A stretch of 64,000 bases of DNA from Haladaptatus sp. ZSTT2 (GTDB taxonomy: Archaea > Halobacteriota > Halobacteria > Halobacteriales > Halococcaceae): contig NZ_JBAMHQ010000001.1 in assembly GCF_037081775.1 (NCBI RefSeq), positions 434,001 to 498,000 on the forward strand. Direction: 5' to 3'. Every line of letters begins with the position of its first letter. The first letter of the stretch is position 1. Of the stretch, positions 1 through 64,000 are shown one piece after another. Under the pieces are notes generated by a model that saw only the letters and a list, made by a program, of their open reading frames with translations, made no database searches and was not told the DNA's origin. Position numbers and translations under genes: made by a program.

Positions 1-16
1 AAATCATCTCGGTCAT
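1..16 (-). CDS. livG: Start of LivG-type ABC ATPase (partial)
   Basis: An ATG at 14-16 on the minus strand overlaps the TGA of the upstream livM by the ATGA pattern that also joins livM to livH. Only the first codons (MTEMI) lie in the window. Membership in the importer operon and the spacing predict the ATPase LivG, but no diagnostic motif is visible. Confidence 0.45.
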
Positions 17-1092
17 TGTTTTTCACCTCCATCCCGCGCAGCAGGCCAGATGAGTTCCGACCGCGGTGGCAGGATACCCTGCGGACGGAACCGGACGATA
101 CCGATGATGAGCAGGCCCACGATGAGCAGACGGACTGCGCCCACGTTCACGTCGAGCGCGAGGAAGTTGATGAAGAAACTTGGGAAGACTCGAACTGCGA
201 CAAGAGTGAGTCCGCCGAGGATGGCTCCGCGATTGCTCCCAGTTCCGCCGAGGATGACGGCGACCCACACGTAGAACGTGTTGATGGGTTCGAGCGTCTC
301 GGGCAGGACGAAGCGGAACTGGTAGGCGTAGAAGAATCCGGCGATGGCCATCAGGACGCTCCCAAGGACGAACGCTTGCATCTTCAGCCAGTAGGTGTTC
401 TTGCCGAGTGCCTTCGCTAGATCCTCGTCGGAGCGAATCGTCCGGAGGACCCGCCCCCACGGCGAGATGTGAAGCCGCCGGAGGAACAGGTAGACGACGA
501 ACACCGTAATCGCAACCAGCAAGAAGTCGACGAGTCCCCGGTACGGGAACGCCGGTGCGTCGGGCGCGAACACCGCGTCGAGAGACGTAGCCAGTTCTGG
601 CAGGAGAGCCGGAATACTTACCCCCTGCGTACCTGCGGTCAGTTCGCGCTCGTTGCTCACGAGTTCTCGGATAATCTCTGCAAAGCCGATACTCGCAATT
701 GCAAGGTAGTCTGCACGCAGCCGAAGCGTTGGAATCCCTATAATGAGTGCGGTCAGCGCACTCACCACGATAGCGGCGACGAGTGCAACACCGGGGTTGA
801 ACTCGAAGCCGAGTGGCGACCCTGGAGCCGAGAGGAGCGCGACGGAGTACATGCCGATGCCCCAGAACGCGGCGACGCTGAAATTGATGAGGCCAGCGTA
901 GCCCCACTGGACGTTCAGCCCGAGCGCGAGGAGTATCCACATTCCCGCGACTGCGTATGTTGGCACGATGAAGCTCAGTTCGAAGATGAACAGTGAGACT
1001 AGAATCGATAGTCCCACCACTACAACCACGCCCATCTCGGTCTGGTCGAACCGTGAGAGCGGGGAACTGCCAGTCGAGGTGTCGTCGCTCAT
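13..1092 (-). CDS. livM: Branched-chain amino acid ABC transporter permease LivM
   Basis: 359-residue integral membrane permease of the LivM type. It would form the translocation pore with LivH for a leucine/isoleucine/valine-type (or amide/urea-type) solute. A short polar N-terminus (MSDDTSTGSS) is followed by about eight to ten hydrophobic segments. The permease-family loop is seen in GIPTLRLRADYLAIASIGFAE, and the C-terminal GGTGSNRGAILGG resembles the ATPase-coupling region. The frame is open further upstream, but the ATG at 1092 overlaps the livH stop by four bases and starts the family-like region, so the longer Arg-rich extension is rejected. Substrate cannot be read from the sequence. 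Confidence 0.9.
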   Translation of the reverse strand: MSDDTSTGSSPLSRFDQTEMGVVVVVGLSILVSLFIFELSFIVPTYAVAGMWILLALGLNVQWGYAGLINFSVAAFWGIGMYSVALLSAPGSPLGFEFNPGVALVAAIVVSALTALIIGIPTLRLRADYLAIASIGFAEIIRELVSNERELTAGTQGVSIPALLPELATSLDAVFAPDAPAFPYRGLVDFLLVAITVFVVYLFLRRLHISPWGRVLRTIRSDEDLAKALGKNTYWLKMQAFVLGSVLMAIAGFFYAYQFRFVLPETLEPINTFYVWVAVILGGTGSNRGAILGGLTLVAVRVFPSFFINFLALDVNVGAVRLLIVGLLIIGIVRFRPQGILPPRSELIWPAARDGGEKQ

Positions 1093-2021
1093 GTGGCCTC
1101 CCCCATGATGCCCTGTGGACGTACGAGCAGGATGATGATCATCAGCGCGAACGCGACGGCTGGTGCGTACTCGACGGGCACGAACGGAATCGCTGGGGTC
1201 AGTTCGTGGGCCATGCCGATGACGAGGCCCCCGAGCATCGCGCCGTAGACAGAGCCAATCCCGCCGAGGATGACCGCGGCGAACACGACCAGAAGCAGGT
1301 CGAAGCCCATGCGTGGGCGGACGAGCGTGTCGATGCCGAGGAACACGCCGCCTGCGGCGGCGAGTGCGCCACCGATAATCCACATCGCGAGGACGACCTC
1401 ACGCGTGCGGATGCCGCTCACCCGGGCGAGACTCGGGTTGTCTGCGGTCGCACGCATCTTCCGACCGAGTGTCGTGTACTGTAAAAGCGTGTGCAGTCCC
1501 ACCACAAGCAGTATCGTGACCACGAGGATGACGAAGTCACGCTGCGTGAGCGCGATGCCGCCGAGGCTCTGTGTCGCCTCGAAGAACCAGTCGATGCGTC
1601 CCTGCGAGGCGATTTCGTATCGTTCCTGGTCTGCACCGAAACTCAATTGGATGATTGCGCGGTAGGCGAGGGCAATCCCGATACTCGTGATGAGCAACTC
1701 GATCGACCCAGCATCCTTGAGCGGCCGGTAGATGAGCCGTTCGGTGACCAGCGTGACGGCCGCCGCTGCGGCCATCCCGAACAAAAGGCCAAAGTACAGC
1801 GAGATTGGCAACTCGAAGAAGACGATGCTGTCTCCGGGGAGTAGTTTTGCGAACTCAGTCGCACCGACGAGTCCACCGAACGCGCCGACGGTCATGAGGT
1901 CGCCGTGAGCGAAGTTGGCGAAGTCGGCGATGGAGTAGATGAGCGAGAGGCCAATCGCCCCGAGGACGATGATGCAACTAAAGATGAGGCCGTCTGCGAG
2001 CATCTGGACGATGTTAGCCAT
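1089..2021 (-). CDS. livH: Branched-chain amino acid ABC transporter permease LivH
   Basis: 310-residue LivH-family permease, the partner of LivM in the same operon. It starts MANIVQMLADGLIFSCIIVLG, has about eight hydrophobic segments and carries the LivH hallmarks GLSLIYSIADFANFAHGDL near the N-terminus and GGIGSVYGAMLGGL near residue 250. Its stop overlaps the livM start (ATGA). A 37-bp gap separates it from the binding-protein gene upstream. It acts in the cytoplasmic membrane. The broad family also includes urea and aromatic-compound importers. Confidence 0.92.
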   Translation of the reverse strand: MANIVQMLADGLIFSCIIVLGAIGLSLIYSIADFANFAHGDLMTVGAFGGLVGATEFAKLLPGDSIVFFELPISLYFGLLFGMAAAAAVTLVTERLIYRPLKDAGSIELLITSIGIALAYRAIIQLSFGADQERYEIASQGRIDWFFEATQSLGGIALTQRDFVILVVTILLVVGLHTLLQYTTLGRKMRATADNPSLARVSGIRTREVVLAMWIIGGALAAAGGVFLGIDTLVRPRMGFDLLLVVFAAVILGGIGSVYGAMLGGLVIGMAHELTPAIPFVPVEYAPAVAFALMIIILLVRPQGIMGEAT

Positions 2022-2058
2022 TGCTCACACCTCCACGCTGAAAGAATACGGGCATGGA

Positions 2059-3381
2059 TTATCCCGTGATGAAGTCGCCGAACTCGTACTCGTGGTCCGT
2101 GACCCGGTAAATCTGGTAGAAGCCAGGTGGGTCACCGTTCTCGTCTAAGTCGACCGGGCCGCTAACACCTTCGTAGTTGATGTCCGCAGCGGAGTTGCCG
2201 TCTGCGAGTGCCTGCTTCGCCTCGGCGAACGAGTAGACCTTCGTGCCCTCTGGCCGAGTGACGTCGCGGACGACCTTGGAGATAGACGCTCCTGAGAAAT
2301 CGTCTGCCGCCTCGATGGCGATGGCGGCAACGGTCACCGAGTCGTAGGCGTAGGCCGCCCAGACGGTCGGTGAAGTGTCGAACTCCGCCTCAAAGTCGCT
2401 CTTGAACTGCTGGTAACTCTCCTGGTCGGATGGCGCACTCTCGGTGATGCCGGTCATACCGTCCTGACTGCCCGGTTCCGTGTTTTCGAGGATGGAGTCT
2501 GCGATGGTACTCTCTGCCCCGTAGTAGTCAACTTGCTCGTGGTAGCCCTGGTCGTAAGCCTCGTTGACCATGTTCGTGTACTCGTTTGCGTAAGTGATGA
2601 ACACCCACGCGGTGGCGTCGGTGTCTGCCATCTCGGTGAGGACGCCGCGGTAGGACGCCTGCCCCTGGTCGTGTGGGGAGTTGTAGGCGACTGTCCCGTC
2701 GAAGGAGGCTTCGAACACTTCGGAGAGGCCTGTCCCATAGTCGTTGTTTATCCAAGTGACAGCCACGGTGTCGTGGTCACGCCCGACGAGTTCGGCGAGT
2801 GCCTTCCCTTTCGCCGCCCCACTCGGACTCATGCGCAGGAGGTCTGGCTTCTCCGTGAGTTTCGGACTCGTTGAGTTCTGACTGATGTGAACCACGTCCG
2901 TCCCCGAGACGACGGAGTCGTGGATAGCAATGGAGACGCCAGAGCCAACAGACCCGATGAGGAGTGGGACGCCGTCCTGCGTTACGAGTTTGCGGGCGGC
3001 GTTTACACCCGGCGCACTCTTACTCTCATCGTCCTCTAAGATGATGTCAAGTGTCGCACCGTCCTCGCCGATGCCTGTCTCGTTGATGGTTGAGAGTGCG
3101 AGCTTGCGGCCCCGTTCGTTGCGCTCTCCGTACGGTGCGAGCGACCCGGTCACGGAGTCGACCATCCCGATGCTACGGTTGCTTGCTGCGGTACTGCCAC
3201 CGTCCCCATCGTCTCCACCTCCGCCGTTTCCGCCACCGTCTCCGCCAGCGGTGCCTTCGCCACCATCGTCACCCGATTCGAGACACCCAGCCGTTGCTGC
3301 GATGAGTGCCAAGCCACCAGCGCCCGATGCCTTCAGAATATCTCTGCGAGTAAGCGGTTCCTGACCGTTATTCGGTATCAT
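2059..3381 (-). CDS. Tat lipoprotein substrate-binding protein of Liv-type ABC importer
   Basis: 440-residue extracytoplasmic solute receptor feeding the LivHM permease. The N-terminus has a twin-arginine motif (TRRDILKASG), a hydrophobic stretch and a lipobox ending AGC, so it is probably Tat-exported and lipid-anchored. A low-complexity Gly/Asp-rich linker of about 40 residues follows, typical of haloarchaeal lipoproteins. The rest is a type I periplasmic-binding fold beginning with GMVDSVTGSLAPYGERNERG. I chose the ATG at 3381 (MIPNNGQEPLTRRD) over one five codons earlier because it places the Tat motif normally. It is the first gene of the importer operon and has an inverted repeat upstream. 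Confidence 0.88.
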   Translation of the reverse strand: MIPNNGQEPLTRRDILKASGAGGLALIAATAGCLESGDDGGEGTAGGDGGGNGGGGDDGDGGSTAASNRSIGMVDSVTGSLAPYGERNERGRKLALSTINETGIGEDGATLDIILEDDESKSAPGVNAARKLVTQDGVPLLIGSVGSGVSIAIHDSVVSGTDVVHISQNSTSPKLTEKPDLLRMSPSGAAKGKALAELVGRDHDTVAVTWINNDYGTGLSEVFEASFDGTVAYNSPHDQGQASYRGVLTEMADTDATAWVFITYANEYTNMVNEAYDQGYHEQVDYYGAESTIADSILENTEPGSQDGMTGITESAPSDQESYQQFKSDFEAEFDTSPTVWAAYAYDSVTVAAIAIEAADDFSGASISKVVRDVTRPEGTKVYSFAEAKQALADGNSAADINYEGVSGPVDLDENGDPPGFYQIYRVTDHEYEFGDFITG

Positions 3382-3456
3382 GTGAACTGTTCGCATGTTA
3401 ACTCTCGCCGATGTTATACATGGCGCCGCCCATGGTCGGTCGGTGTAAAAATTACT

Positions 3457-3481
3457 AACTAATTGTCATCTAAAATTAGTT
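3457..3481. promoter_or_regulatory. Perfect inverted repeat upstream of the Liv-type operon
   Basis: AACTAATT (3457-3464) and AATTAGTT (3474-3481) are perfect inverted repeats separated by nine bases, about 76-100 bp before the binding-protein start. An AT-rich TTTTTA stretch on the minus strand (about 3446-3452) lies just downstream and could be the TATA box, so the repeat would sit at the BRE/activator position. The regulator is not known; the Bat-type gene next door is one candidate. Confidence 0.4.
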
Positions 3482-3562
3482 CTACGAGAGCTAAAAATTT
3501 GTGGAGTTGTCTACTTATGGACCTGTCCGAGAGGTTCAAATATCCTGATTACGTGCGTGCAC

Positions 3563-4279
3563 TCACGGGTCGAGCAGTTTCGCTTCGGCTTTGCGGAGGT
3601 GTTCTAAGAACGTCGTCTTTGACACATCCAGTTCCGCGGCTAGTTCCCGCGTCGAGACGCCGCGGGGCCACTGGTAGTAGCCGCGGTCGCGCGCCAGGTT
3701 GAACGCCTCACGTTGGCTTGCTGTGAGCGTGTCTACGCGCTTTTTGCGCTCTGCATCTGCCGGTGGCGATGCAGAGATTCGAGAAACTGACACCTCAGCA
3801 CCTGCGTCTTTGCGGACGCCATCGAGTTGGGCTTCGATTTCGCTTCGTTCGCCCGCGAAGACCACCTGCCAGTACTCACGGCCGTCTTCAATGCGCACGG
3901 GTGCGCTATGGACGAAGCCGTATTTCAACAGCGTCGGGCACACCATGTCTTGGGGTTTGTACTCCACGAAGAACTCGCGGGCGACGTTGCCCGGGGCGCT
4001 TGCCGAGGTCTGTTTCCCGAATCGTTCTTGGAGTTCGTGTACGTCGCCTGCGTGTGGCGAGTCGTGGATAGTTTCGAGCAACTCCTCGACTTGGTCAAGG
4101 GTGTCACCAAAGGCGGTGAACAGCCCGTTTACGACGGTGTCGGTCGTTTTTGGCGAGCTGTAGACCGCGTGGCCAAGCACCCCACCACCCACCTGCTCGG
4201 TCGATTCAATCGCCCAGCAGTTCGGGTGCCAGAGATTGAGGGTCAACCGAGTCCCCGCGTGCTGTCTGGTCTGGCTCAT
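3563..4279 (-). CDS. Bat-type (HTH_10) transcriptional regulator
   Basis: 238-residue DNA-binding regulator. The N-terminal part (about residues 1-175) is a haloarchaeal sensor region without recognisable cofactor residues. The C-terminal 55 residues match the HTH_10 domain of bacterio-opsin activator-like proteins: TASQREAFNLARDRGYYQWP, then RELAAELDVSKTTFLEHLRKAE. The ATG at 4279 is preferred to one 30 codons upstream because that extension would cover the whole promoter of the divergent aldehyde dehydrogenase. The gene lies between the ABC importer operon and that dehydrogenase and could control either one. Confidence 0.8.
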   Translation of the reverse strand: MSQTRQHAGTRLTLNLWHPNCWAIESTEQVGGGVLGHAVYSSPKTTDTVVNGLFTAFGDTLDQVEELLETIHDSPHAGDVHELQERFGKQTSASAPGNVAREFFVEYKPQDMVCPTLLKYGFVHSAPVRIEDGREYWQVVFAGERSEIEAQLDGVRKDAGAEVSVSRISASPPADAERKKRVDTLTASQREAFNLARDRGYYQWPRGVSTRELAAELDVSKTTFLEHLRKAEAKLLDP

Positions 4280-4323
4280 TAGCAAGGCAAACGAGAAGAA
4301 CACACTTGTACCCTTCCATGGAC

Positions 4324-4351
4324 GGGTCGGGTTATACCGCTGTTTCGACCC
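4324..4351. promoter_or_regulatory. Promoter and inverted repeat before the aldehyde dehydrogenase
   Basis: GGGTCG (4324-4329) and CGACCC (4346-4351) form an inverted repeat with a 16-base spacer that contains GTTATA (4331-4336). This TATA-like element is about 27-32 bp before the ATG at 4363, consistent with a leaderless transcript. Regulator binding at the repeat would cover the TATA box, suggesting repression. Confidence 0.35.
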
Positions 4352-4362
4352 TAAATTGAGCC

Positions 4363-5892
4363 ATGGCACAAGAGACGAACGTCTTTCAGCATTACATCAA
4401 CGGTGAGTGGACTGATGGCGAAGGTGACGACACTTTCGTCAGCAAAAACCCGGCGACAGGAAAGGTGCTCGGTGAATTCCGCCGCGGCACCGAAGCCGAC
4501 GTCGAGTCGGCAGTAGACATCGCAGAAGACTCCTTCGAGGAGTGGCGAAACCTCTCGCACATCGACCGCGCAGAGTACCTCTGGGACATCTACCACGAGC
4601 TGCGAGAGCGCACCGACGAACTCGCAGAAATCGTTACCAAAGAGTGCGGGAAAGAAATCTCTGAGGGGCGCGCCGACGTGGTCGAAGCCTACCACATGGT
4701 CGAGTGGGCCGCCGCTGACGCTCGCCACCCGAAAGGCGACGTGATTCCGTCCGAAATCCCGAGCAAAGACGCCTACATGCGCCGCAAGCCACGCGGCGTC
4801 ATCGGCTGCATCACGCCGTGGAACTTCCCCGTTGCCATCCCGTTCTGGCACATGGCCGTCGCGCTCGTCGAAGGGAACACCGTCGTGTGGAAGCCCGCAG
4901 AGCAGACGCCGTGGTGCGGGCAGATTATCGCAGAGATGTTCGAGGACGCAGGCATCCCCGATGGCGTGTTCAACATGATTCAGGGCTTCGGCGATGCTGG
5001 CGCAGCCATCGTTGACGACCCTGCAATCGACACCGTTCTCTTCACCGGTTCCGCCGAAGTCGGCCACGAAATCGCCTCCAAGGTCGGCGGCGAACCCGGC
5101 AAACTCGTCGCCGCAGAGATGGGTGGGAAGAACAACATCGTCATCACCGAGAAAGCAGACTTAGACATCGCCGTTCACTCGGCGCTCATGTCCTCGTTTA
5201 AGACAACCGGCCAGCGCTGTGTCTCCTCAGAGCGTCTCGTCGTCCACGAGGAAGTCTACGACGAGTTCAAAGAGCGCTTTGTCGAACTCGCAGAGCAGGT
5301 GTCTGTCGGGAACCCACTCGACGAAAACACCTTCATGGGGCCGCTCATCGAGGACGGCCACAAAGAGAAAGTGCGCTCCTACGCGGAACTCGCCCGCAAA
5401 GAGGGCGTGAACGTGCTCGTAGACCGCACGGAACTCGACGCAGACGAGATTCCAGACGGCCACGAAGACGGCCACTGGGTTGGCCCGTTCGTCTACGAGG
5501 CAGACCCCTACGAGCCGCTTCGCTGCACCCACGAGGAAGTGTTCGGCCCACATGTCGCCCTCCTCAAGTACTCCGGTGACATCGAAGAAGCCGTCGAGAT
5601 TCAGAACGACACGGATTACGGTCTCGCTGGCGCAATCATCTCAGAGGACTACCGCCAAATCAACTACTTCCGCGACCACGCAGAGGTCGGCCTCGCCTAC
5701 GGGAACCTCCCGTGCATCGGCGCAGAAGTCCACCTCCCGTTCGGCGGCGTCAAAAAGTCGGGCAACGGCTACCCATCCGCGCGCGAAATCATCGAAGCCG
5801 TGACCGAGCGCACCGCGTGGACGCTCAACAACTCGAAGGAGATCCGCATGGCACAGGGCCTTTCGGCAGACATCAAGACTCAGGACGACTAA
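4363..5892 (+). CDS. NAD(P)-dependent aldehyde dehydrogenase
   Basis: 509-residue aldehyde dehydrogenase superfamily enzyme oxidising an aldehyde to the carboxylate in the cytoplasm. Visible catalytic residues are Asn154 (TPWNF), Lys177 in the cofactor site (WKPAE), general base Glu252 (AEMGGKN) and nucleophile Cys286 (TTGQRCVSS). PFGGVKKSGNGYPS near the C-terminus is a typical subunit-interface motif. Overall it resembles the semialdehyde-dehydrogenase branches, but the substrate cannot be assigned. It is divergent from the Bat-type regulator, with 83 bp between the start codons. Confidence 0.92.
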   Translation: MAQETNVFQHYINGEWTDGEGDDTFVSKNPATGKVLGEFRRGTEADVESAVDIAEDSFEEWRNLSHIDRAEYLWDIYHELRERTDELAEIVTKECGKEISEGRADVVEAYHMVEWAAADARHPKGDVIPSEIPSKDAYMRRKPRGVIGCITPWNFPVAIPFWHMAVALVEGNTVVWKPAEQTPWCGQIIAEMFEDAGIPDGVFNMIQGFGDAGAAIVDDPAIDTVLFTGSAEVGHEIASKVGGEPGKLVAAEMGGKNNIVITEKADLDIAVHSALMSSFKTTGQRCVSSERLVVHEEVYDEFKERFVELAEQVSVGNPLDENTFMGPLIEDGHKEKVRSYAELARKEGVNVLVDRTELDADEIPDGHEDGHWVGPFVYEADPYEPLRCTHEEVFGPHVALLKYSGDIEEAVEIQNDTDYGLAGAIISEDYRQINYFRDHAEVGLAYGNLPCIGAEVHLPFGGVKKSGNGYPSAREIIEAVTERTAWTLNNSKEIRMAQGLSADIKTQDD

Positions 5893-5986
5893 ACAGTTAG
5901 CACTCGCTTTTTCTTTATTTTCTCTCGCGCCGCGCACTCTGAGGGTGTTCCTCGAAAAATTTGACGTGTCCTCTGAGCGTCTCCGG

Positions 5987-6445
5987 TTACAGGTCGATCG
6001 CGCCGACTTGGCTGAGGAAGCTTACGAGGTCTGACTCGCTCCACCGTTCGACGAGTTTGCCGTCGTCGAAGCGGTAGAGTCCGAACGTTGAGATCCGAAT
6101 CGGTTTCCCAGTGGGTTCGACGCCCATGAACATTCCGTCGTGGGTGCCAACGACGTCGAATCGAACCAACACGCGGTCGTCTTCTGCGAGCATGTCGTGG
6201 ATGTCGAAGTGAACGTCAGAGAAGCCTCTCGTCACCGCTTCGGTGTGCTTTCTGAAGAGGTCTATGCCACGTTCTTCTCCCGGTGTCAATTCGTCTCGTG
6301 AGACTGGCGTGTGATTGACGACGTCCGCGGCGACGAGATCGGTTAGATTCTCGATTCGTCCATCGGTATGGTTCTCGACTGCTTCTAAGTACTCACGGGC
6401 GAGTCGTTTGTTCTGTTCTGTAATTTGGCCACTTGTTGTTGCCAT
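5987..6445 (-). CDS. SnoaL-like ester cyclase family protein
   Basis: 152-residue single-domain protein of the SnoaL/NTF2-like superfamily. Signs are the N-terminal helix (KRLAREYLEAVENH), DLVAADVVNHTP, GIDLFRKHTEAVTRGFSDVHF, VRFDVVGTHDGMFMGVEPTGK and the C-terminal GLYRFDDGKLVERWSESD. Members bind small hydrophobic molecules and a few act as polyketide cyclases; most environmental homologues have no known role. There is no signal peptide, so it is cytoplasmic. It stands alone, convergent with the aldehyde dehydrogenase. Confidence 0.75.
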   Translation of the reverse strand: MATTSGQITEQNKRLAREYLEAVENHTDGRIENLTDLVAADVVNHTPVSRDELTPGEERGIDLFRKHTEAVTRGFSDVHFDIHDMLAEDDRVLVRFDVVGTHDGMFMGVEPTGKPIRISTFGLYRFDDGKLVERWSESDLVSFLSQVGAIDL

Positions 6446-6867
6446 AGTTCCACCCCACGTAGAGATACGAAACGCGAGGAGATAAACAGGGATTCAGGGT
6501 GTCAACAAACTGGAATCGGATGGTTCGTGGCAAACGTTGAGTCCAACATGAACATTTATGATAGTTGGGTTCAGAAGGACAGATGATGATACTTCATCAC
6601 CTCGCAGTACGCGCAGCATGGAAAGCCACCACCCGACCGACACGCTATCAAACAAATCGTAATCCACCCTCGACATGAGCACGAACTCGAAGACATACAC
6701 CTTCCCCGGCGACAAGTGGGCCTCGCCCACAGAACCGACACCAGAACCGACCGAACCTGCCTGGACACAGGCACAGCGAACTTTCTCTACGACGTGCAGA
6801 AGCCGCCTGCGCAACCTCGTTGACGCAGAAAATCAGAGTCAGCTCTCGACCAAGTGAGGAAATTCGA
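6446..6867. other. 422-bp stretch without a confident gene
   Basis: Between the SnoaL-like and MBL genes no reading frame on either strand has convincing family features. Short open frames exist on both strands, the best being on the plus strand at 6675-6857. A second plus-strand frame without an ATG, running to a stop near 6824, reads ITSQYAQHGKPPPDRHAIKQ and on. It could be a decayed gene fragment. No terminal inverted repeats or transposase motif were seen. Confidence 0.5.
6675..6857 (+). CDS. Possible small protein, 60 aa (doubtful)
   Basis: Open frame starting MSTNSKTYTFPGDKWASPTE with a Pro/Glu/Thr-rich middle and a basic C-terminal half. Third codon positions are only moderately GC-rich, weaker than in neighbouring genes, and I see no clear promoter. 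Two other frames across the same DNA are also open, so this may be chance or part of a decayed gene. I do not recognise it. Confidence 0.2.
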   Translation: MSTNSKTYTFPGDKWASPTEPTPEPTEPAWTQAQRTFSTTCRSRLRNLVDAENQSQLSTK

Positions 6868-7869
6868 TTAGGCCAGCTCGACGGCTGGGAACAGCTCGTC
6901 TAACGCTGGCTCAGAATCGACTATTTCGTACCCGTCGTCGGTATTTTCAACCACGCCGTCCGCTTCCAGATGTGAGAGGTGTGCGTACGCCTCGCCCGGG
7001 CCGTGGAGGATGTGAATCGAGTGCAGGTCACCGAACAGGTGTGCACTCACCGTCCACGCGTCTGCAGGGCCGTGGTCGCGGAGCACGGCAAGCACTTTCT
7101 CCGTGCGTTCGCGGTGGTGGTCGATGATGTACTTCGCGCGAGCCGCCGGGTCGTCGATGCGCTGGCGGTGGCCGGGCCACGCAACGGTGTAGTCTGCAGC
7201 CACGATGCCCGTCAGCGTGTCGAGATATTTTTGGAGGGGTTTTTCGACGCGCACGTCCGCCCCGCCGACGTTCGGCGTGTATTTCGGGAGGAGTGCGTCG
7301 CCGGAGAGCAGTTCGTTGCCCTCGCCGCGGTCGACGACGAACCCACACTGGCCTTCGGTGTGTCCGGGCATATGGACGGCTTCGAACGTCAGGTCGCCGA
7401 CTTCGAAGCGGTCGCCTGCCTCAAATCGCGTGACGGTTGGCGCGCCGTCGGACATCGTTTCGACGCCTTCGAGATACGGGATGAGTTCGTCTTGTTTGTC
7501 CGTGGGCATCCCCCACTCGTTCAACTTCGCCTTCTGGGTCGCAAACAGCGACTCCCACGCGGAAACGTCGCGTTCGATGAGGTCTGCGTCGTCGTGGTGG
7601 GCGTAAATCGTCGCGTCGCTTTGCTCTTGGATGAATCCCGCCAGTCCACTGTGGTCACCGTGGAAGTGGGTCAGGAACACGGTTTCGATGTCCGCAAACG
7701 AGAGGTCTTCGGAGGCGAGTGCCGACTGAAGTTGGTCGCGTACTTCTTCGACCGCGACGCCCGCGTCTACGAGCGTGACCGGGGTGTCTGGGTCGTCTGC
7801 GCCGAAGAGGTACACGCTGTTTTCCCCCTCGAACACCGTACACTCGAGTTGAATCTGCTTCACACTCAT
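6868..7869 (-). CDS. MBL-fold metallo-hydrolase
   Basis: 333-residue metallo-beta-lactamase-fold hydrolase. The zinc motif THFHGDH occupies residues 67-73 (His68, His70, Asp72, His73), with later ligands in MPGHTEG, LLSGDALL and AWPGHRQ. A C-terminal helical/winged-helix-like extension of about 80 residues (AVLRDHGPADAWTVSAHLF onward) is typical of the lactonase/RNase Z-like group used on glutathione-like or CoA-linked substrates. The ATG at 7869 (MSVKQIQ) is preferred; an upstream extension would overlap the MoaD-like gene. It is the last gene of a three-gene same-strand run. Confidence 0.85.
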   Translation of the reverse strand: MSVKQIQLECTVFEGENSVYLFGADDPDTPVTLVDAGVAVEEVRDQLQSALASEDLSFADIETVFLTHFHGDHSGLAGFIQEQSDATIYAHHDDADLIERDVSAWESLFATQKAKLNEWGMPTDKQDELIPYLEGVETMSDGAPTVTRFEAGDRFEVGDLTFEAVHMPGHTEGQCGFVVDRGEGNELLSGDALLPKYTPNVGGADVRVEKPLQKYLDTLTGIVAADYTVAWPGHRQRIDDPAARAKYIIDHHRERTEKVLAVLRDHGPADAWTVSAHLFGDLHSIHILHGPGEAYAHLSHLEADGVVENTDDGYEIVDSEPALDELFPAVELA

Positions 7870-7907
7870 TCTCACGGCGCGGCACACATGACTGTTTCTG
7901 GTGGATG

Positions 7908-8183
7908 CTAACACCCAAGCGCTGGCTTGACCGTGAGTTCGGCATCCGACTGAATCACCGTGTCTGGCCCCTGTAACTCCTGTATCGCAGTTCCGTTTAC
8001 GGCCACTTCGACGTGTCCACGAAGCTGCCCGTTCGACCGAAACCACAGCGGCTGAATCGCGGGATGTGTCTCTGCGATTTCAGCGAGCAGGTCCAACACG
8101 GTCGTCTCTCCTGTCACCAAAACGGTGAGCGAAGCCTCGCCTATCGCGTCTGCGTAGGTCGAACCGAGGTGAACCGTGACCAT
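7908..8183 (-). CDS. MoaD/ThiS-like ubiquitin-fold protein ending in Gly-Cys
   Basis: 91-residue beta-grasp protein of the MoaD/ThiS/SAMP superfamily: MVTVHLGSTYADAIG, then VLDLLAEIAETHPAI, GHVEVAVNGTAIQ and a C-terminal ELTVKPALGC. Family members carry sulfur as a thiocarboxylate or are conjugated to proteins through a C-terminal Gly-Gly. Here the last two codons are GGG TGT, giving Gly-Cys; a single base change (TGT to GGT) would restore Gly-Gly. It lies 9 bp after the flavoprotein gene and 38 bp before the MBL gene, so the three are probably one transcript. It may be a diverged carrier that no longer uses the usual adenylation chemistry. Confidence 0.75.
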   Translation of the reverse strand: MVTVHLGSTYADAIGEASLTVLVTGETTVLDLLAEIAETHPAIQPLWFRSNGQLRGHVEVAVNGTAIQELQGPDTVIQSDAELTVKPALGC

Positions 8184-8192
8184 TTGTGCGCC

Positions 8193-9233
8193 TCAGTCGT
8201 CTGCGGCCGCTTCGCCCGCGTCGTGTTTCGCGGCTGCTTCACGAAGTTTTTCGGAGATGGCGGGCGCTTCGGAGAGGTCGATTTCGCCGCCTGCGGCCTC
8301 GATTTCGTCGAGCGACATCGGGAACTTGCGGGCGCTGTAGTGGATGGAGATGCCGGCTTTCGCGCCTTCACCGAGCGCGACGGGAATCTGGTTGTGGCCC
8401 GGCGTCACGTCGCCAACGGCGTAGACACCCTCGACGTTCGTCTTGCCGTGGTCGTCCACCGAAATCATTCCGTCGTCGGTGAGTTCGACGCCGAGTGAGG
8501 TGGCGAGGTCGGTGTTGTACTCGGAGCCGTACATCGGAAAGCCGCCCTTGTACTCGCGGCGCGTGCCGTCTTCGAAGACGAAGCCGCCGAGCCACGATGG
8601 GTCGTCCTCGTCCTGGAATTTCGACTCGATTTCGTCTTCAATGATGGTGACGGGGTGGGCGCGCAGGAGTTCGTCCGTTTCGGCAGACCACGTGGGTTCC
8701 TCGCCGCGCAGTAGCAGATCCACGCGGTTGGTGAAATTGAGCATAATCATCGCCACGTAGGCGGCGCTGTTCGAGTGGCCCATTACGTACACCGGCTCGT
8801 CGACGAACATGTAGGCATCACAGTGCAGACAGTAGTGCAGCCCTCGGCCCGTGCGTGGGAGCGGCGGGTCTGGGCGCTTGTCGGTGAAGCCGGTCGCCAA
8901 CACGAGATAGTCAGAGTAGACGGAGACGTTCCCAGCCTCGACGAGGTAGCGTCGCGGCCCGTCGTCGGTTGCTGTAATCGAGGTGACGGTGTCGCGGAAG
9001 TAGTCCGTGCCGTACCCTTCTAACTGTTCGACGGCGGTTTGGAGAAACTCGTTGCCGGACACGTCTTCGGTGATGCCGATGACGTTGTGGGTCTCCATCA
9101 TCATCGCCGCGCGGCCGCCCCCGCGGTTGATGACCGCCGTGTCGTGGGACAGGCGGGTCGTATACAGCGCGGCGGTCAGTCCGGCGGGACCACCGCCGAC
9201 AACGGTTACATCGTATTCGGGCGTCTCACTCAT
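8193..9233 (-). CDS. Thioredoxin-reductase-like FAD-dependent oxidoreductase
   Basis: 346-residue pyridine-nucleotide-disulfide oxidoreductase-like flavoprotein. The FAD-binding GGGPAG is at residues 13-18, a second nucleotide motif region follows VYVMGHSNSAAYVA, and the FAD-contacting VEGVYAVGDVTPGHNQ is near the C-terminus. Cys135-Leu-His-Cys138 sits where thioredoxin reductase has its redox-active CxxC. The second Rossmann motif (GHSNSA) departs from GxGxxA, as in other haloarchaeal TrxR-like proteins, so the electron donor is uncertain. The ATG at 9233 begins the family-like MSETPEYDVTVVGGG. Confidence 0.82.
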   Translation of the reverse strand: MSETPEYDVTVVGGGPAGLTAALYTTRLSHDTAVINRGGGRAAMMMETHNVIGITEDVSGNEFLQTAVEQLEGYGTDYFRDTVTSITATDDGPRRYLVEAGNVSVYSDYLVLATGFTDKRPDPPLPRTGRGLHYCLHCDAYMFVDEPVYVMGHSNSAAYVAMIMLNFTNRVDLLLRGEEPTWSAETDELLRAHPVTIIEDEIESKFQDEDDPSWLGGFVFEDGTRREYKGGFPMYGSEYNTDLATSLGVELTDDGMISVDDHGKTNVEGVYAVGDVTPGHNQIPVALGEGAKAGISIHYSARKFPMSLDEIEAAGGEIDLSEAPAISEKLREAAAKHDAGEAAADD

Positions 9234-9298
9234 GGCTCTGCATACAGGCGGGAGCCTCATAAGACGCTGGTAACCGGGCAGTAAGGGCGAGAACCGAG

Positions 9299-9931
9299 TC
9301 ACCCAATCATTGTAGCCACGCCCTTCGTCTGGCGGTAATCGGAGTTCAACAACGCGCGCAGGTTGGTTTCGAGCATTTCTGCGTCGCCGTCGTCCCATTC
9401 TGTTGGCTCGCGAATCGGAACCACGAGAAAGCCACCCCCGCGGATGTCCGTCCCGTGAAGCGCGGCCATGTCGAAGTCGAGGTGGCGCTCCTGGGTAGTG
9501 TACTCGCGAACGACGTGGCGCGTGGCTTGCTCACCTACCGGCATCAAGATGTGGCCGTTGATGGCGCGCAGTTCGGCGTCGAAGAAGCGTTCGAGCGCAG
9601 CGTACTGTTTTTCCGTCGGTGTGTTCCCGGCTTCGACGGCGCACATGTGGATGTACGACGCGTACAGGTTGTCGGGTGTTGGCTCGGCTGCGTAGGCCGC
9701 ATCGAGAAAGCCAAGCTCGTGGAAAATCGGTTGGAGGCGTTCGCCGGCCATGCTTTCGGTGAAGGGAACACCCGTCTCCGTTCCGCCGTGGACGCCCGGG
9801 TGGTCACCGATGAGGTGGAAGTCGGCGTTTACGTCACCGTAGCCGAACGCCGTCTGCCCGGCGGTGGCCTCGTACTCTGCGGGCGTGCGCATGCCAAAGG
9901 GGTTGCGCGTTCGGTCGGTAATCTTCTGCAC
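9299..9931 (-). CDS. Uracil-DNA glycosylase superfamily protein (GTG start)
   Basis: 210-residue protein of the uracil-DNA glycosylase superfamily as found in haloarchaea. The glycosylase motif A region is visible as ADFHLIGDHPGVHGG, preceded by TDRTRNPFGMRTP. The cysteines of the iron-sulfur family 4 enzymes are not apparent. A GTG at 9931 (VQKITDRTRNPFGM) is preferred to an ATG 23 codons upstream because the homologous region begins there; this is inference. It would excise uracil from deaminated DNA or act on a related substrate. Only 65 bp separate it from the flavoprotein start. Confidence 0.65.
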   Translation of the reverse strand: MQKITDRTRNPFGMRTPAEYEATAGQTAFGYGDVNADFHLIGDHPGVHGGTETGVPFTESMAGERLQPIFHELGFLDAAYAAEPTPDNLYASYIHMCAVEAGNTPTEKQYAALERFFDAELRAINGHILMPVGEQATRHVVREYTTQERHLDFDMAALHGTDIRGGGFLVVPIREPTEWDDGDAEMLETNLRALLNSDYRQTKGVATMIG

Positions 9932-10053
9932 GCCACTCGATAGCGCATTCGCGGATAAAACGCCAACGGTCGAGAGAGGTTCCCTGTGCCGATTTTTCAC
10001 GATTTTTCACGAGCAGGGGGAATGTACTTGGGGGTCACGCGAGACAGTCAGGT

Positions 10054-11097
10054 ATGGCAGAATTTTCGAACGCCTTTCATTACAACGGAGAAACCGTCGG
10101 CCCGGGAGAAGTGAAAACCCTCCGCCACGGTATCAGCGAGACGTATCTTGGCGACCCGGTCGAAATTCCAGTCACCATCATCAACGGCCGCCATCCCGGC
10201 CCGTCGGTGTTCCTCACCGCCGCCATCCACGGCGACGAACTGAACGGCGTCAAAGTCGTCCAAGAAGTCGCCTCACGGTACAGTCCAAACGAACTCCACG
10301 GAACCCTCGTCTGTGTCCACGTCGTGAACATCCCCGGCTACCTCGCCCAGCAGCGCTATATCCCGATTTACGACCTCGATTTGAACCGGTCGTTCCCGGG
10401 AGGCGAACGGTCGAACACCGCAGAACGCATGGCGAACTCCCTGTTTACGACGTTCATCAAACAGTGCGATTTCGGCCTCGATTTCCATACCTCGACGCGC
10501 AATCGGACGACCATGTTCCACGTTCGCGCCGATATGAACAACCCCGAGGTGGCCCGACTCGCACGCTCCTTCGGGGCGAACGTCATCCTTGGCGGCGGTG
10601 GCGACGGCGGCTCGCTTCGCGGTGCGGCGACGAGCGCGGGCACGCCGACCATTACCATCGAGATGGGACAGGCCCATCGCTTTCAACGGCGGCTCATCAA
10701 GCGGGCACTCGACGGCGTCGAGAGCGTCCTCGCGGAGTACGAACTGCTCCCCGACCGCGCGATTCACTGGCCGGGCTGGATAAAGGTGATAGATGACAGC
10801 AGCGACAAACGTTGGCTCAGAGCAGACGTGGGCGGCCTCGTCGAGATGCACCATGGACGGCGCGAACTGGTGTACGAAGGCGAGGTGATAGCGACCATCA
10901 GCGACCACTTCAGAGACGAGGTACACGAGGTGACCGCACCGTTTACGGGCTTACTCGTTGGCTTGCTCCAGAACCCGGTCGCCGCACCCGGCCACCCGCT
11001 CTGTCACCTCGTCTCGGTTGACGACCGCACGCTCGAAGTCATCGAGTCAGAGCAAGACCGCATTCAGCGCAGAAACGCGGTCCTCGAAGGCTTTTAA
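10054..11097 (+). CDS. Succinylglutamate desuccinylase/aspartoacylase family protein
   Basis: 347-residue zinc-dependent amidohydrolase of the AstE/AspA family (M14-like fold). Zinc ligands are seen in AAIHGDELNG (His59, Glu62) and DFHTSTRNR (His145); TITIEMGQ near residue 210 probably supplies the catalytic Glu. A C-terminal beta domain of about 100 residues (VGGLVEMHHG to PLCHLVS) resembles the barrel-sandwich extension of the family. The substrate is an N-acyl amino acid or peptide-like amide. In other archaea such genes often sit next to a RimK-type ligase; none is present here. Its stop overlaps the convergent neighbour's stop. Confidence 0.87.
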   Translation: MAEFSNAFHYNGETVGPGEVKTLRHGISETYLGDPVEIPVTIINGRHPGPSVFLTAAIHGDELNGVKVVQEVASRYSPNELHGTLVCVHVVNIPGYLAQQRYIPIYDLDLNRSFPGGERSNTAERMANSLFTTFIKQCDFGLDFHTSTRNRTTMFHVRADMNNPEVARLARSFGANVILGGGGDGGSLRGAATSAGTPTITIEMGQAHRFQRRLIKRALDGVESVLAEYELLPDRAIHWPGWIKVIDDSSDKRWLRADVGGLVEMHHGRRELVYEGEVIATISDHFRDEVHEVTAPFTGLLVGLLQNPVAAPGHPLCHLVSVDDRTLEVIESEQDRIQRRNAVLEGF

Positions 11098-13100
11098 TCG
11101 AACAGCCCGCGAACTGTGTTCAACACTCTTTCGCGTTGGTGATAGAACACGCCCGCCGTGCCGCCAATAGTCCCGAGCGTGAGCGTGTTCGTGTCCACGC
11201 CGCCCACGGTGTTCACGTCCGTCGTGGCTTCGATTTCGTGCCACGTTTCGCCGCCATCGTGGCTGAACTCAACCGGGCCAAACGTGTACTCGCCAGTGGC
11301 TTCCGCTCCCGATGGCGCTTCTGCGAAGTAGTTTCGCACACCGTCTACTTCACTTACCGGCGTCGTGAACTCGACCATGCGCGCGCCGCCTTCGAGGTAG
11401 GTGGTGTGTGCGTCGCCGTCCACGACCGACCACGACCCGGGGAGCCGGTCACGGACAAGGACGGATTCCGCTGCGTAGTCAACGGTAAGCGTGACGTGGT
11501 CGGTCTGGCCGGCTGTGAACACGGAGCCGTCATCAGAACGTGAGAGGGCGACAACCGGTGTTGCGCCGCTGATGGGGATGGCAGCGTTGTAGATGGCGTG
11601 GACGCCCTGATTGATGTCCGAGGCGAAGGTGACGCCGTTGCTCTCATCTGCACCCCAGATGTTCGGCGTGGTGGCGTTTAGGCCGCCGAGCATGGAGTCC
11701 TCTGGCACGTCGTACTGTGGGCGCGACCAGCCGTCTTCTCTGAGCGTCCAGGTTTCTGGGTCGATGCGGAGATAGCGCATTCCGCCATGGTAGTGAGCCT
11801 GATGCACCCAGAACGCCTCTTCTCCCGTCTCCGGGTCAACGTGTTTTTCGACAGTCGAGTTGTGGGGACTCAGCGCAAAGTTGTCGAACGAGATGTCGTC
11901 TACGCCCTCGATTTCAGTCGCATTCTGCCACGTCCAGTTGTCGAGTTCCGGCATGACAGTCGTGCCAGCCTCCTCGTAGATGCCGTCTGCATCCACCAGA
12001 AACACCGTACCGGTGCTTTTCGGGTTGGTTTTGCCTTCGACGCCCTCGTCGTAGTCGCCGGAGGGTTCTTCGTGGCTTGCGATACAGACGCGCTTTCCGT
12101 CCACGAGGTCGGGTGCGGGTGTGGCGAAGTGTGACTGCCGCATCTCGAATTTCCCGATGCGCGAGATACTGGTCGGGTCGCTCACGTCGAGGACTTGGAG
12201 GCCCGCGTCCCAGTAGGAGAGATACGCCGTCGGTGTGCCCGTCTTCGGGTCGTCTTGGACTTCGACGTCGTGGCAGTAGAAGAAGGGAAACGGAGCGGCG
12301 TCCGTGTTCGGCTCCTCAGGAACTGTCCACCGATTCACGAGTTCGAGCAGGCCAGTGTCGCGGTGGAACTCGAAGACGTACAGCCCGGCGTCGCCCGCGT
12401 ATTCGATGTCCTTACACGCGAAGACGTAGTCTGCGCCGCCGATGCGGTGGTGAAACAGGTTGTGTATCCCCGTCGAGAAGGCGTCGAACGTGCCAACGAC
12501 TGTCGGATTCCCTTTGTCGGTGATATCTACGGCGATGAGGCCGCCGGTGTTCGTCCCCGATGTGCTGTCGGCGTCAGAATCCGTGCTCGTCGTCACTTCG
12601 TTGTACAGCGCCGAGATGGGTTGCGTGCCGAGGAACAGGTAGTTGCCGTCGGCAGAGCCTTTCACGTCCATGATGGCCGTCCCCGCACTCTGGTTGCCGA
12701 AAAACGAGAGGACGGTCATCTCCGCCTGTTCTACGTCGGCCTGGGTCTCCGCGCGGTTGTAGTCGCTGATATCGACGATGGCGACTCCGCGGCCATCCGT
12801 CTCGTCGCGCGAGGAAAATAGCGAGACGAAGGCGTAATCGCCGTGAGTGCGTATCTCGGTGACGCCACCGTAGTGGGGGTTCTCTGACCGTCCTGCCGTG
12901 GACTCGCTGCCAATGCCGCCGAGGCTGTGATACCCGACGTTCGTCACGTTGTCGCTCGATTTTCCGACGGTTTCCGGCTTGTACGGGTCGTATTCTGCAC
13001 GCCCGGCCGCGAGTCCAGAGACGGCGGCGACGCCGAGTGCACCAGCGGTGGCCTGCAAAATCTGTCTGCGTGTGGGTTTCCCGAGTGGAGTGAGTGGCAT
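11094..13100 (-). CDS. Tat-exported LVIVD-repeat beta-propeller-type protein
   Basis: 668-residue secreted protein. A twin-arginine signal (TRRQILQATAGALGVAAVSG) opens it. The body contains several LVIVD-like repeats, e.g. RGVAIVDISDYNRAE, GLIAVDITDKGNP, AGLYVFEFHRDTG and AGLQVLDVSDPTSISRIG, which usually form a beta-propeller. His-rich stretches (YCHDVEV, HQAHYHGGM, FHHRIGG) may bind metal. The last 150 residues form a beta-sandwich-like region and a short basic/hydrophobic tail. Such proteins are cell-surface proteins of unknown substrate; this one borders the copper island, which may be coincidence. Confidence 0.75.
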   Translation of the reverse strand: MPLTPLGKPTRRQILQATAGALGVAAVSGLAAGRAEYDPYKPETVGKSSDNVTNVGYHSLGGIGSESTAGRSENPHYGGVTEIRTHGDYAFVSLFSSRDETDGRGVAIVDISDYNRAETQADVEQAEMTVLSFFGNQSAGTAIMDVKGSADGNYLFLGTQPISALYNEVTTSTDSDADSTSGTNTGGLIAVDITDKGNPTVVGTFDAFSTGIHNLFHHRIGGADYVFACKDIEYAGDAGLYVFEFHRDTGLLELVNRWTVPEEPNTDAAPFPFFYCHDVEVQDDPKTGTPTAYLSYWDAGLQVLDVSDPTSISRIGKFEMRQSHFATPAPDLVDGKRVCIASHEEPSGDYDEGVEGKTNPKSTGTVFLVDADGIYEEAGTTVMPELDNWTWQNATEIEGVDDISFDNFALSPHNSTVEKHVDPETGEEAFWVHQAHYHGGMRYLRIDPETWTLREDGWSRPQYDVPEDSMLGGLNATTPNIWGADESNGVTFASDINQGVHAIYNAAIPISGATPVVALSRSDDGSVFTAGQTDHVTLTVDYAAESVLVRDRLPGSWSVVDGDAHTTYLEGGARMVEFTTPVSEVDGVRNYFAEAPSGAEATGEYTFGPVEFSHDGGETWHEIEATTDVNTVGGVDTNTLTLGTIGGTAGVFYHQRERVLNTVRGLFD

Positions 13101-13242
13101 GGTAACTCAATCCAAACAGTATCAGTAAGAATAGATTTTGGCAGAACCATCAAAATGTTCGGACAGGTGACAGCTAAAAACCGACGTGTGTGGGCACATC
13201 GCGCCCAGTCTCGTACATCACTGCACAGAATCAGACAGCTTC

Positions 13243-15807
13243 CTACCGGAACTTCCCGAACAGCTTGTAGTCGTGGTCGGGCGTGTAGCGCCGGAACGCG
13301 AGACTGTTTGCGAGCACCGAGACGCTCGAAAACGCCATCGCAACCGCCGCGAGCACGGGTTGCAGCAGGCCAAGCGAGGCGAGCGGAATCATCGCGGTGT
13401 TGTAGCCGAGCGCCCAGAACAGGTTCTGCTTGATTTTCTGGAGCGTCCCTTCGGAGATGCGAATCGCCTTGAGTACGTCCGCCGGGTCGTCGCGCATGAG
13501 CGTCACGTCCGCGGCTTCGATGGCCACGTCCGTCCCGCTGCCGAGGGCCGTCCCGACGTAGGCGGCGGCGAGCGCGGGCGCGTCGTTCACGCCGTCACCG
13601 ACCATCATTGCCCTATTGCCCTCAGCTTGAATCGATTCCACCGCGTCGGCTTTGTCCTCGGGAAGCACTTCTGCGCGGACGTTTTCGGGGTCAATGCCGA
13701 CTTGCTCTGCCACCGCGCGGGCGGTGCGCTCGTTGTCACCCGTGATGAGCAACACCGAGAGACCGCGTTCGCGGAGCGCGGTGACGGCCGCAGCCGCATT
13801 CTCCTTGATGGTGTCTGCGGTGGCGACAACGCCGATGAGCGTTCCGTCAAGGGCGACGAGCATTGCGGTTTTCCCCTCGCGTTCGAGGCGTTCTAACGTC
13901 TCTTCTGCTGGCGTAGGGTCGATGCCGTTGTCGGCCATGAGCTTGCGGTTGCCGATGAACACGGTTCCCTGACTCACTTCGGCGCGGACTCCGTGGCCGG
14001 GAACGTTCTCGAACGATTCGGGGGAGTCGAGGTCGAGGTCGCGTTCGCTGGCTCCCGCTACGATGGCTTCAGCGAGCGGGTGCTCGCTGCCGGATTCTGC
14101 GCTTGCGGCGACCGAGAGGACGAAGTCCTCATCACCGAGTTGGGATTGGAGTTGCCCGCCGTCGGCGGAGGTGAGCGCGACGATGTCAGTGAGGCGCATC
14201 TCGCCTTTCGTCAGGGTACCGGTTTTGTCGAAAACGACGGTGTCCACGTCGCGGACGCGCTCTAAGATGTCACCGCCTTTGAACAGCACGCCGTTTCGCG
14301 CGCCAATCGTCGTCCCGACCATCGTGGCCGCGGGCGTGGCGAGGCCGAGGGCGCACGGACAGGCGATGAGGACGGCCGAGGCGAACACGATGACCGCGAA
14401 CTCGAAGACTGAAACGCCTCCGCCCACCACCTGCGGGCCGCCTTCGATGAGCCCCCAGAGCGGCAGGCTCTGGACGAACCCGGCGAGGGCTTCGGGGAAG
14501 GCGAACCAGATGATGCCCCAGAACAGCGCGTTTGCGATGACCGCGGGGACGAAGTAGGCGCTGATGCGGTCTGCGAGGTTCTGAATCTCGGGCTGGCGGC
14601 TCTGGGCATCAGAGACGAGGGCGACGATTTGCTGGATTGCCGTTTCCTCGCCGACTTTCGTGGCTTCCACCACCAGCACGCCGTTTTCGTTGATGGTGGA
14701 GCCAACCACTTCGTCGCCTTCGGCCTTTTCGACCGGGACGGACTCGCCGGTCACCATCGACTCGTCGACCGCGCTCTCACCGGAGACGACGACGCCGTCG
14801 GTCGGGATTTTCTCCCCGGGGCGCACCTTCATCCGGTCGCCGACTTCCACGTCTTCGAGTGGGACTTCACGTTCGTTGCCCGCGTCGTCTACGAGCGTCG
14901 CGGTGTCGGCTTCGAGTTCGAGCAGTTCGCGGAGTGCGTCGCCTGCTTGCCCTTTCGAACGGGCTTCGAGGTAGTTACCGAGTGTGATGAACACGAGGAT
15001 GAACGCGGCAGTGTCGAAATAGACGGCTCCGCCAATGAGCCCGACCAGGACGGCAACAGAGTAGAAGTACGCCGTCGACGAGCCAAGCGCGATGAGCACG
15101 TCCATGTTCGCCGTCCGATTTTTCACGAGCGCGGTGTACGAGTTCTCGTAGAACTCCTTGCCGAGGACGTACTGAACGGGCGTGGCGAAGAGAAAGCCAA
15201 CCCACCCAATCGGGAGGCCGAGGACGGTTTCGGGGAGAATGTTCGGCGCAAAGAGGTGGGCAAGGAGCATCCCGAGAAGCGGGACAGAAAGCACTGCTCC
15301 GAACAGCACCAACTTTCGCTGGCGGTCGATGTCTGCGTGGCGAGCGGCGTCACGGCGCTCGCGCTCTGACCCGGTGTCGCCCGTGTCGCCGCGGACGGGT
15401 GTGTAGCCCGCATCCTCGATGGCATCGTAGAGCTGTGACCGCGTGACCTGCGCCGGGTTGTACTCGACACGAGCCTCGTCAGTGGCGAAATTGGCTTCGA
15501 CGTTGATGACGCCGGGAACCCGCATGAGCGCGTCCTCGTTGGTCGAGGCGCAGTTGGCACACGTCATGTCCGTGATGCCAATCGTAACCGACTCGCGGGC
15601 CGCCTCGTAGCCCGCCTCCTCGATGGCGTCGTAAATTTCCATGAGTTCCACTCGTTCGGGGTCGAACTCGACTGTCCCCTCGTCCGTGGCGTAGTTGATA
15701 CTCGCCTCGGTGACGCCGTCTAGCTTCGTGACGGCCGTTTCGATGGTTTTCGAGCAGTTCGCACAACTCATCCCCGTGATGGCGAACTGAACCCGCTGGG
15801 TAGTCAT
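13243..15807 (-). CDS. copA: Copper-exporting P1B-type ATPase CopA
   Basis: 854-residue heavy-metal P-type ATPase exporting Cu(I) across the cytoplasmic membrane. Two N-terminal HMA domains carry CxxC metal sites (GMSCANC, Cys15/18; DMTCANC, Cys83/86). The membrane metal site CPC is at 483-485 ([12 protein letters not shown]), the phosphorylated Asp527 lies in DKTGTLT, and the hinge [12 protein letters not shown] follows near residue 730. Length fits two-HMA CopA proteins. A TATA-like CTATAG on the minus strand lies about 20 bp before the ATG. A broken HMA chaperone gene is head-to-head upstream, and an Lrp-TRASH regulator is about 2 kb away. Confidence 0.96.
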
Positions 15808-15973
15808 TGAAAACTACTACGCACTATAGCTTGAAGCGGTTTGTCCCTCAGAACTCAATGCAATTCACCCTCAATACATTGGATTCGAAGATGAATTCGA
15901 AATAGCAGACACGAAACTAAACGATCGACTGCGAAGTTCCCCTGAGACAGCAGCCCACATTGGCTCGACACGG

Positions 15974-16069
15974 AATTGCGGGTGGGATGCTGTGGCTGGG
16001 GTCGAAGATGCCGAACTGACTGCGCCTCTCGCCGCGGTCGAGGACGCGGGTTACGAAGCGTCAGCGTAA
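15974..16069 (+). pseudogene. C-terminal remnant of an HMA (CopZ-like) copper chaperone
   Basis: The plus-strand frame ending with TAA at 16067-16069 reads AVAGVEDAELTAPLAAVEDA followed by GYEASA, a close match to the second half of a heavy-metal-associated domain (compare [10 protein letters not shown] at the end of CopA's own first HMA domain). The frame is open from 15830 but has no ATG, and the CxxC metal loop and first strand are missing; the upstream residues (about FEIADTKLNDRL) do not resemble an HMA domain. This is therefore the 3' end of a deleted CopZ-type gene, divergent from copA. Confidence 0.65.
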
Positions 16070-16079
16070 GAAGAGAGAA

Positions 16080-16352
16080 CTACGCGTTTTTGCGAAGGCG
16101 TGTGACGATGAGCGAGATGCCAATCCCGGTGAGCAGGAGAATGATGAGGTTGAACACCGCCTGAAACACCGGTTGGTAGTCGCGGGCCACCCAAATCGAG
16201 ATGATGCGCCCGACGCTGAAGTAAAACTGGAGCGTCGCAATCGCCGCGAGCAGGGCCAGGCCAACGAGCGCACCCCAGTAGAGGTAGGTCGGCAGGTCAT
16301 CTACGGCGGCGGTGCGAACAGCGGTCGTTGGTGATTGGTCTGAGTCACTCAT
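16080..16352 (-). CDS. Small two-TM membrane protein (haloarchaeal, unknown function)
   Basis: 90-residue protein with a polar N-terminus (MSDSDQSPTTAV) and two hydrophobic segments, about residues 25-48 and 63-84, ending in RLRKNA. I do not recognise a function. Its start overlaps the stop of the PGF-CTERM gene by four bases (ATGA), so the two are co-transcribed and perhaps physically linked at the membrane or surface. Confidence 0.7.
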   Translation of the reverse strand: MSDSDQSPTTAVRTAAVDDLPTYLYWGALVGLALLAAIATLQFYFSVGRIISIWVARDYQPVFQAVFNLIILLLTGIGISLIVTRLRKNA

Positions 16353-17350
16353 TTGTGGGTTCCTCGTTTGATTAGCGCGAGCGTTGCGATGGCCACGAGC
16401 GTGGCGAGAATGCCGAAGCCGGGGCCGGATTCTTCGGTTGTCGTGCCGGTTTCTGGTGCGTTCGGCCCGGACGGCGAGTCGGTTACGAAATCACCCGATT
16501 GAAGGCCCGTATCGCGTTGGGTCGTGTTCACGGACACCGTCTCGTTCGGATTCAAATTCGCCACCGAGCGGGTGTTGCCAACGATGACGCCGTCTTTCCA
16601 GAGCGTTGCGTCTAAGTAGTAGTTGTAGCCATCTGGAACGTCGAGAGTGACAGTCGGTTTCGCGGTGCGGCCGGGAGCGATTTCACCGACTTGCACGGAC
16701 GCTTCGTCGGCGACGATGTTCGAATCTGCCTGTCGCGCCGTCACGACCAGCCGGAGGTCGTCGTCCGCCGCGTCGCCAGTGTTCGTCAGGTACGTAGAAA
16801 CGTTGAGCGTCGCGCGGTTCTCGGAGACTGCCTGAATGCGGTATTCGAGCGACGGACGGTCTGGGAACTCGTGGAACTGCGTTGCGGTGCGGGCGTAGGC
16901 GGGCGTCAGCGTCTCGACGCCGCGAATCTCCTTCGTGCCGCGTTCGATACGTCGGTCGTTGACGTAGGCGATGGACTCGATACGGTAGCCGCCGTTTCGT
17001 GCGACGGTGAGCGAGCCAACTGCAGAGACCTCCTTTTCTGACTCGATAGTGCCGACATCGAGCGTGGTTTCCGTTTCGACGAGTCCCGTATCGAGGTCGA
17101 TGGCGCGCAACAGGATGGTCACGTTGTCGGAGGGGCCACCGCGGTGGCTGAGGCGGGTATCAACCGAAAGGGTGGCTGAGCCGCCGGTGACGTTGGTGGA
17201 GGTAATCGTCATCTCTTCTAAGCCGAGACGGCCCGCAGGTTCCCGGTCTAGCTCCGGGTCTGCGAGTGTTCCGGGGACGAAAAATGCCGTGAGCGCGGCG
17301 ACGATAACGAGAATCCCCACGCCTCCGGCGAGCAGGACTTCCTTTCGCAT
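16349..17350 (-). CDS. PGF-CTERM surface protein, two repeated beta domains
   Basis: 333-residue exported protein. An N-terminal hydrophobic segment (VLLAGGVGILVIVAALTAFF) acts as signal/anchor. Two similar beta-rich domains of about 130 residues follow, each with vector-like phrases (VTILLRAIDLDTGLVETE and DDLRLVVTARQADSNIVADE; YRIESIAYVNDR and YYLDATLWKDGV), which suggests internal duplication. A Thr/Glu/Pro-rich linker and GPGFGILATLVAIATLALIK plus basic tail match the PGF-CTERM signal processed by archaeosortase A. Likely a lipid-anchored cell-surface protein of unknown ligand. It is the first gene of a two-gene operon. Confidence 0.78.
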   Translation of the reverse strand: MRKEVLLAGGVGILVIVAALTAFFVPGTLADPELDREPAGRLGLEEMTITSTNVTGGSATLSVDTRLSHRGGPSDNVTILLRAIDLDTGLVETETTLDVGTIESEKEVSAVGSLTVARNGGYRIESIAYVNDRRIERGTKEIRGVETLTPAYARTATQFHEFPDRPSLEYRIQAVSENRATLNVSTYLTNTGDAADDDLRLVVTARQADSNIVADEASVQVGEIAPGRTAKPTVTLDVPDGYNYYLDATLWKDGVIVGNTRSVANLNPNETVSVNTTQRDTGLQSGDFVTDSPSGPNAPETGTTTEESGPGFGILATLVAIATLALIKRGTHK

Positions 17351-17407
17351 ACGGAACGCTCAAGCAATTAACACATAAGCTTTGTGTGGATGACAGCTTT
17401 GGGTGGT

Positions 17408-17998
17408 TCAGACGCCCTGTTTCAGTTCCTCGTAGCGGTCGGTAAAGCGCGCCTCACACGATGAGCAACAGAAATGGTAGCGATCGCCGTCGAGGACGAC
17501 GGACGTTCCTTCGGCAGTGACCGTGTTGCCACACTCTGCACACTCGGGGGCGAAGGCGGCCTCGCCAACGGCGGGTTGCCACGACACGTCAGAAAGGAGG
17601 TCTACTGAGTACGATTGGATGTCGTCAAGAGCGATGGCCTCAGCGAGCAGTGCTTCGACGTTCGTCTCACCGAGGTGGCCCTGGAAGACGACGTGCCCCT
17701 CGGCGGTCGTGAACACGTGTTCGACACCATCGATGCCGAGCACGCCGGATTTGACGCGCTCTGTGGCTCCGGTCCTGACGCTGAGGTCAACCAGCATCGG
17801 AAGCCCCTCGCTGAGCCGCGAGCGGTCGAGTGAGACGGTGAAGCGTTTGATGAGGCCGAGGTCTTGGAGTCGCTCGACGCGGTCAGCAACCGTTGGCGGA
17901 GAGCGGTCTACCTCTTCTGCGATATCGCTGTAGGGGCGGCGGGCGTCTTCGACCAGCAGGCGCAAAATCGTGCGGTCGATGTCGTCGAGCGAGGTCAT
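17408..17998 (-). CDS. Lrp/AsnC-type regulator with C-terminal TRASH metal-sensing domain
   Basis: 196-residue regulator. Residues 1-55 are an AsnC-type winged helix (DDIDRTILRLLVEDARRPYS); about 60-140 is a ligand-binding RAM-like domain; the C-terminus is a TRASH zinc-knuckle-like metal domain with Cys153, Cys156, Cys177, Cys178 and Cys181 (ECAECG, HFCCSSCE). Lrp-TRASH proteins are known in Halobacterium as copper sensors that control CopA-type exporters. Its place between copA and the cupredoxin/oxidase operon fits that role. It starts 41 bp after the halocyanin stop and could have its own promoter or be read from the upstream operon. Confidence 0.9.
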   Translation of the reverse strand: MTSLDDIDRTILRLLVEDARRPYSDIAEEVDRSPPTVADRVERLQDLGLIKRFTVSLDRSRLSEGLPMLVDLSVRTGATERVKSGVLGIDGVEHVFTTAEGHVVFQGHLGETNVEALLAEAIALDDIQSYSVDLLSDVSWQPAVGEAAFAPECAECGNTVTAEGTSVVLDGDRYHFCCSSCEARFTDRYEELKQGV

Positions 17999-18039
17999 GA
18001 TTCAGTTCACGCGAACCACGAAAAAACCAGTTTCGGCGG

Positions 18040-18444
18040 TTATTCGACCGAAATCGTCCCTTTCATTCCCGTGCCCTCGTGGGGGATACAGAAGTAGTCG
18101 TACCGACCCGGCACCTCGAAGGTGTGGGTGTACGTGTCGCCGGGTTCGATGAGGCCGCCGTTTACGTCTTTGCGCGCGGCCGTTTCGCTCTCGAAATCGC
18201 CGCTTGCGAAGTAGGCGGCGTCGTCCGGAATTTTCTGTTCGTAGGCCGTGACGGTGTGTCCGACTTCGCTGTCGTTGTCGAAGGTGACGGTCGTTCCTGC
18301 ATCCACGGTGAGCGTTTTCGGGGTGAATTTGAAGTCTTTCATCCCGACGGTGTCGCCACCGGTTTCACTCCCGCTGCCGGTACACCCGGCGAGGGCAGTG
18401 GCAACCGTTGCGCCTGCGATCGTGAGGAAGTCGCGCCGTTCCAT
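18040..18444 (-). CDS. Halocyanin-type blue copper lipoprotein
   Basis: 134-residue type 1 copper protein. The N-terminus MERRDFLTIAGATVATALAG plus Cys21 is a Tat-type lipoprotein signal. The cupredoxin core has the four copper ligands His63 (VGHTVTAY), Cys119, His122 and Met127 (YFCIPHEGTGM). It would carry electrons at the outer face of the membrane. It starts 3 bp after the ZIP gene ends, so it is the last member of the dtxR-oxidase-ZIP operon and a natural electron acceptor or copper partner for the oxidase. Confidence 0.93.
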   Translation of the reverse strand: MERRDFLTIAGATVATALAGCTGSGSETGGDTVGMKDFKFTPKTLTVDAGTTVTFDNDSEVGHTVTAYEQKIPDDAAYFASGDFESETAARKDVNGGLIEPGDTYTHTFEVPGRYDYFCIPHEGTGMKGTISVE

Positions 18445-18447
18445 CTA

Positions 18448-19659
18448 TTAGAGCACCACCAGCAAGTCAGTCGCATACATAACTACGAGTCCCGCGAGGA
18501 ACCCGAGCAAGTTAAGCGAACTGCCTAGCTGGCCGTTGCGCGAAATGAGGCCGCCAATCTCCCAGACGACCTGCAGGATTGCGCCCACGCCTATGGCGAG
18601 GAACAGCGCCCCGAGCGTTGGCGAGAAGGCGAAACTGCCAATCCAACCGCCGAAGATGACGGGGATGCCAGCGAGTGCGCCCATCGCCATGAAGTGCCCG
18701 AGCGATGGCCGCGACCCGCGCGTCACGGGGGCGACGACTGCGGGGCCTTCGGTCACGTTGTGGAGCATGAAGCCAACCACGAGGAAAGCGCCGAGCGAGA
18801 CCCGCCCGATTGCGAACGCGCTCCCGATTGCGAGGCCTTCTGCGAGGTTGTGCAGGCCAATGCCGAGCGCGACCATGTAGGCAATCCAGAGCCCAGACGG
18901 CGTGCCCGTGCCCGAGGACTTCCACTTCGTCACCGCTTGGACGATGAGGAGCGCGCCGAGGATGCCGAGGACGACGAGGAGTTGCCCCTCGAACGCCCCG
19001 GGAACCTGCTCTGCTATCTCGAATGCCTCGAAGCCCGCGTCGAACGCGAGGAAGACGAGAATCCCCACCGAGAAGGCGAGGATAGCGTGGAGCGCCCGGT
19101 CGCTCATCGACTGCATGAACGGGAACCAGAGCATGCCGAGTGCGACAGGGATGACCCCGACGAACAGGCCGATGATGGCGAGCGTCCAGAGGACGTCACC
19201 GCTCACGCCCGGACTCTGTTCGGGAGCGACGATGGTGTGGTGGATGGTCGTCCCGTCGTTCAAGACGAGCGCTGTTTCCAAGTCCCAACCGGGATTCCAG
19301 TGGTACGGTATCACCACTTGCGCAGATTCGCGTGCCCCGATAGTCCGCACTTCTTCGCCACCTTGCATCACCTGATGATTCCAGTAGGCGTCACCGACGA
19401 GCACCTGCGAGATGGTCACGTCCTCAGGACCGTTGTTCACCACGTGTAACACGATGGTGTCGTCGTTCGGAATCGTGTGATGGGTGACGGTTACGTCGGG
19501 AAGCGGCGCGCCGGAGCCTTGGAGGCCCGCGAACGGCGTCGCCACGAAGAAGCCCGCGATGACGAGTGCGAGCAGTGCAATCGGGAGGATTGCAGCTACC
19601 CAGCGTGGCAGGCCAAACGGCTTGTTGACGGTGTTGGTTCCACCGTCGCTTCTCGCCAT
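18448..19659 (-). CDS. ZIP-family metal transporter with an N-terminal extracytoplasmic beta domain
   Basis: 403-residue membrane protein. TM1 (about 20-42) is followed by about 110 residues outside the membrane that look like a small beta-sandwich (DVTVTHHTIPNDDTIVLHVV to ALVLNDGTTIHHTI), rich in His (60, 61, 72, 95, 120, 140, 141). From about residue 155 a ZIP transporter follows, with metal-site motifs LHNLAEG (His270, Glu274) and LHNVTEG (His300, Glu304). ZIPs import Zn, Fe or Mn. The extra domain is not part of ordinary ZIPs and could receive metal from the adjacent oxidase. It abuts the oxidase gene directly. Confidence 0.88.
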   Translation of the reverse strand: MARSDGGTNTVNKPFGLPRWVAAILPIALLALVIAGFFVATPFAGLQGSGAPLPDVTVTHHTIPNDDTIVLHVVNNGPEDVTISQVLVGDAYWNHQVMQGGEEVRTIGARESAQVVIPYHWNPGWDLETALVLNDGTTIHHTIVAPEQSPGVSGDVLWTLAIIGLFVGVIPVALGMLWFPFMQSMSDRALHAILAFSVGILVFLAFDAGFEAFEIAEQVPGAFEGQLLVVLGILGALLIVQAVTKWKSSGTGTPSGLWIAYMVALGIGLHNLAEGLAIGSAFAIGRVSLGAFLVVGFMLHNVTEGPAVVAPVTRGSRPSLGHFMAMGALAGIPVIFGGWIGSFAFSPTLGALFLAIGVGAILQVVWEIGGLISRNGQLGSSLNLLGFLAGLVVMYATDLLVVL

Positions 19660-20919
19660 TTAGACCACCTCGAAGAAGCTCATCCAACCAAGTTCAGCGA
19701 ACTCAGACTGGTGGGCGTGGAACATGTACAAGCCGGGTTCGTGGTCCGAGTAGTCGATTTCCAGAATCCCGCGCTGTGCCTGACACTGCATCACCGTGTC
19801 CACCGTCTTCAGGGTGGGCGTGAGCATCGTCCCGTGGTCGTAGTAGTCGAAGAAGTTCGAGTGGGTGTGGAACGAGTTGATGGCGTCGAACTCGATGGCG
19901 TTTACGAGGTAGACGCGCTGGAGCTGTTGGCCATCGACCTGAATCGGGCGCTTCGTTTCGCCCGGCTCCCAGTTCCCCTTCCCGTCGGTATCGCCAACGC
20001 CGTAGGCGAACGCGCGGGTGTTCGCGGCGTACACCTCGTTGTCGCCGTCGAAGTTGGTGTCGAAGCCGTTCATGACCATCACCATCTCGTTTACGTCTTC
20101 GCCTTCATCGTACTCGTGATTCCGGCTTTCTGCTTTCGTGACGAGTTGGGAAACGAGGTCGTCGGTCATCGGCCCGTCGTAGTTGATGTAATCGCGTGGA
20201 TTTTCCCGCACCCGTTCTGGGTCGGGGTCAACGATGATGACGCCGTAGAGGCCCCGGTGGATGTGCTCTTTGAGCGGCAGTGAGTGGCAGTGGTAAAACT
20301 GCACGCCACACGGCTGGGCTTTCCAGCGGTAGGTGTACGATTCGCCCGTGTCGAGGACACCCGGTCCGTTCGTGGGGATGCCGTCCATCGCCGGATTGAT
20401 GTTCTTTACGTGTGGGTGGATGGTGTGGGCGTGGCGGCCAAGGTTCGTGAACTCAACTTCGATGATGTCGCCTTCCGTGACGCGAAGCGTCGGTCCCGGA
20501 ACCTGTCCGTTGTAGGACCACGCGGAGAACGTGATACCGGGGGCGATTTCGATTTCGATGTCCACGGCGTTCAACTCGAAGCGACGAATCCGCTGGTCAC
20601 CCTCCATGTAGACCTCTTGGGTGACGTTCTCCTGTCCATCGTAGCCTGTGTTGAACTGATAGAGGTATTCGTGGGGGTCAAACTGGTTGCCCGAATACTC
20701 GCCAACGGCGCCGAAATTCCCGTGGTGACTGTCGCCACCACCGTGGTCGCCGTCTGCTGACGCGCCACCGCTGAACCCGGCGATACCCGCCGCACCGGCG
20801 AGTCCGAGTCCGCCGAGAACCGTCCGTCTATCAATCGATTCACCCTTGAGCGCGCCAACGAGGCGTTCTTCTAACGTCTTCGTCATCGCACCCGCCGTCT
20901 TGTAGTCGTGGGATGGCAT
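19660..20919 (-). CDS. Two-domain multicopper oxidase, Tat-exported
   Basis: 419-residue secreted multicopper oxidase. A Tat signal (IDRRTVLGGLGLAGAAGIAG) begins near residue 29. Domain 1 has HAHTIHPH (His163, 165, 168, 170) and FYHCHSLPLKEHIHRG with Cys211 as the type 1 copper ligand; domain 2 has FHTHS (His351, 353) and FHAHQSEFAELGWM (His401, 403) without a Cys. Type 1 copper in domain 1 only corresponds to a type C two-domain oxidase. It could oxidise Fe(II), Mn(II), Cu(I) or organic substrates. A start 11 codons later (MTKTLEER) is equally plausible. Confidence 0.93.
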   Translation of the reverse strand: MPSHDYKTAGAMTKTLEERLVGALKGESIDRRTVLGGLGLAGAAGIAGFSGGASADGDHGGGDSHHGNFGAVGEYSGNQFDPHEYLYQFNTGYDGQENVTQEVYMEGDQRIRRFELNAVDIEIEIAPGITFSAWSYNGQVPGPTLRVTEGDIIEVEFTNLGRHAHTIHPHVKNINPAMDGIPTNGPGVLDTGESYTYRWKAQPCGVQFYHCHSLPLKEHIHRGLYGVIIVDPDPERVRENPRDYINYDGPMTDDLVSQLVTKAESRNHEYDEGEDVNEMVMVMNGFDTNFDGDNEVYAANTRAFAYGVGDTDGKGNWEPGETKRPIQVDGQQLQRVYLVNAIEFDAINSFHTHSNFFDYYDHGTMLTPTLKTVDTVMQCQAQRGILEIDYSDHEPGLYMFHAHQSEFAELGWMSFFEVV

Positions 20920-21612
20920 TCACGCCACCTCGGTTGCACTTTCTGACATTGAATCACGGTCACTGACGCGGATGACGTCCGCGATGCGCTCTGAGAGCGC
21001 GACTTCGTCGCCGTCGGGGAGGCGAACCGTCACCAGTCCGATTGGCGCGACTTCGACCACATCGACCGGCGTGCCGGGCAGAATCCCGGCGTCTGCGAGA
21101 TATTCCAACTCGGCGGCGTTCCCGTCGCGCACTCGTTTGATGACGACGGAGTCACCAGCTTCCCGCTCCGACAGCGCGGTGCCCATGATGTCCTCGATTG
21201 GGTCGAGATTCGCGTTCGGAATGGGCGCACCGTGGGGGTCGACCGTCGGGTTGTCGAGCATCTCGGCAACCCGGCGCTCGAACTCCTCGCTGATGTGGTG
21301 TTCTAAGCGGTCGGCTTCGTTGTGGACTTCCGCCCAGTCGTAGCCGAGGTGTTCTGCAAGGTACGTTTCGAGCAGGCGGTGGTGGCGGAGCACTTCGAGG
21401 GCGACCGTCTCGCCTTCTGGGGTGAGGCGGACGCCTTTGTACTCCTCACGTTCGACGAGCTCGCGCGTCTCAAGCTTCTTTGCCATGCTCGTGACCGTGG
21501 GCGGTTTGACACCCAGAGCCTCTGCAATCGCGGAGGTTGAGATGGGGCCATCGGTCTCCCGCTGGAGACTGTAGATGACCTTTAGATAATCCTCCATTTT
21601 GGCGCTCAACAT
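20920..21612 (-). CDS. DtxR/MntR-family metal-dependent repressor
   Basis: 230-residue regulator. Winged helix at residues 1-60 (MEDYLKVIYSLQRE, then TVTSMAKKLETRELV), dimerisation/metal-binding helices at about 70-140 (HHRLLETYLAEHLGY, HNEADRLEHHISEEFERRV) with His and Glu ligands, and a C-terminal SH3-like FeoA domain (about 150-220). It senses Fe(II) or Mn(II) and represses metal uptake in other organisms. It is the first gene of the operon with the multicopper oxidase, the stop and next start being immediately adjacent. A palindrome 8 bp before its start suggests autoregulation. Confidence 0.95.
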   Translation of the reverse strand: MLSAKMEDYLKVIYSLQRETDGPISTSAIAEALGVKPPTVTSMAKKLETRELVEREEYKGVRLTPEGETVALEVLRHHRLLETYLAEHLGYDWAEVHNEADRLEHHISEEFERRVAEMLDNPTVDPHGAPIPNANLDPIEDIMGTALSEREAGDSVVIKRVRDGNAAELEYLADAGILPGTPVDVVEVAPIGLVTVRLPDGDEVALSERIADVIRVSDRDSMSESATEVA

Positions 21613-21619
21613 AGGTTGG

Positions 21620-21635
21620 TTTAGATGCGTCTAAA
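21620..21635. promoter_or_regulatory. DtxR-type palindromic operator
   Basis: TTTAGA (21620-21625) TGCG TCTAAA (21630-21635) is a perfect 6-4-6 palindrome 8 bp before the dtxR start codon. The half-site recurs nearby as GTTTAGTTC (21662-21670). TTTAG-N6-CTAAA sites resemble the known style of DtxR/SirR operators in archaea. Binding here would control the four-gene operon dtxR, oxidase, ZIP and halocyanin. Confidence 0.6.
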
Positions 21636-21714
21636 CTAAATATGTGTCGGAGGTATATTGAGTTTAGTTCAGAATTTCAATGTAGAGAACAAGAGTGAAA
21701 CTCGAAATCTGTGC

Positions 21715-22281
21715 CTACCGGCCCATCGTGTGGAACTCGTCGTTCGGGCGCATATCTGCGAAATGTGCCATCCGATTCGAGAGGTTGAAAAACGCCGTGA
21801 CGCTCCCGATGTCCCAGATAGCCTTCTCAGAAAATCCGGCGTCGCGGAGTTTTTCGAAATCGGTTTCGTCGATTTCGGCCTGTCGCTCGGTGAGCTTCAC
21901 CGCCACGTCGAGCATGGCCATATGCTTGTCCGAAATCTCTGCGTTGCGATAGTTCGAGGCGACTTGGTCTGCGAGGAGGGGTTGGTCGCTGAACAGCCGC
22001 AACAGAGCGCCGTGGGCGACGATGCAGTAGTAACAATCGTTCGCGCCGCTCGCGGCGACGATTATCATCTCAATCTCTTCGCGGGTGAGGTCGGTGTCAG
22101 AAACGAGCGCGTCGTAGTAGGCGAAAAACGCCCGGAAGTGCGATGGGCGGTAGGCGTAGGCCATGAACACGTTCGGCGTGAAACCGGCCTTCTCGGTCTC
22201 TTCTTCGATGCGCTCTCTGAGGTCTGCTGGCAAGTCATCGAGATCGGGCACCGGAAACCGCGTCATGGGTTCTTGTGGCAT
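21715..22281 (-). CDS. Peroxidase-related AhpD/CMD-family protein
   Basis: 188-residue protein of the carboxymuconolactone decarboxylase/AhpD superfamily. The redox motif is Cys83-Tyr-Tyr-Cys86 with the following His90 (ANDCYYCIVAHGALLR), matching AhpD-type thiol peroxidase partners. The C-terminal AFFNLSNRMAHFADMRPNDEF is typical of the peroxidase-related subgroup. It is cytoplasmic and likely acts in peroxide or organic hydroperoxide defence. It lies next to the metal operon but is separated by that operon's promoter. A start at MTRFPVP, five codons in, is also possible. Confidence 0.88.
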   Translation of the reverse strand: MPQEPMTRFPVPDLDDLPADLRERIEEETEKAGFTPNVFMAYAYRPSHFRAFFAYYDALVSDTDLTREEIEMIIVAASGANDCYYCIVAHGALLRLFSDQPLLADQVASNYRNAEISDKHMAMLDVAVKLTERQAEIDETDFEKLRDAGFSEKAIWDIGSVTAFFNLSNRMAHFADMRPNDEFHTMGR

Positions 22282-22305
22282 AAGTTACATGCCACTCGCC
22301 CGCGC

Positions 22306-22434
22306 TTAGCCCTTCCCCCGGACGCGGGTGAGCGCGAGCAGCGCGCCGTACACGAGCAGCCCACAGGCGAACAGCGCGGCGGCAATCGCAAAGGGACCAA
22401 ACGTTGCGACAATCGTGTCGATGAGACCGGCCAT
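22306..22434 (-). CDS. 42-aa single-TM membrane protein
   Basis: Minus-strand frame MAGLIDTIVATFGPFAIAAA through a hydrophobic helix to ALTRVRGKG. One transmembrane segment occupies most of it and the tail is basic, giving an inside C-terminus. Third-position GC is high and its start and stop fit between the AhpD-like gene and the divergent YdjM-like gene, so it is likely real. The function is unknown. Confidence 0.6.
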   Translation of the reverse strand: MAGLIDTIVATFGPFAIAAALFACGLLVYGALLALTRVRGKG

Positions 22435-22504
22435 GGGAGACCTAACGCCCGGAACGACAAAGCCAGTCCGGAAGTTTATCTGTGAGAACGCAAATACGCC
22501 GGGT

Positions 22505-22966
22505 ATGTACGCGACTGGCCACTACGGCGCGGCACTCCTCGTCTACGCGCCCCTCGGCGTCGCGCTGGCGCTGAGTGGACAGTTTGAACTCGCCGTCTTC
22601 GGCGGGGCGGGGATGCTTGCCCTCGCCACACTCCCCGACATCGACATCAGAACACCACTCATCCCGCACCGCGGCCCGACCCACACCGTACTGTTCGCCC
22701 TGCTCGTCGGCGCGGGACTCGGCTGGGTGACCCTCCGGCTCACGAATCTCACGCTCGCCACCTTCGGGTTTCTCGTTGGCACCCTCTCTATCACCTCCCA
22801 CCTGCTCGCAGACTGGATTACGCCAATGGGCATCAAACCGTTCTGGCCGCTCTCGCGGCGCAGCTACTCGCTGGGTCTGACGACGGCAAAAAATCCCGTG
22901 GCGAACTACCTGCTGTTCGGCCTCGGCGTGTTCGTCACGGTGGTCGCGCTGCTGGTCATTCTTTAA
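22505..22966 (+). CDS. YdjM-like metal-dependent hydrolase, membrane protein
   Basis: 153-residue integral membrane protein with about four hydrophobic segments. PDIDIRTPLIPHRGPTHT and SHLLADWITPMGIKPFWPLS carry the conserved Asp/His residues of the YdjM/LexA-binding inner-membrane hydrolase family (PDxD, HRGxTH, HxxxDxxTPxG). These residues suggest a metal site in the membrane. Physiological role is unclear; bacterial homologues are damage-induced. The ATG at 22505 is preferred because the upstream extension is not hydrophobic and runs into the divergent gene. Confidence 0.8.
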   Translation: MYATGHYGAALLVYAPLGVALALSGQFELAVFGGAGMLALATLPDIDIRTPLIPHRGPTHTVLFALLVGAGLGWVTLRLTNLTLATFGFLVGTLSITSHLLADWITPMGIKPFWPLSRRSYSLGLTTAKNPVANYLLFGLGVFVTVVALLVIL

Positions 22967-23008
22967 GAATTGGTGGACGGGTCACCGACTGAACGCGAGT
23001 CTGTCCGG

Positions 23009-23260
23009 TTAGATGTAGTCGTTCGCTTCGAGCTGTTCTAAGATGTCGTCGACGAAGGCTTCTGGGCTGTCGTACGGGAATTCTCCGCCGCTGATTTTCG
23101 TGTTGAGCTCCATCGCCGTCATGGAGAAGTCACCGGACTCGAACTTCGTCGCCGGGCCGTTCGGGAGTGCTGGAACGAGGTCCATTGGGCTGGAGATTGG
23201 GTAGTTTGCACCTTCGAAGGCGTCAATCATCTGCTGGCGAAGTTCTGCTTTGTCAGCCAT
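23009..23260 (-). CDS. MTH865-family protein
   Basis: 83-residue acidic protein matching the MTH865 family of archaea: ELRQQMIDAFEGANYPISSP, MDLVPALPNGPATKFESGDF and the C-terminal FVDDILEQLE. Structural members are small helical EF-hand-like folds of unknown function. It is a single gene, convergent with the YdjM-like gene, with a promoter region of about 190 bp shared with the divergent acyl-CoA dehydrogenase. Confidence 0.82.
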   Translation of the reverse strand: MADKAELRQQMIDAFEGANYPISSPMDLVPALPNGPATKFESGDFSMTAMELNTKISGGEFPYDSPEAFVDDILEQLEANDYI

Positions 23261-23367
23261 AACAAGCTATCACTGGCCCTCCGCAATGAAAAAACATTCG
23301 AGAACACCAGTTTTACCCGTTGTTTGGAGTTGTTTTCGCCGTCGAATACACCCGACGACAGGCACTA

Positions 23368-23396
23368 TTGTTTCAGTCATTGTATTGTTGAAACAA
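23368..23396. promoter_or_regulatory. Inverted repeat in the acyl-CoA dehydrogenase promoter
   Basis: TTGTTTCA (23368-23375) and TGAAACAA (23389-23396) are perfect 8-bp inverted repeats with a 13-bp spacer, 52 bp before the acyl-CoA dehydrogenase ATG. Related half-sites (GTTGTTT, AGTTGTTTTC) occur at about 23318-23338. The arrangement is like an operator for a TetR-type or similar dimeric regulator; no such gene lies beside it. Confidence 0.45.
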
Positions 23397-23447
23397 CTCT
23401 CTGAACGGGCACAATGATTTTTGGTAACACATCGAGAAGCCTCACGC

Positions 23448-25220
23448 ATGTCACAGGAACCCGTTGACTACTCCCAGTTCGAGGAAGGTCGCCACCTGAA
23501 CTACTGGGAGGGAGACGAAACCGTCCAATTCGAGGCCCGACGAACGTATCCAGCCGACGAGTTTGCGTGGGCGGAATCGCGACTCAGCGAGTTTGGCCAG
23601 GTCGTCGGCCACACCATCGCGGACAACGCAGACCTCATTGACAAACACGGCCCGGAGCTTCGAACCTACTCGAAACACGGCGAGGTGGTAAACGAAGTCG
23701 ACTATCACCCAAAGCAAGCAGAGAACGAACGCCTCGCCTACGAGGCGGGCATCGTCGCAGATTCCTTCGAGGCTCCCGAGGGTCGTACTTCTCCACTCTG
23801 TCTCACGCACAACCTGACGATGGACCTGCTTCTCTCGTATGCAGACCCCGGCTTCACCTGTCCGGTGGCGATGACCGCAGGCGTCGCGCTCGTGCTCCAG
23901 AAGTTCGGAGACGGCACGACCGAACAGTTCTACGAGGGACTCACGAGCAAGAACCACGACACTCTCCAGGAGGGGGCGATGTTCCTCACCGAAAAGCAGG
24001 GCGGGAGCGACGTAGGCGCGAACGAAACCATCGCCGAGAAGGCAGCAGACGGCACCTACCGGCTCACCGGCGAGAAATGGTTCTGCTCGAACATCGACGC
24101 GCAAGCCACGCTCGCGCTCGCCCGCAGGCCAGACGCGCCCGAAGGCACGAAAGGCCTCTCGCTGTTTCTCGTCCCTCATCGCCTCGACAACGGCGACCTG
24201 AATGCCGCCATCTACCGACGCCTGAAGGACAAACTCGGAACCACCAGCGTGCCCACGGGCGAAGTCGAGTTCCACGGCGCGACCGGCTACCTCGTCGGAA
24301 AACCCGAAAAGGGCTTCCGATACATGACTGAGATGCTCAATTTAGAACGCCTCTCGAACGCCTTCGCGTCGGTTGGCGTGATGGGGCGGTGTCTCCTCGA
24401 AAGCAAGATTCACGCCGCAAACCGCGAGGCGTTCGGAAACCCCATCGACGAGTACCCGCTCATGCGCCGCGACCTCGTGGACATGGCCGTCGAATACGAA
24501 GCTGCCGCCGCGTTTTCGTTCGAGGCCGCCCGCCAACTCGACATCCGAGAGCGAACCGACGGCGAGAACGCAGAAGCCGCGTTCAAAGCCATGCGCGTCC
24601 TCGTCCCGATTGCGAAGTATAAAACCGGGCGCATGGCTGTCGATACGGCCTCCTACGCCTGCGAGATACTCGGCGGCAATGGCTACGTCGAAGAGTTCGT
24701 CACCCCACGCCTGCTCCGGGACGCGCAAGTGCTCCCCATCTGGGAGGGCACCTCGAACATCCTCTCGCTCGACGTGCTTCGGGGCATGGCCCGCGAGCAG
24801 TCCCACGAGGGCGTGATTGCGCTCATAAATGGGTGGCTCGACAGCGTCGAACACACCCATCTCGAATCGCTCAAAGCCACCGTCGAGAGCGAGGTTGCGT
24901 CGCTGAATGCGGCGTTCGCCACTCTCGCTACCGAAGACGAGGAGTACGCCCAACTGCACGCGAAGAAATTCGCAGACTACATCTTCGACGTGGTGACCGC
25001 CGCGCTCCTGCTTGCGGAGGCGCAGTCACAACTCGACGCGGAAGACAATGCGCGAAAATCCCTCGTCGCCCAGCGCTTCATTGAAACCAGGTTCGACACC
25101 CGCGAGGCGCGCGGAATCACCTCGGGCAGTCGCTTTGCGGTCGAACAGTTCGATGCCATCGTCAGATACGCCACAGTCGAACCCGACACGCTCGTCGAGT
25201 CGACGCCCGCAGACGACTAA
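23448..25220 (+). CDS. Acyl-CoA dehydrogenase, AidB-like
   Basis: 590-residue FAD-dependent acyl-CoA dehydrogenase of the long AidB-like branch. Seen are the N-terminal helical region, the FAD-contacting MFLTEKQGGSDVGANE (about 182-197), ERLSNAFASVGVMGR, and EILGGNGYVEEF with RDAQVLPIWEGTSNILSLDV, where Arg and the WEGT loop contact FAD. A C-terminal extension of about 130 residues is typical of AidB. It would oxidise an acyl-CoA or act in alkylation protection. The ATG at 23448 fits; nine more codons upstream are possible but unlikely. It ends one base before the convergent MFS gene's stop. Confidence 0.9.
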   Translation: MSQEPVDYSQFEEGRHLNYWEGDETVQFEARRTYPADEFAWAESRLSEFGQVVGHTIADNADLIDKHGPELRTYSKHGEVVNEVDYHPKQAENERLAYEAGIVADSFEAPEGRTSPLCLTHNLTMDLLLSYADPGFTCPVAMTAGVALVLQKFGDGTTEQFYEGLTSKNHDTLQEGAMFLTEKQGGSDVGANETIAEKAADGTYRLTGEKWFCSNIDAQATLALARRPDAPEGTKGLSLFLVPHRLDNGDLNAAIYRRLKDKLGTTSVPTGEVEFHGATGYLVGKPEKGFRYMTEMLNLERLSNAFASVGVMGRCLLESKIHAANREAFGNPIDEYPLMRRDLVDMAVEYEAAAAFSFEAARQLDIRERTDGENAEAAFKAMRVLVPIAKYKTGRMAVDTASYACEILGGNGYVEEFVTPRLLRDAQVLPIWEGTSNILSLDVLRGMAREQSHEGVIALINGWLDSVEHTHLESLKATVESEVASLNAAFATLATEDEEYAQLHAKKFADYIFDVVTAALLLAEAQSQLDAEDNARKSLVAQRFIETRFDTREARGITSGSRFAVEQFDAIVRYATVEPDTLVESTPADD

Positions 25221-26420
25221 TCACGTCGAAAGCGACGTACCGGCACCCAGAATTATCACGCCGCCGACGGTCAGCAAGATGAGTCCGGGAACGAACGAAT
25301 CGGTCGCCGTTTCGAGCGAGCCAATCAGGAACGGGCCGAGGAAGCCACCGATTTCTCCAACCGTGAACACGAGGCCGACTGCCGTCCCCGTGAGTTCCGG
25401 GCCGACGCCATCTAACTCGACAGGAATTGAGCGCACGAGTGGCGAGAGCGCGCCAATACCGACACCGATGACGAGCGCGCCCGCAACCGCCGCCGTGCCA
25501 CCGAGGCCGGGAACCCACATCCCGAGCGTGCCAACCGTCGTGACCGCCCCGATACCGAACACGATTGTTCGATTGGAAAGCCGCGAGACGAACAACGGGA
25601 TGGCGAGCGCGCCGAGAATCTGTGCGCCGACCATCCCGCTCGTAATCGTCGCCGCGAGCGTGGGCGCAATGCCGCGATATTCGAGAATCGTCGCGAGCCA
25701 GCCCTGAATCCCGTGGAGGATGAACAGGTACATCGTCCCGATGACGATGACGCTCAGCATGCCCGGCGTGGTGAGTACCGCGCGAACGTTGGTGCGCGCA
25801 GAGTCGTGTTCGTCAGCAGGAGGTGCGTCGAGGTCAGCGCCGCTCGTCCCACGAGTGACGAGAAACCAACCGAGTGAAAAAAGGATGCAGGTGACGCCAC
25901 CCCAGAAGAACACGGGTCGCCAGCCGCCGAGTGCCGGGCCGAGGACGCCGCGGCCGAGCGAGAACGCCGCCGCGACGCCGAGGTACGAGCCAATCATGTA
26001 GGCCGAGGACGCGACCCCGACGCGGTCTGCGGTGTAGAGTTTCGAGACGAGTTTCGGAAGGCCAAACGTGATGCCTGTCCCGCCGAGGCCGAGCAACAGC
26101 GTCGGGAGCAACAGCGTCCAGAAGTCAGTCGCGTAGCCCCGGAAAATCTGGGCGACGCCGAAAATCAGGAGCGCGAAACCGACGCTCCGGCGCGGGCCGA
26201 TTCGGTCTACGATGACGCCGCTCATCACCGAGAGGGGAATGTAGGACAGCGGAATCGCACCCGCCAGAAAGCCGGCTTCGGCCGACGTGAGCGAGAGCTC
26301 GGTCGAAATCGGGACGAGGAATGCGGGTAGTGTAAACCAAACGAACATCAACGCGAGATACGCGAGACTCCCGAGCGCGAGGAGGACAGTAGCGCGCCGC
26401 GAAGCCAGTGACTGTGCCAT
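25221..26420 (-). CDS. MFS transporter
   Basis: 399-residue major facilitator superfamily transporter with about 12 transmembrane segments. The loop 2-3 motif GVIVDRIGPRRSVG and its repeat between helices 8 and 9 (FVSRLSNRTIVFG) are visible, with a hydrophilic central loop (DAPPADEHDSARTN). Family placement suggests import or export of an organic anion such as a nitrate/oxalate-type or sugar-type substrate, but the substrate is unknown. The ATG at 26420 (MAQSLASRR) gives a normal N-terminus. Confidence 0.85.
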   Translation of the reverse strand: MAQSLASRRATVLLALGSLAYLALMFVWFTLPAFLVPISTELSLTSAEAGFLAGAIPLSYIPLSVMSGVIVDRIGPRRSVGFALLIFGVAQIFRGYATDFWTLLLPTLLLGLGGTGITFGLPKLVSKLYTADRVGVASSAYMIGSYLGVAAAFSLGRGVLGPALGGWRPVFFWGGVTCILFSLGWFLVTRGTSGADLDAPPADEHDSARTNVRAVLTTPGMLSVIVIGTMYLFILHGIQGWLATILEYRGIAPTLAATITSGMVGAQILGALAIPLFVSRLSNRTIVFGIGAVTTVGTLGMWVPGLGGTAAVAGALVIGVGIGALSPLVRSIPVELDGVGPELTGTAVGLVFTVGEIGGFLGPFLIGSLETATDSFVPGLILLTVGGVIILGAGTSLST

Positions 26421-26480
26421 CGATACCCACACGTCGGGGTCGTGCCTAATCAAACAGCGGGTGGCGGCAGGTCCGACGGC

Positions 26481-27728
26481 TTACCGGGGTGTTTGCGTGC
26501 CCCACTTGTCGAGGGCGACTTTCAGTTCGGGGTGGGTTTCTGCGTACTCAGCGAGCCGGATGCCCTCCATCGAGGCATCGACCGATTGTCGGAACGCCTT
26601 CGCGCCCGCGGCGGTGCCGTCGGGGTGTCCGTGGATACCTCCACCGGCCTGGATGATGAGGTTTGAGCCGAGATGGTTGATGAGTTCGTCTATGATACCG
26701 GGGTGCAACCCGCCGGAGGCGACCGGCAACACGTCTTTCATCCCGTAGAGGTCTGACTGAAGCCAGTCGTTGATGCCCGCCGTATCTTCGTTTTCGAGTT
26801 TTCCCAAATCCGCGGTTCCGGTGTGGATGTGGTCGACACCGACCAGCCGCGAAATTTGGGCGATGACGCGCATCGAGACGCCTTGGTCTGGGTGGCGGTC
26901 GAACGCGGCGTGCATCGCGCGGTGGGCGTGGATGGCGAGGCCCAAGTCCTCACAGCGACGGCGCACGGTCTGGACGCTCGCCCAACCCGCGGTCACGACA
27001 TCGACCATGACGAACTTGCCGCCGTGGTCCGCGACGAACTCGGCGCGCCGGAGCATCTCGTCGGTCTCCGCGGTGATGTTCACGAGGTAGTCTTTGCGCT
27101 CGCCGGTCTCCTCTTGGGCTTTGTCGCGGAGTTCGAGCGACCGGGCAACGCGTTCTTCGAACGGGTTGAACGCTTGGTCGGTGAGGTTCTCGTCGTCTTT
27201 CAGCAAATCGACGCCGCCTAGCCACGCGTCGTAGCCGATTTGGGCGTGCGACTCGGTGTGCAGACCGACTTTCGGCTTCGGGACGGTCGCCGTCACGGGA
27301 CGGCCGTGAGCCGACAGGAGTTCCGTGGCGACCGACGAGCCGAACTGCGGGCCGGGGAAGCCTTCGACGAGGGCTTCCGGCCACTCACAGTCTTCGAGGC
27401 GGATGGAATCGACTGCCTTCATCCCCATGATGTTCCCCGCGATACATGAGAGAATCTGGGGCATGTTCCCCGGTTCGAACAGCGCTTCGGGGTAGGCGAC
27501 GCGAACGGTGTTTCCTGAGAGGTCAAAGGCGGTGGCACTTAGTTCGGTCACACCGGCTTCGACCTGCAACTCGGCCCACGTCCCGTTCGAACTCTCGGAG
27601 GCGACCCGCGCGGCGGCGTCCTCCATGCTCATCCCTTCGCCGGGGTGGAGCCGGAACGTGCAGACAAGGTCTGTCTCTACGGGTTCGTAGTCGAGGTCGA
27701 GGAAATCTGAATACTCAATCCCTGTCAT
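26481..27728 (-). CDS. rbcL: Type III ribulose-bisphosphate carboxylase large subunit
   Basis: 415-residue archaeal RuBisCO. Catalytic residues visible: Lys151 in VPKPKVGL, the carbamylated Lys177 in GGVDLLKDDEN, and the phosphate-binding HTGTADLGKLEN and VASGGLHPG segments, with loop 6 Lys in the first of these. Type III enzymes recycle the ribose of AMP to 3-phosphoglycerate with AMP phosphorylase and ribose-1,5-bisphosphate isomerase; neither partner is in this window. There is no small subunit. The ATG at 27728 begins MTGIEYSDFLDLDYEP, a normal family start. It is transcribed alone. Confidence 0.96.
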   Translation of the reverse strand: MTGIEYSDFLDLDYEPVETDLVCTFRLHPGEGMSMEDAAARVASESSNGTWAELQVEAGVTELSATAFDLSGNTVRVAYPEALFEPGNMPQILSCIAGNIMGMKAVDSIRLEDCEWPEALVEGFPGPQFGSSVATELLSAHGRPVTATVPKPKVGLHTESHAQIGYDAWLGGVDLLKDDENLTDQAFNPFEERVARSLELRDKAQEETGERKDYLVNITAETDEMLRRAEFVADHGGKFVMVDVVTAGWASVQTVRRRCEDLGLAIHAHRAMHAAFDRHPDQGVSMRVIAQISRLVGVDHIHTGTADLGKLENEDTAGINDWLQSDLYGMKDVLPVASGGLHPGIIDELINHLGSNLIIQAGGGIHGHPDGTAAGAKAFRQSVDASMEGIRLAEYAETHPELKVALDKWGTQTPR

Positions 27729-27817
27729 ACCGATTACATTCGACGGCCGAGTGTATAGCGTTTGTTGCGACTCAGTCGCGTTATTTTGACGCCCTACAAT
27801 GCGAAAAATTGAGTGGG

Positions 27818-28402
27818 TTAGTCGTCTGCGGCCGCCGGCTCTTTGTGCTCGATGGTCGTTCCGAGCACGTCTAAGAACTGCGCGAGCCACTCTTGGTGGT
27901 CTGGCCACGCCTGGCCCGTGACGAGGTTTCCGTCGGTCGTCACGCGGTCTTCCCACTGCCCGCCCGCGGCGAGTACGTCGGGTTTCACCGCTGGGTACGA
28001 CGTGCAGTGTTTCCCCGAAAGCACGTCCGCGGCGGCGAGAATCTGCGGGCCGTGACAGAGCGCGGCGATTGGTTTGTTCGCCGTGGCGAAGTGCCGGACG
28101 ATGTCGAGCACTTCCTCGTTCAGCCGCAGATACTCAGGCGCTCGCCCGCCGGGAATGACGAGCGCGTCGTAGTTTGCCGGGTCAATGTCCGCAAACGTCG
28201 CGTTCAACGTGAAGTTGTGACCGGGCTTTTCGGTGTAGGTCTGGTCGCCTTCGAAGTCGTGGATGGCCGTCTTCACGGTGTCACCGTCTGCCTTCTCCGG
28301 GCAGACCGCGTGCACCTCATGGCCCACCATCTGGAGGGCTTGGAACGGAACCATCACTTCGTAGTCTTCGACAAAATCTCCTGTGAATTCGAGGATTTTC
28401 AT
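27818..28402 (-). CDS. DJ-1/PfpI family protein
   Basis: 194-residue DJ-1/PfpI fold enzyme. The nucleophile elbow is Cys116 in [15 protein letters not shown], with [15 protein letters not shown] giving the conserved acidic/oxyanion region upstream. The length and the tail ([15 protein letters not shown]) match the protease/glyoxalase/deglycase-like PfpI group. It is cytoplasmic, and likely acts in carbonyl stress or protein repair. The ATG at 28402 ([15 protein letters not shown]) is the family-like start; ten codons upstream are not conserved-looking. Confidence 0.9.
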
Positions 28403-28470
28403 GTGTTCCACCGTGCACCCCTCTGTGCACACCTACTCCATGTGCATTGTTCCCAATAAACGTGACCGAC

Positions 28471-29250
28471 TCAGAACACTTCGTCGATGTCCGCGAGTGA
28501 GTCGATGACGTAATCGGGTTCGACCGCCACCGCATCGCGGTTTTCGGCGGTCGTCACGCCCGAGCGCACGAGCACCGTCGTCATCCCCACGCGAGCGCCC
28601 ATGGTGATGTCCGTGTGGAGGCTGTCGCCGATGACGAGACACTCGTCGGGTTCGACGCCAAGCCGCGAGAGCGCCAATTCTGCCGCCTCTTCTGAGGGTT
28701 TGCCGAGGACGTGATCAACCGAGCGCTCTGCGACGCCTTCGATGGCGTGAATGATGGCCCCAGAGCCGGGAATCAGCCGTCCGTCACCGATGGGAACCCG
28801 GCGGTCTGGGTCGGTGCCGATGAACGCCGCGCCGTCCTGAATCGCCCAGAGTGCCTTGGTGAGCTTTCGGTAGTCAAACTCCTTGTCCCACGACCCGACC
28901 AGTACGTCGGCTGCGTGCGGGTCGTCGGTGAGCGTCAATCCGGCGGCTTCAAGTTGCGAGATGAGTCCTGCGTCACCGATGACGAACACCTCGCCGTCTG
29001 CGTAGTTCGAGACGAGGTACGACGCGGTGACCGTCGCAGAGGAGGCGATTTCGGCTTCGGAAACCGAGAGCCCGTGGCCAGCCAGTCGGGCTTCGTACTC
29101 CGCGGGCGATTTGGTCGGGTTGTTCGAGAAAAAGAGGAGGTTCAGGTCGGCGTGCCGGAGGCGGTCGATACCGCGGTCTGCGCCGGGAATCAGCTGTTTG
29201 CCTCGGTACACCGTGCCGTCCAAATCTACGACGGCTCCGCGATAGGTCAT
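28471..29250 (-). CDS. HAD-superfamily hydrolase, NagD-like
   Basis: 259-residue phosphatase of the HAD IIA (NagD/AraL-like) group. Motif I is VVDLDGTVYRG with Asp9 nucleophile and Asp11; motif II FFSNNPTKSP; motif III Lys in HVLGKPSEEAAE; motif IV VIGDSLHTDITMGARVG. The cap domain lies between motifs II and III. Substrates in this group are sugar or nucleoside monophosphates. Start MTYRGAVVDLDG fits. It follows closely the DJ-1 gene on the same strand but with a separate promoter region of about 70 bp. Confidence 0.92.
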   Translation of the reverse strand: MTYRGAVVDLDGTVYRGKQLIPGADRGIDRLRHADLNLLFFSNNPTKSPAEYEARLAGHGLSVSEAEIASSATVTASYLVSNYADGEVFVIGDAGLISQLEAAGLTLTDDPHAADVLVGSWDKEFDYRKLTKALWAIQDGAAFIGTDPDRRVPIGDGRLIPGSGAIIHAIEGVAERSVDHVLGKPSEEAAELALSRLGVEPDECLVIGDSLHTDITMGARVGMTTVLVRSGVTTAENRDAVAVEPDYVIDSLADIDEVF

Positions 29251-29296
29251 TACCCGTCGTAGGCACGCCGAGTGATTAACTCCAAGGGTCGCACCA

Positions 29297-29776
29297 TCAG
29301 TCGAACCAACAGCGTGCGTGCAGGTCTTTTTCCAGCATAAACGAATCCGCCCGGTAGAACAGCGTAGCGTACTCTTTTACGAACGCATCCGAAGTCGGCC
29401 CGGAGTAGATGACGCCTTCGAGGACGACCTCTGAATCGGGTTCTGTGGGAGCGATGACGCGGCCGTGGGCGGACAGCATGCCTTCGCGTTCGGGAACCGC
29501 CTCGGCGTAGCGTTCCATGAATTCGACCATTTCCGCCATCGTTGGCGACCGTCCGCTTCGTGTGTCAGGATGCATGTATCCACCGGCAAGCAGCGCGCGT
29601 GCGTCTGCGGGCGAAAGCCCCTCGAATTTCACCACGGAGCCAGTCACACTCCAGTCGATTTCGTGGCCGAACACGATGTGTTCGCGGCCAGCGTCAGTCG
29701 CGAGGTTCACACCGCTGGTTGGGCGCGGGGGCAAATGGCGGTTTCGCGGGTGCCCAAATCTAAATAATCTCTCCAT
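29297..29776 (-). CDS. Conserved-looking haloarchaeal protein, unknown function
   Basis: 159-residue cytoplasmic protein I do not recognise. It begins MERLFRFGHPRNRHLPPRPT and contains HIVFGHEIDWSVTGSVVKFE, GYMHPDTRSGRSPTMAEMV and YATLFYRADSFMLEKDLHAR. No signal peptide or membrane segment is present. The ATG at 29776 lies 14 bp from the divergent methyltransferase start, so the two share a promoter region. An extension upstream would overlap the methyltransferase and is rejected. Confidence 0.65.
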   Translation of the reverse strand: MERLFRFGHPRNRHLPPRPTSGVNLATDAGREHIVFGHEIDWSVTGSVVKFEGLSPADARALLAGGYMHPDTRSGRSPTMAEMVEFMERYAEAVPEREGMLSAHGRVIAPTEPDSEVVLEGVIYSGPTSDAFVKEYATLFYRADSFMLEKDLHARCWFD

Positions 29777-29790
29777 GCCAACACAGGCCC

Positions 29791-30549
29791 ATGCGAGGGG
29801 CAGACTCAAAGCAGGATGTGGCAACAGCATTTGGTCGAGCCAGCACGGGGTATCGCGACAGTCCGGTCCATCGCGGCGGCCGTGACCTCAGCTTGCTGAG
29901 CGAGTGGGCGAGCGAGGCAACCCTCGCGCTCGACATCGCAACCGGTGCGGGCCACACCGCAAACGCGCTCATGCGCACCGGCGTCGAAGAGGTGCTCGTG
30001 CTTGACCTCACCCGCGAGATGGTGGAGATGGCCCAATCGTCGTTTCCGCTGCTCCGCGGTGTCGTGGGCGACGCAGAGGCGCTGCCGTTTGCCGACAACA
30101 CGTTCGACGCTGTTTCCTGTCGTATCGCTGCCCATCACTTCCCCGACCCCGCGACGTTCGTTTCAGAGGTCGCCCGCATCCTCGCCCCGGGCGGCGTGTT
30201 CGTCCTCGAAGACAACGTCGCCCCCGAAGACGAAGCTCTCGCAGAATTCTTGAACACCGTCGAAGCCATCCGCGACCCGACGCACGTCGAAAGCTACCCA
30301 GAACAGACGTGGCGCGACTGGCTCTCCGCTGCTGGGTTCGTCGTTGAGGAAACCGCATGGGTGCGTCGTACCATCGAATTCGATAGCTGGGTTGACCGGA
30401 TGAACGTCCCAGAAGACCGCTTCTCAGAGCTCCAAGAACTCTTTGACAAAGCCCCGAACGCCGCGCGGCGCTACTTCGACATCTGGTATGCAGAAAATGG
30501 CGTGGCGTCGTTCACGACGCCAAAGCTGCTCGTCCGCGCTCGTATCTAA
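29791..30549 (+). CDS. Class I SAM-dependent methyltransferase
   Basis: 252-residue methyltransferase of the UbiE/Methyltransf_11 type. SAM-binding motif I is ALDIATGAGHTANAL (about residues 51-65); motif II/III VVGDAEALPFADNTFDAVSC, and RILAPGGVFVLEDN as post motif III. It is cytoplasmic; the substrate is unknown (quinone, lipid or small molecule). It is divergent from the preceding unknown gene with only 14 bp between start codons, and its stop abuts the convergent ABC permease gene. Confidence 0.9.
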   Translation: MRGADSKQDVATAFGRASTGYRDSPVHRGGRDLSLLSEWASEATLALDIATGAGHTANALMRTGVEEVLVLDLTREMVEMAQSSFPLLRGVVGDAEALPFADNTFDAVSCRIAAHHFPDPATFVSEVARILAPGGVFVLEDNVAPEDEALAEFLNTVEAIRDPTHVESYPEQTWRDWLSAAGFVVEETAWVRRTIEFDSWVDRMNVPEDRFSELQELFDKAPNAARRYFDIWYAENGVASFTTPKLLVRARI

Positions 30550-31956
30550 CTAATTTTCTTGGCGCAGGCGGCGCTCCCAGCGTGGCCCGGCACGATTGAG
30601 AAGCACCCAGCCGCCGCCAGCCGCGAGTATGGCGAGTCCCACCGAGCCACCGGTCGTGACAAGCGGCGAGACGCTGTGAGCGAGCGAGGCGACGAGCAAC
30701 GGGACGGCGACGAGCGCGATGGCGACGCCGAACAGCACGAATCGCGGCGTATCGAACAAGAGGTCGTTCGGGGCGAGGCCGGTGAGCCACGCCGACACGC
30801 CGAAGACGTAGACCGAAACGAGCGGGAAGATGACGAAGCCAGAGGCGACGCTCGTCACGTTGAACGCGAGCTCCGCGCCAACGAGGAACGCGAGCGAGAC
30901 GGGAATCGTGAGGATGAGGAAGGCGTAGAACTTCGCTCGAAACACCCGCGAAAACGTAATCGGATAGTGGAGATACTCGCTCGCGTCGTCGAATTGTGTC
31001 ACCCACGCGTAGGTGGTGAACGACCCAAGCCCGAGGAGCGTCCCGAGGGCGATGCCCGCCCCCGGACGGATAGCGGTAGCCTCTGCGACTTTGTCGAGCA
31101 AGAAGGCGGTCGTCCCGAAGATGATGGCCGCGGAGATGACCACTTTCCAGAACGACCCACTGGAGCGTCCCACGTCGGTAATCGCCCGTGAGACGAGGTG
31201 CGGGTCGCGTCCCGGCAACCGGGTTTTCAACCCGGCGAGCCGAGAGGAGGGTGTTCGGTGGGCGCGTTCGGCGCGCGGTTTGAACAGCGCGAGGCCGATA
31301 GCACCAAGCGCGAGTAAGATGAGACAGCCGAGTCCGGCGCTCGCAAGCGTCGCCTGCTCTGGAAGGCCGAGCGTGAAGAGCGCGTAAATCGGGTTCCGAG
31401 CCAGTACGATGAGCGCGCCCGCGCCGACGAGGAATGCGAGGAGAACGGGTTTCCCGCGCGTCGAAACTGCCGCGGCGGCAAACGAGAGCGCGACGCCGAC
31501 GCCAAACGCTTCTGCGACGGTCACCCACAGCAGAAGGATGCGCAGGGGTGACTGGCCCGCCTGTAGCGCGAACGGCGCGTACGCGAGCACGACCGGCGTG
31601 ATGTACAAGAACACGTAGTACACGAGGTCTTTTGCGAGAAACGTGGCGAGCAAGCGGCGTTGTGAGAGCGGGAGGGTGCGTGCAGAAAAGACGAGTAAGG
31701 TGATGTCACCAAGCAAATTTTCGAGCGCATCGCGGCCAACGAAGCCAATCGTGCCGACCTGTAGTCCAAGGAAGAACACGATGACGTGGAGGCCAAGCGC
31801 GAGGCTCTCGACGCTGGTGCCCGTGAGCGTCAAAAACCAGTAGCTCACCCCGCAGATGAGTCCGATGAACAGCGGAAACAGGGCGAATCGCCCGGAGCCG
31901 AACAACCGGCTATGGAGCCGCCACTCCTCTCTCAGCATTCGGTAGAACAGGCTCAT
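30550..31956 (-). CDS. ABC exporter membrane subunit (haloarchaeal)
   Basis: 468-residue integral membrane protein with roughly ten to twelve hydrophobic segments and a hydrophilic central loop (about 215-260, PRAERAHRTPSSRLAGLKTR). It starts MSLFYRMLREEWRLHSRLFG. No family motif beyond ABC-2-like topology is visible. Its start overlaps by four bases (ATGA) the stop of the ATPase gene upstream, so it is the ATPase's membrane partner. Substrate unknown. Confidence 0.75.
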   Translation of the reverse strand: MSLFYRMLREEWRLHSRLFGSGRFALFPLFIGLICGVSYWFLTLTGTSVESLALGLHVIVFFLGLQVGTIGFVGRDALENLLGDITLLVFSARTLPLSQRRLLATFLAKDLVYYVFLYITPVVLAYAPFALQAGQSPLRILLLWVTVAEAFGVGVALSFAAAAVSTRGKPVLLAFLVGAGALIVLARNPIYALFTLGLPEQATLASAGLGCLILLALGAIGLALFKPRAERAHRTPSSRLAGLKTRLPGRDPHLVSRAITDVGRSSGSFWKVVISAAIIFGTTAFLLDKVAEATAIRPGAGIALGTLLGLGSFTTYAWVTQFDDASEYLHYPITFSRVFRAKFYAFLILTIPVSLAFLVGAELAFNVTSVASGFVIFPLVSVYVFGVSAWLTGLAPNDLLFDTPRFVLFGVAIALVAVPLLVASLAHSVSPLVTTGGSVGLAILAAGGGWVLLNRAGPRWERRLRQEN

Positions 31957-32693
31957 TGCAGCGCCTCTGCCTTTGCTGCGTCCACCTCAGAGAGAAAGTA
32001 GTCGAGCAGCCCCGTGCCGCTTTTGAGCGTTCGTGGGTCACACTCTGCGGCGAGTTCCCCCTCCGTGAGGATGCCCACGTCCGTACAGATTTCCTCTGCC
32101 ACGCTGATGAAATGCGTCGAGAGAAACAGCGTGTTTCCCACGTCGCAGTAATCGACGAACAGCCGTTTGACGCGCTCTTGCATGATTGGGTCTAAGTTCA
32201 CGAGCGGTTCGTCGATGAACACGACCTGCGGGTCGTGGACGAACGCTTGGGCGAGCATGACGCGCTGGCGTTCGCCCTCAGAGAGGTCTGTCGAAAGCGT
32301 ATCGAGGCGGTCTTCGAAGCCGAGGCGGTCGGCCCAGCGCGCGATTTGGTACTCCGGGTCGTCTAAGTTGCGCACCTCCGAGACGAAGGTCAGGTATTCT
32401 CGTGGCGTCATGAAACTCGGCGGGTCTTCGCGTTCGGGGAGAATACCGACGTTCTCGCGTACCGCTACGGGGTCTGCGACGGGGTCGATGTCGAGAACGC
32501 GCGCACTCCCGGATGTGGGGACGAGCTGGCCGGTGAGAATAGAGAGCGTCGTGGTCTTCCCGGAGCCGTTTGGGCCGAGCAGGCCGTAGAGCGAGCCGTG
32601 TTCGACGGAGAGTGAGAGGTCTCTGAGTGCCGCAAAGCCGTCGTACTCCTTCGTAAGCGAGGTGGTTTCGATGGCGGGCATTACTGGCGACAT
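31953..32693 (-). CDS. ABC transporter ATP-binding protein
   Basis: 246-residue ABC ATPase of the exporter (CcmA/NatA-like) class. Walker A GPNGSGKTTT near residue 40, signature LSEGERQRVMLA, Walker B VVFIDEPLVNLDP and the H-loop LSTHFIS are intact. It pairs with the downstream membrane gene through an ATGA overlap. It is the first gene of the pair and faces the divergent potassium channel gene across about 160 bp. A start at MPAIETTSL, four codons in, is possible. Confidence 0.93.
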   Translation of the reverse strand: MSPVMPAIETTSLTKEYDGFAALRDLSLSVEHGSLYGLLGPNGSGKTTTLSILTGQLVPTSGSARVLDIDPVADPVAVRENVGILPEREDPPSFMTPREYLTFVSEVRNLDDPEYQIARWADRLGFEDRLDTLSTDLSEGERQRVMLAQAFVHDPQVVFIDEPLVNLDPIMQERVKRLFVDYCDVGNTLFLSTHFISVAEEICTDVGILTEGELAAECDPRTLKSGTGLLDYFLSEVDAAKAEALQ

Positions 32694-32855
32694 GAACGCC
32701 GCTGAACATAACTATACTGTCGGGCCCGAATCATGTATTTCGGTTGGGGAGGGGCGGTCGTGGTTTGGCTGTCGTGCACACCGAACACAGACAGTATCAA
32801 AACGCCATCTGTGACCCGAATTGTTTTACGCCACTCCGCGCGAAACAAGAGACAG

Positions 32856-34523
32856 ATGGTATTTCGGCGCGTCGTCAGTTCGAACCTGTTCAGCAGAGAG
32901 AGCGGCCGCCGTAGACTCTTCTTCGTCTATCTCCTCACCTTTCTCGGCGTTCTCATCGCGTTCACAGTGACCTACAACACGGGAATGCGCGTCCTCGAAA
33001 ACGACCCGCAACCCATTTCGGATTCGCTCGTCGTGGTCGTAGAGACGTTCACGACGACCGGCTACGGCGAAGACGCGCCGTGGCAGACGCTTCCGATGAA
33101 GGCACTCGTCGTGTTCATGCAGTTTACGGGCATCTTCTTCGTGTTTCTCGCCTTGCCCCTGTTCGTCGTACCGTGGATCGAAACCCGCCTTTCGATGCGC
33201 GCGCCGAATTCGGTCGAAGAACTGGCAGATCACGTCATTATCTGTGGTTACACGCCACGCGGCGAGACGTTGATTGCCGAACTCAAACACCGCGACATTC
33301 CGTCAGTGGTCATCGCGGCAAACCGCGAGGAGGCAAACGTGCTCTACGAAAACGGCGTCCCGGTCATCTACGGCGACCCCGAGACGAACGAAACGCTCAA
33401 AGCCGCGAACATCGCCAAAGCGCGCGCCGTCGTCGCAGACGAAGACGACGAGACGAACGCGAGCATCGCGCTCACGGCGAAAGACGTCTGTGACACGCGC
33501 GTTATCACGTTCGTCGAAACCCACGATGCCGCCCGCTACCACCGCTATGCCGGTGCCGACTTCGTCTTCTCACCGCGCCGACTCGTCGGTGAAAGCCTGG
33601 CGAACAAGGTGACGACGACGCTCAGCACAGAACTCAGGGACACGGTCGAAATCGCAGATGATTTCGAGATTGTCGAATTCTCGGTGCAAGAAGACAGTCC
33701 GCTCGACGGCGTCTCCATCAGACAGAGTCAGATTGCAGAGAAAACCGGTGCGAACATCATCGGCGCGTGGCTCTCCGGTGAGTTCGTCAGTCCGCCGCCG
33801 CCAGAGACGGTCATCGACGAACACACCATGTTGCTCGTCGCCGGTCACCAAGATCAACTCGAACAGGTCAAAGGCCTCACGCTCTCTGAAACCCGTCAAC
33901 ACCGCCGCGGGGCGGTCGTTATCATCGGCTACGGCGAAGTCGGGACGGAAGTCGCCCGCGCGCTCGATGCGGCGGGCCACCCGCACACGGTGGTCGATAT
34001 CGTCGAGAAAGACGGCGTCGATATCGTCGGTGACGCCACGGACGAAGAGACGCTGCAACGGGCGAACATTGGAGAAGCAAGCGCGGTGATTCTGGCCCTT
34101 CCAGACGACACCGTCTCCGTGTTCTGTCTGCTCATCTTGCGCGAACACTTCCCCGACATCGAAATCTTAGCCCGCGCAGAGGAGACCGACAGCGTGCGGA
34201 AGATGTACCGTGCTGGTGCAGATTACGTCCTCGGGCTTGCCACCGTGAGCGGACGGATGCTCGCATCGACCATCTTAGAAGAGGAGGTGATGACGTTCGA
34301 CAAACAAATCGAAATCGTTCGCATGAGCGCGCAGAATCTCGCAGGCCAGACGATAGCAGAGGCCGACATCCGCCAGCGCACGGGGTGTACCATCATCGCC
34401 GTCGAGCGAAACGGCAGCGTGCTCACCGAGATTGGGCCATCGTTCGTCATCCAGCGAGACGACGAACTCATCGTGACCGGGCTTGACGAAGACATCAACC
34501 AGTTCTCTGCGCTCGCCGGTTAG
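32856..34523 (+). CDS. Potassium channel protein with two RCK (TrkA-N/TrkA-C) units
   Basis: 555-residue potassium channel. TM1 at about 21-40, a pore loop with the selectivity filter TTTGYGE (66-72), TM2 at about 85-107. Two tandem RCK units follow. The first begins DHVIICGYTPRGETLIAEL (about 125), where the GxGxxG loop is altered to GYTPRG; the second begins VVIIGYGEVGTEVARAL with an intact loop. Each is followed by a TrkA-C domain (VEFSVQEDSPLDGVSI, IVRMSAQNLAGQTI). The ATG at 32856 gives a normal cytoplasmic N-terminus. It would sense nucleotides or ions and gate potassium flux, important for osmotic balance. Confidence 0.92.
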   Translation: MVFRRVVSSNLFSRESGRRRLFFVYLLTFLGVLIAFTVTYNTGMRVLENDPQPISDSLVVVVETFTTTGYGEDAPWQTLPMKALVVFMQFTGIFFVFLALPLFVVPWIETRLSMRAPNSVEELADHVIICGYTPRGETLIAELKHRDIPSVVIAANREEANVLYENGVPVIYGDPETNETLKAANIAKARAVVADEDDETNASIALTAKDVCDTRVITFVETHDAARYHRYAGADFVFSPRRLVGESLANKVTTTLSTELRDTVEIADDFEIVEFSVQEDSPLDGVSIRQSQIAEKTGANIIGAWLSGEFVSPPPPETVIDEHTMLLVAGHQDQLEQVKGLTLSETRQHRRGAVVIIGYGEVGTEVARALDAAGHPHTVVDIVEKDGVDIVGDATDEETLQRANIGEASAVILALPDDTVSVFCLLILREHFPDIEILARAEETDSVRKMYRAGADYVLGLATVSGRMLASTILEEEVMTFDKQIEIVRMSAQNLAGQTIAEADIRQRTGCTIIAVERNGSVLTEIGPSFVIQRDDELIVTGLDEDINQFSALAG

Positions 34524-35089
34524 CGCAGGCGACGGGCTGTAAACACCAGCCAGAGGGCGAACACGCACGCGCCGATGAACTCGGGGACCGCAAGCCCGCC
34601 GCGCGTCAGCGGGCCTTGGGCGACCCAGACCAGCCACGTCATGATGTTTGCGATGCCGAGCCAGATGCTCACCAATCCGCGTCGCGGCGTGCCTGCGAGC
34701 ACCGACCCGGAGCCGTGAATCCAGAGGGCGAGCGTCGTGAACAGATAAAACGAGAGCGCGGCGGGGAAGTGGTAGGTCGTTCCCATCGGAAACACGCCGA
34801 CGAGAAACAGGCCAGCCAGCGCGAGTGAGAGAAGGAGGACGCCGACGTGCTGGAGGCGGTGTACACTCCTGCGAAAGGCCACGACGAGAAATGGGATGGC
34901 AAGGAGACTCCCGAGCATCAAGCCGCCGTTGAACAGCCACGCGGTTTCTGCGCCCATCGCACCGAGATTAGAGAGCGCGCTGCCCGACCACGTAAACGTC
35001 GGAGAGATGACCGTGCCGAGTAGAATGGCTCCGAGGGTAACCGTGGGAGCGAGAACTCCTGCTAAGCCGCCGACTCGCTCTGTTTGCAT
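34520..35089 (-). CDS. DUF998 family membrane protein
   Basis: 189-residue integral membrane protein with about six hydrophobic segments. FTWSGSALSNLGAMGAETAWLFN near residue 35, LFLVGVFPMGTTYHFPAALSF near 100, and the C-terminal TRRGLVSIWLGIANIMTWLVW match the DUF998 pattern (SxLG and PMGxxxxxH). The function is unknown. It ends four bases inside the convergent potassium channel stop region and starts 39 bp after the DUF3179 gene's end. Confidence 0.8.
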   Translation of the reverse strand: MQTERVGGLAGVLAPTVTLGAILLGTVISPTFTWSGSALSNLGAMGAETAWLFNGGLMLGSLLAIPFLVVAFRRSVHRLQHVGVLLLSLALAGLFLVGVFPMGTTYHFPAALSFYLFTTLALWIHGSGSVLAGTPRRGLVSIWLGIANIMTWLVWVAQGPLTRGGLAVPEFIGACVFALWLVFTARRLR

Positions 35090-35128
35090 ACGTATTCGAG
35101 ATGATGATTCGAGAAAAAGCTGCTGGTG

Positions 35129-36259
35129 TCAACCGGTGTAGATGTCCGTCTCTGGGTTGAACGTCGCCCACGCGAACCAGAACAGCGGCGACACGTCGTT
35201 TGCCCGCGCTAGGTGGGTTCCTACGTGGGGGCCGTCGATGGCGACGCCGGTCGCCAACTGCCAGCGCGAGCCACCGCCGGTCATCTCGTCCGGCTCGCCC
35301 GGCGCGAACGTCAGCACGTCCTCACCAATCGTCCGGTCGTAGGCGACCAGCGACCCGTCTGTGAGGGCGGCGACCACCACCGGCCGCGAGCCGACCGTGT
35401 CGTTTACGACGTGGGCCCCGTCGAGTTCTGCGAACGGATAGGCACGCGCCGTCGTGCCGTCAGTAATACCGATGACGAGCGTTTTCGGGTGCAGCCGGTC
35501 GTCTTCGAACTCGGTGAAGCCAATCCCAATCTGGTCTGAGTCGCCGTAGGAGGCGTATGGATTCCGCGTGTAGTCACGCGAGGTCTCTCCAACGACGGTT
35601 CCGGAAAACGGTGGCGGTAAGAGCACGACCGTCTCTGGATGGCTTGCCTGCCACGCTCCCCACGTCGTGAGTGACGACGGCGTGAGTGTGAGTGCCTCAC
35701 CGGTTCGCTCGCCGGAAATCGCCGTGGCGAGCAACTGACTCCAGAGGCTGTCTGTTTTCTCGTCGTACATCACGAGGTCTGCGTTCCAGAGGAGGCCAGA
35801 CACGCCGAAGGTGGTCACGTCTCCATCGACAGTGCGCTCTGCGGTGAGGCCGCTTCCACAGAGTGGACAGTAGGTGACGAGCAACGGCCCGTCGAACTCG
35901 TCGTTGACTATCTCGTGCCAGTTCAGAATCTTGAGTGGGTAGGCGCGCGCCTTGCCGTTTCGCTCGACGCCGATTACGCGGTCGTCGGGCGAGAGTCGGG
36001 GACGTGCGGTGTAATCACCGACGAGCCTGCTCCGAACAGGGAGTTCGACATCCTCCCAGTCCGCGCCAAAGGCGGGGTCGACGATCGCCGGGATGGCGTC
36101 TTTTGGCGCGCCACGATTCAACTCAGCTTCGGGAACCGGGAGCGTGAATCCCTCCGGCGTTTGGGTCGGCTGGGTTGGCGAACCGCTGTCACCACTCGTA
36201 CACCCAGCCAGCCCGACGAGGCTGGCTGTGGCAATCGTGAGATAGCGCCGCCGGTTCAT
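35129..36259 (-). CDS. DUF3179 lipoprotein
   Basis: 376-residue exported protein. MNRRRYLTIATASLVGLAGC is a Tat-type lipoprotein signal with lipobox LAGC. The body matches DUF3179: DDRVIGVERNGKARAYPLKI followed by LNWHEIVND, LVTYCPLCGSGLTAERTVDG, GLLWNADLVMYDEKTDSLWSQ. YCPLCGSG contains a conserved Cys pair that could bind metal or be redox-active. The function of this family is unknown. It is divergent from the TlpA/CcdA pair across about 100 bp, so a role in extracytoplasmic thiol chemistry is possible. Confidence 0.85.
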   Translation of the reverse strand: MNRRRYLTIATASLVGLAGCTSGDSGSPTQPTQTPEGFTLPVPEAELNRGAPKDAIPAIVDPAFGADWEDVELPVRSRLVGDYTARPRLSPDDRVIGVERNGKARAYPLKILNWHEIVNDEFDGPLLVTYCPLCGSGLTAERTVDGDVTTFGVSGLLWNADLVMYDEKTDSLWSQLLATAISGERTGEALTLTPSSLTTWGAWQASHPETVVLLPPPFSGTVVGETSRDYTRNPYASYGDSDQIGIGFTEFEDDRLHPKTLVIGITDGTTARAYPFAELDGAHVVNDTVGSRPVVVAALTDGSLVAYDRTIGEDVLTFAPGEPDEMTGGGSRWQLATGVAIDGPHVGTHLARANDVSPLFWFAWATFNPETDIYTG

Positions 36260-36358
36260 GCCATCCGTTGGCTCGCACCCGATTAAGCCCCCACGGGGTT
36301 GTGTGACCATTGCTCACAAACGCCATACCGACTTCTCCCCAGCCTCCTACGTTCAAGT

Positions 36359-36844
36359 ATGGGCTCCACCCGGAGACGGTTCCTCGGCGTGTCTGCGTTC
36401 GCCGTGGCGAGTGGTTTCGCCGGGTGTACAAACGCGACTACGCCACAAGAACTGACGGTCGAAACGCTTGACGACGGGGTAGTACAGGTTCAACCCCGTG
36501 ACCGCCCAGTGTTGCTCGATTTCTTCGCAACGTGGTGTGCGCCGTGTAAGCCACAGATGAGCGACCTCGGTGAGATTCGCGCCCGCTATGGCCCAGACCG
36601 GCTCCACATGCTCTCGGTCACGTGGGAGCTCGACGAAGCAGCCGTCCGCGGCTTCTGGGAGGAGTATCGTGGATCGTGGCCGGTTGCGATGGACCCCGCG
36701 GTTACGACAGGCGAGCACTACGGCGTCCAGAATCTCCCGACCCTGCTCGTGTTCACACCCGAAGGAGACGAGGTGTGGCGACACGTCGGCCTCGCGGGCC
36801 TGTCGACAATCGAGGACGCCATCTCTCGCGCTGGAGTCGAGTGA
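36359..36844 (+). CDS. TlpA-like thioredoxin-fold lipoprotein
   Basis: 161-residue exported thiol-disulfide protein. The N-terminus STRRRFLGVSAFAVASGFAG plus Cys23 is a Tat-type lipoprotein signal. The thioredoxin fold has DFFATWCAPCKPQMSDL with Cys60/Cys63 and the cis-Pro loop VQNLPTLLVFTPEG. It would reduce or exchange disulfides outside the membrane, as for cytochrome maturation. The stop codon overlaps by one base with the ATG of the following CcdA gene (TGATG), so it is supplied with electrons by that partner. Confidence 0.92.
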   Translation: MGSTRRRFLGVSAFAVASGFAGCTNATTPQELTVETLDDGVVQVQPRDRPVLLDFFATWCAPCKPQMSDLGEIRARYGPDRLHMLSVTWELDEAAVRGFWEEYRGSWPVAMDPAVTTGEHYGVQNLPTLLVFTPEGDEVWRHVGLAGLSTIEDAISRAGVE

Positions 36845-37548
36845 TGGTCGATGACCTCCGTCTCGGCTTTGCGTTCACCGCAGGCGTGCTCACCTTCTTC
36901 GCGCCGTGTTCGTATCCGCTGTTGCCGGGCTACGTGGCGTATTATCTCGGCACCACGTCGGCTGACGAGCGACCCGTGGGAACCCGATTGTCACGTGCGC
37001 TCGTCGTTGGCCTGCTCGTGAGCGTTGGCTTCTTTCTTGTCTACGCCGCGCTCGTCGGTCTCGTGCTCGCGGTGGGGACACGCGCGTTCACCAACATCAG
37101 CGTCCTCGAACTGGTCGTCGGGACGCTGTTGATTCTCCTCGGCGGCGCGATGGCACTCGACCGAACGCCATCGTTCCTCCACGTCACCATCGAACTCCCC
37201 GAACGAAACCGGTCAGGAGCGGGCTTCGTCCTCTTTGGCGTGGTGTACGCCGCCGCGGCGGCGGGATGTACTGCGCCGCTGTTCATCGCGGTTGCGTTGT
37301 CTTCGCTTGCCGCTGGGCCGACAACGGCGCTCGCCACCCTCGGGGCCTACGCCGCAGGCATGAGCCTGCTCATGATTCTCGTCACCGTGCTCGCGGCGCT
37401 CGGGCGACAGGCGCTACTCACCAGACTGTCACAGAACGCCGGGCGAGTCACGCGCGCCGCTGGTGTCTTGCTCGTGCTCGCCGGACTCGTTCAGATTTAT
37501 CTGTTCCTCGTCGCCTTCGACGGGCTTCGACTCCTCGGATTCGGGTGA
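36844..37548 (+). CDS. ccdA: CcdA-type cytochrome c biogenesis/thiol-disulfide membrane protein
   Basis: 234-residue membrane protein with about six transmembrane segments of the CcdA/DsbD family. It has FFAPCSYPLLPGYVAYYLG near the first membrane segment and AAAAAGCTAPLFIAVALSSL near residue 140, giving the two membrane-embedded cysteines that relay electrons from cytoplasmic thioredoxin to the outside. The ATG at 36844 overlaps the stop of the TlpA-like gene. The pair forms an extracytoplasmic thiol-reduction system. A longer in-frame N-terminus is not used because it lies inside tlpA. Confidence 0.9.
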   Translation: MVDDLRLGFAFTAGVLTFFAPCSYPLLPGYVAYYLGTTSADERPVGTRLSRALVVGLLVSVGFFLVYAALVGLVLAVGTRAFTNISVLELVVGTLLILLGGAMALDRTPSFLHVTIELPERNRSGAGFVLFGVVYAAAAAGCTAPLFIAVALSSLAAGPTTALATLGAYAAGMSLLMILVTVLAALGRQALLTRLSQNAGRVTRAAGVLLVLAGLVQIYLFLVAFDGLRLLGFG

Positions 37549-39000
37549 TTAGCGAACCGACCGCCGCGCCACGAGCGACTGGTGGAAGCGGTCTGCGACC
37601 GTCTCTCTGAGCGTCATCGCCGTCTGTTCGTCGATATCCACAGCCCGCGCGTTCGCGCCCATGATGCTTCGCCCGCCCGCGGTATCGACGCTCAACGTGG
37701 CAAGGTCGCGTCGGCGCTGGAAAATCGTCTCGCTGGTCGCCACCGTCTGGACGCGGTAGTACGGGACGATTTTCGTGGTGCGCACCCAGAACCCGGCCCG
37801 CGTTATCACGTAGTCGTCGGTGAGTGCGTAGCCCAGATTTTTCCACTGGTAGTGCGCCGCGACGGGAGTAAGGACGACGCCCACGAGTGGCACCCACCAC
37901 GCGATGTCGAAGGCGAAAAACTGCACAGCGGCGTACAATAGCCCGGTCGCCACGAGGAGCACGAGCGTATAGCGCACCGTATAGCGTTCGCGGGCGCGTT
38001 TTGGCGGGCGTTCGAAGCTGGGCGTGCCGAACGGTTCGATAGTCTGTGCGAGCGAGTAAACGCGCTCGGTGGGAGCGAGTGGAATCGCCGCCTCGGAGCC
38101 CCCGCCTGCGCCCTGGCCGGGTGCGTAGCCTGCCGTCTCGACGCCGAGACTCGCGTGCGAGACGAACCGCTGGAGGACGTTTTCGCGTATCGTGAGCGCC
38201 TGTACCTTATCGAGCGGAATCGTGCCGTTGTACCGCTGGAGGAGCCCGCGCTCGTAGCGCAGGTCGCCGTTCGCCCGCGTGAGGCGAAACCCGTAGTAGT
38301 TGGCAACCGCCGCTGCGCCGCTCGTCACGACGGAGAGGAGAATGAGCGCGACGACCCCGAGTGGGGCGGCGAGGATGAAGCCGGTAACCGGGTCCGTGAG
38401 GACGAAGCGCGACACAGTCGGCGCGACGACCGGAACTGCGAGACTGAGCAGTGGGACGAAGCGTAAATCGAGCGAGACAAACGCGAGCAGCGCAAGCTCT
38501 CGGGATGTAATTTCGTAGAGCAGCGCCGTTTCCTCGGGTGGTTCGTCTTCGGCCGCCTCACCGCGCTTGAGTCGGGCAACGTCGTCTACGAGCCTGCTGG
38601 CTGCGGCCGTGGTTACGTACTGGAGGGTTGCTTCGGTCGAACTCCCGCCGGCGGTTTCGACGCGCACCTCCGCGATGTCGAGCGCGCGCTGGAACAGATT
38701 TTGGTGGACATCGACGTTCTGGATGCGCCGAAGGGGGATTTCGCGGTTCGTCCGTGAGAGCACGCCAGAGGTAATATCGAGTGAGTCTGCGGTGAGCGTG
38801 TACTCGAATCGCTGGTAGTAGCGCACCTGATACCCGACGAGGAGCGCACCGCCGAGCACCAACAGGCCACCGAGCGTGGCGATGCCAACGTCCATGCCGA
38901 ACATCGACGCAGAGCCAAAGCCAGCGAAGATGAGCACCCACACGAGTCCCCCGGCGAACCGCGCGAGGCGGTAGGGAATCGAGAGCGGGCTGAGTTTCAT
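37549..39000 (-). CDS. Membrane PH-domain protein (YdbT-like)
   Basis: 483-residue membrane protein with repeated bacterial PH (bPH2, YdbS/YdbT) domains. Each copy follows a pair of membrane segments and has the pattern LTADSLDITSGVLSRTNREIP with RRIQNVDVHQNLFQRAL, LRYERGLLQRYNGTIPLDKV with QALTIRENVLQRF, and ITRAGFWVRTTKIVPYYRV with QTVATSETIFQRR. Three domains are thus visible at about 65-130, 240-300 and 400-465. Function is unknown; likely in the membrane and possibly in stress tolerance. It overlaps the upstream small PH gene by four bases (ATGA). Confidence 0.85.
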   Translation of the reverse strand: MKLSPLSIPYRLARFAGGLVWVLIFAGFGSASMFGMDVGIATLGGLLVLGGALLVGYQVRYYQRFEYTLTADSLDITSGVLSRTNREIPLRRIQNVDVHQNLFQRALDIAEVRVETAGGSSTEATLQYVTTAAASRLVDDVARLKRGEAAEDEPPEETALLYEITSRELALLAFVSLDLRFVPLLSLAVPVVAPTVSRFVLTDPVTGFILAAPLGVVALILLSVVTSGAAAVANYYGFRLTRANGDLRYERGLLQRYNGTIPLDKVQALTIRENVLQRFVSHASLGVETAGYAPGQGAGGGSEAAIPLAPTERVYSLAQTIEPFGTPSFERPPKRARERYTVRYTLVLLVATGLLYAAVQFFAFDIAWWVPLVGVVLTPVAAHYQWKNLGYALTDDYVITRAGFWVRTTKIVPYYRVQTVATSETIFQRRRDLATLSVDTAGGRSIMGANARAVDIDEQTAMTLRETVADRFHQSLVARRSVR

Positions 39001-39491
39001 ACGGCGTCCTCGGGTTCTGCGTCGATGGCGAGTTCTTTGAGCTGGTCTTGGAGGCTATCCGCGCCGTCGGGGGTGAGGCCAGGAATCGTCACGTCCGCCC
39101 CGCGCGACCCGGCGGTGTACACCACGGCGGTTGCGAGGCCCACGAGGCGTTCGAGTGGGCCGCGCCGGGCGTCTACGTGCTGGACGCGGACGAACGGTAC
39201 CACCGTGTTCACGCGGGTGAACACGCCGCGTTCTAAGTAGAGATAGTCGTCGTACAGCGCAAAGCGCCAGCGCCGGTAGCGCGCAACCGCGAGGAGGCTG
39301 CCAACGAGCGCGAGAACGACGAACACCCCACCACCGAGGAAGAGAGCTTGCGGCGAAAAGCCGTTTACAAACGTCGCGGCAGCGACAGCGACACCGCCGA
39401 AAAAGAGGGCACCGACGAGTGCCTGTCCAATCCAGAGCACCTGAACGCGCCCGTGGAGGCGGTGAAGCATTCGACCAGTGTCAGATTCCAT
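38997..39491 (-). CDS. Membrane PH-domain protein (YdbS-like)
   Basis: 164-residue partner of the following gene. Two membrane segments (about 20-38 and 46-64) precede a single bPH2 domain (DDYLYLERGVFTRVNTVVPF, VRVQHVDARRGPLERLVGLA). The ATG at 39491 (MESDTGRMLHRLHGRVQ) puts the protein at family length; an extra 24 upstream codons are less likely. YdbS/YdbT pairs are widespread and of unknown function. Confidence 0.85.
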   Translation of the reverse strand: MESDTGRMLHRLHGRVQVLWIGQALVGALFFGGVAVAAATFVNGFSPQALFLGGGVFVVLALVGSLLAVARYRRWRFALYDDYLYLERGVFTRVNTVVPFVRVQHVDARRGPLERLVGLATAVVYTAGSRGADVTIPGLTPDGADSLQDQLKELAIDAEPEDAV

Positions 39492-39654
39492 TGGTGCTGT
39501 GTGGGCCGCCACGGGTGATAAACGTGTGTCCGAGAGCGGTTCACACGCGCGAGCAGTCGGCACAAGCCGTCTCGAACCGGGCGGCCGTAAACCGCCGGTG
39601 AGTGCGGGCGCGTGGAGGACAACACTGAAATTCGCTCGTGCCTATTGATAGCGT

Positions 39655-40119
39655 ATGGCATTGGAGGCTGAGTCACCGGAAGCGCGTGTCACCTATGCGC
39701 GGGTAGACTACCTCTTTCGTATCGGCATCGTCGTCGTCGGCGTCGCCGTCGTCGCGACGACGGTTGTACGAGGGGTCGCGGGGGTGTTCGGCGTCATCCC
39801 GGCGTCGTTTGCCCCGCTCTCGTGGTCGCAGGTGACTGGCGTGAGCGTCGTTGGCTCTGCCGGTGGCGTGTTCGCCTACACGCTACTCGACCGCTATACG
39901 GCCCACCCGCGACGGAATTTCATCGCCGTTGCGGCAGTGATACTCCTGCTTTCGACCGCGCCGTTGTGGATTGCCGGCCGGATGACGGGTGCCACCGTAG
40001 AGAGCGTTCTCGTGCTCGCACTGTTACACCTCGTCGTCGCGGTTGTGACGGTGGGGTTGCTCGTCCGAATGGACCGCGGAATCGGGCGTGTCAACCCAGC
40101 AACTGCAGACGATTCCTGA
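39655..40119 (+). CDS. Four-TM haloarchaeal membrane protein, unknown function
   Basis: 154-residue protein with four hydrophobic segments (about 25-45, 62-80, 90-108, 118-138) and polar ends (MALEAESPEARVTYARVDYL; GRVNPATADDS). No motif I recognise. It lies between the divergent PH-domain gene and the downstream Bat-type regulator, 36 bp apart, with which it may be co-transcribed. Confidence 0.7.
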   Translation: MALEAESPEARVTYARVDYLFRIGIVVVGVAVVATTVVRGVAGVFGVIPASFAPLSWSQVTGVSVVGSAGGVFAYTLLDRYTAHPRRNFIAVAAVILLLSTAPLWIAGRMTGATVESVLVLALLHLVVAVVTVGLLVRMDRGIGRVNPATADDS

Positions 40120-40155
40120 GAAAGTTATTTTCTGTATCCGCGCGATATACCTCCT

Positions 40156-40803
40156 GTGAGTGTTATTGCCGAGTTTACCATCCCGGCGTCAGAATTTAAT
40201 CTCGGACGAGTGTTGCACACCGATGAATCGGTACAAATCGACCTCGAACGGGTCGTCCCCACCTCAGAGGAGATTATGCCCTTCTTCTGGGCGTCCGGCG
40301 GTGATTTAGCCGCGTTCGAACAGTCCGTCAGAGACAGTCCGATTGTCAAAGAGCTAACCCGACTCGATGAAGTTGGCAGTTCGGTGCTGTATCGCGTCGA
40401 GTGGACCGAGTCAATCGAAAGTCTGGTATACGGCATCGCAGAGTCACAGGCCACGATTCTGAAAGCCCACGGCAACGAACGCTGGGCGTTCCACCTCCGC
40501 TTTGGCGACCACGCACACCTCTCTCAGTTCCACGACTACTGTATCGAACACGACATCACGTTCGACCTGACCAGAGTGTACACCCTCGGAGAAACCGAAG
40601 ACGCTTTCGAGTTCGGACTGACGCCCGAACAGCGCGAAACGCTCACCCTCGCCCTCAACCACGGCTACTTCGACGTTCCCCGTGAATCGACGCTCGCAGA
40701 CATCGCAACACAGTTAGACATCACCCAGCAAGCGGTCTCAGAACGGGTTCGACGCGGGACGAAATCCGTCCTCACAGCGGTGTTGTTAGAAGAGCGTACA
40801 TAA
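40156..40803 (+). CDS. Bat-type (HTH_10) transcriptional regulator, GTG start
   Basis: 215-residue regulator with an N-terminal sensor region (VIAEFTIPASEFNLGRVLHT, then EWTESIESLVYGIAESQATIL) and a C-terminal HTH_10 domain (TPEQRETLTLALNHGYFDVP, then IATQLDITQQAVSERVRRG). The start is GTG at 40156; GCGATATAC about 15-25 bp upstream looks like a TATA box for a leaderless message. It is a second Bat-type factor in the window, distinct from the one at 3.5 kb, and sits next to the structured intergenic segment that follows. Confidence 0.85.
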   Translation: MSVIAEFTIPASEFNLGRVLHTDESVQIDLERVVPTSEEIMPFFWASGGDLAAFEQSVRDSPIVKELTRLDEVGSSVLYRVEWTESIESLVYGIAESQATILKAHGNERWAFHLRFGDHAHLSQFHDYCIEHDITFDLTRVYTLGETEDAFEFGLTPEQRETLTLALNHGYFDVPRESTLADIATQLDITQQAVSERVRRGTKSVLTAVLLEERT

Positions 40804-40857
40804 AGTCCCTGAAATAACAAGCAACGCTAGGATAGTCCCTGCCTCAAACCTACAATT

Positions 40858-40998
40858 GTCGGGTACCGTCGTGGCCACTTGCGCCACACTAGGGGTAGCG
40901 TACACCCGACGGATTTGGGGAAAAGGGGCCGCTGTCCGGGGGTCTCCGGGGTCTCAATCCGCGGAGACCCGCGCCTAACCTCTCGGCGCTGGATTTTT
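40858..40998. ncRNA. Candidate structured RNA or elaborate convergent terminator
   Basis: The 200-bp gap between two convergent genes holds consecutive stems: GTCGGGTAC (40858-40866) with GTA-CA-CCCGAC (40900-40910), enclosing GTGGC (40871-40875) with GCCAC (40883-40887); GGGTCTCC (40940-40947) with GGAGACCC (40963-40970); GCGCC (40971-40975) with GGCGC (40985-40989), followed by TTTTT at 40994-40998. No open frame fits. The T-run after the last stem points to plus-strand transcription. Strand and identity are unproven. Confidence 0.4.
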
Positions 40999-41003
40999 GC
41001 TGC

Positions 41004-41978
41004 CTATTCGTGTCCAGCAACCCGCACCGGTTGGTACGGTTCTTCTAAGTAGTCCATGTCACTTTCTGACAGCGAAATGTCGAGCGCAGCGACGGCTTGT
41101 TCTAAGTGTTCGATGCTCGTCGTCCCGATAATCGGCGCGTCAACCCACTCTTTGTGTAACAACCACGCGAGTGAGAGCTGTGCCATCGTGACGCCCTTCT
41201 CGGCTGCGACCTCCTCTACGCGCTCGTTGATGGTGCGGCCACCGCCTTCGAGATAAGGGTGGATGCGTGCATACCGGTCTGATTTCCCACGCGTGGTGCT
41301 TTCGCGTTCCCGGTGTGGGCGGGCGAGGTAGCCCCGGGCGAGCGGACTCCACGGAATCACGCCGACGTTCTCCTTCTCACAGAGCGGGAGCATCTCGCGT
41401 TCCTCCTCGCGGTAGAGCAGGTTGTAGTGGTTTTGCATCGTCACGAAGCGTTCGAGGCCGAGTGCTTCGCTCGTGTGCAGTGACTCTGCGAACTGATGGG
41501 TCCACATCGAACTCGCGCCGATGTACCGGACTTTCTCCCTGCGGACCGCATCTGACAGCGCAGAAAGCGTCACGTCGATTGGCGTGTTGTAGTCCCAGCG
41601 GTGGGTCTGATAGAGGTCGATGGTGTCCATCCCGAGCCGGTCTAAACTCGCGTTCAACTCCTGTTCGATACCCTTTCGCGAGAGGCCACTCGAATTGCGG
41701 TTTTCGTCGTCCATCTCGAAAAAGACCTTCGTCGCGACGACGTTCTCCTCGCGGCGGCCTTCGAGGGCGTTGCCGAGTATGCGCTCTGATTCACCGACCG
41801 AGTACATGTTCGCCGTGTCGAAAAAGTTGATACCGAGGTCGATTGCGCGTTCGATGATGGGGAGGCTGTCGTCCTCTTCTAACACCCAGTCACGCCACTT
41901 CGGGGTGCCGAAACTCATACAGCCAAGACACAGCCGACTGACCTCCATACCCGTCGAGCCGAGGGTGGTATACTCCAT
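41004..41978 (-). CDS. Aldo/keto reductase
   Basis: 324-residue NAD(P)H-dependent aldo/keto reductase (AKR, TIM barrel). The tetrad is visible as Asp and Tyr in FFDTANMYSVGESE, Lys in NVVATKVFF and His in LYQTHRWDY. The C-terminal cofactor loop is PIIGTTSIEHLEQAV. It reduces aldehydes or ketones; substrate not determinable. The start MEYTTLGSTGMEVSRLCLG is typical. It is a single gene, convergent with the structured segment and the Bat-type regulator. Confidence 0.93.
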   Translation of the reverse strand: MEYTTLGSTGMEVSRLCLGCMSFGTPKWRDWVLEEDDSLPIIERAIDLGINFFDTANMYSVGESERILGNALEGRREENVVATKVFFEMDDENRNSSGLSRKGIEQELNASLDRLGMDTIDLYQTHRWDYNTPIDVTLSALSDAVRREKVRYIGASSMWTHQFAESLHTSEALGLERFVTMQNHYNLLYREEEREMLPLCEKENVGVIPWSPLARGYLARPHRERESTTRGKSDRYARIHPYLEGGGRTINERVEEVAAEKGVTMAQLSLAWLLHKEWVDAPIIGTTSIEHLEQAVAALDISLSESDMDYLEEPYQPVRVAGHE

Positions 41979-42008
41979 GCCAACAGCACACAGACCAGAA
42001 CCAAAAAG

Positions 42009-43064
42009 CTACAGTTGGTCTTTGCCCGTTCGGCGCGCGAACTCGCGGAGGAAGCCGAGACAGAGCGCACCGACGACGAGCGCGCCAGCCACGCTGATAA
42101 AAGAGATGGGAGCCGCGCTGTCGATGGCGAGGCGTGCAATCGTCGATGACGGGTGCTCGGGGAGGAACACCAAACTGGCGAAGAACAACAGCAAGCCAGT
42201 CGAATACGCAAGCTGCGACCGTTGTCGGTCGCCAAAGAACAGCGCAATGCCAGCCCCACCGCTCACGACCACCAGCGTGAGCGCGGTGACGAACACGAGC
42301 AGCAACCCGACATCGGAAATCGAGATGCCGTTTACCGTGAGCAACACCAGCCACAGGGCCACCTGCGCGGGCGCAAGGACGACGGCGGCAAACAGCTTGC
42401 CATCGACAATATCGACCAGCGTAATGGGGGCAACCCGCAGAAGTTCGAAGGTTCCGCGCTCGCGCTCTTCGGTGATTGAGTCGACGACGAGCGACCCGCT
42501 GATGAACACCGGCAACAGACAGAGCAGTGGGAGTAAGATGGTGTAGGTGAAGCCGAAGTACGGACTCGCAGACACCTCTGGCGGGAGGTTCACTGGCGTC
42601 GCTGAAAGCTCGTTTTGACGCGCCACCCGCTCTTCGCGTTCGAGCGCTTCGAGTACCTCACGAACCTGTGTGACGATGAGCGTCGTGCGCAGACTGCCTT
42701 TCGGCACGACTGTTTCGACCCCGATGCGGTCGTCATCGCGCTGGTTCGCAAGTAAGAGCGCATCGACACCCCCGTTCTCGAAGGCGCGTTCGGCCTGGTC
42801 GCGGCTCTCGAAAAAGCGCGCCCGGCTTCCGCGTACCGACCGCACGGCATCTTCGACCGACTCGCTTGCATCGCCTGCGACGCCGACGGTGACGATTTGG
42901 CCGTCAGAGACGCTGCCGGGGTCGTACAGCGAGACGAGTCCGACCACCAGAAACGACGAGAACGCCGCGATGAACAGTTGGATGAGCAGTGCGAGGACGA
43001 TGGTTTTCTCGCTCGTTATCGCACCCAACTCCCGGCGCGTGATGGCGAGGCGTGGGTCACCCAA
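42009..43064 (-). CDS. ABC-2 type transporter permease (NatB-like)
   Basis: 351-residue membrane permease. One N-terminal transmembrane segment (TIVLALLIQLFIAAFSSFLV) is followed by an extracytoplasmic domain of about 130 residues (VTVGVAGDASESVEDAV on) and then about five membrane segments, with VDSITEERERGTFELLRVAP, a typical NatB/ABC-2 coupling motif. It overlaps the PrsW-fused permease upstream by eight bases. Likely forms a heterodimeric exporter with it, powered by the ATPase at 44.8-45.7 kb. Confidence 0.87.
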   Translation of the reverse strand: MGDPRLAITRRELGAITSEKTIVLALLIQLFIAAFSSFLVVGLVSLYDPGSVSDGQIVTVGVAGDASESVEDAVRSVRGSRARFFESRDQAERAFENGGVDALLLANQRDDDRIGVETVVPKGSLRTTLIVTQVREVLEALEREERVARQNELSATPVNLPPEVSASPYFGFTYTILLPLLCLLPVFISGSLVVDSITEERERGTFELLRVAPITLVDIVDGKLFAAVVLAPAQVALWLVLLTVNGISISDVGLLLVFVTALTLVVVSGGAGIALFFGDRQRSQLAYSTGLLLFFASLVFLPEHPSSTIARLAIDSAAPISFISVAGALVVGALCLGFLREFARRTGKDQL

Positions 43065-44820
43065 ACTGCGTCACCACCGTGAGGTTGTACATCGTGTGGA
43101 CGAAGATAGCCACCCCGAGGGCGACCGCGTAGGAACGCGCGCCACGCGCGGCCCCTATCGCGGAGATGGTCGCCGTCACGACGTGGAGCGCGAGCGGAGC
43201 GAGCAAGAGTCCGAGCAGCGCGAGACCGCTCATCTCGACGCCCGTGAAGGCGACGCTTCCCAACTGGAGTTCGGGAAGGCCGACGATTTGGCTGATGAGC
43301 GTGAGCTTTTCTGCGAGGAAAAAGCCGAGTCCCGAGAGCGCGCCGAGTACGAGTGCGAGCGAGAATCGGCGGTCGAACTTTGCCGTCTCGAACCCGGCGT
43401 AGATGTGGATGCTCTTTGCGAGTTCTTCGACGAGCGCAATCAACACCAACAACACCGGTATCGAGAACGTCATCGGAAGCGCGAACAGCGTCGCAATCGC
43501 CATCAACTCCGCGACGAACACGAACGGGATGAACAGGATCGAGAGAAATGCGATACTCCGCCGGCCGCGGATGCGACTCGAAATCGCGTCAAGCGCCTTC
43601 AGGTGAACCGCCCGCTGGGTGAACATGTCCTCCTCGCGGTAGACGCCGACACCGAGGGTGAACAGGACGCCCGCAGTGAGGTAGAGCGGGAGCGTCGCAA
43701 AGGCGTACTCGCCCGCGGTGATGGCTTCAGACTGTAGGTCGCGCACAACGAGCGTGAGCGGCGAGATGAGCGCAATCGCGTTCAGGTCGGTGAAGATGGC
43801 CGGGACGAACGCGTAGGTCGTGAGAAACACGCTGATTGCGACCGTCACGAAGGTGAGTTCCTTGAACGACCGGGCGAACATCCCCGCGAGGAACGTCGCC
43901 GCGAGGAACACGAGCGCGAGCGGGATCACCGCCGTAATCGAGACGAGGCCGCCACCGATGGCGAGCGCGATGACCGTCGTGATAGTCAGGGCTGCGGCGA
44001 AGTAGGGGAGCGTCTTTCCGGCAACGATGTCGTAGCGAGACACTGGCGTGACGAGTAATAGCACGCCCCGGCGGTTGATGCGCTCTTTGAGAATCGAGCC
44101 ACCGTAGGCCTGTATCACGAAGTTCATCGGGAGGACGAACAGGAACGCGAGTGCCAGCGACTCGAAGGGGAACGGCGGCGCGATGTCGCTCGGTGTGTCC
44201 CCCGTACCGCCGCCGAACAGCGCGTCGCTCACGGACTGGTCGTTCTGTGGAATGGGCGTCGTCGCACCCCCAGCGCCGCCAGTTCCATCTCCTGCTTCGG
44301 TTCCCTGTGCGGGTGACTCTCCGCCCGCCGGTTGGTCTGCGGTCGTCGGTTGAGATTGCCCCGCGTCGCCCGGCACGACCACCTCACCCCCGCCGCGGTT
44401 GGCGTAGGTGATGGAAACCGCGACCGGGAACGCCGCAGATTGGTTTTGCTCTGCTGCCATAACGCGGTCATTGTAGCGTTCGACGGCGCGTCTGAGTTCT
44501 GCGAACGCGGCGCGACCTTTCGGGGTGGGACTCACCCGAAAACCCCCGTCTTCGATGGTGATTTCAACCTCTGTAGACCCCGGTTCGCGGATGTCGAACG
44601 TCGGATCTGCGGCGACGGGGCCGTAGTACGGACTCGACTCATCGACGCTCACACGGTAAATCCCGCGGTCTAAGGCGACGCCGTGGCCGACAGCGGCCGC
44701 AGAGACGACGCCGAGGAGGGCAATCGCAACAACGCCCGCGACGAGGGTTTTCCGGTCGATGCCCCCGGCCCCTTTGGTCACCTCCCAGCGTGCAATGCGC
44801 AGAATCTTCCGCGGGTTCAC
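43057..44820 (-). CDS. ABC permease fused to a PrsW-type intramembrane metalloprotease
   Basis: 587-residue fusion. The N-terminal part (about 1-385) is an ABC-2 permease: TM1, a long extracytoplasmic loop with a low-complexity Gly/Thr/Pro segment, then membrane helices with YGGSILKERINRRGVLLLVT. The C-terminal 190 residues match PrsW/CPBP proteases: EELAK (Glu465, Glu466, Lys469), FFLAEK (Glu504), ALHVVTA (His546) and HTMYN (His575). PrsW proteases cleave membrane anti-sigma factors in bacteria. The gene lies between its ATPase (ATGA overlap) and a second permease. Fusion might couple export with processing. Confidence 0.88.
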   Translation of the reverse strand: MNPRKILRIARWEVTKGAGGIDRKTLVAGVVAIALLGVVSAAAVGHGVALDRGIYRVSVDESSPYYGPVAADPTFDIREPGSTEVEITIEDGGFRVSPTPKGRAAFAELRRAVERYNDRVMAAEQNQSAAFPVAVSITYANRGGGEVVVPGDAGQSQPTTADQPAGGESPAQGTEAGDGTGGAGGATTPIPQNDQSVSDALFGGGTGDTPSDIAPPFPFESLALAFLFVLPMNFVIQAYGGSILKERINRRGVLLLVTPVSRYDIVAGKTLPYFAAALTITTVIALAIGGGLVSITAVIPLALVFLAATFLAGMFARSFKELTFVTVAISVFLTTYAFVPAIFTDLNAIALISPLTLVVRDLQSEAITAGEYAFATLPLYLTAGVLFTLGVGVYREEDMFTQRAVHLKALDAISSRIRGRRSIAFLSILFIPFVFVAELMAIATLFALPMTFSIPVLLVLIALVEELAKSIHIYAGFETAKFDRRFSLALVLGALSGLGFFLAEKLTLISQIVGLPELQLGSVAFTGVEMSGLALLGLLLAPLALHVVTATISAIGAARGARSYAVALGVAIFVHTMYNLTVVTQFG

Positions 44821-45692
44821 GCCGTCGTCGCTCCTTTCGCAAGGTCGAGGAAGATGTCTTCGAGACTCGGCTCGTCGGTTCTGAGGTCGACCACGTCGCC
44901 GTCTGCGGCCTGTGCCGCGTCTCGAATCGCGTCCACCTCGGCCATGCTCTCGACGACAACTTTGTGTCGGTCGCCATCGGGCGTCGTTTCAGGCAGCGGA
45001 ACCGAAGTGAACACGTGGTAGGCCGTCTTGCCGTGCGTTTCTCGAATCTCCCCGACGGTTCCGCGCGCCACAATCTCCCCCTTGTTCATGATGACGAGGT
45101 GGTCACAGATGCTTTCGACGTGAAAGAGATTGTGCGCGCTGAAGACGACGGTCTTGCCCTGCGCGCTCAGGTCGCGGGTGAATTCGAGCACGTAGTTCGT
45201 CGTGAGCGGGTCTAAGCCGCTCGCGGGTTCGTCGTAGATGAGGACGTCCGGGTCGTTTACGAGCGACCGCGCGATGGCAACCTTCCGGCGCATCCCCTTC
45301 GACATATCACCGAGCCGCCGGTCGCGGTAGGCGAGGTCTAAGGCGTCTAAGGTGTCTTCGATGCGCTCGTCGGCCACGTCGCGGGGCACATCGTAGAGGT
45401 CTGCGAAAAAGCGGAGATAAGAGTTGGGCGTCATCTCCTCGTAGAGCGGCGACTCTTCTGGGAGGTAGCCAAGTCGCGTCCGCATCTCCGGGTCGTCTGC
45501 GGGCAGGCCCGCGACGGTTGCCGTGCCGTTCGTCGGCGTGAGGAGTCCGGCGAGCATCTTGAGCGTCGTCGTTTTCCCCGCTCCGTTTGGCCCGATGATA
45601 CCAAACACGTCACCGGGTTCGACAGAAAAGCTGCTGTCAGAGACGGCGACGAATCCGCTGTACTCTTTCCTGAGATTTCGAACCCGTATCAT
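44817..45692 (-). CDS. ABC transporter ATP-binding protein (NatA-like)
   Basis: 291-residue ATPase. Walker A GPNGAGKTTT at about 36-45, Walker B VLIYDEPASGLDP, H-loop FSAHNLFH. The signature is MSKGMRRKVAIA, a deviant form of LSGGQ seen in NatA-type proteins. The C-terminal 80 residues after the core are an exporter accessory region. It starts the operon with the two permeases. Substrate unknown; the NatAB class exports sodium, antibiotics or peptides. Confidence 0.93.
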   Translation of the reverse strand: MIRVRNLRKEYSGFVAVSDSSFSVEPGDVFGIIGPNGAGKTTTLKMLAGLLTPTNGTATVAGLPADDPEMRTRLGYLPEESPLYEEMTPNSYLRFFADLYDVPRDVADERIEDTLDALDLAYRDRRLGDMSKGMRRKVAIARSLVNDPDVLIYDEPASGLDPLTTNYVLEFTRDLSAQGKTVVFSAHNLFHVESICDHLVIMNKGEIVARGTVGEIRETHGKTAYHVFTSVPLPETTPDGDRHKVVVESMAEVDAIRDAAQAADGDVVDLRTDEPSLEDIFLDLAKGATTA

Positions 45693-45784
45693 TCATTCGA
45701 ACTGTACGAACGCAAAGACAATGTAGTTTTGCTACAGGAAAAACACCCGAAAAACACGTGCCAGACCGCGAACCGCGCCGTTAG

Positions 45785-46018
45785 TTATCGTACGACCATC
45801 ATGTCAGAGACGTAGTGGAGATCCTCGCCAATCTCCTGTCCCTCACAGTCCTCTGTCGGACATCGATAGTACCACCCATCTCGTGTCGCCCGTCGTTCTG
45901 CAAATCGCTCACCACACTGCGAGCAGAACAACTGCGCGTCAGAGCAGTTGTCCTGGTGGAGCTGTAAGTCCAGTTTGCTGGTGAACGCCCGTTTGCAGTT
46001 TCGGCACGTGTGAACCAT
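45785..46018 (-). CDS. Small two-zinc-finger protein
   Basis: 77-residue protein with two predicted zinc sites. The first is C2H2-like: CRNCKRAFTSKLDLQLHQDN then C (two Cys, His and Cys). The second is a CxxC...CxxxxC ribbon: FCSQCGERFAERRATR, then YRCPTEDCEG. Small zinc-finger proteins are common in haloarchaea and regulate or bind nucleic acid or protein partners. A symmetric repeat lies upstream. No operon partners. Confidence 0.8.
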   Translation of the reverse strand: MVHTCRNCKRAFTSKLDLQLHQDNCSDAQLFCSQCGERFAERRATRDGWYYRCPTEDCEGQEIGEDLHYVSDMMVVR

Positions 46019-46072
46019 GCCTTACCCATACGCCTGCGAGGTAATAGAAACTCCGTTCTGTAATTCGACACA

Positions 46073-46093
46073 GTATGTCTAGTCCTAACATAC
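46073..46093. promoter_or_regulatory. Inverted repeat upstream of the zinc-finger gene
   Basis: GTATGT (46073-46078) and ACATAC (46088-46093) are inverted repeats with a nine-base spacer, 55-75 bp before the start of the zinc-finger gene. This 9-base spacing matches that of the repeat upstream of the Liv-type operon, although the arm sequence differs. Candidate binding site for a dimeric regulator. Confidence 0.3.
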
Positions 46094-46209
46094 GCTAGTT
46101 TCAGCACACTGAACGGGTGTGCGTCGGAAACGCAGATTTCTTCAAAACCAACATATCATAGAAAATAAGATTTTACCAGTGTCGTGAATACGCCGTTCCT
46201 ACCGCGACG

Positions 46210-47550
46210 TTAAGCTGCGTTGATAGCTTCGAGAAGGAGGTCTGCGCCGAGCGCCATCTCGCGCTCGGTCACGTCGAGTGGCGGCAGGAGCCGAACCGTC
46301 TTGTACCCACAGCCGAGGATGAGCAAGCCACGCTTCAACGCTTCGTTAATTACCGCATCGCGGCGCTCGCGCGAATCGAGCTCGACGGCGAGCATCAACC
46401 CGAGTCCGCGCACGTCGACAACCTTCTCGTTTTCCGCGTCAGCGAACTGTTCTTTCAACTGTTCACCGCGCGCTGTGGCGTTTGAAAGCAGGTCGTACTG
46501 CTCGATGGCGTCGAGGGTAAGCGTGCCTTGCATCGCCCCGAGGATGTCACCTGCCCCCCACGTCGATGAAATGCGACCTTTCTCTGCCGGGAACACGTCC
46601 GACCGCGAAACGGTCGCGCCGACGCGAAGCCCCTTTGCGCAGGTGATGACGTCTGGCGTGATTGGGTAGTGGTCAGAGGCCCACAGCTTCCCGGTACGAC
46701 CGATTCCCGACTGAATCTCGTCTGCGATGAGGGTGATGTTGTACTCAGCACAGACGTCCGCAATCTCCTGCATGAACGCATCGCTCGGGATGTTGTACCC
46801 ACCCTCGCCCTGGACGGGTTCCATAATGAGGTAGGCGACTTCTTCGGGGTTGATGTGTCCCTTCTTCGGGTGCAAGCGCTTTCGCAGGGTTGAGGTGTTT
46901 TCTACGAAAAAGCCACAGTCACACGAGTCGGGCGTACAGGTTCGGTCTGCACAGAACGGCGCGTCGTGAATCCCCGCAATCTCGGGGTAGTGGCGTCGAT
47001 ACACCTCTTTCGAGCGGTTGAGCGAGAGCGCGCCGAGGGTGCGGCCGTGGAACGCGCCTTGGAACGTGAGGCCGTACTTCGCGCCGTCGCTGTTGTCGTA
47101 GCAGATTTTGATGGCGTTTTCGACGGCTTCGGCACCACTGTTTGAGAGGAACACGGTGTCCATGTCGTAGTGGGCGGTGATGTCGGTGAGCCGGTCCATC
47201 AGGACGGCTGGGCCGGGGATTTGTGGGTCGTCAGGGGTGCCTGCGCCGGCAACGTAGAAATCTTGCCCCGCAATCTTCATCGGGTCGACGAGGTCGAACC
47301 GTTCGAGTTTCTCCATGAGTTTCGGGTTGTTGTACCCGAGGGGGGCAGCCCCGACGTGGCTCGTGAAATCCATGAGCACGTTGCCGTCAACGTCGGTACA
47401 AAATGGGCCTTCTGCGTCCGCAGTAATATCCCACACAAAATCGTAGACATAGGTGCTAGGCGCCGCGGTTTGCTGGTGGTATGACACCCATTTCTGGGCG
47501 CGTTTTCCGGGCAACTCGCGGACCTGTGGTCGAGCAGTCTCTCGGTCCAT
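46210..47550 (-). CDS. Class III PLP-dependent aminotransferase
   Basis: 446-residue ornithine/GABA/aspartate-family (class III) transaminase. Visible are SNSGAEAVENAIK (PLP phosphate, about 137), the IADEIQSGIGRTG Asp (278 region) and the Schiff-base Lys306 in TCAKGLRVGA. Between residues 200 and 212 is an unusual Cys-rich insertion (Cys200, 205, 210, 212) that could bind zinc or iron-sulfur. An alternate TTG start two codons upstream is less likely than ATG at 47550. Amino donor cannot be assigned. Single gene. Confidence 0.9.
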   Translation of the reverse strand: MDRETARPQVRELPGKRAQKWVSYHQQTAAPSTYVYDFVWDITADAEGPFCTDVDGNVLMDFTSHVGAAPLGYNNPKLMEKLERFDLVDPMKIAGQDFYVAGAGTPDDPQIPGPAVLMDRLTDITAHYDMDTVFLSNSGAEAVENAIKICYDNSDGAKYGLTFQGAFHGRTLGALSLNRSKEVYRRHYPEIAGIHDAPFCADRTCTPDSCDCGFFVENTSTLRKRLHPKKGHINPEEVAYLIMEPVQGEGGYNIPSDAFMQEIADVCAEYNITLIADEIQSGIGRTGKLWASDHYPITPDVITCAKGLRVGATVSRSDVFPAEKGRISSTWGAGDILGAMQGTLTLDAIEQYDLLSNATARGEQLKEQFADAENEKVVDVRGLGLMLAVELDSRERRDAVINEALKRGLLILGCGYKTVRLLPPLDVTEREMALGADLLLEAINAA

Positions 47551-47602
47551 GCACAAACTGTGCTACAAAGCGTGATAAACTTGGTTGCGATACCGGCGAA
47601 AT

Positions 47603-48877
47603 TTAGAAGGTGACGAGCAGGGTCATCACGGTCGCCGCGACGAGCAACACCGCGCTCCAGATGCCAACGCGCAACGCGAATTTGCGGCTGGGTCCAAAGG
47701 CAACGAGCGCCGCTTTCACGAGGATGCTTGAGGCCGTTGCGATGAGAATGCCGACGATTGCCGTGTCGTAGGGCAGTCCCCCGGTTCGGTAGAGTACGAC
47801 CGTCGAAGTGGTGACCCCCGCACTCGACACGAGCCCCGAGAGGACTGCGGTGACATAAAAGCCAATCGTGCCGAACTGGGCTTCCGCGAGGCCGCCTGCG
47901 ACGATGATGACGAGGAACATCGCGCCGAAGCCGAGGGCGTTCCTGAGCGAGAAGGGGTTGTCGAGTTTCATCTCGACTTTCTGCGACCAGTCTGCGGTGT
48001 ACGCCGCGACGAGCAGGCTACAGAGGATGACCGCACCGAGCGGGGCGGCCGCACCCACCAGAACGCGCTCTGTAGAAAGCGTAAACCCGATTGCGATGAG
48101 CAGGTTACGAAGCGCCATCGCTGCATCCGCGAGGAGGATGGCAGCAACCGCATACGAGGTGGCGTCGGGGCGCTGGCGGACGTGGTCCATCATCGTCCCG
48201 ACGACGGCGGTCGAAGACGCAAGCCCACCGAAAAAGCCTGTGACCGCAATTCCGCGGCCGCCGTAGCTCTTGACGATGGCGTAGTTCGCGATACCAATTC
48301 CGGCGACGGTGACGACCATGAGCCAGACGACTTGTGGCTCTGCGGCGATGCGAATCCCGTTCAGGTCGAAACCAATCGGCTCACTCGGGAGCAGCGGGAA
48401 GATGACGAACGCGAGGATGGCGAACTCCGTGGTCGAACGCACCTCTTCGCGCGACAGCCCCCATGCGAAACTGTGCAACTCGCGTTTCAACACGAGCAAC
48501 AGCGACGAGAGCATAGCCACCGCCACGCCCTCGATGATGAGGCCGCTTGCGACGAGCGAGCCGACGCCGTACGCGACGAGCATCGACGTGGAAGTCGTAA
48601 GCGAAAGCCCCTTCTCTTCGTCTTTCAGCCCCTGGAACGCAAGGAGGACGCCTTGGACGATGATGAGCAGGCCACCCACCACGAGCAGTAGGTCGGTGTC
48701 GAGAATCGTGAACACCGCGGCGAGCAGGCTCGTAAGCGAAAACGTGCGAATCCCCGCCGACTTCTGCGACCACTCACGTTCGAGACCAAGAAAGAGACCG
48801 AGCGCTCCGGCGAGCGCGATGCGAACCACCGTGCTATCGAGTGGTGCGAGTGCAAGTTGGGCAACGAAATCAGTCAC
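47603..48877 (-). CDS. MgtC/SapB-DUF4010 membrane protein
   Basis: 424-residue integral membrane protein. The N-terminal 140 residues match MgtC/SapB: LAGALGLFLGLEREWSQKSA (GLERE motif) and GIRTFSLTSLLAAVF. The rest corresponds to DUF4010 with about eight helices and the motif FGGLASSTAVVGTMMDHVR. MgtC proteins affect magnesium homeostasis and the DUF4010 part is of unknown role. Its start lies about 80 bp from the divergent AI-2E family gene. Confidence 0.88.
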   Translation of the reverse strand: MTDFVAQLALAPLDSTVVRIALAGALGLFLGLEREWSQKSAGIRTFSLTSLLAAVFTILDTDLLLVVGGLLIIVQGVLLAFQGLKDEEKGLSLTTSTSMLVAYGVGSLVASGLIIEGVAVAMLSSLLLVLKRELHSFAWGLSREEVRSTTEFAILAFVIFPLLPSEPIGFDLNGIRIAAEPQVVWLMVVTVAGIGIANYAIVKSYGGRGIAVTGFFGGLASSTAVVGTMMDHVRQRPDATSYAVAAILLADAAMALRNLLIAIGFTLSTERVLVGAAAPLGAVILCSLLVAAYTADWSQKVEMKLDNPFSLRNALGFGAMFLVIIVAGGLAEAQFGTIGFYVTAVLSGLVSSAGVTTSTVVLYRTGGLPYDTAIVGILIATASSILVKAALVAFGPSRKFALRVGIWSAVLLVAATVMTLLVTF

Positions 48878-48955
48878 TTCGGTAGCATTCTCTGCCGGGT
48901 GCTAAAAATCTCCGCTCTGGCCCCACGAACGTTTATCCACCACGCACACAAACCG

Positions 48956-50119
48956 ATGGACATGGTTGGTACGGACATGGACCGCTCGCGCCTTGGCTGG
49001 TCGGTTATCGGAGCGGTTCTCGGGATTGCCCTGCTGTTTGTCTTTTACTCGTTTATCGGCACGTTCGTCTTTGGCGTGTTCATCTACTACGCGACGCGGC
49101 CCATCTACGACCGGCTCAAAACGCGCATCTATCCTCGGTCGCTTGCCGCGTTCGTCGCGCTGTTTACCCTCGCGCTCCCGGCACTGGTATTACTCGCGTA
49201 CTCCATTGCAATCGCTCTCCAAGAACTGAACGCCGTCCAGAACACGGTCGAACTCGGCCCGCTCTCGGTCGCGTTACAACCCTATCTCGACGTCTCGACC
49301 ATCGTCGATGACCCCGTCTCGTACATCGAAACGGACACCGGTTTCGAAACGCTCCAAGAGATTTTAGACCAAGGGCTCAACTACGCGGGGTTCATCGGCA
49401 ATCTCCTCTTACACCTGTTCGTCATGATTGCCCTCGCGTTCTACCTCCTACGCGACGGCCACAAGATTACTCGCTGGTTCCAGAGTCGCTTCGGTGACCA
49501 ACGCGGCGTGCTCGAAACGTATCTGAAAAACGTCGATGAGGACTTTCACAACATCTTCTTCGGGAACATCCTGAACGCGGTGTTGACCGCGATTATCGCC
49601 GTGCTCTCGTATTCGGTGCTCGACTTCATGAGCCCACCCGGCCTCTCCGTTCCCTACGCCGCACTCATTGGCTTGCTTGCGGGCGTGGCGAGTCTCATCC
49701 CAGTCGTTGGCATGAAACTCGTCTACTTCCCCGTGACCGCGTATCTCGGAATCGTGACCGTTCTCTCCGAGGAGCCACAGTTCTGGTTCGTCATCGTGTT
49801 CGCCGCCGTCTCGTTCATCATCGTCGATACGCTCCCTGACTTCGTGCTCCGGCCGTACGTCTCTGGGCGAAATCTCCACGTCGGTGCCGTGATGTTCGCC
49901 TACATCTTCGGGCCACTGTTGTTCGGGTGGTACGGCATCTTCCTCGGCCCAATCTTGCTCGTGCTCCTCGTCCACTTTGCACGGATAATTCTCCCAGAGC
50001 TCATCGCGGGCACGCAGATTCAGCCGTATGCGGTCGACCCGACGTATCTCACTGAGCCACCGGAGCAGGCGGCCTCTGTGGATGCGACGACCGACGGTGG
50101 CGAGCCGTCGGCTGAGTAA
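48956..50119 (+). CDS. AI-2E family transporter
   Basis: 387-residue membrane protein of the AI-2E (TqsA/YhhT) family, with about seven or eight transmembrane segments and a hydrophilic region around residues 80-170. PYAALIGLLAGVASLIPVVGM (about 255) and PDFVLRPYVSGRNLHVG are family hallmarks. Family members export small molecules or ions (Na+/H+ antiport, autoinducer-2 release). ATG codons occur at 48956, 48962 and 48977; the TATA-like TTTATC at 48932-48937 favours 48956 or 48962. C-terminus is acidic and low-complexity. Confidence 0.87.
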   Translation: MDMVGTDMDRSRLGWSVIGAVLGIALLFVFYSFIGTFVFGVFIYYATRPIYDRLKTRIYPRSLAAFVALFTLALPALVLLAYSIAIALQELNAVQNTVELGPLSVALQPYLDVSTIVDDPVSYIETDTGFETLQEILDQGLNYAGFIGNLLLHLFVMIALAFYLLRDGHKITRWFQSRFGDQRGVLETYLKNVDEDFHNIFFGNILNAVLTAIIAVLSYSVLDFMSPPGLSVPYAALIGLLAGVASLIPVVGMKLVYFPVTAYLGIVTVLSEEPQFWFVIVFAAVSFIIVDTLPDFVLRPYVSGRNLHVGAVMFAYIFGPLLFGWYGIFLGPILLVLLVHFARIILPELIAGTQIQPYAVDPTYLTEPPEQAASVDATTDGGEPSAE

Positions 50120-50155
50120 CCCTTCTTACGAGAAACGCAGAGACTAGAATACGGT

Positions 50156-50428
50156 CTATTCGATGTAGCGCGCTTCCCAATCGTTGCGCGCTTCGATTTC
50201 ACGGCGGCCGCGACGCGTGAGCGTGTAGAAGTTCGTCCGTCTGTCGCGCTGTCCCTTTTCGACGAGGCCCTTGTCGACGAGGGTGTCGAGATTCGGGTAG
50301 AGCCGTCCGTGGTGTATCTCTTTTTCGTAGTACTCTTCGAGTTCTTCTTTGATAGCGAGCCCGTGGGGGTCGTCGCTCCCAGCGATGACGTAGAGGAGGT
50401 CTCGCTGGAATCCTGTCAAGTCGTACAT
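50156..50428 (-). CDS. PadR-family transcriptional regulator
   Basis: 90-residue winged-helix PadR regulator: MYDLTGFQRDLLYVIAGSDD, then HGLAIKEELEEYYEKEIHHG, RLYPNLDTLVDKGLVEKGQR, ending in RRGRREIEARNDWE. It is in the minimal PadR class, lacking the C-terminal dimerisation extension. The ATG at 50428 is chosen over a TTG four codons upstream. A partial inverted repeat (CCCGA at 50454-50458 and TCGGG at 50473-50477) lies 25-50 bp before the start, consistent with autoregulation. Confidence 0.9.
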   Translation of the reverse strand: MYDLTGFQRDLLYVIAGSDDPHGLAIKEELEEYYEKEIHHGRLYPNLDTLVDKGLVEKGQRDRRTNFYTLTRRGRREIEARNDWEARYIE

Positions 50429-50453
50429 CTTTGCTTTCAATCAGACATATTAA

Positions 50454-50477
50454 CCCGAATAGGATAAACATATCGGG
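50454..50477. promoter_or_regulatory. Candidate PadR operator
   Basis: CCCGA (50454-50458) and TCGGG (50473-50477) form an imperfect inverted repeat in an AT-rich segment 26-49 bp before the PadR start. The 14-base spacer contains GGATAAACAT, which also could hold the TATA element of this gene or of a divergent one. Low-confidence autoregulatory site. Confidence 0.25.
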
Positions 50478-50672
50478 CGATAAAAACGTGGATAGGCGGT
50501 TATCTTTCTTGTACTTTGCCACAAATATAGAAACTATTTAATTCTTGATGGGTGGGACAAAAGGTGCGAATTTGATACTGACAGTCTGAACTGAATGTTA
50601 CTGGGCGTGGTGGGAAACAGTTAGTGGGCGGAGCCTCGCTACTTATCTGACTGGCTCGCGTAGGAGAGAGGG

Positions 50673-50954
50673 ATGCCAGAAGAAGTGTTATTCAAGTCAG
50701 AGCAGTCACAGACACGCGCCGAGGTTGCGACCTACCTGCGCACGATTGCAGACAAGCTCGATGCAGGAGACGAGGTCACCCTCGTGTCCGGGGGCGAATC
50801 GGTCAGTATGAACCCGCCCGCGCGGGTCACCTTCGAGGTGAAAGCAGAGCGCGAAACCTCACGAGGCGCGAAGAAGGGCGAACTCAGTTTGGAGTTAGAA
50901 CTCGAATGGGACGAAGGTGCAAGCGACGAAGACACGTCGCTCTCAATCTCGTAG
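50673..50954 (+). CDS. Amphi-Trp domain protein
   Basis: 93-residue acidic protein of the amphi-Trp type found throughout haloarchaea: MPEEVLFKSEQSQTRAEVAT, IADKLDAGDEVTLVSGGESV, and a C-terminal beta hairpin LSLELELEWDEGA containing the Trp. Cytoplasmic, small, function unknown. It stands alone after a 240-bp AT-rich gap with likely promoter and is followed by the second structured segment. Confidence 0.85.
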   Translation: MPEEVLFKSEQSQTRAEVATYLRTIADKLDAGDEVTLVSGGESVSMNPPARVTFEVKAERETSRGAKKGELSLELELEWDEGASDEDTSLSIS

Positions 50955-50969
50955 TGATCATCAAAAGGT

Positions 50970-51075
50970 AAGCAACGCCTGAGGGAGCGGCCCCCAGGCA
51001 TGCTTGCCGCCCTGAATTGGTCCCCGCTGACGCTTCGGCCCTCCAATCGAAGCGTCAACTGGATAAATTCCAGTA
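50970..51075. ncRNA. Candidate structured RNA between convergent genes
   Basis: Between amphi-Trp and a convergent small gene are three adjacent hairpins: GCCTG-a-GGG (50977-50985) with CCC-CAGGC (50992-50999); TGACGCTTCG (51028-51037) with CGAAGCGTCA (51048-51057), a perfect 10-bp stem with a 10-base loop; ACTGGA (51058-51063) with TCCAGT (51069-51074). No coding frame. The structures are stronger than in ordinary gaps; H/ACA-type guide RNA or a two-way terminator are options. Strand unknown. Confidence 0.4.
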
Positions 51076-51110
51076 TGATACATAAAAGTACCGAATGCGG
51101 TGGGAACAGC

Positions 51111-51257
51111 CTATATATACTCCTCTTCTAACACCCAGCCGAGCGCACGCTTATAGTAGGTGAACATCTGTTTGACTCCCTTGTGATTCATGTCCTCGTC
51201 ATCGAGTTCTTCGGCGAGAAATTCGTACTGGGCGCGAATTTCCTCTTCAGAGCGCAT
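51111..51257 (-). CDS. Small acidic haloarchaeal protein, 48 aa
   Basis: MRSEEEIRAQYEFLAEELDD, then HKGVKQMFTYYKRALGWVLE ending EEEYI. Strongly acidic and helical, with the MF-YYKRALGWVLEEEY ending I recall as typical of a small conserved haloarchaeal protein, not a characterised one. An upstream in-frame extension would include CPACVANRM, but the ATG at 51257 fits the promoter spacing to the DUF1028 gene. Confidence 0.6.
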   Translation of the reverse strand: MRSEEEIRAQYEFLAEELDDEDMNHKGVKQMFTYYKRALGWVLEEEYI

Positions 51258-51295
51258 ACGATTCGCTACACACGCGGGGCAAAAGTACCTGTTCC

Positions 51296-52225
51296 CTACA
51301 CTCGGTCGAGCCGTGAAAGGCCGTGCCAGAGCGCGTTCACGAGTCGTTTCTCGCCCGACCCACTCGCCGCGTCCCACCCGCGGGCGAGAGCGTCTTCGAT
51401 GACCGCGAGGTCGTGGTTCTCGAAGTTGTTGAGGCCGCGAAACTGTTCGAGGGCCTCGCGTTCGTCTGCGGCGAACGTCTCGTCCGGCGTACCGTCGTAG
51501 AGTCCCATCGCCGCGAGCGTCTCTGAAACCTCCTGTGCCGTCTCGCCAGCTAGTTCGCGGGTCTCCTCGGGGGCGGCGCGCGAGAGCAGCGTGATGTCGT
51601 AGAGCCGAAACACGCGCTCCAGTTCGTCAATTGGGGTTTCGTGGTCGTCGACGCGCACGTCCACCCAGCGGTCGTTCCCGCCGTCGTAACCGCCCTCGGG
51701 CTTTGCGATGTACATCGCCGCGCTCTGCTCGCCGCGCTTGTCGCCGCCCGCGTCATTTCCAGCGTGGAGCGCCGCCAGCAGTTTTTCGGGCAGCCCACCT
51801 GTCGTCTCCTCGAAGGCGGCTGCCATCGCCGTCAGCGTCTCCTCGCTCACGAGGATGTTGCCCTGGACGGAGTAGTTCTCACCCTGAATGTCGCCCGCAT
51901 AGTCGAAACACTCGTCGCCCGTAAATGCCGCGACGGAGCCGTCTTGGCCGATAACGCCGACCTGTCGTGACGCTGCCTCGTCGTCTGCGGCGGTGAGTTG
52001 CTCGATGACGGCTTCTGCGGACTCACCGTCGCGGAGCAGTGCCAATCCCGCAGGCCCGTAGGCGACGTTTGCAAAGCTCTGGGTTGCAATTGCCCCGGCA
52101 TCGGCGCTCACGAACGGGACGACGGAGCCGACGCTGATGAACTTCGAGTGGACGGCGACCCCGACAGTGTCGGTGTCGTGGTCGCGCGCAACGATTGAGA
52201 AGGTGGCGGGTCGTGGTTGTGGCAT
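51296..52225 (-). CDS. DUF1028 Ntn-hydrolase family protein
   Basis: 309-residue protein of the DUF1028 family, proposed N-terminal nucleophile hydrolases. It starts MPQPRPATFSIVARDHDTDT, then VGVAVHSKFISVGSVVPFVS, GAIATQSFANVAYGPAGLAL. A Ser in ATFSIVARD would be the nucleophile if the chain is processed. The C-terminal 90 residues (TLLSRAAPEETRELAGETAQ on) appear to be an added helical/peptidoglycan-binding-like domain. Probably an amidase of unknown substrate. Single gene. Confidence 0.87.
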   Translation of the reverse strand: MPQPRPATFSIVARDHDTDTVGVAVHSKFISVGSVVPFVSADAGAIATQSFANVAYGPAGLALLRDGESAEAVIEQLTAADDEAASRQVGVIGQDGSVAAFTGDECFDYAGDIQGENYSVQGNILVSEETLTAMAAAFEETTGGLPEKLLAALHAGNDAGGDKRGEQSAAMYIAKPEGGYDGGNDRWVDVRVDDHETPIDELERVFRLYDITLLSRAAPEETRELAGETAQEVSETLAAMGLYDGTPDETFAADEREALEQFRGLNNFENHDLAVIEDALARGWDAASGSGEKRLVNALWHGLSRLDRV

Positions 52226-52263
52226 ACCGGAGTCACAACTGGCAGGCGCAAAAGCGTTCGGCG

Positions 52264-52779
52264 CTAGCCGACTTTTCGCGCTGTGAGCGGCTGGCGATGT
52301 TCGAGTCGGCAGTCGAACGCCGGATGCTCCACGAAGTGACGCAGTAGCATGTGGCGGCGGCCACCGGTCAGTCCCGACCGACTCAGGTCGTCGGCGGTGA
52401 ACGCCTCGGGGAGGCGGTCGTAGAGTCGTTGCAGTTCTCGAAAGTCCTCGAACACCTTGCTGTGACCCACAGACGTCGCACCGCGTCGGGCGACGACGTA
52501 GGAACCGTCTTCGCGGTACGTTCCAGACGTGTAGACGTACTCGCGGGTTTCGGTGAGTGCGTCTCTGAGCGCGTCGCGCAGGCGGGTGGCGGCCGCTCTC
52601 GAAAGAACGGTCGTTTCGTCGTTTACGCGCAGGACGACACCCTCTGGTGTGCTCGTCACAGAAACAGTTTCATCGCCGGAGAATTTCTCGACCAGTCGCC
52701 TCGCGGCGACTTCGAGTATCCTCTGGCACGTCGGAGGTGAGTGTCTCACTCGACATTGTACGCCGTCGTACGCTGCCAA
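52264..52779 (-). CDS. Uncharacterised haloarchaeal protein
   Basis: 171-residue cytoplasmic protein. It contains TSTPEGVVLRVNDETTVLSR, REYVYTSGTYREDGSYVVAR and a C-terminal basic region FDCRLEHRQPLTARKVG. An N-terminal Cys pair (VQCRVRHSPPTC) is present. No signal peptide. I do not recognise a characterised family. It lies between DUF1028 and TSUP genes with gaps of about 40 bp, so possibly within the end of the sulfur gene transcript. Confidence 0.6.
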   Translation of the reverse strand: MAAYDGVQCRVRHSPPTCQRILEVAARRLVEKFSGDETVSVTSTPEGVVLRVNDETTVLSRAAATRLRDALRDALTETREYVYTSGTYREDGSYVVARRGATSVGHSKVFEDFRELQRLYDRLPEAFTADDLSRSGLTGGRRHMLLRHFVEHPAFDCRLEHRQPLTARKVG

Positions 52780-52818
52780 CCGGGATAAACGGTGGCGGTC
52801 AGGCAGCTAGAAGTGTCG

Positions 52819-53811
52819 TTAGTCGGCGAGGCTCTCTGCCCGACTTTCCTGTCGGATGTTCACCGCAGCGCGGTACAGAATCGCCCCGCTCACGAGAATT
52901 GCCGCGCCGAAGATGAGCGCCATGCTCACCGTCGAGAGCAGGTCGATGGCGTATACTGCACCAAGTTTCTTGCTCGCAACGGCGAGTGCGCCTGCGAGCA
53001 ACATGGCGGCGAAGTAGCCCTTGATGGCGTCTTCGTCCACCACGTCAGTTGCGGCCGCGCCGACACGCGCACCGAGCGCGCTCCCGGCGAGGAGCGTGGT
53101 CACGACGGGGAGGGAGACCGCGCCTTCCTGTGCGTAGCGGAACGCACCGAACGCCCCGGAGATGGTGATTTGGAACACGTCGGTGCCGACCGCGACTGCC
53201 GCCGGTACGCCGAGGCCGTACATCATCGCGGGCATGAGGAGGAACCCGCCACCGACGCCGAGGAATCCCGAGAGGATACCGATGGCGAAGGCGATGGTCA
53301 GGCCGACCCAGATGGACACCTCGATGTCGCCTTTGAGTGTGATAACTGGTGGGAGTCGGACGCGGCGCAGTGCCCGGAGAATGGCCGAGTTGTCTTCGCC
53401 GTCGCTGTCGTCTGCGGTGCGGGCGTCTCTGAGGACGAACAGACCGACCGTGGCGAGCAAGACGACGTAGGCGACGCTCACGACTGTGTCTGCGAGCCCC
53501 GCGGCTTCGAGGACGAGCACGAGACGCTTTCCCACCTCGATGCCCGCGGTCATGCCGACGACGAACATCGCGCCGAGTTTGTAGTCAACTTGTCCGAGGT
53601 CGCGGTGTCTGAGCGCGGCGATAATCGAGGTACCGAACACGAACGCGAGCCCGCTGCCGACCGCGACTTTCGCCGGATAACCCATCACCAGCAAGGCGGG
53701 CGTGACGAGGAACGACCCGCCCATCCCAAAGAAGCCAAACAGGATGCCAATGAGCAGACCAAAGCCGACGAACAGCGCGGCGAGGCCGAGGCTCAAACCG
53801 AGAATTGACAC
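52819..53811 (-). CDS. TSUP family sulfite/thiosulfate exporter (TauE/SafE)
   Basis: 330-residue membrane protein with eight to nine hydrophobic segments in two halves. The two TSUP signatures are FGFFGMGGSFLVTPALLVMG (about 25) and SGFLGVGGGFLLMPAMMYGL (about 200). The family exports sulfite, thiosulfate, sulfoacetate or related anions. It lies downstream in the sulfur cluster, two bases after the tiny DUF7512-type gene, consistent with export of sulfur-oxyanions formed by the persulfide enzymes. Confidence 0.93.
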   Translation of the reverse strand: MSILGLSLGLAALFVGFGLLIGILFGFFGMGGSFLVTPALLVMGYPAKVAVGSGLAFVFGTSIIAALRHRDLGQVDYKLGAMFVVGMTAGIEVGKRLVLVLEAAGLADTVVSVAYVVLLATVGLFVLRDARTADDSDGEDNSAILRALRRVRLPPVITLKGDIEVSIWVGLTIAFAIGILSGFLGVGGGFLLMPAMMYGLGVPAAVAVGTDVFQITISGAFGAFRYAQEGAVSLPVVTTLLAGSALGARVGAAATDVVDEDAIKGYFAAMLLAGALAVASKKLGAVYAIDLLSTVSMALIFGAAILVSGAILYRAAVNIRQESRAESLAD

Positions 53812-53813
53812 AC

Positions 53814-53963
53814 TCAGTCACCCTGTACGGTTTCGTTGAGCGTCGGCCCGGCGAGGCTCGTGAGGGTGCCGTAGCCGACGTAGAGCACCAACGCCTCGCT
53901 CAGGACGAAGCCAACGGTTGCGGCCGCCTGCACGGTTGCCGGGAGGGTTTCGATGCCGAACAT
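53814..53963 (-). CDS. DUF7512-like 49-aa membrane protein
   Basis: MFGIETLPATVQAAATVGFV, then LSEALVLYVGYGTLTSLAGP and LNETVQGD: one transmembrane helix. I recall small haloarchaeal proteins of this type next to TSUP genes. Here it precedes the TSUP gene with a 2-bp gap, and may be a subunit or regulator of the exporter. A longer frame upstream is not protein-like. Confidence 0.65.
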   Translation of the reverse strand: MFGIETLPATVQAAATVGFVLSEALVLYVGYGTLTSLAGPTLNETVQGD

Positions 53964-53987
53964 CAGCTCCACCCCCCGAAGCGAGTG

Positions 53988-54033
53988 GGGTGTGTGGTGG
54001 GTCGAATCATGCGGGTTAGGGTGTGCGGTGGGT
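53988..54033 (+). repeat. Direct repeat upstream of the DUF7512/TSUP pair
   Basis: GGGTGTGTGGTGGGT (53988-54002) and GGGTGTGCGGTGGGT (54019-54033) differ by one base and are spaced 31 bp apart (three helical turns), 25-70 bp upstream of the small gene's start. Candidate regulatory site in the gap between the YeeE and TSUP halves of the sulfur cluster. Confidence 0.35.
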
Positions 54034-54096
54034 TCATCGTGGTAGTTGTTTCGATTTTGGGATTTGTGTACAATACTGTTTCTCAAATTTTTTTGC

Positions 54097-54546
54097 CTAT
54101 GTCGGTGCTGAATCGTCGCGTCGAACCGCCTTCCAGTAGCTCTGTGCGTACGCGCCAACGAACATTCCGCCGATGGCGAGGAGCACGGGATAGTTTCCAA
54201 TGCCGAGGCTGGCGTACCCTGCGCCCGGGCAGATGCCGGAGAGGCCCCAGCCAACGCCGAAGACGGCCCCGCCGACAAGCACGTCGCGGTCTAAGTCCTT
54301 GACTCGCGGCGTGTACTCGCGACCCGTGAGCGGTGCGTTTTGCAGGAAGCGCGTGCCCACGATAACCGCCAGTCCGGAGACGACTGCGGCCCCGCCCATC
54401 ACGAACAGAAGGCCGAAGTCCTCGAACTGGAGGAAGTCAAGGACGACTTCCGGTTTCGCCATCTGGCTGAGCGCGAGGCCGAAGCCGAAGATGAGCCCGC
54501 CACCGAAGATGACGGGCATGAACAGCGGGTGGCGGTCGTCGCTCAC
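54097..54546 (-). CDS. YeeE/YedE-like sulfur transport protein, second half (GTG start)
   Basis: 149-residue membrane protein with about four hydrophobic segments; MFGGGL-type FMPVIFGGGLIFGFGLALSQ, and GLSGICPGAGYASLG with Cys near residue 110. The GTG start at 54544-54546 overlaps the preceding gene by GTGA, the same joining pattern used elsewhere. It is the second of two half-size YeeE/YedE (DUF6691-like) proteins that together replace a full-length thiosulfate importer. Confidence 0.85.
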   Translation of the reverse strand: MSDDRHPLFMPVIFGGGLIFGFGLALSQMAKPEVVLDFLQFEDFGLLFVMGGAAVVSGLAVIVGTRFLQNAPLTGREYTPRVKDLDRDVLVGGAVFGVGWGLSGICPGAGYASLGIGNYPVLLAIGGMFVGAYAQSYWKAVRRDDSAPT

Positions 54547-55037
54547 GGCGACACCCCCACTGCTTGCACGAGGTGTGCAATTCCGGCGGCGACCAGCAGG
54601 AAGACGGCGACGTTCGTGAGCGAGGTACGCGAGCGCGAGCCAATCCCACAGACGCCGTGGCCCGAGGTACAGCCCTTCCCGAGGCGGGTGCCGATGCCGA
54701 TGAGCACGCCGCCGACGAGGAGCCGCCACCACTGAACGTCCGTCACCCAGATGCCGTCCTGAAACGCGAGGGCGTACACCCCCGCGCCGAGGACGATGCC
54801 GAGGGTGAACACCACGCGCCAGTCGCGCGACTCGCGGTAGGAAAAGCGGTTCAACGGTGCTAAGTCTGAGACGTACGACAGCGACGATTCTAAGAACGTA
54901 CTCGCTCCAGCGTGGATACCGGTGGCGAGGTAGATGGTTGCGACGCCGACACCGATGAGCACGCCGCCGAGGGCGTACGGAAGGATGCCTCTCGGGAACA
55001 GCGCGCTCAGGTCTAACGCAAGCTGAAGCGGGTACAT
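54543..55037 (-). CDS. YeeE/YedE-like sulfur transport protein, first half
   Basis: 164-residue membrane protein with about five hydrophobic segments. The Cys motif GKGCTSGHGVCGIGSRSR is the hallmark of the YeeE/YedE thiosulfate transporters, with the two Cys handling sulfur during passage. It starts 3 bp after the rhodanese-MBL gene and is followed by its partner half. Likely function: uptake of thiosulfate or sulfane sulfur. Confidence 0.92.
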   Translation of the reverse strand: MYPLQLALDLSALFPRGILPYALGGVLIGVGVATIYLATGIHAGASTFLESSLSYVSDLAPLNRFSYRESRDWRVVFTLGIVLGAGVYALAFQDGIWVTDVQWWRLLVGGVLIGIGTRLGKGCTSGHGVCGIGSRSRTSLTNVAVFLLVAAGIAHLVQAVGVSP

Positions 55038-55040
55038 GGT

Positions 55041-56231
55041 TTAGTTGCTCGTGAGTGCGTCTTGGCTGGCCGCACAGTTATTTGGCCCGAGTTCGAGCGC
55101 GAACGCCTCGGCGTCGTCTACGTCCTCGACACCGAGGTTTGCGGCGATGATGTCCTCGTAGTTGGCCGGACGCGGTGGCATGTCAGAGAGGATGAACGAA
55201 ACGAACTCGTCGCGCGCCATCGAGAGCGCGTCCATCGACGTTTCGAGGGCACCGAGGCGGGCGGTGTACGTCCCGTCTGCTGCCTGGGTCGCCGCGTCGC
55301 TGAAGTGGGCCGGAGCCACGAGCGAGTCCGGGTCACGGGTGAGGATGCGGTCTGCGAGCGAATCGTAGAGCAGTTTTGCTGCGTCTTCTGCGCCCTCCGC
55401 TCCGTCTTCTAAGTCGGGGCGGGCGACGCTTTCGGTGAACAGCGTGTCGCCGGTGAACAGCACGTCACCGACCTCGTAGGACGTCATCCCCGAGGTGTGA
55501 CCGGGTGTGTAGATGGCGTCGATGGTCACGTCGCCAACCGTGAGTTCATCGCCATCTTCGACGGTTTCGTAGGCGTCGTCGTACTCGACGCCGCGGTCTG
55601 CGGCGGCCGCTGGAATCACAGCGGTTGCGCCGGTCTCGCGTGCAAGCGTGCGAACGCCCGAGATGTGGTCTGCGTGGATGTGGGTGTCGAGGGCGTACTT
55701 CAGCTCTGCGCCCATCGCGCGGGCGTCTGCGACGTACTCGTCTGCGAACGCCCGAAGCGGGTCGATGACCGCAGCTTCGTCGCCGGAGACGACGAGGTAG
55801 GCGAGACAGCCGCTTGACGGCCGCTGGTACTGCGCAATCGTCGCATCCGTCTCGGTGTCGAGTTCCGTGTAGTCGTAAATCGAGGCCCATCCGTTCATGC
55901 CAGATTCGAGGTGGGAGACGGTGAAGCCACGCGCTTTGAGCAGGGAAGCGACGTACTCGCTCGACCCGCCTTTGGCACAGAGCACGACGATTTCTTGGTC
56001 GTCTGGGAGGCCTTCGTACAGACTGTCGTCGTCTTCGTCCATCAGGAACTCGAAGTAGGGCACGTTCTCGGTTTCGACGGTCTCGCCGTCGATGTGCCAC
56101 TGGTCGAACTCCTCGGTCGCACGCACGTCGAGGATGAATACGGATTCTCCGTCGTCGATACGCTCTTTCAGGGTTTCCGGACGGACGGCGTCGATGTCTT
56201 CGTCCGTCGTTGGGAACGCGTTGTTTGCCAT
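55041..56231 (-). CDS. Rhodanese-MBL fusion (persulfide dioxygenase-like)
   Basis: 396-residue fusion. Rhodanese domain at about 17-120 with the persulfide Cys85 in VVLCAKGGSSE. MBL domain from about 130 with metal-binding THIHADHISG (His184, His186, Asp188, His189) and TPGHTSG, as in ETHE1-type dioxygenases. Known PRF/CstB enzymes usually have the MBL domain first; here rhodanese is first. Converts persulfides to sulfite and thiosulfate. The ATG at 56231 is chosen (MANNAFPTTDED) over upstream ones inside the promoter. First gene of the cluster's minus-strand part. Confidence 0.92.
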   Translation of the reverse strand: MANNAFPTTDEDIDAVRPETLKERIDDGESVFILDVRATEEFDQWHIDGETVETENVPYFEFLMDEDDDSLYEGLPDDQEIVVLCAKGGSSEYVASLLKARGFTVSHLESGMNGWASIYDYTELDTETDATIAQYQRPSSGCLAYLVVSGDEAAVIDPLRAFADEYVADARAMGAELKYALDTHIHADHISGVRTLARETGATAVIPAAAADRGVEYDDAYETVEDGDELTVGDVTIDAIYTPGHTSGMTSYEVGDVLFTGDTLFTESVARPDLEDGAEGAEDAAKLLYDSLADRILTRDPDSLVAPAHFSDAATQAADGTYTARLGALETSMDALSMARDEFVSFILSDMPPRPANYEDIIAANLGVEDVDDAEAFALELGPNNCAASQDALTSN

Positions 56232-56331
56232 CTGTGTAGCCGTCCCTATCAGGTGCATCCTCAAAAGTGTTTGGACGGTTGTTCTCATTTTGTGCAAAAC
56301 CGTTTGTTGGGCGCGTGGGTTGAATAACTGG

Positions 56332-56415
56332 TTTAATCGGCCAATATTGGTCGAATAATGCGTTTTTGGCTACATGGCAGACACCGACATGCTTTTCACA
56401 ATCGGCCCAATATTG
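56332..56415. promoter_or_regulatory. Paired AATATTG motifs in the shared sulfur promoter
   Basis: AATCGG-CCAATATTGG (56335-56350, perfect CCAATATTGG palindrome) recurs as AATCGGC-CCAATATTG (about 56400-56415). The copies are spaced about 66 bp apart between the divergent rhodanese-MBL and TusA-DsrE genes. A second imperfect inverted repeat, ACGGTT with AACCGT (about 56274-56302), lies nearer the minus-strand gene. The sites could bind a persulfide-responsive regulator controlling both directions. Confidence 0.5.
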
Positions 56416-56451
56416 CACAAACACAGCAAGACAAATGCACGGTGATACACC

Positions 56452-56709
56452 ATGACTCAGGAATTAGACGTGACAGAGACCCTCGACGCTCGGGGGATGA
56501 ACTGCCCGATGCCCGTGATGCAGACGAAGCAGGCGAGCGATGACTTAGCGGAGACGGCGATCCTCGAAGTGCTCGCAACCGACCCCGGCTCGATGAGCGA
56601 CATCAAGGGCTGGGCCAACGGCGCACCCGGCGTCGAGCTGGTCACCCAGCACAAAGACGACTCGGAAGAACAGACCGTCTACAAACACTACATCCGCAAA
56701 ACCGAATAA
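56452..56709 (+). CDS. TusA-family sulfurtransferase
   Basis: 85-residue sulfur carrier protein. The motif RGMNCPMPVMQTKQA carries the conserved Cys18 (CPxP). Accepts persulfide sulfur from rhodanese or DsrE partners and delivers it to enzymes for tRNA thiolation, cofactor or sulfur-oxidation. It is divergent from rhodanese-MBL and 2 bp before dsrE, so these two form an operon. Cytoplasmic. Confidence 0.95.
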   Translation: MTQELDVTETLDARGMNCPMPVMQTKQASDDLAETAILEVLATDPGSMSDIKGWANGAPGVELVTQHKDDSEEQTVYKHYIRKTE

Positions 56710-56711
56710 CA

Positions 56712-57095
56712 ATGGATAAAATTGGCATCATCGTTTCCGACGACAGCCCGAAGAACCTCGCAATGGCAATGAACCTCGGCCACACGGCCCTCACGACCGA
56801 AACTGAGGTCATGATTTACTTCACGTTCGATGGCCTGACCCACCTGCTGGAAGGCGACAAGGACGTCTCCGAGATTCAGCCCCTCCTCGACCAGGGCATG
56901 CCGAACCCCTACGACATGCTCCCGATGTTCGTAGACCAAGGCGGTGACCTCGCAACCACCGTCGCGTGTACGACCACCCTCGACATGCTCCAGTGGGACC
57001 GGGACGCAATCGACGAAGCGGTCACCACCCAGTTCGCCGGCGCTGCGACGTTCCTCGAAGTGATGGACGACGCAGACCAGGTGTTCAGCTTCTAA
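56712..57095 (+). CDS. DsrE/DsrF-family sulfur relay protein
   Basis: 127-residue DsrE-like protein. It starts MDKIGIIVSDDSPKNLAMAM; the active Cys86 is in TTVACTTTLDML, and the typical IYFTFDGLTHLLEGDK and GAATFLEVMDDADQVFSF are visible. Functions with TusA in sulfur relay, as in DsrE-TusA systems of sulfur oxidisers. Two-base gap from tusA. Confidence 0.92.
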   Translation: MDKIGIIVSDDSPKNLAMAMNLGHTALTTETEVMIYFTFDGLTHLLEGDKDVSEIQPLLDQGMPNPYDMLPMFVDQGGDLATTVACTTTLDMLQWDRDAIDEAVTTQFAGAATFLEVMDDADQVFSF

Positions 57096-57168
57096 CCGCC
57101 TCGTTTTTTCGCCCCCGCCGATTGACCCTTCCCGTATTGCTTTAGGCTCGCCTCCACATGCTCTGTGC

Positions 57169-58182
57169 ATGCGCGTCGCAGCATTCACCGAACTCACCGG
57201 CCCGGAGGGCGTGGGCATCGTCGAGCAACCGAACCCAGAACCCGGCCCAGGCGAAGCCGTCATTGACGTCAAAGCGTGCGCCATCAACCGCCACGACCTG
57301 TGGATTTTAGAAGGCGATTCAGCGATGGTCGCCACCGACGACCTCCCGTTCGTGAGTGGCCTCGACGTGGCGGGCGTCGTCCGAGAAATCGGGGTTGGCG
57401 TCGAGAATATCGCACCCGGCGACCGCGTCGTCCTCTGCCCGAACGAAACGTGTGGCACCTGTCGGTTCTGCCGCGAAGGCCCAGAGAACCTCTGTAGGTC
57501 CTACTCGCTCTACCACGGCGGCCTCGCAGAGCAAGCGCTCGTGACCGCAGACCGACTCGTTCCCCTCCCTGACAACGTGGAAACCACCACAGCCGCGGCG
57601 ATTCCAACGGCGTACATGACCGCCTTCCGCATGCTCAAGCGCGCGGAAGTTGGCCCCGGCGACCTCGTGTTCGTCCCCGGCGCGACCGGCGGCGTCGGCG
57701 TCGCAACCGTCCAACTCGCCTCGATTTTCGGCGCGCGAACGGTTGGCACCTCCTCGTCCGACTCGAAGCTAGCCCAGCTCAACGCCCTCGGTCTCGACCA
57801 CGCGATTCAGGGCACCGACCCTGACGAACTCGCTGCGGCAGTCGAAGCGATTGGCACGCCCGACGCCGTCATCAACCACCTCGGCGGCCCGTACACCAAA
57901 CTCGGCCTCGGACTGCTCCGGCGCGGGGGTCACATGGTCATCTGCGGCCGGACGGCAGGCAACATCTCGGAAATCAACATCCCCGACCTGTTTCTCGGCC
58001 ACAAGCGCGTCATCGGGAGCACGATGGGAACCCAAGGCGACCTCGAAACGCTCCTCTCGCTGGTCGCCTCCGGCGACCTCGAACCAGAGATTGACGAAAC
58101 CTACCCACTCGCTGAGACGGGGGCGGCGTTCGCGTCAATGCAAGAGCGCGATGCGGTCGGGAAACTCGTCGTCACCAACTGA
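57169..58182 (+). CDS. Zinc-dependent alcohol dehydrogenase
   Basis: 337-residue medium-chain alcohol dehydrogenase. The structural zinc motif is CPNETCGTCRFCREGPENLC, with four Cys. The Rossmann motif is VPGATGGVGVATVQLASIFG (about 168). Catalytic residues lie at Cys37-type ACAINRHDLW. It oxidises alcohols or reduces aldehydes/quinones with NAD(P). The start MRVAAFTELTGPEGV is family-like. Single gene after the sulfur cluster with its own promoter. Confidence 0.92.
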   Translation: MRVAAFTELTGPEGVGIVEQPNPEPGPGEAVIDVKACAINRHDLWILEGDSAMVATDDLPFVSGLDVAGVVREIGVGVENIAPGDRVVLCPNETCGTCRFCREGPENLCRSYSLYHGGLAEQALVTADRLVPLPDNVETTTAAAIPTAYMTAFRMLKRAEVGPGDLVFVPGATGGVGVATVQLASIFGARTVGTSSSDSKLAQLNALGLDHAIQGTDPDELAAAVEAIGTPDAVINHLGGPYTKLGLGLLRRGGHMVICGRTAGNISEINIPDLFLGHKRVIGSTMGTQGDLETLLSLVASGDLEPEIDETYPLAETGAAFASMQERDAVGKLVVTN

Positions 58183-58225
58183 CCGCGCCAGAACTGTTTA
58201 GGCCGCGAGTCAAGAAACAGCGACT

Positions 58226-58402
58226 ATGGGCCCTGGAAACTCCGCGTTACGCATCGTCGGGCTGCTCGCGTTCGCCGTCGGACTCGTTGGCTTTCTCGTC
58301 TACGGCTGGCGTTTCGACGCCGGTGGCGACCCGCTTGCGACGACCCTCGGTGTTGGCGCAGCACTGCTCGCCATTCTCGTGACGCTGCGCCGTCGGCTGT
58401 AA
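58226..58402 (+). CDS. 58-aa two-TM membrane protein
   Basis: MGPGNSALRIVGLLAFAVGL, then VGFLVYGWRFDAGGDPLATT, ending TLRRRL. Two hydrophobic segments with a short Gly/Asp turn. Frame and GC3 are as in neighbours. No known function. It lies between alcohol dehydrogenase and zinc-ribbon genes, same strand, 43-bp gaps. Confidence 0.6.
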   Translation: MGPGNSALRIVGLLAFAVGLVGFLVYGWRFDAGGDPLATTLGVGAALLAILVTLRRRL

Positions 58403-58445
58403 ACGTTCCACCGAAGTTTTGAGCATTGCCACCCAACATTCGCTA

Positions 58446-59156
58446 ATGAAAATCCGAGGCGAGCGCGAGTGCAAGCAGTGTGGCACCCAGTGGTCGTACT
58501 ACGAGACCGGCGGCGTCGAATGCCCGGCGTGTGGCAGTCTCGAAAGCGTGGGGGTCTCCGAGGCGAAACAACACACCGCAACGCCCGACGCCCTCGACCT
58601 CACGGAGGCACGCGACCTCGCATCTCGCGACGACCTCCGGGCGGCCGCCCGAACCGCGAAAGACGCCTGTCGGCGCTACGTCCACCGCTACGGCTTCATC
58701 AGCGGCGGCGACCTGCTCGAACTGTCTTCGACCTACCTCGCCGCGGTCGAACTGCGCCACGTCGCGGACATCGTCGGCCGGGCGATGAGTCTCACTGACC
58801 CAGAAGAATTCTACTTCGTCTCGCTGCTGCGCGGTGCGGACACGGGCGAGCGTCCCGACCCAAGCGACGTCCCCGCGTCACTCGCAGACGCTCGCGGCCT
58901 TGCCTACGCCGAAGCCGTGATGGCCTATCGCCGCGACCTCGACACCTACTTAGACGACCACCCAGACCAACCGGCGAGACAGGTGCTCGCGTCGCTCACC
59001 GAACACGTAAAACGGGTGCGTGCGCTCGAAGGCGACATCGAACCTACGGAGGCAGAGCGACTCGTTTCGATTGCCCAAGAACTCGGGACGTATCTCCGCG
59101 ACGGCGACGAATCGGCACTCGCGACGGCACAAAGCCGTCTTGCTTCGATAGAATAA
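58446..59156 (+). CDS. Zinc-ribbon helical protein, haloarchaeal, unknown function
   Basis: 236-residue protein. The N-terminal zinc ribbon is CKQCGTQWSYYETGGVECPA then C (about 9-30). The rest is mainly helical, including LASRDDLRAAARTAKDACRR, DLLELSSTYLAAVELRHVAD and a C-terminal LVSIAQELGTYLRDGDESAL. This combination is conserved in haloarchaea but uncharacterised as far as I know. The ATG at 58446 begins just before the ribbon; nine upstream codons are not needed. Confidence 0.7.
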   Translation: MKIRGERECKQCGTQWSYYETGGVECPACGSLESVGVSEAKQHTATPDALDLTEARDLASRDDLRAAARTAKDACRRYVHRYGFISGGDLLELSSTYLAAVELRHVADIVGRAMSLTDPEEFYFVSLLRGADTGERPDPSDVPASLADARGLAYAEAVMAYRRDLDTYLDDHPDQPARQVLASLTEHVKRVRALEGDIEPTEAERLVSIAQELGTYLRDGDESALATAQSRLASIE

Positions 59157-59164
59157 GTGGGCTT

Positions 59165-60058
59165 CTACGGCAGGTCAACCGCGACGTCGGCGTCGAGACT
59201 CGCGCTCTTGACCGTGTTGTAGAGCAACATCGCAATCGTCATCGGCCCGACGCCGCCGGGGACGGGCGTGATGGCGGCGGCCTTCTCCTTCGCGCTCTCG
59301 AACTCCACGTCGCCGACGAGTTTGTAGCCCTTTTCGGTGTCTGCATCGACGCGGTTCACACCAACGTCGATGACGGTGACGCCTTCTTTGAGCATCGAGC
59401 CGTCGATGAGTTCCGGGACGCCAACTGCGGCGATGACGATGTCCGCCTGCTTGCTCTTAGCGGCGAGGTCTTTCGTGCGAGAGTGACAGACCGTCACCGT
59501 CGCGTTCCCACCGTCGGTTTTCTGGATGAGCAGGTTCGCAAGTGGCTTGCCAACGATGTCAGAGCGGCCAACGATGACCACGTCTTTGCCCTCCGGGTCA
59601 ACGTCCGTGGCTTCGAGCAGCTTCTGGACGCCGTGGGGCGTACACGGCTTGAACAGTGGGTCACCAGCGACGAGGCGGCCGATGTTCTCAGGGTGGAAGC
59701 CGTCTACGTCCTTTGCGGGGTCGATGCGACGGATGACCTCGCGTTTGTCGACGTGGTCAGGAACTGGCAACTGGACGAGAATGCCGTGGACCTCCGGGTC
59801 TGCGTTCAGGTCGTCGATGGTCGCATAGAGCTCTTCTGCGGGGGCCTCCGGGTCTAATTCGATGTGGATGCCGTTGATGCCGACTTCTTCACAGGCGCGC
59901 TGTTTCATCGACACATAGGTTTCGCTCGCGCCATCGTCGCTCATCAGAACGGTTGCGAGGCCGGGAGTCACGTCCGCGTCTGCGAGCGTCTCGATGCTCG
60001 CGGCGAGTTCTGCTCGAATCTCCGCGGCGACGGCCTTCCCGTCAATGATAGTTGTCAT
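59165..60058 (-). CDS. folD: Bifunctional methylene-THF dehydrogenase/cyclohydrolase FolD
   Basis: 297-residue enzyme of one-carbon metabolism, converting methylene-tetrahydrofolate to formyl-tetrahydrofolate. Motifs: Tyr/Lys in SETYVSMKQRACEEVGI (catalytic), ILVQLPVPDHVDKREV, NAD(P) Rossmann region VVIVGRSDIVGKPLANLL and TPVPGGVGPMTIAML at the C-terminus. Full length. It is near glyA (serine hydroxymethyltransferase) 2.5 kb away on the same strand, so C1 enzymes share the neighbourhood. Confidence 0.96.
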   Translation of the reverse strand: MTTIIDGKAVAAEIRAELAASIETLADADVTPGLATVLMSDDGASETYVSMKQRACEEVGINGIHIELDPEAPAEELYATIDDLNADPEVHGILVQLPVPDHVDKREVIRRIDPAKDVDGFHPENIGRLVAGDPLFKPCTPHGVQKLLEATDVDPEGKDVVIVGRSDIVGKPLANLLIQKTDGGNATVTVCHSRTKDLAAKSKQADIVIAAVGVPELIDGSMLKEGVTVIDVGVNRVDADTEKGYKLVGDVEFESAKEKAAAITPVPGGVGPMTIAMLLYNTVKSASLDADVAVDLP

Positions 60059-60151
60059 TACCGAAACGGCGGGTGGCGACCCACATTAATGCTCGGATTT
60101 GTGCCTATATTCGTACTGTTTCGAGAAGAAATACGCACGAACGTGTACAGG

Positions 60152-60364
60152 TTACGCCTCTGACCACGCTCTGAGTTCGGGTTCAAGCCCGGTGACTCGG
60201 CTCTCGGTCACGTCGTCTCGCTCTCTGTACTCGGCGTGCATATCGTACGCCGCAGCGACGAGGTCAATCGAGTCATCGTCCGTCGGGGTTCGGTTGAGGA
60301 GGCCATTGCCGAGCGCATCGGTGGCGTCAATTCGCCCACAGAGCACGTGGAGGAATTTGAACAC
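60152..60364 (-). CDS. Small hypothetical protein, 70 aa (GTG start)
   Basis: Frame from GTG at 60364: VFKFLHVLCGRIDATDALGN, LLNRTPTDDDSIDLVAAAYD, ending TGLEPELRAWSEA. Third-position GC is good. I recognise no family. The frame is open further upstream without ATG, so the true start could be elsewhere. Could be a fragment of a larger gene. Confidence 0.4.
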   Translation of the reverse strand: MFKFLHVLCGRIDATDALGNGLLNRTPTDDDSIDLVAAAYDMHAEYRERDDVTESRVTGLEPELRAWSEA

Positions 60365-60399
60365 GCGGGAAAATTGCGAGCACGTAGCGTACAGACACG

Positions 60400-60939
60400 C
60401 TATTCGTCGAACGATTGTAGCCCTGCACCCTGCTGGACGGCTTCTGTCTCGCCCGTATCGAGTGTCACAATCATGGCCTGCCCGCCGTAGCCGTGAATCT
60501 GGTCGTGGCCCCGGACGACGACGCGCGACACGCCTGCTGGAATATCGATGGTTCCAGACCGGGTGAACTCCTGTGTCCCGTGCGCGTGGAGGAGTTCGCG
60601 TCTCCCCAACTGCTCTCCGTCAAGAGTTTCGACCTGCCACCAGTTTGCGTACCCCTCTTCGCCATCGTCATCGTGGAGGAGCGTGACGTCGAATCGGTAG
60701 CTCGTTTCACCCGTTTTTTCGAACGCGACGGCCATCACGTTCGCTTCGCGCAAGTCGAGGTCAATTTCCGTAGTCATCTGCTCAGCCGTGGTTGTGTCGG
60801 TCGGTGACGAGTCAGCGGTCGTCGTCGCCGTCGTGGTGGAAGGTTCAGCGTCCGCACCGCCATCGCTTGTACAGCCTGCGAGCAAGAGGATGCCCCCGGA
60901 AAGGAGTGCAAGGATGCGGCGTCGTGAAAAGGGACTCAT
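60400..60939 (-). CDS. Haloarchaeal lipoprotein of unknown function
   Basis: 179-residue exported lipoprotein. FSRRRILALLSGGILLLAGC is a Tat-type lipoprotein signal with lipobox LAGC. A Thr/Asp-rich linker leads to a beta-sandwich-like domain (NVMAVAFEKTGETSYRFDVT on) ending QGAGLQSFDE. Possibly a surface binding protein. Single gene. Confidence 0.75.
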   Translation of the reverse strand: MSPFSRRRILALLSGGILLLAGCTSDGGADAEPSTTTATTTADSSPTDTTTAEQMTTEIDLDLREANVMAVAFEKTGETSYRFDVTLLHDDDGEEGYANWWQVETLDGEQLGRRELLHAHGTQEFTRSGTIDIPAGVSRVVVRGHDQIHGYGGQAMIVTLDTGETEAVQQGAGLQSFDE

Positions 60940-60978
60940 GCGTGTGCATACGCGACCAGCCGCCGTTACCGTGACGGC

Positions 60979-61296
60979 TCAGTAGTCGCCGGGGCGACGG
61001 CGGAGGAATTCGAGGTCGTAGGCACGGGCGAACTCGCGGACGATGCGCTGGCCAATGACGACGGCGACGAGAAACAGCGCAAATCCCACAGCGAGAACGG
61101 GTTCTGAGAACAACCCAAGCACGTCACCGACGCCGACCCCCTCGCTGTTTGCGAGGGCGCTCAGCCCGTCCGGATTCCGGACAAGCAGGAACAGGAACAT
61201 GAAAATCACTTCAACGAACAGGAGTTCCGTAATCAGGCTGATGCCGACGATGTTTCCCATGCGAATCTGTCGGTCGCCAATGCTCCCCACGGCCAT
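60979..61296 (-). CDS. Two-TM haloarchaeal membrane protein
   Basis: 105-residue protein. Polar start MAVGSIGDRQIRMGNIVG, then two hydrophobic segments (LITELLFVEVIFMFLFLLV and PVLAVGFALFLVAVVIG), with a basic tail REFARAYDLEFLRRRPGDY. Function unknown. It lies between glyA and the lipoprotein on the same strand. Confidence 0.65.
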   Translation of the reverse strand: MAVGSIGDRQIRMGNIVGISLITELLFVEVIFMFLFLLVRNPDGLSALANSEGVGVGDVLGLFSEPVLAVGFALFLVAVVIGQRIVREFARAYDLEFLRRRPGDY

Positions 61297-61360
61297 AGGT
61301 AAACTACGAGAGTGGAGTCGATAAGCCTGCGCGAACAGTCAGAAAATAGAGAACGTCGAA

Positions 61361-62608
61361 TTATTCGTAGAGCGGGAACTGCGCACAGAGGTCTGCGACT
61401 TCGCCTGCGGCTTCTGCTTTCACCTCGTCGTCGTCGTAGTTGTCGACGACTTTGGCGATGATGTCCCCCACCTTGCGCGTGGCTTCCTCGTCAAAGCCGC
61501 GCGTCGTGAGCAGTGGCGTCCCGGCGCGGATGCCACTCGGGTTGAACGGCGAGCGCGTCTCGCCCGGCACGGTGTTCTTGTTGAGGATGATACCGACTTC
61601 TTCGAGCGCCTCCTCTGCGTCGCCGCCGGTCGTGTCCGGATGCGATGGGCGCAGGTCGATGAGCAGGAGGTGGTTGTCCGTCCCGCCAGAAACGAGCGAG
61701 AAGCCGTGGTCTTTGAGCGTCTCGCCGAGCACTTTGGCGTTTTTGACCGTCTGGGCGGCGTACTCTTTGAACGCCGGTTGGAGGGCCTCTTTGAAGCCAA
61801 CGGCCTTGCCCGCGATGTTGTGCATAAGGGGGCCGCCCTGCGTGCCGGGGAACACGGCCGAGTTGATGGCCTTCTTGTGTTCTTCGCCGGTCATGATGAT
61901 GCCACCGCGCCCCGCGCGGATGGTCTTGTGCGTTGAACCCGTGACGAAGTCAGCGATGCCAACGGGCGAGGGGTGTTCGCCTGCGGCGACGAGGCCCGTG
62001 ATGTGGGCGATGTCCGCGAGGTGGTAGGCGTCGACTTCGTCTGCGGCTTCCTGAATCTTCTCCCACTCGACGACGCGTGGGTAGGCGGAGTATCCGGAGA
62101 CGATGATGTCTGGGTCGAACGCCTTTGCTTTCTCCATGATGCCGTCGTAGTCGAGATAGCCGGTTTCTGCATCGACTTCGTACTGCTCTACCTCGTAGAG
62201 TTTCCCCGTGAAGTTCGCCGGGTGGCCGTGGGAGAGGTGGCCGCCGTGAGAGAGTTCAAGAGAGAGAATCTTGTCGCCGGGTTCGAGCATGGCGATGTAG
62301 ACGCCCATGTTCGCTTGCGTCCCGCTGTGTGGCTGGACGTTGACGTGTTCTGCGCCCCAGAGCTCTTTCGCGCGGTCGATTGCGAGCTGTTCGACGACGT
62401 CTGCGTACTCACAGCCAGCGTAGTAGCGCGCGCCGGGATAGCCCTCTGCGTACTTGTTCGTGAGCGCACTGCCCTGTGCTTCGAGTACGGCCTCTGAAAC
62501 GTGGTTCTCAGAGGCAATCATTTCGAGCGTCGAACGCTGGCGCTCTACCTCATTTGTGAGTGCGTTTGCGACCTCTGGGTCAACTTCGCGAACCTGGTCG
62601 TAATCCAT
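61361..62608 (-). CDS. glyA: Serine hydroxymethyltransferase
   Basis: 415-residue PLP enzyme converting serine and tetrahydrofolate (or methanopterin) to glycine and methylene-carrier. The PLP lysine is Lys228 in VTGSTHKTIRAGRGG. Other family marks: LEMIASENHVSEAVLEAQGS (about 28-47), YAEGYPGARYYAG, VQPHSGTQANMGVYIAML. The ATG at 62608 (MDYDQVREVDPE) is chosen; an upstream run is not family-like. Works with FolD nearby in C1 supply. Confidence 0.96.
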   Translation of the reverse strand: MDYDQVREVDPEVANALTNEVERQRSTLEMIASENHVSEAVLEAQGSALTNKYAEGYPGARYYAGCEYADVVEQLAIDRAKELWGAEHVNVQPHSGTQANMGVYIAMLEPGDKILSLELSHGGHLSHGHPANFTGKLYEVEQYEVDAETGYLDYDGIMEKAKAFDPDIIVSGYSAYPRVVEWEKIQEAADEVDAYHLADIAHITGLVAAGEHPSPVGIADFVTGSTHKTIRAGRGGIIMTGEEHKKAINSAVFPGTQGGPLMHNIAGKAVGFKEALQPAFKEYAAQTVKNAKVLGETLKDHGFSLVSGGTDNHLLLIDLRPSHPDTTGGDAEEALEEVGIILNKNTVPGETRSPFNPSGIRAGTPLLTTRGFDEEATRKVGDIIAKVVDNYDDDEVKAEAAGEVADLCAQFPLYE

Positions 62609-62702
62609 TGTATGAAAAGCTGAATCGCCTCGCTCAATAAGTGTACCTCTGTGTACGCAAGGCCAACACACCTATACTCCTAGAGGGTGAACTAAACGGT
62701 CA

Positions 62703-64000
62703 ATGTTGCGCTGGGACCTGACTGCGTCCGGAGTGCGTCTCAGCAACGGTTCCACGTCGGTTTCATTCGTCGCTCCTGACTGGCAACCAACGGCGGTGAG
62801 CCACGCCCTTCCACGCCACGTAAACGCCGTGACAGCCGGGACGGTATCCCGGCTCCAACTCCCGGCAACAACCGGACGGCTCACCACTGCGGACGGAACA
62901 CCACGCGCCGTCTCTGCTGGTCAGTCACTCGGCGCTGGCACCCACTACCTCACGGTCGGAATAGAAACCTCTCGAACGGCGATGCGCACGGACGGCTGCG
63001 GGACGAAACAACTCGCGCGCACGACCGAAGCGGCGCTCGAAACCACGATTGCGTTCGACGGGCCAGCGAGGATTCGCCCGCTCGGCACCGACCTCTGTAT
63101 CGACTTCGACCAACAATCGACGGTCACCGTGGGCGTCTCCCACGAACACACGATTCCGGAACACACCATCACTGTCACGCCCACGCCCGAAGGCATTGCG
63201 ACCGCACTCTCTCACCTCGCTGCGGGGATGGCGACCACCGGTCCCGAACGCTCGCATCCGGCGTGGCGACACCACCCGCCGCTGGTCGAAATTGGGTCGC
63301 AAATCGACGTGCCGGCCGCCATCCAATCGCGCACGCCACAGATTGGGATCGAGGTGAAACTCCCGCCCGATACCGAGTACTTGTACGTCGTCGCGCCGCT
63401 TGCGTACTATCTTGGCGCGCAGGTGACAGTCGAGAATCGGACAACGCCAGTGCTCGTCGCACCCGACGCGGACGTAGACTATGCGTTTAGCTCGCTTCCG
63501 GCGTTCCAACACGAGGTGGCAAGCCTCGTGCGTCGCTGCTTCTTCGTTGACTGTCTCCTGCGCGATGACACCGAGCAGCTGCCACCACACCACAGTTCGC
63601 TGCTCACAGAGTGGGGACTCTCATCGAACGAGCTCTCGGAAGCGCCACCGGCGACACGACTCGCGGCCACGCTGTCGATTCCCCACGAAGCGATTGCGCC
63701 CCACCTCCCCGAGTGGTATCTCGCAACGTACGTCGACGCAGACCCGACACACGTCCGGTCGTTCCCATTCTTGCTCGACAGCATGAGCCTCGTCTATCTT
63801 CCAGCGGCGTCTGCGTTCGACGGCAAAGAGCTGATTCGCCGGTCGCTCGACGACTTCTACCGCGCAGGGCCGCAGGCGGCCTCAGTGGACGTGTTGATGC
63901 CGGAACTCCAGTCGGGCTATCTCCACGGCTGGCTCGCCTCTGGAACGCCAATCGACGTGTTCAAACTCAGCCACGCGGCCTACGAGAATCGCCTCAAATA
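62703..64000 (+). CDS. Large uncharacterised protein, cut by the window end
   Basis: Open frame from ATG at 62703 to the last base, at least 432 codons. It starts MLRWDLTASGVRLSNGSTSV, contains repeated beta-type stretches (e.g. HYLTVGIETSRTAMRT) and acidic/His-rich segments, and then a more helical half (FQHEVASLVRRCFFVDCLLR, ELIRRSLDDFYRAGPQAASV). There is no signal peptide or transmembrane segment. I do not recognise it. The gene continues to the right, so its domain plan cannot be judged. Confidence 0.75.
   Translation, partial: MLRWDLTASGVRLSNGSTSVSFVAPDWQPTAVSHALPRHVNAVTAGTVSRLQLPATTGRLTTADGTPRAVSAGQSLGAGTHYLTVGIETSRTAMRTDGCGTKQLARTTEAALETTIAFDGPARIRPLGTDLCIDFDQQSTVTVGVSHEHTIPEHTITVTPTPEGIATALSHLAAGMATTGPERSHPAWRHHPPLVEIGSQIDVPAAIQSRTPQIGIEVKLPPDTEYLYVVAPLAYYLGAQVTVENRTTPVLVAPDADVDYAFSSLPAFQHEVASLVRRCFFVDCLLRDDTEQLPPHHSSLLTEWGLSSNELSEAPPATRLAATLSIPHEAIAPHLPEWYLATYVDADPTHVRSFPFLLDSMSLVYLPAASAFDGKELIRRSLDDFYRAGPQAASVDVLMPELQSGYLHGWLASGTPIDVFKLSHAAYENRLK

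Follow-up and report, generated by a model that had tools for sequence, protein, structure and literature searches.

A putative manganese-responsive cassette pairing a two-domain multicopper oxidase with an outer-domain ZIP transporter in Haladaptatus sp. ZSTT2

The window analysed here—64,000 nucleotides of contig NZ_JBAMHQ010000001.1 from the haloarchaeon Haladaptatus sp. ZSTT2—contains four genes on the minus strand, encoding a DtxR/MntR-family regulator, a multicopper oxidase (MCO), a ZIP-family transporter and a halocyanin, preceded by a palindrome and a TATA-like element (Table 1). Recomputation from the sequence returned the same intergenic gaps as originally given (0, 0 and 3 bp for dtxR/MCO/ZIP/halocyanin), and these abutting, same-strand genes support the operon proposed in the original prediction. 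Next to the cassette (13243–17998) are genes for an Lrp-TRASH regulator and for a P-type ATPase that, by analogy with a published Halobacterium parallel, would be of the copper family.

Table 1. Features of the cassette, with positions counted from the first letter of the window.
Feature	Position	Strand	Basis
dtxR (DtxR/MntR-family metalloregulator, SirR type, 230 aa)	20920..21612	-	PF01325+PF02742+PF04023
MCO (two-domain type C multicopper oxidase, twin-arginine-type export, 419 aa)	19660..20919	-	Pfam Cu-oxidase_3/_2
ZIP-family divalent metal transporter, 403 aa	18448..19659	-	AlphaFold model, Foldseek and metal motifs
ZIP outer domain, residues about 49–150	19210..19515	-	Comparison with same-family ZIPs without the domain
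Halocyanin/plastocyanin-type blue copper protein, accessory	18040..18444	-	Pfam Copper-bind E 5e-19
Operator palindrome GTTTAGATGCGTCTAAAC	21619..21636	.	Sequence and conservation in haloarchaeal loci
TATA-like ATATTTA, directly 5′ of operator (putative)	21637..21643	-	Read from sequence

The core palindrome (TTTAGA-TGCG-TCTAAA, 21620–21635) is as perfect as first described and extends by one further pair to GTTTAGATGCGTCTAAAC; it stands 7 bases, rather than the reported 8, before the dtxR ATG, an autoregulatory-type placement. Its distribution in sequence, well outside what chance would give, marks this palindrome as a real operator. The whole 3.23-Mb genome has just three copies of TTAGA-N4-TCTAA, and across 40 related loci the density of TTAG-N6-CTAA upstream of MCO/dtxR is ~870 times that elsewhere (47 copies, against 3 in the other 557 kb). 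Of 40 haloarchaeal loci, 36 keep the operator upstream of MCO, dtxR or both, and it has the same form in Chloroflexota and Bacteroidota loci, which supports the predicted control by DtxR through the palindrome; neither palindrome nor DtxR neighbour was found at cyanobacterial, Rhodococcus and some gammaproteobacterial MCO-ZIP copies. In Haladaptatus the operator lies between the apparent TATA element and the dtxR start codon, so its geometry would be that of a repressor site.

The regulator combines a winged helix, a metal/dimer domain and an FeoA-like SH3 domain (Fe_dep_repress, Fe_dep_repr_C and FeoA in Pfam, all above cut-off), and its best relatives in the PDB are 8pvt, 5zr4, SloR and ScaR. 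When it was compared with IdeR and SloR/ScaR, D8 and D101 were seen to replace IdeR M10 and C102, alongside E104 and H105. This is a Mn-type ligand set: Asp stands at the position of MntR D8, and the residue aligned with IdeR C102 is acidic. The genome was found to hold two further DtxR homologues, both without a set of the D8/D101 type. In Halobacterium, SirR is described as a Mn(II)-dependent autorepressor, with zurM-zurA-ycdH upregulated in the deletion strain (PMC3600143). We predict that DtxR acts as a repressor of both dtxR and the cassette, and Mn(II)-responsive regulation appears very probable.

For the oxidase, the closest matches in the PDB were 7rab (E 1.7e-107, residues 50–419) and 3gdc (E 9e-71). 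The AlphaFold model, built on an over-similar alignment, reached a pLDDT of just 49 and was set aside in favour of homology to 7rab, its Foldseek ranking serving only to read off the identity of that entry. Ligand layout and the Cu-oxidase_3/_2 matches agree with the type C two-domain assignment made earlier: there are two cupredoxin domains, C211 falls within the HCH of domain 1, and domain 2 has HAH without Cys. The putative T1 ligands H165, C211 and H219 all lie in domain 1, with L224 at the axial position (Met in 6 of 33 members), while eight histidines of the trinuclear site (168, 170, 210, 212, 351, 353, 401 and 403) are invariant across the same 33 archaeal and bacterial members. The domain architecture is NirK-like, and the closest solved relative forms a closed dodecamer; by homology to 7rab/3gdc, a trimer with the trinuclear site between subunits may be expected. 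No relative turned up when viral contigs were searched with the MCO.

The permease scored below the gathering threshold for Pfam ZIP (E 2e-5, 24.3 bits against a curated cut-off of 35.1). It is still called a ZIP because its AlphaFold model (mean pLDDT 82) matched the fold of BbZIP 5tsa in Foldseek (E 3.8e-7, TM 0.68 by target); by the Pfam sequence model it is a divergent member of the family. The HNxxEG-type metal motifs of TM4/TM5 (H270-N271-E274 and H300-N301-E304) are invariant or nearly so, and matches were confined to ZIP/ZupT, with none to Ftr1/EfeU. The model places one transmembrane helix at the N-terminus, followed by an extracytoplasmic beta-sandwich domain of ~100 residues. Together with the comparison of same-family ZIPs, it bears out the extra outer domain noticed originally: ZIPs of this family without the domain occur in ~40 other genomes, and the domain itself is found only in ZIPs beside an MCO. 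Copper binding by the outer domain was considered and not accepted, because its alignment shows no conserved Met/His set; weak structural matches to PCuAC copper chaperones and FlaG/FlaF were not counted.

Among 294 haloarchaeal genomes, the outer-domain ZIP occurs in exactly the same 39 that carry an intact MCO. The ZIP gene follows the MCO gene directly in 79 of 80 named loci (Haloarchaea, Chloroflexota, Bacteroidota and Pseudomonadota); at the remaining locus the contig stops 53 bp after the MCO. Annotations also show the pair in Actinomycetota, Cyanobacteriota, Deinococcota and on Bacillota plasmids, often with 4-bp start/stop overlaps. Many copies are plasmid-borne—pSinB, a heavy-metal plasmid, has one (PMC6115938)—and several of the plasmid copies have copper genes beside them (for a P-type ATPase, PCu(A)C or SCO). 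A DtxR-family gene adjoins MCO-ZIP in 18 of 40 haloarchaeal loci, in two Chloroflexota loci and in Arthrobacter, Rubrobacter and Deinococcus, joined in Deinococcus sp. D7000 by an Nramp gene. On Sulfitobacter, Shinella and two Sinorhizobium plasmids an annotated mntR is divergent from MCO-ZIP, with TAG-N6-CTA palindromes between them. An Rfam search of twelve bacterial loci found one Mn2+ riboswitch, at mntP beside one Halomonas copy, and none on MCO-ZIP itself.

Halocyanin, annotated by NCBIfam as plastocyanin/halocyanin/TAT and bearing a Tat/lipoprotein-like leader, follows the ZIP in ~30 of 38 assessable haloarchaeal loci. It is absent from the other 8 and from the bacterial loci, which does not support it as an essential part. 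MCO and ZIP form the conserved core, to which DtxR (about half of haloarchaeal loci) and halocyanin (about three quarters) are optional additions. The conserved neighbourhood anticipated by the original prediction holds for MCO-ZIP; conservation of all four genes as a unit was rejected, since MCO-ZIP alone is near-obligate.

Outside MCO loci, 42 further operator sites in haloarchaea included 14 before dtxR, 12 before a ZnuA/Mnt-type ABC importer, five before PF11449 and one before GDT1, and short same-family ZIPs without the outer domain lie ~200 bp behind such sites in four cases (G020, G032, G045, G052). The operator is thus common to genes of Mn-homeostasis type, their metal specificity being read from family. 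PF11449 is named as heavy-metal/arsenic efflux in family libraries; it and GDT1 may be exporters, in which case the regulon would not be purely one of uptake. Iron-type importers of the source genome stand apart, with TTAGG-N4-CCTAA sites (n = 13) fronting FecCD and Peripla_BP_2 genes.

The metal uptake route that was proposed is supported, and regulator residues, the published SirR, the bacterial mntR-MCO-ZIP clusters and the Nramp neighbour point to Mn rather than Fe as the signal. Of the earlier alternative 'Fe or Mn', Mn is the likelier signal. MCO-ZIP pairs are mostly found beside or under switch sequences of Mn-sensing type, so that they probably represent a little-known route of Mn acquisition. 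On balance, we favour the cassette as a metal import module induced by Mn starvation, with the secreted two-domain MCO and the outer-domain ZIP at its core. Under Mn(II) sufficiency, a SirR/MntR-type DtxR would bind TTTAGA-N4-TCTAAA between TATA and start, repressing dtxR and the cassette; as Mn falls, the cassette would be expressed together with the ZnuA/Mnt-type ABC importer, which has an identical operator elsewhere. Mn(II) would then enter through the ZIP, of which it is probably the imported ion. Outside the cell, the MCO would oxidise metal ions, probably docked on the outer domain of the ZIP, and its likeliest use would be the oxidation of Fe(II) and/or Cu(I), leaving Mn(II) and not Fe(II) for uptake by a promiscuous ZIP; halocyanin would be an accessory carrier of electrons or copper. 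Such an Fe(II)/Cu(I) sieve is put forward tentatively, as a doubtful part of the scheme. More speculative again is the broadest form of the proposal, a previously unrecognised Mn acquisition system that spans Archaea and seven or more bacterial phyla. In it, an oxidase outside the cytoplasm, docked through the ZIP outer domain, would use O2 to remove Fe(II)/Cu(I) as competitors and so set the imported Mn/Fe ratio. As counterpoints to the Mn model, ZnuA-type ABC importers and ZIPs carry Zn and Fe as well, and copper genes lie near several plasmid copies and here.

Ferroxidases are common among MCOs, iron sensors occur in the DtxR family, and the MCO gene adjoins a permease gene, all of which would suit coupled iron uptake of the Fet3-Ftr1 kind, with the permease taking the Fe(III) that the oxidase produces. 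This analogy, drawn in the original prediction, fails on the permease: a ZIP with the BbZIP fold carries divalent ions rather than newly formed M(III), and its family is not that of Ftr1. With D8/D101 in place of IdeR M10/C102 in the regulator, and the iron-type importers under their distinct operator, the reading is very unlikely. Slightly more probable, if still remote, is an O2-reducing sink in which halocyanin feeds electrons to the MCO and metals are kept divalent by the depletion of O2 or oxidants around the importer. The carrier is missing from most bacterial loci and from the 8 haloarchaeal loci noted above, and conserved acidic/His residues near the copper sites would equally fit a metal substrate; in its favour, the position after the ZIP is taken by small electron carriers of unrelated kinds—halocyanin in haloarchaea, cytochrome c at one Chloroflexota locus, and Rieske proteins in Gloeocapsa, Rhodococcus and Rubrobacter—and the MCO shares the architecture of NirK, which receives electrons from cupredoxins.

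Copper acquisition, the strongest of the alternatives though itself unlikely, would have the MCO turn Cu(I) into Cu(II) for import by the ZIP, as proposed for MCO1 and its permease in ammonia-oxidising archaea (AOA), where both genes are moderately upregulated under Cu limitation in Nitrososphaera viennensis (PMC7785015). The halocyanin, the Lrp-TRASH and P-type ATPase genes and the copper genes on plasmids are in keeping with it, but in several lineages both regulator and operator belong to the DtxR/MntR kind that senses Mn/Fe, the operator is common to ABC importers, dtxR and same-family ZIPs, and an enzyme with four Cu per subunit would be an odd tool in copper starvation. Least probable is detoxification of Mn or mixed metals, with Mn(II)/Fe(II)/Cu(I) oxidised by the MCO and ions exported or equilibrated by the ZIP on metal-resistance plasmids: the many plasmid copies (including that on pSinB; PMC6115938) and the possible exporters PF11449 and GDT1 behind the same operator are set against an operator position that suggests repression by a metal-loaded regulator, importers behind that operator, and a ZIP family made up mostly of importers.

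The literature ties multicopper oxidases to iron uptake, copper tolerance and Mn oxide formation, not to Mn starvation, and our search of it found no description of MCO-ZIP as an MntR target. If the preferred reading of Mn import is true, it would represent a new uptake strategy, in which an oxidase has a dedicated ZIP as its near-constant partner in many phyla, repeatedly under Mn-type regulators of different lineages. It would also account for a large set of unannotated genes, named 'metal transporter' or 'multicopper oxidase domain-containing', and be relevant to the MCO1 puzzle of AOA.

Yeast Fet3-Ftr1 resembles the cassette in its logic of oxidase plus permease, and Fet3p has Leu at the T1 axial position, as at L224 here; the yeast system differs in pairing a three-domain ferroxidase with an Ftr1-family Fe(III) permease. 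The closest solved relatives of the oxidase are the dodecameric MCO of M. hydrothermalis (7rab/7rac), which we take to be Marinithermus, and the MCO of Arthrobacter sp. FB24 (3gdc). To our knowledge, both have been studied as enzymes only, not within a Mn-regulated MCO-ZIP module; an FB24 plasmid MCO gene, presumably that of the protein solved as 3gdc, is flanked by a ZIP gene on one side and a divergent DtxR-family gene on the other. The SirR and zurM-zurA-ycdH system of Halobacterium salinarum likewise combines a DtxR-family autorepressor with a Mn/Fe-type ABC importer, just as the operator here fronts dtxR and a ZnuA-type ABC importer, but MCO, ZIP and halocyanin are not among the targets in the published account drawn on here (Kaur 2006, reviewed in PMC3600143). 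The claim that no system of this composition had been described is partly true: it does not hold for an MCO with a ZIP-type permease, given that in AOA the two-domain MCO1 gene adjoins a zinc/iron permease gene (Nitrososphaera viennensis NVIE_000600/000590, compared by published description), with Leu reported at the T1 axial position and a role in uptake likewise proposed (PMC7785015, citing Kerou 2016). The metal in that proposal is copper, and the description as available gives no DtxR/MntR link, unlike the Haladaptatus cassette (PMC7785015). Likeness to the bacterial MntR regulon (mntH, mntABC, mntP) extends to regulator family, palindrome type and co-regulated Mn transporters, and to the Nramp gene beside DtxR-MCO-ZIP in Deinococcus sp. 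D7000.

The four genes of the window that had been predicted to abut—encoding a DtxR-family regulator, a two-domain multicopper oxidase (MCO), a ZIP-family metal transporter (ZIP) and a halocyanin—were found at agreeing coordinates, with intergenic gaps of 0, 0 and 3 bp. Directly downstream of this cassette is a gene for an Lrp-type, TRASH-domain regulator, near one for a P-type ATPase with HMA domains, a pair that resembles the published copper-responsive VNG1197C/yvgX pair of Halobacterium. The carboxymuconolactone-decarboxylase-family gene upstream of dtxR has counterparts 5′ of dtxR–MCO–ZIP in four MAGs (L166, L168, L169 and L170).

Features of the cassette and its surroundings in the window
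Feature	Position	Strand	Basis
P-type ATPase, HMA domains	13243–15807	-	
Lrp-type regulator, TRASH domain	17408–17998	-	
Halocyanin	18040–18444	-	family search
ZIP metal transporter	18448–19659	-	family search
Multicopper oxidase (MCO)	19660–20919	-	family search
DtxR-family regulator (dtxR)	20920–21612	-	family search
Palindrome	21620–21635		
Carboxymuconolactone-decarboxylase family	21715–22281	-	

All evidence for the MCO–ZIP module is comparative. Full-length MCO orthologues (57–95% identity) were detected in 39 of 294 haloarchaeal genomes, and an independent search for ZIPs with the extracytoplasmic N-terminal part (residues ~50–150; the outer domain) returned exactly these 39. A further ~40 genomes (counted from BLAST tables, not curated annotation) encode a ZIP of the same subfamily without it (~310 aa, 40–48% identity over residues ~151–400; aligned example, L129), so that outer domain and MCO go together. 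One additional MCO, in genome G279 (L043:5906–7960), is disrupted: after ~234 codons a TnpB-like transposon gene takes over in frame, giving an ORF of 684 aa, and no ZIP was found near it. Among the best 80 MCO relatives in the genome collection—spanning Haloarchaea, Chloroflexota, Bacteroidota and Pseudomonadota, and overlapping the 294-genome sample for haloarchaea, some named loci being the same genomes—ZIP lies immediately 3′ of MCO in 79, the 80th contig stopping before this point. Plasmid records extend the pair to Actinomycetota, Cyanobacteriota, Deinococcota and Bacillota, and in many bacteria the two genes share a 4-bp overlap (outside the window's own genome, ORF starts were called automatically). 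A DtxR gene, however, adjoins MCO in only 18 of 40 haloarchaeal loci, plus one fragment, and halocyanin is present in ~30 of 38 assessable loci (also from BLAST tables). What is conserved is the MCO–ZIP pair, with DtxR and halocyanin optional; the dtxR–MCO–ZIP order of the original prediction stands for its last two members but not for the first.

MCO carries a twin-arginine-like leader, and its copper ligands are nearly all invariant in an alignment of 33 archaeal and bacterial members. Assigned by NirK spacing, the T1 site in domain 1 comprises H165 (32/33), C211, H219 and axial L/M224, and the trinuclear site four HxH/HCH histidine pairs; E278, D374, R383 and E406 are also invariant and H221 occurs in 30/33. 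The nearest solved MCO is 7rab, an M. hydrothermalis protein described as dodecameric. The predicted ZIP model (pLDDT 82) matches BbZIP, its outer domain forming a beta-sandwich with weak, non-diagnostic structural neighbours.

The palindrome predicted ahead of dtxR, TTTAGATGCGTCTAAA, is perfect and can be lengthened to a perfect repeat of 18 bp, but lies seven bases before the ATG, not eight. Immediately 5′ of it stands a TATA-like sequence, ATATTTA; the putative operator is thus flanked by a probable TATA element on one side and by the start codon on the other, where a repressor would be expected to sit. TTAG-N6-CTAA occurs 47 times in 10 kb upstream of MCO/dtxR starts, whereas the rest of these loci (557 kb) holds three copies; it is present in 36 of 40 haloarchaeal loci, including some without a nearby dtxR. 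The strict form TTAGA-N4-TCTAA has three copies in the window's own genome and 65 in 26 MCO-bearing genomes, versus 12 for a reversed control pattern. Of 42 sites away from MCO, 14 lie just upstream of dtxR orthologues (54–64% identical), 12 front a ZnuA-type substrate-binding protein and ATPase (the permease was identified in the window genome and in one other), five front PF11449 transporters, one a GDT1-family transporter, one separates doxX from a DUF7471-HTH pair, and nine have no recognised target. A class-wide sample that included MCO-free genomes gave the same targets; by coordinate comparison, short ZIPs begin ~200 bp beyond a site in four genomes (G020, G032, G045 and G052), and L129 has a dtxR–ZIP pair behind one. 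Judged by these motif counts, the palindrome is a genuine operator and marks out a regulon.

The own genome's third site occupies the doxX/DUF7471-HTH gap (L076:4065–5753; contig C1, ~1,545,000). The same DUF7471-HTH pair stands just behind MCO–ZIP–halocyanin on other haloarchaeal contigs (L134–L136, L165, L178), and a DoxX gene follows MCO–ZIP in Rubrobacter (L221). PF11449 is named '10TM heavy-metal exporter' or, in NCBIfam, 'arsenic efflux'; because the Mn-type operator recurs at these genes (L094, L101, L112, L118, L130, L245, L250–L252), our data suggest that 'arsenic efflux' is a misnomer for the operator-bearing group.

TTAGG-N4-CCTAA, with 13 sites in the own genome, fronts Peripla_BP_2, FecCD and other iron/siderophore-kind solute-binding genes, among others, and is often doubled, with copies 36 bp apart (C1:716654/716690, C2:81546/81582, C2:108765/108801). 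From its sequence and targets, it is a second, clearly separate putative DtxR-type operator and, as the two types front different gene sets, their specificities appear separable by the fifth base.

Such palindromes also occur upstream of MCO in Chloroflexota (TTTAGATACGTCTAAA, TTTAGACATATCTAAA, TTTAGTTATATCTAAA and others; before the dtxR gene in two where a DtxR-FeoA protein is encoded alongside), Bacteroidota (TTTAGCCTTGGCTAAA and TTTAGTCTTGGCTAAA) and Aquisalimonas (ATTAGCTATTGCTAAT). Alphaproteobacterial records carry an annotated mntR divergent from MCO–ZIP, with intergenic TAG-N6-CTA palindromes such as ATTATAGCACTTGCTATAAT, which we take to resemble the E. coli MntR box. DtxR genes are likewise divergent in Arthrobacter FB24 and Rubrobacter, as is Nramp-DtxR in Deinococcus sp. 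D7000, while in one alphaproteobacterial MAG a DtxR-family gene comes immediately 3′ of ZIP. Next to one Halomonas copy is mntP with an upstream Mn2+ riboswitch (yybP-ykoY; L198:9318–9485), ~0.5 kb beyond MCO–ZIP. Neither adjacent DtxR nor such a palindrome was found in the loci examined from Cyanobacteria, Rhodococcus, Sutcliffiella, Microvirga (which has a Fur gene downstream) and several Pseudomonadota.

The window's DtxR has Asp 8 and Asp 101, versus M10 and C102 in the iron sensor IdeR, and SloR and ScaR have Asp/Glu at the matching positions, which govern Mn versus Fe response in MntR/DtxR; of the three homologues of this family detected in the genome, it alone has the full ligand set. 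In annotations the ABC importer is assigned sometimes to Zn and sometimes to Mn, making zinc a possible metal. Halobacterium SirR, of the same family, is described as an Mn(II)-dependent autorepressor, in whose deletion the Mn importer genes zurM-zurA-ycdH rise (PMC3600143).

We propose that Mn(II)-loaded DtxR would repress the cassette, that Mn shortage would switch on both cassette and ABC importer, and that ZIP would import Mn(II). Given the obligate MCO and matching outer domain, we argue for physical or functional coupling of MCO and ZIP outside the membrane. ZIPs are not known to transport oxidised Mn(III) or Fe(III), and we therefore prefer a role for MCO in clearing away competing Fe(II)/Cu(I), itself an inferred step, to Fet3–Ftr1-style channelling. 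MCO might instead be fed electrons by a small redox protein: the slot after ZIP is filled by unrelated proteins of this kind—halocyanin in haloarchaea, cytochrome c in L181, Rieske proteins in Gloeocapsa, Rhodococcus and Rubrobacter—a variety hinting that electron transfer takes part.

A Haloferax mediterranei survey lists ZIP, halocyanins and MCO separately (PMC9240420), and we found no description of MCO–ZIP in haloarchaea or bacteria, or within a Mn regulon, in the open-access literature. To that extent the claim that no such system had been described survives, but in ammonia-oxidising archaea MCO1 lies next to a permease gene; moderate induction when copper is limiting has been reported, and a role in copper uptake proposed (PMC7785015; PMC11849493). 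This described counterpart matches the gene pair in arrangement but has a proposed role in copper, whereas the probable metal here is Mn; for that metal, as for the regulon, the breadth and the outer domain, no earlier description seems to exist.
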